The translations under genes were made by a program, and so were the position numbers. The notes under the pieces are model-generated. The model ran no database searches. It saw only the letters and a program-made list of their open reading frames with translations, and had not been told where the DNA came from. Shown here piece after piece: positions 1-7,395 of a DNA stretch of 7,395 bases (the stretch's first letter is position 1; each line of letters opens with the position of its first letter). Origin of the DNA: Bacillota bacterium (GTDB lineage Bacteria > Bacillota_E > Sulfobacillia > Sulfobacillales > Sulfobacillaceae); assembly GCA_021820165.1 (NCBI GenBank), contig JAKADW010000094.1, positions 1 to 7,395 of the forward strand, written 5' to 3'.

Positions 1-72
1 GTGTCCATGGGCGGTGCGGCGGCCGTCAAAGCGGTGGGATTGTTGAACCGTTTGGCCAAAAGCTCGGCATGA
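1..72 (+). CDS. C-terminal end of a probable HdrA-like flavoprotein (partial)
   Basis: Frame 1 is open from the first base and ends at TGA 70-72, giving the last 23 residues of a gene that begins outside the window. The tail is rich in Ala and Gly with the pattern S-x-G-G-A-A-A-x-K-A-x-x-L-L-x-R. This resembles the C-terminal helix of HdrA-type flavoproteins, which follows the IPD(S/T)V segment. The position fits too, because in sHdr operons hdrA lies directly before the 'hyp' gene and the later HdrC/HdrB subunits. In this family HdrA is the FAD-containing core subunit of the cytoplasmic complex. The next gene starts within its stop codon (ATGATG at 69-74), which points to translational coupling. 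With only 23 residues the identity is an inference from pattern and context. That a coding frame ends here is much safer. Confidence 0.5.
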   Translation: MSMGGAAAVKAVGLLNRLAKSSA

Positions 73-779
73 TGGCGCCCGGGCCGCGGGGGAAGCCGCC
101 GCTCATTGACGCCGAGGTGCTGCGAGAGTTTTTTGAAAAGGCCGAGATGTATCTGACGCCTGAATTTCAGGCCAAGTTATCTCAAGACCTTGACGCCCGG
201 TGCCGCATTGTCGCCCAGCGATTCCCGGAATTTCCGGAGCTCTGGGATTTGGCCCCGGCGACCCGCCGGCTCTCCCGAGACGACCGCGAGCGTCTCGGGC
301 CGTCCTTGGCCGATCTCCGGCAAAGTATCAGCGAGGGTCACATCCAGGGTGTGCTCGACCACCTGGCGGCATGGCCATCTCCACCGCCGTGGCTTCTGGA
401 TTGGGCCACATTTTGGATGAGCCTCGTCAACCCGGAAATGCTCTGGTGGGCTCGGTGGGTTTATGGACCGGTCTCCGAGACGGGAGCCCTGGTTCTCCTG
501 GTAGACAATCCCGTCTCGTTGAAACAAGACGGGGTCCGGGAGACCTATCGCGCACTCTCCGATGCGACGGAGTATCTGCGGGTGTTGCTCGCCAGCACGC
601 GCTCGCTTTCGGGGATTTCGGAGGTCTTTCAACCGCAGGTGACCTTGGCGGTGGTGTACACGGTGTACATGTTTACGATGGCCTCTTGGAAGCTGACCGA
701 GGAATTCACCCAGGTACTGCCGCCCTTTCCGGTCGTTGTGCGCACGTTGCTTGGGGTCAATCGATGGGAGGGAAAGTAA
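69..779 (+). CDS. Unknown protein in the position of the sHdr 'hyp' gene
   Basis: A 236-residue protein that I do not recognise from sequence. It has no Cys-rich cluster motif, no signal peptide and no clear nucleotide-binding motif. The N-terminal half is charged and helical. The middle (about residues 103-135) is rich in Trp and aromatics, with two adjacent Trp pairs or near-pairs. A moderately hydrophobic aromatic stretch lies at about 193-210 and could be a buried helix or a membrane-touching one. It sits exactly between the probable hdrA tail and the HdrCB fusion. Described sHdr operons carry a conserved 'hyp' gene at that place, so by position it is probably that subunit or accessory factor. 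ATG 69 and ATG 72 are both possible starts. They overlap the upstream TGA and there is no good Shine-Dalgarno, so coupled translation is likely. It ends at TAA 777-779, directly abutting the next start. The coding call is firm; the functional one is positional only. Confidence 0.75.
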   Translation: MMAPGPRGKPPLIDAEVLREFFEKAEMYLTPEFQAKLSQDLDARCRIVAQRFPEFPELWDLAPATRRLSRDDRERLGPSLADLRQSISEGHIQGVLDHLAAWPSPPPWLLDWATFWMSLVNPEMLWWARWVYGPVSETGALVLLVDNPVSLKQDGVRETYRALSDATEYLRVLLASTRSLSGISEVFQPQVTLAVVYTVYMFTMASWKLTEEFTQVLPPFPVVVRTLLGVNRWEGK

Positions 780-2060
780 GTGAGTCAAAAAGCCACCCCG
801 ATCGAGCTCGAAGTTGCGGTTGTCAATGGGGTTGAACTGAATGGCCATTGGAACCGGATATTTGAGCCGCGGGTGATTTCAGAGTATGACTTGTCGATGC
901 TAGACGAGGTCAGCGAAATTCCCGGGGCGGAGTCGTTAGCCTATTGCTATCAGTGTGGAAAGTGCACCTCGGTATGCCCGGTGGAGGAGGCTGGCGGCGA
1001 CTATTCGCCGCGTAAGGTCTTTCGCCGCACGCAGTTGGGCGCGTCGCTCCTGGAGAGTGCGGACTTATGGTTATGCACCACCTGTTCGGATTGTCTTCGG
1101 GTGTGTCCCAAAGAAGTCAACATGATTAGCATTATGCCAGCCGTCCGGGAACGGGCGGTCATGGATGGCAACGCCCCCGCGGAGCTCTTGTCAGCCTTTG
1201 AGAACACGGCGCGCTACGGCAACCCTCTAGGGGAGCCGGCCCGTAAGCGCGCGGAGTGGACTAAGAACGCGGGTGTGCCGGTGCCGATTATGAGCCAGCA
1301 TAAAGCCCCGGTGGATGTGCTGTGGTTCGTGGAATGTTATCCCGCCTACCACCCCCGCGGTAAAGAAGCCTCCGTCGCCTTGGCCCGGATTTTGAATCAG
1401 CTCGGGGTGGACTTCGGCATCTTGGGTAACGAAGAAAAGTGCTCGGGCGACTCGCAGCGAATGGCGGGCGAGGCGGGGCTCTTTGAGATGCTAGCGGAGG
1501 ATAACATTAAGAGCTTATCCAAGTATACGTTCAACACCCTCATGGTCACCGATCCGCATGCCTTCAACGCCTTCTTGCACGAGTACCCTAAGTTCGGGGG
1601 CGAGTGGCCCACCTTTCACTACACGCAGTTTCTCGCGCCGAAAATCCATGAGATGACCTTCTCCGTGCCGATCGACCGGACGGTCACGTTTCATGACCCC
1701 TGCTATCTCGGCCGCCACAATGGCGAATACGAAGCGCCACGGGAACTCTTGCACGCCATTCCCGGTCTAGAGGTCATTGAGATGGGCCGCTGCCGGGAGA
1801 ACTCCTATTGCTGCGGTGGCGGCGGCGGAGGCATGTGGATGGACAGCTTTACCTCGGAGCGGCTGACCATGCGTTTATCTGAGCGCCGGGTCAAGGAAGC
1901 GGTGGAGTCCGGCGCCGACATTTTGGCGGTCACCTGTCCCTATGAGGTGTCACGCTTTGAAGATGCCGTCAAGAACACGGGCAACGCGGGCAAGTTGAAG
2001 GTTCTCGATATTGCCGAACTGTTGGCCCACGCCATGGGCTTGGTGACGGCCAATATTTGA
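780..2060 (+). CDS. HdrC-HdrB fusion subunit of an sHdr-like complex (HdrB3-like)
   Basis: A 426-residue iron-sulfur protein joining an HdrC-type ferredoxin domain to an HdrB-type CCG domain pair. Residues 56-67 (CYQCGKCTSVCP) and 99-110 (CTTCSDCLRVCP) are two textbook [4Fe-4S] sites. The first CCG half has C186 and C221 (C-S-G-D, not C-C-G). Where a CPxC motif is expected it reads D258-P-H-A261, so that site is degenerate. The second half is nearly complete: C308, C344-C345 followed by a run of six glycines, and C386-P-Y-E389, where Glu replaces the last Cys. HdrB proteins use CCG motifs for noncubane [4Fe-4S] clusters that act on disulfides. Here one such site probably remains, possibly altered. 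The GTG start at 780 abuts the upstream TAA and has GGGAGGG about 8 bases before it. The protein also resembles the C-terminal part of EtfD/GlpC-like oxidoreductases. The operon with lipoate carriers favours an sHdr subunit that transfers electrons or binds substrate in the cytoplasm. Confidence 0.88.
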   Translation: MSQKATPIELEVAVVNGVELNGHWNRIFEPRVISEYDLSMLDEVSEIPGAESLAYCYQCGKCTSVCPVEEAGGDYSPRKVFRRTQLGASLLESADLWLCTTCSDCLRVCPKEVNMISIMPAVRERAVMDGNAPAELLSAFENTARYGNPLGEPARKRAEWTKNAGVPVPIMSQHKAPVDVLWFVECYPAYHPRGKEASVALARILNQLGVDFGILGNEEKCSGDSQRMAGEAGLFEMLAEDNIKSLSKYTFNTLMVTDPHAFNAFLHEYPKFGGEWPTFHYTQFLAPKIHEMTFSVPIDRTVTFHDPCYLGRHNGEYEAPRELLHAIPGLEVIEMGRCRENSYCCGGGGGGMWMDSFTSERLTMRLSERRVKEAVESGADILAVTCPYEVSRFEDAVKNTGNAGKLKVLDIAELLAHAMGLVTANI

Positions 2061-2061
2061 T

Positions 2062-2070
2062 GGGGGAGGA
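2062..2070 (+). promoter_or_regulatory. Strong ribosome binding site setting the first lbpA start
   Basis: GGGGGAGGA lies 6 bases before GTG 2077, the right distance for a Shine-Dalgarno. A closer ATG at 2072 opens only a two-codon frame (ATG TTG TGA), so GTG 2077 is the real start. Confidence 0.75.
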
Positions 2071-2076
2071 TATGTT

Positions 2077-2520
2077 GTGAGCGAGGTAAACGGATGTTTA
2101 TTGCCCGATGACCTCTGGTATTGGCCGGAGAAACATGTGTGGGTGAGGGGGCCGGAGGCCGATGGCACTGTTCTGGTGGGCATGACGGACGTCGCTCAGC
2201 ATCTCGCGGGAAAAATCGTGGTGGTCAATCTGAAGGCGCCGGGCCGAACGCTCGCGCAGGGAAAGAGTGCAGGAACCTTGGAGAGCGGCAAGTGGGTGGG
2301 TTCGATCCCCACCCCGGTGGCCGGTCAGGTGACGGAGATTAACGAAACCGTTAAAAAGACCCCGGCAATTGTGAACGAGGATCCCTATGGGGCGGGGTGG
2401 CTTATTCGAGTGCGCCCGGACAACTGGGAGGAAGGGGCGCGCATCCTGGTCACGGGCCCCGATGGCATCGCTGCCTACCGGGCTAAGCTCGAGGCCGAGG
2501 GGATTCAGTGTCAGTCCTGA
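2077..2520 (+). CDS. lbpA: GcvH-like lipoate-binding protein LbpA (first copy)
   Basis: A 147-residue small soluble protein with the lipoyl (GcvH-like) fold. The lipoylation motif is E69-S-G-K72-W-V-G, with Lys72 as the expected attachment residue. It is followed by P-T-P-V-A-G, matching the beta-hairpin of lipoyl domains. The W-V-G after the lysine, and D-P-Y-G-A-G-W-L at 102-109, are features I associate with LbpA of sulfur oxidisers, not glycine-cleavage GcvH. In that family the lipoamide arm carries sulfur intermediates for the sHdr complex. There is a Cys near each end, C7 and C145. No glycine cleavage genes (gcvT, gcvP) are visible here. The downstream ligase and the HdrCB neighbour support the sulfur role. 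A second, diverged copy follows after a 20-base gap. GTG start with a strong Shine-Dalgarno. Confidence 0.9.
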   Translation: MSEVNGCLLPDDLWYWPEKHVWVRGPEADGTVLVGMTDVAQHLAGKIVVVNLKAPGRTLAQGKSAGTLESGKWVGSIPTPVAGQVTEINETVKKTPAIVNEDPYGAGWLIRVRPDNWEEGARILVTGPDGIAAYRAKLEAEGIQCQS

Positions 2521-2540
2521 GTGTGTAAGGGGGTGAGTCC

Positions 2541-3032
2541 GTGGCCTATGTGTTTGCCTGTGAGTTGCCAGACCATTTATGGTTCGACGTCGACCGCGAT
2601 GTTTGGGTCGAGGAACGCTCGGACGGCACGGTACGCATGGGCATGACGGATCCGGCACAAACGCGGGCGGGCCGCATTCTGTTCGTCCGGGCGCGAGCCG
2701 GAAAACGCGTGCCGCAAGGAAAGAGCGTCGCCACGGTGGAAAGCGCCAAATGGGTAGGGCCGGTTCCGTCTCCCCTGACGGGGACGGTGACTCAGGCGAA
2801 TCCCGAGGTCCTCGCCGATCCCAACATCATTAACCGTGATCCCTATGTTTCGGGATGGTTGGTGGAGTTTCGTCCTGAGATCCCGTTGTCAGAATCGGGC
2901 CTCTTGCGAGGCGAACCTGCCCAAGCGGCCTATCGCCAAAAATTGAAGGCGGAAGGGCTGACCTGTATGCGCTGTGCGGATCTACCGGAGGCCGCCGAAG
3001 GTCCTGAGTCTGGTTCAACCTTTAACCTTTAA
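2541..3032 (+). CDS. lbpA: GcvH-like lipoate-binding protein LbpA (second copy, CxxC tail)
   Basis: A 163-residue paralogue of the preceding gene; by eye about half the residues align as identical. The lipoylation motif is E67-S-A-K70-W-V-G, with Lys70 as the modified residue, followed by P-S-P-L-T-G. D100-P-Y-x-S-G-W-L matches the conserved C-terminal part of the domain. C7 is shared with the first copy. The C-terminal extension is about 18 residues longer and carries C142-M-R-C145, whereas the first copy has a single Cys at the matching place. Conserved surface residues differ between the copies, so they may dock different partners. Both are probably charged by the ligase that follows. The GTG start at 2541 has AAGGGGGTG 5 bases upstream. 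It ends at TAA 3030-3032. I see no sign of decay: the frame is full length and the lipoyl lysine is intact. Confidence 0.88.
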   Translation: MAYVFACELPDHLWFDVDRDVWVEERSDGTVRMGMTDPAQTRAGRILFVRARAGKRVPQGKSVATVESAKWVGPVPSPLTGTVTQANPEVLADPNIINRDPYVSGWLVEFRPEIPLSESGLLRGEPAQAAYRQKLKAEGLTCMRCADLPEAAEGPESGSTFNL

Positions 3033-3056
3033 CGTCTGAACAGAAGGAAGGATACG

Positions 3057-4121
3057 ATGCGCTACCTCAATCTTGGCACCGTTTCCGCTGAGGAATCGCA
3101 GGCGATCTATCATGCCCTGGCGGACTTGATGACCCCGGATGCCCCGGTGACGCTCGTCACCGTGAGTCCGGACCGTCCCTACGTGTGTGTGGGGTACCAC
3201 CAGGTAGCGAGCCGGGAAATAGACCAACCCTATTGTGAGGCACAGGGTATTCCCGTAGGACGGCGCATGGTTGGGGGTGGCGCCGTGTGGCTTGATCATG
3301 ATCAGATTTTCTGGCACTTGATTATGCCACGCCAACATCTACCCGTCGAAGCCCTCTACAGAAAATATCTCTCGGCCCCCGTCGAAGCCTACCGCCAGAT
3401 GGGAATCTTAGCCGAACATCGCCCGGTCAATGATATCGTCGTGGGCTCCCGCAAAATTGGCGGGACGGGTGCCAATACCATGGGCGAAGCCGATGTCTTG
3501 GTGGGGAGCATCATGATGGACTTCGATACGGCGGCCATGGCGCGGGTACTGAACGTACCCTCCGAGAAATTTCGCGACAAGATGGTCTCCTCGCTTGAGG
3601 ACTACATGACCACCGTGCGGCGTGAACTCGGGGATATGAGTCCGTCGCGCGAGGAAGCGACGCAAATGTTGGTGCAGGCGTTTGCGACCCTTTTAGGGGA
3701 GCCGGTGGTGACCGATCATCTGACCGAGCGGGAGCGCGAACGGTTGGACGATTACCGTACCCGTCTTTTTGACCCGGCCTTTGTGTATCGCCATGAAGGC
3801 TATTTGCAGCCGGGCGTCAAGATTAAAGATGGGGTGCGGCTTTTAGAAGGGATGAAAAAAGCGCCCGGTGGACTGGTGCGGGTGGTGTGGCGCGAATCGG
3901 AGGGTCGCATCGATGACATCGTCATTGGTGGGGACTTCTTTGTCCATCCCTCCGAGGGCTTAAGTGCGGTGGAGGCGCGGCTCCGGGGGCAACCGGCAGA
4001 TGTCGAGAGCTTCCGCCGGGCTCTATCCACCGGATGGGCGACACTGGATGTGCCCGGCGTATCCGCGGATGACGTGACTCTGGCCTTTGAAGCGAGTCAC
4101 TCGCTTGAGCCCGTGCCCTAA
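3057..4121 (+). CDS. lplA: Lipoate-protein ligase (LplA-like) with C-terminal accessory domain
   Basis: A 354-residue enzyme of the biotin/lipoate A/B ligase family. R69-R-x-x-G-G-G-A-V (69-77) is the lipoate/adenylate-binding loop. S131-R-K133-I-G-G-T-G carries the catalytic lysine of LplA enzymes, and N125-D-I lies before it as expected. After about residue 240 there is an accessory domain like the C-terminal domain of E. coli LplA (or LplB), including G-V-K-I-K-D-G and G-G-D-F-F-V-H-P. Such ligases activate lipoate (or octanoate) with ATP and attach it to a lysine of an acceptor domain. Position directly after the two lipoate carriers makes them the likely substrates, as described for the sulfur-oxidiser-specific ligase sLpl. 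Whether the substrate is lipoate or octanoate cannot be read from sequence. The ATG at 3057 has AGAAGGAAGGA 5 bases before it. The preceding gap is 24 bases. Confidence 0.88.
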   Translation: MRYLNLGTVSAEESQAIYHALADLMTPDAPVTLVTVSPDRPYVCVGYHQVASREIDQPYCEAQGIPVGRRMVGGGAVWLDHDQIFWHLIMPRQHLPVEALYRKYLSAPVEAYRQMGILAEHRPVNDIVVGSRKIGGTGANTMGEADVLVGSIMMDFDTAAMARVLNVPSEKFRDKMVSSLEDYMTTVRRELGDMSPSREEATQMLVQAFATLLGEPVVTDHLTERERERLDDYRTRLFDPAFVYRHEGYLQPGVKIKDGVRLLEGMKKAPGGLVRVVWRESEGRIDDIVIGGDFFVHPSEGLSAVEARLRGQPADVESFRRALSTGWATLDVPGVSADDVTLAFEASHSLEPVP

Positions 4122-4145
4122 CCGCACCGTTCTTTCGCGCATTCC

Positions 4146-4159
4146 AAGGAAGGGAGGGA
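4146..4159 (+). promoter_or_regulatory. Ribosome binding site of tusA in the largest intergenic gap
   Basis: The purine-rich run contains GGGAGGG at 4152-4158, 7 bases before ATG 4166. An out-of-frame ATG at 4161 is too close to it and stops after ten codons, so 4166 is the start. The rest of the gap (4122-4165) shows no terminator hairpin or clear promoter. Confidence 0.7.
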
Positions 4160-4165
4160 AATGAC

Positions 4166-4405
4166 ATGGAACAGGAAGCGATTGCGCTGGTGATCGACGC
4201 CAAGGGTCTCGCGTGCCCGATGCCGATTTTTAAGGCTAAGCAAGGCTTGAAGTCGGTGGACATTGGGCAGGTGGTCGAAGTGGTGTGTACCGACCCCGGA
4301 TCGATGGCCGACTTCAAAGCCTTTGCCAACTCCACCGGCCACGAGCTGTTAGCGGCCGAACAACAGGATAATCTCTACCGCTTTTTGTTGCGGCGTACCA
4401 AATAG
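4166..4405 (+). CDS. tusA: Sulfur carrier protein TusA
   Basis: A 79-residue protein of the TusA (SirA/YhhP) family, full length for the family. The signature G14-L-A-C17-P-M-P20 includes Cys17, the residue that carries a persulfide in TusA proteins. D11 before it and K23/K25 after it fit the family pattern. A second Cys, C41, lies in the central beta strand. In sulfur oxidisers TusA receives sulfane sulfur, from rhodaneses or DsrE-type proteins, and delivers it to the cytoplasmic oxidation machinery. The dsrE-family gene directly downstream and the lipoate carriers upstream support that role here over tRNA thiolation. It ends at TAG 4403-4405. Confidence 0.93.
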   Translation: MEQEAIALVIDAKGLACPMPIFKAKQGLKSVDIGQVVEVVCTDPGSMADFKAFANSTGHELLAAEQQDNLYRFLLRRTK

Positions 4406-4419
4406 TGAGGACAGGAACA

Positions 4420-4426
4420 GGGGGAG
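4420..4426 (+). promoter_or_regulatory. Ribosome binding site deciding the dsrE-like start
   Basis: GGGGGAG lies 5 bases before GTG 4432. The alternative GTG at 4405, overlapping the tusA stop, has no Shine-Dalgarno and would add nine residues rich in Gly, Arg and Thr that do not look like part of the fold. Confidence 0.65.
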
Positions 4427-4431
4427 AAGAC

Positions 4432-4812
4432 GTGGCAGAGGAAACGAAAAAGTATCTCTATCTGGTAACCCATGGAACGGAAACGCCGGAGCGCTCCGCG
4501 TCGCCGTTTTTTCTGGCGACCACGGCAGCGCTCATGGATCACGAATCCACCATGGTGTTTACCATCACCGCCACCAGTTTGTTAAAGAAGGGCGTTGCCG
4601 AAAACCTTCACATTAAGGAGACGGGCGAGAGTTCGACACTTAAGTTCTTCATCGATCAGGCCCGCGAGGCTGGGGTGAAATTGTACGTGTGTGCGCCAAG
4701 CCTCGATCTCAACAATTGCACCATCGATGACCTCATTGAGGTCGACGGTGTAGTGGGAGGCACGGCGTTGAACGAAATGGCGGCCGAGGCGGACGTCGTC
4801 ATCACATTTTGA
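4432..4812 (+). CDS. DsrE-family sulfur transfer protein
   Basis: With the GTG 4432 start the protein has 126 residues, usual for the DsrE/DsrF-like family. It opens with a beta strand and the T-H-G-T-E segment (13-17), followed by the P-F-F-L-A-T-x-A-A-L helix near residues 25-34. The strand V82-K-L-Y-V-C87 ends in the conserved-position cysteine that carries persulfide in DsrE-type sulfurtransferases. C96 follows nine residues later. The C-terminal part, D104-G-V-V-G-G-T, with a final hydrophobic strand, also fits. These proteins exchange sulfur with TusA, and tusA-dsrE pairs are common in sHdr and Dsr sulfur oxidisers, so this is the likely partner of the gene upstream. I cannot place it firmly in a DsrE subgroup (E2, E3 and so on). 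It lacks the N-terminal membrane segments of DsrE2. An upstream in-frame GTG at 4405 would give 135 residues. Its stop TGA 4810-4812 overlaps the next ATG by one base. Confidence 0.85.
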   Translation: MAEETKKYLYLVTHGTETPERSASPFFLATTAALMDHESTMVFTITATSLLKKGVAENLHIKETGESSTLKFFIDQAREAGVKLYVCAPSLDLNNCTIDDLIEVDGVVGGTALNEMAAEADVVITF

Positions 4813-5342
4813 TGGCGGACGTGAACCGTCTATGGCGAGATGTACTGCGCCTGAACTCCCGGTCGCAGGATGCGGAGGTCGAAGCCCTGGTGGTTCAATG
4901 TCTCGATTTCGAGGGACCCTGGACCACCCGCCTTATCGGCGCCCTCGGCATTTTACGAGAGCGTCTGGGTCCGTGGGCCGGCGTGAGTCTCTATATGCCC
5001 ACCAAGCCCCAGGGCGACCTTTATGTGGCCGCGTCTGCCGGAACCGTCGGGCCCCTCGTCGTGGCATGGGGGGCTCCGGTCGCCGGATTGGCGGCGTCGG
5101 AGCGCACCGCCCAGTTTTGTGCGGAAGCTCGGTCCTTTCCGGACTATCAAGGGGGATGGCTTGGCATTCAGGGCGTATTGGCGGTGCCGATTGTGCGCGG
5201 GTCCGATTTTTACGGGGTGCTGGAAGCCCGTGGGCACGAGGGTCACACGTTTGGCATGGCTGAGGCAGAAGTGACCGGGCACATGGCCAGTCTCATGGCT
5301 GAGCGCTGGCCGACATCGACGAGACACAAGATGGGAGGATAA
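4812..5342 (+). CDS. GAF-domain-like protein of unknown role
   Basis: A 176-residue soluble protein with one GAF-like domain. W55-A-G-V-S-L-Y (55-61), F109-P-D-Y, V122-L-A-V-P-I-V and F133-Y-G-V-L-E-A follow the strand pattern of free-methionine-(R)-sulfoxide reductases and related GAF proteins. The cysteines those enzymes use are absent from the expected places: the region near 80-95 has none, and G114-G-W-L-G-I stands where the conserved 'ACD' is found. The only cysteines are C30 and C103. It is therefore unlikely to be an active methionine sulfoxide reductase of that type, and may be a ligand or redox sensor or a structural partner. ATG 4812 overlaps the upstream stop (TGATG) with no clear Shine-Dalgarno, so translation is probably coupled to the dsrE-like gene. 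It lies 3 bases before etfB. The function is not assigned. Confidence 0.7.
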   Translation: MADVNRLWRDVLRLNSRSQDAEVEALVVQCLDFEGPWTTRLIGALGILRERLGPWAGVSLYMPTKPQGDLYVAASAGTVGPLVVAWGAPVAGLAASERTAQFCAEARSFPDYQGGWLGIQGVLAVPIVRGSDFYGVLEARGHEGHTFGMAEAEVTGHMASLMAERWPTSTRHKMGG

Positions 5343-5345
5343 ACG

Positions 5346-6107
5346 GTGAAAATTGTCGTGTTGATGAAAGACGTTCCTGATCTGGTCGACGAATTGGAAG
5401 TCGAAGATGGGGTGTTAGCCCTCGAGGATATGACGTTTGTGCCCAGTGAGTGGGATGACCAGGCCTTGGAAGAAGCGCTCTTGATTAAAGAAGAGGAAGG
5501 GGCCGACGTTTTCGTGGCCGCCATCGATACCGGGGATGTGGATACCATGCTGTACACGGCCTTGGCGAAGGGCGCCGATCAGGCGGTGAAAATCGTCGGC
5601 GACTTTTCCCGCACCTTGACCAACCGGGAGCGGGCTAAACTGTTCGCCGACTTTCTCCGAACCGCATCGGCGGACCTAGTGTTGACCGGTGTGCAGGCGA
5701 TTGACGACTTAGACGGCCAGATCGCCGGGTTGGTGGCCGGTGCGCTCGGCGTGGTGCATGCCTCGGTAGTGCGCGACGTCCACACGGCTGACGGTCAAGT
5801 GCAGTTCATCCAAGAATACTCCGGTGGTCGGATGGCGGAGTTTTCGGCCAAGACGCCGGCGTTGCTGGGCGTCCAAGCGGCCCGTAAACCGCCCCGGTAT
5901 GTGACCATTGCCAAGGTGCGGCAAGTCCAAAAGTCCGGGGAAATCACGGAAGTGGAGGGGAATCTCACGGAAACCCCCACGTTAGCCGTCCGCCGGGTGT
6001 ATCAGCCGGTCGCGCAGGGCCACGCCGAAATGTGGGGCGATGACGTGGATGAGGTGGCGGAGAACATCATTCGTCTGTTGGAAGACAAAAAGCTCTTAAG
6101 GGGTTGA
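5346..6107 (+). CDS. etfB: Electron transfer flavoprotein beta subunit EtfB
   Basis: A 253-residue protein of the usual length for EtfB. The start M-K-I-V-V-L-M-K-D-V-P-D is the canonical first strand. W36-D-D-Q-A-L-E-E-A-L matches the helix after the 'NPxD' region. G115-V-Q-A-I-D-D-L-D-G-Q125 is the EtfB nucleotide-binding signature. K181-P-P-R-Y-V-T-I-A-K is the late conserved segment, followed by a C-terminal arm that wraps EtfA. EtfB and EtfA form a heterodimer carrying FAD, which moves electrons between dehydrogenases and a membrane quinone reductase. In this operon the donor is probably the sHdr complex. GTG 5346 has GGGAGGA 6 bases upstream. Its TGA overlaps the next ATG by one base, the usual arrangement for subunits made in equal amounts. 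Confidence 0.95.
   Translation: MKIVVLMKDVPDLVDELEVEDGVLALEDMTFVPSEWDDQALEEALLIKEEEGADVFVAAIDTGDVDTMLYTALAKGADQAVKIVGDFSRTLTNRERAKLFADFLRTASADLVLTGVQAIDDLDGQIAGLVAGALGVVHASVVRDVHTADGQVQFIQEYSGGRMAEFSAKTPALLGVQAARKPPRYVTIAKVRQVQKSGEITEVEGNLTETPTLAVRRVYQPVAQGHAEMWGDDVDEVAENIIRLLEDKKLLRG
6098..6103 (+). promoter_or_regulatory. Ribosome binding site of etfA inside the end of etfB
   Basis: AAGGGG lies 3 bases before ATG 6107 and 9 bases before ATG 6113. The spacing favours 6113, while the TGATG overlap with the etfB stop favours 6107. The two differ by only two residues. Confidence 0.5.
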
Positions 6108-7072
6108 TGCAAATGGGGAAAATCATAGTCTTGGCGGAATTTGCGGAAGGAGCCCTCGCGGACGCCACACGAGAGCTCTTGACACGGGCCCGGGACATTG
6201 CCTCCGCTGCGGGTCACACGGTGACGGTAGTCGCCTTCGGTGACCAGGCTCGGGACGGGGTGCGCGAGGTGGACGCCGATGAGGCGGTGATTATCTCAGG
6301 ACCCACGGTGGCGACGTATCATCCGGAAACCTATGAACGCGCGATAGGGGAGGTGCTATCCGACGACACCGCATTGGTCATGGTGAGCAACACCACCATG
6401 GGCATGGATCTGGGGGCGTCTTTAGCTGCCCGTCAAAATCTGCCCATGGTCGCCTATTGCACCGACTTAGTCCTCGAGGATGGAACCTTAGTGGCCACCA
6501 GTCAGGTTTATGGCGGCAAGCTAAACGCGGAAGTGGAGGTTCCACTAACAGGCGCGGTGGTGACCGTCATCCCCGGGTCCTGGCCGAGTGACCCATCCCG
6601 ACGGGGAACGCCGGCGATTCGGGAACAAGCGGCTCCGTCCCCGGAGGCTCTCGAGTTGCGACGGGTGATTGAGGCCGAATCGGGGCAAGACGTGGATATT
6701 ACCAAGGCGGACATCTTAGTCAGCGTGGGGCGTGGTATCGAGGATCCAGATAATTTAGAGCTGGCCGACGAATTGGCGGAAGCGATTGGCGGCGTGGTGA
6801 GCTGTTCCCGACCGGTGGTCGATGCCGGATGGTTGCCGCGCTCGCGCCAAGTGGGCAAGTCCGGCAAGACGGTGAAGCCCAAAGTCTATTTGGCCCTCGG
6901 CATTAGCGGCGCCCCCGAGCATTTGCAGGGGATGAAGGATGCGGAACTCATCATCGCCGTCAATAATGATGAGCGGGCTCCGATTTTCGACGTGGCTCAC
7001 TTTGGAGCGACCGCGGACATTTTAGACCTCATGCCGGCCTTAGCGGAAAAGCTCACGGGGAGGGCAGGATAG
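6107..7072 (+). CDS. etfA: Electron transfer flavoprotein alpha subunit EtfA
   Basis: A 321-residue EtfA of typical length, counted from ATG 6107; ATG 6113 is an equally good start. The N-terminal half (about 1-180) is the EtfA/EtfB-like domain, opening with G-K-I-I-V-L-A-E. The C-terminal FAD domain starts near A201-D-I-L-V-S-V-G-R-G. It contains S234-R-P-V-V-D-A-G, Q248-V-G-K-S-G-K, G265-I-S-G-A-P-E-H-L-Q-G-M and A291-P-I-F-D-V-A-H-F-G. These are the classical FAD-contacting motifs. The usual Q-V-G-Q-T-G reads Q-V-G-K-S-G here, and the usual I-Q-H-L reads P-E-H-L, so this is a diverged branch. It pairs with EtfB and passes electrons to the EtfD-like protein that follows. The stop TAG 7070-7072 overlaps the next GTG by one base, again suggesting coupling. 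Confidence 0.95.
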   Translation: MQMGKIIVLAEFAEGALADATRELLTRARDIASAAGHTVTVVAFGDQARDGVREVDADEAVIISGPTVATYHPETYERAIGEVLSDDTALVMVSNTTMGMDLGASLAARQNLPMVAYCTDLVLEDGTLVATSQVYGGKLNAEVEVPLTGAVVTVIPGSWPSDPSRRGTPAIREQAAPSPEALELRRVIEAESGQDVDITKADILVSVGRGIEDPDNLELADELAEAIGGVVSCSRPVVDAGWLPRSRQVGKSGKTVKPKVYLALGISGAPEHLQGMKDAELIIAVNNDERAPIFDVAHFGATADILDLMPALAEKLTGRAG

Positions 7073-7395
7073 TGATATTGCGAACCGGGCTGATGGCCAT
7101 GACCGTGGCCATGATGGTTGTGAGTGTGGCCCTCTTTCTTCGCCGGGTGCTCGCCATTCAGGCGGTTATGAAAACAGCCCGGCCTGCCAATAGGACCGAC
7201 CAGATCGGTCGGCGGTTGAAGTCGGTGGTGGAACACGTGGTGTTCCACCGCCGCATGCTCCGCATTACCCTCTCGGGGGTTCTGCACTATTTCATCTTCA
7301 GTGGCTTTGTAATTTTGCTGATTGATATCGTGGAAACGGTCGGGGAAATTTTCTTCCCCGGATTTACCGTTGGTCCCATTTTGGCCCCCTTGGTC
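7072..7395 (+). CDS. EtfD-like membrane ETF:quinone oxidoreductase, N-terminal part (runs off the window)
   Basis: An open frame from GTG 7072 to the window end gives 108 residues without a stop. GGGGAGG at 7057-7063 lies 8 bases before the start. Residues about 5-22 form one hydrophobic segment and about 69-88 a second. Between them is a basic loop, D43-Q-I-G-R-R-L-K, then H60-type residues leading into L71-H-Y-F-I-F-S-G-F. This pattern matches the N-terminal NarI-like membrane domain of large fused iron-sulfur proteins (EtfD, sometimes called EMO), in which a cytoplasmic [4Fe-4S]/CCG part follows. Such proteins pass electrons from EtfBA to menaquinone. H72 is a possible haem ligand. The iron-sulfur part lies beyond the window, so the full identity is inferred from the N-terminus and from its place directly after etfA. 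Confidence 0.75.
   Translation, partial: MILRTGLMAMTVAMMVVSVALFLRRVLAIQAVMKTARPANRTDQIGRRLKSVVEHVVFHRRMLRITLSGVLHYFIFSGFVILLIDIVETVGEIFFPGFTVGPILAPLV
7224..7252 (+). repeat. Inverted repeat forming a strong hairpin inside the EtfD-like gene
   Basis: GGTGGAACAC (7227-7236) is followed by the loop GTG and by its exact reverse complement GTGTTCCACC (7240-7249). The stem extends by a T-G wobble and two G-C pairs to 7224/7252. It lies about 150 bases after the start codon and codes for V-V-E-H-V-V-F-H-R. No T-run follows, so it is not a classical terminator. The structure is certain in sequence; its function is unknown. Confidence 0.5.

Follow-up and report, generated by a model that had tools for sequence, protein, structure and literature searches.

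A type II sHdr operon from the Sulfobacillus lineage, with an apparently chimeric HdrB3 and a predicted route through EtfBA and EtfD to menaquinone

Introduction

Which acceptor takes the electrons of an sHdr system whose genes stand next to those of an ETF? The question is raised by a stretch of 7,395 nucleotides, here called the window, from a member of the Sulfobacillaceae. We read the window, which opens in the last codons of hdrA and stops early in etfD, as part of a type II sHdr operon from the Sulfobacillus lineage, in which electrons would pass through HdrB3, EtfBA and EtfD to menaquinone; we give this reading as a whole a probability of about 0.72.

The cluster itself is already published. 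Justice et al. (2014; PMC4378227) described Hdr cluster II, with ETF genes, in all Sulfobacillus genomes of their study. It shares many subunits with cluster I (HdrA, HdrB, HdrC, DsrE, TusA, glycine cleavage H protein and lipoate ligase), and a cluster IIb was reported for AMDSBA3, which is L005 in the present sample. Cao et al. (2018; PMC6067878) placed clusters with EtfBA from Firmicutes and Actinobacteria in their group III, and type II sHdr was defined as shdrC1B1AHB3 plus etfAB (PMC11582611). All three papers thus already describe the link to ETF, contrary to the preliminary description of this DNA, which called the electron acceptor little explored. Our search of the open-licence full-text literature found no experiment on type II sHdr or its electron acceptor. 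What is new here is the reading of HdrB3 as a chimera with an EtfD-type module; the gene set has been known since 2014 (PMC4378227).

Operon layout and class of system

The closest genome found is that of Sulfobacillus harzensis (L001), with 94% identity in HdrB3 and 72–91% in six other window proteins. The Pfam and NCBIfam scan of ten window proteins gave Pfam matches to Fer4 and CCG (HdrB3), GCV_H (twice), LplA, TusA, DsrE, ETF, and ETF with ETF_alpha. The features are as follows.

1..72, + strand: 3' end of hdrA (last 23 codons and stop); frame 1 reads VSMGGAAAVKAVGLLNRLAKSSA before the stop, nearly identical to the HdrA C-terminus of L001
69..779, + strand: sHdrH ('hyp' of shdrC1B1AH), 236 aa; no Pfam or NCBIfam match
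780..2060, + strand: HdrB3, 426 aa, apparently an sHdrC2-like N-terminus with an EtfD-type dicluster/CCG module (Fer4 and CCG, profiles, tree)
2077..2520, + strand: lipoate-binding protein LbpA1 (GCV_H, 121 bits)
2541..3032, + strand: lipoate-binding protein LbpA2 (GCV_H, 101 bits)
3057..4121, + strand: lipoate-protein ligase (LplA-B_cat and Lip_prot_lig_C; 81% to L001)
4166..4405, + strand: TusA sulfur carrier (TusA, 80 bits; Cys17 in CPMP)
4405..4812, + strand: DsrE-family sulfur transferase (DsrE, 60.5 bits)
4809..5342, + strand: GAF-like protein (GAF_2 at 26.1 bits, under the Pfam cut-off of 28.6)
5346..6107, + strand: EtfB lacking the bifurcation/NAD-site residues (ETF domain; residue comparison)
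6104..7072, + strand: EtfA of the sHdr-specific clade (ETF and ETF_alpha; tree)
7072..7395, + strand: start of EtfD, the predicted membrane ETF:menaquinone reductase, first 108 codons (H72 and F79 present)

All genes lie on the + strand with intergenic gaps of −4 to 44 nt; together, these features make up 98.6% of the window. Every gene that the preliminary description had placed in one operon was found on this strand at tight spacing, but its list was incomplete, since sHdrH (69–779) and the GAF-like protein (4809–5342) had been overlooked. Its HdrA-like tail is present in bases 1–72 of frame 1 only; the open frame at 3–779 is sHdrH. Scanning the window for promoters and terminators gave no excess over shuffled sequence (2 versus 2.0 promoters, 5 versus 6.9 terminators). 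The lipoate-protein ligase has catalytic and C-terminal domains arranged as in sLpl(AB). Many DsrE relatives are about 127 aa long, and the true DsrE start is perhaps slightly downstream of the called one. sHdrH is 72% identical to the L001 copy; its AF2 model (pLDDT 94) is mostly helical, and a fold search gave no PDB match at E ≤ 0.001.

Genes beyond the window were inferred from relatives, chiefly L001. There, the upstream order is DsrE2-like, HdrC1-like, HdrB1-like, HdrA-like and sHdrH, and EtfD is followed by DsrE, TusA and an SQR-like flavoprotein (the '-like' names reflect NCBIfam scores below the curated cut-offs, on both sides). An upstream extension for hdrC1, hdrB1 and full hdrA, as the preliminary description had proposed, thus gives sHdr-type subunits in the nearest relative. 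Further loci came from a scan of genome contigs with HdrB3: the best 80 loci of 220 relatives were retained (Bacillota, Bacteroidota, Chloroflexota, Planctomycetota, Armatimonadota, Actinomycetota, Calditrichia and unplaced MAGs), and their neighbourhoods were annotated with profiles built from the window and L001. The GAF-like protein occurs in 24 of 81 sequences (these 80 loci and the window), in Bacillota loci only.

The label 'type II', given earlier from recall, agrees with the published definition (PMC11582611) in every part. The window holds the hdrA end and sHdrH, and L001 has shdrC1, shdrB1, shdrA and shdrH in order in one cluster; a single HdrB3, which also served to retrieve the 80 loci, substitutes for separate C2 and B2; and etfAB (5346–7072) lie in the same cluster. 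Relative to cluster II of PMC4378227, the window organism is another relative, by its 94% HdrB3 identity to S. harzensis. The Thermomicrobium roseum cluster (PMC6776052), from a host of another phylum, likewise holds hdrABC, etfAB, tusA, two dsrE and three lbpA when compared by description; its 19 genes were 45-fold up on average in nutrient-limited persistence. By contrast, the type I clusters (shdrC1B1AHC2B2) of S. benefaciens and S. thermotolerans (L090, L091) have related HdrC1, HdrB1, HdrA and LbpA and a weakly matching sHdrH (39–43 bits), but, unlike HdrB3, their sHdrC2 and HdrB-type sHdrB2 are separate. In the 17.5–18 kb examined, these clusters give no EtfB or EtfA match, and the EtfD profile matches only HdrC/HdrB subunits. 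A Pseudomonadota type I cluster was also sought on plasmids with HdrB1, HdrA and sHdrC2, which gave only HdrB1 matches in three Acidithiobacillus plasmids and distant matches; one of these plasmids was inspected and has no further sHdr subunit annotated within 13.4 kb.

The two LbpA proteins group with sHdr-linked LbpA rather than with GcvH. In a tree of 46 rows a 31-row set (97/98) unites both with LbpA of type I and other sHdr systems, apart from seven same-genome GcvH rows. This set takes in 26 of the 33 rows labelled sHdr; six others (the second LbpA of Bacteroidota and others) form a separate group, and the last, L023_Lbp3, is a mislabelled row with the sequence of a GcvH. The lipoyl lysine is kept in all 46 rows, both window copies included, and LipA is present in 6/6 related genomes.

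EtfD as the membrane end of the pathway

EtfD directly follows EtfA in 66 of 81 sequences (65 of the best 80 loci, and the window). In three of the remaining 15 the contig ends at EtfA, and the other 12 have no EtfA, with a contig end at most 3.7 kb from HdrB3; among the 80 loci and the window, none has EtfA with room beyond yet no EtfD. EtfB lies directly before EtfA in 68/69, with 6.2 kb between them in L057. The EtfA start is within 2 kb of HdrB3 in 41/69 and farther in 28/69, so the EtfBA–EtfD block stays together while its position varies. EtfD is as constant as etfAB in the examined loci, yet it is absent from the definition of type II sHdr (PMC11582611).

The full-length EtfD of L001 (675 aa) matches Mycobacterium smegmatis EtfD (9ojn) with an E value of 1.6e-85, and the ligands listed in PMC13083937 (EMBO J 2026) were mapped on 60 sHdr EtfD sequences of at least 600 residues. 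The haem b histidines H72 and H231 are each kept in 60/60, the three haem arginine positions in 60/60, 37/60 and 60/60, and the quinone phenylalanines in 47/60 each; the window part already holds H72, the first haem histidine, and F79. All eight cubane cysteines are kept in 60/60, as are the D2 ligands His499, C549, C584, C585 and C624, and the sixth D2 ligand, Cys712, is Asp in 60/60. Since the same position is Glu throughout HdrB3, the D2 cluster of neither protein can fully equal that of 9ojn. At D1, the linear [3Fe-4S] site, all 60 sequences have D, N, D and S/T instead of the four cysteines. FadF and DgcB lack D1 as well and may accept electrons from ETF at D2 (PMC13083937), so D1 does not define the family. 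The sHdr EtfD thus has in common with mycobacterial EtfD, FadF and DgcB the haem b ligands, the cubanes D3 and D4, a His-ligated D2 and a proposed wire from ETF to menaquinone; it differs in forming its own clade, in Cys712 to Asp and in having a soluble paralogue beside it in an operon for sulfur oxidation. These features predict membership in the ETF:menaquinone reductase family. In PMC4378227, the corresponding cluster II protein, a long one that has six transmembrane helices as well as two CCG domains and is syntenous with ETF genes, was named HdrC. MenD scored above cut-off in 6/6 related genomes, and futalosine menaquinone genes, sought in the same six, were found in none.

Predicted electron route

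ETF gives electrons to EtfD-type reductases, which give them to menaquinone. The proposed scheme starts from what is observed in the operon, namely its gene content and conservation, the chimeric HdrB3 and its kinship with EtfD (both detailed below), and the ligand set from D2 to the haem, with one D2 cysteine as Asp. First, TusA and DsrE would hand over sulfane sulfur, the presumed substrate, and the sHdr core (C1, B1, A, H, B3) with lipoylated LbpA would oxidize it to sulfite, a product taken by analogy from type I. Electrons would then exit the core through HdrB3, which its sHdrC2-like N-terminus may tie to the core. The EtfD-type module of HdrB3 would reduce EtfBA through its D2 CCG cluster, a step for which we infer that EtfBA docks on HdrB3. 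EtfBA, its NAD/bifurcation residues lost, would pass the electrons to the homologous module of EtfD, within which they would run from D2 through cubanes D3 and D4 and haem b to menaquinone. The preliminary description had argued from the EtfBA–EtfD link for quinone and not NADH. With EtfD constant after EtfA and carrying quinone-reductase ligands, the quinone part gains support, as a prediction from sequence.

Dihydrolipoyl-LbpA or HdrA could instead reduce EtfBA directly, with HdrB3 as a relay inside the sHdr complex and the transfer from EtfD to menaquinone unchanged. The genes for LbpA and ETF do share one operon, and two or three LbpA are described for this group (PMC6067878). However, direct reduction leaves unexplained why an EtfD-type module replaces sHdrB2 where etfBA–etfD are present, and both type I clusters examined combine an HdrB-type sHdrB2 with the lack of etfBA; we hold it unlikely, if far from negligible.

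EtfB and EtfA

A further question about the route through EtfBA to menaquinone is whether the ETF is bifurcating or confurcating and NAD-linked, so that electrons would end on NADH, with or without quinone. We compared EtfB with two ETFs that we take to be bifurcating, over the region of the ADTLAT motif, which is presumably their NAD/β-FAD site. Among 70 sHdr EtfB sequences Thr94 survives in 2, and Asp stands in place of Gly123 in 69 and of Thr125 in 66, whereas ADTLAT is kept in 4 of 14 same-genome EtfB paralogues. EtfB finds its best PDB match in 1o94_C, which we take to be the non-bifurcating W3A1 ETF. On the other side, EtfA best matches 5ol2_A (6.6e-51), presumably part of a clostridial bifurcating complex, although this match is tied with the 3clu/1o94 ETF, and NADH is discussed for type I systems. 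The known NAD motif thus appears lost in EtfB, which does not prove that NAD binding is lost, and we regard the NAD-linked reading as improbable. A 28-row clade (support 100/100) takes in the window EtfA; it is made up of 27 sHdr rows and one from a second module of genome G011, and the 14 other same-genome EtfA paralogues lie outside it. Both this tree and that of LbpA therefore group the window proteins with sHdr-linked ones, and not with the ETF paralogues or GcvH of the same genomes. Together with the sHdr-type upstream genes of L001, this goes against both outcomes that the preliminary description had named as refuting.

Genome G011 also offers a parallel: at L209, a soluble EtfD-like protein, EtfB, EtfA, EtfD and an HdrA lie near an Oxidored_q6 protein, which we read as a hydrogenase-type small subunit. 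It looks as though another Hdr donor had acquired this output module.

HdrB3 and its kinship with EtfD

HdrB3 is stated in PMC11582611 to be a fusion of sHdrC2 and sHdrB2. If it were no more than that, its CCG part would be catalytic and EtfBA and EtfD mere neighbours. Apart from the published wording, the N-terminus of HdrB3 does match sHdrC2 (the first ~90–110 residues, by profile) and both halves follow an HdrC/HdrB-like domain order, so the name 'HdrCB fusion' in the preliminary description fits the shape of the protein. It does not fit the ancestry, in which the C-part goes with EtfD and not with sHdrB2. This remainder resembles the soluble wing of EtfD with a median of 265 bits, compared with at most 13.4 bits for sHdrB2 in the 20 closest copies; scored against HdrB-type sHdrB2 it reaches 10.0 and 12.5 bits, and against EtfD 212–308. 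The gap between these scores already disfavours a plain fusion, which we consider very improbable. The type I side of this comparison (sHdrB2/C2) consists of two Sulfobacillus clusters together with database proteins, most of them unnamed, the protein search with sHdrC2 having given 11 proteins.

In the tree, the C-part of HdrB3 and the operon's own EtfD form one clade (support 100/98); for this tree the rows of L004, L019, L027, L034, L051, L061 and L080 were thinned out. A topology opposed to the HdrB3–EtfD sisterhood is rejected at a p-AU of 0.033 only, with distant, long-branched outgroups, and a separate test that groups HdrB3 with the two soluble proteins from L208 and L209 gives an uninformative p-AU of 0.141. 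HdrB3 has no complete D1 site and one histidine-ligated CCG cluster site, the D2 of the solved EtfD. Loss of D1 is seen also in one unrelated paralogue of the set (L106) and in FadF and DgcB (PMC13083937), and is thus no proof of kinship. The structural lead of EtfD over HdrB is partly an effect of length, as HdrB covers the CCG part only. Judged by its sequence, HdrB3 looks like a chimera akin to EtfD and not like a plain sHdrC2–sHdrB2 fusion.

A further proposal, for which we see even odds, is that type II sHdr arose when a duplicate of the soluble wing from an ETF:quinone reductase took over from sHdrB2, so that HdrB3 as soluble donor and EtfD as membrane acceptor face one dedicated ETF and quinone is the built-in acceptor. 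Neither the chimeric HdrB3 nor this two-module idea was found in our search of the open-licence full-text literature.

Direction of electron flow

The preliminary description had read the gene order as a path from sulfur delivery to quinone, but order does not reveal the direction of flow. A reverse chain, in which menaquinol electrons reduce a disulfide or sulfur compound via EtfD and EtfBA, is conceivable as ETF and CCG proteins are reversible in principle and many hosts are MAGs without known physiology, but it is the least probable reading of all, given that sulfur oxidation by Sulfobacillus is well documented (PMC4378227), that the Hyphomicrobium type I sHdr yields sulfite from thiosulfate (PMC10332631) and that an SQR-like gene lies downstream in L001.

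Implications

Through the chimeric HdrB3, the constancy of EtfD and the residue map, the nearness of ETF genes becomes a matter of named ligands and a testable pair of partners. The result for HdrB3 questions the published description as a fusion (PMC11582611), and the membrane protein of the operon is now placed in the EtfD family, for which a cryo-EM structure was published in 2026 (PMC13083937). If the two-module reading is true, quinone would be the built-in electron acceptor of type II sHdr.

Conserved residues in sHdrH and sHdrB1 and the distribution of the GAF-like gene

Window, 69-779: sHdrH, no family match
Window, 4809-5342: GAF-like protein, directly 3' of DsrE
L001 (Sulfobacillus harzensis locus), 7016-8218: sHdrB1
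L089 (Acidithiobacillus ferrooxidans plasmid pACF1), 3150-4490: sHdrB1-like gene

The AF2 model of sHdrH is confident (pLDDT 94) and for the most part helical, and a fold search with it against the PDB returned nothing at E<=0.001. Seven residues (W130, G139, Y197, Y200, P218, L228 and G229) are invariant across 37 sequences. The GAF-like gene is present in 24 of 81 sequences (the window and the best 80 loci among 220 relatives); all carriers among them are Bacillota, and DsrE immediately precedes it in 24/24. In addition to its cysteines, sHdrB1 is rich in invariant histidines: H75, H76, H84, H149, H156, H193, H221, H225, H276 and H308 are each conserved in 65/65 sequences.

Plasmid pACF1 carries a single sHdrB1-like gene (53%). 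Its surroundings include one GcvH-like gene, two genes for hemerythrin-domain proteins and one for a member of the thioredoxin family; no further sHdr subunits are annotated within the 13.4 kb examined.

Arrangement of the etf genes and co-occurrence of type I and type II clusters

L057 (bacterium QQ.bins.54), 12037-18237: type II etfB-etfA interval
L209 (genome G011), 8081-16580: module with EtfBA, EtfD and HdrA

The type II etfB and etfA genes of QQ.bins.54 are separated by 6.2 kb, encoding a YeeE/YedE-type sulfur-transport protein (PF04143), a seemingly SoxB-like protein carrying a 5'-nucleotidase C-terminal domain, and one beta-propeller protein. Type II genomes lack SoxT, according to PMC11582611.

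The module of L209 encodes a soluble EtfD-like protein, EtfB, EtfA, EtfD, HdrA and an Oxidored_q6 protein (hydrogenase small-subunit-like), with no sHdr genes nearby. Here, H2 or another donor may possibly feed quinone via the same output module.

Both type I and type II sHdr clusters occur in S. benefaciens AMDSBA1 and S. thermotolerans (L090 and L091). These organisms provide a natural type I/type II pair, in which the electron acceptors can be compared within a single cell.
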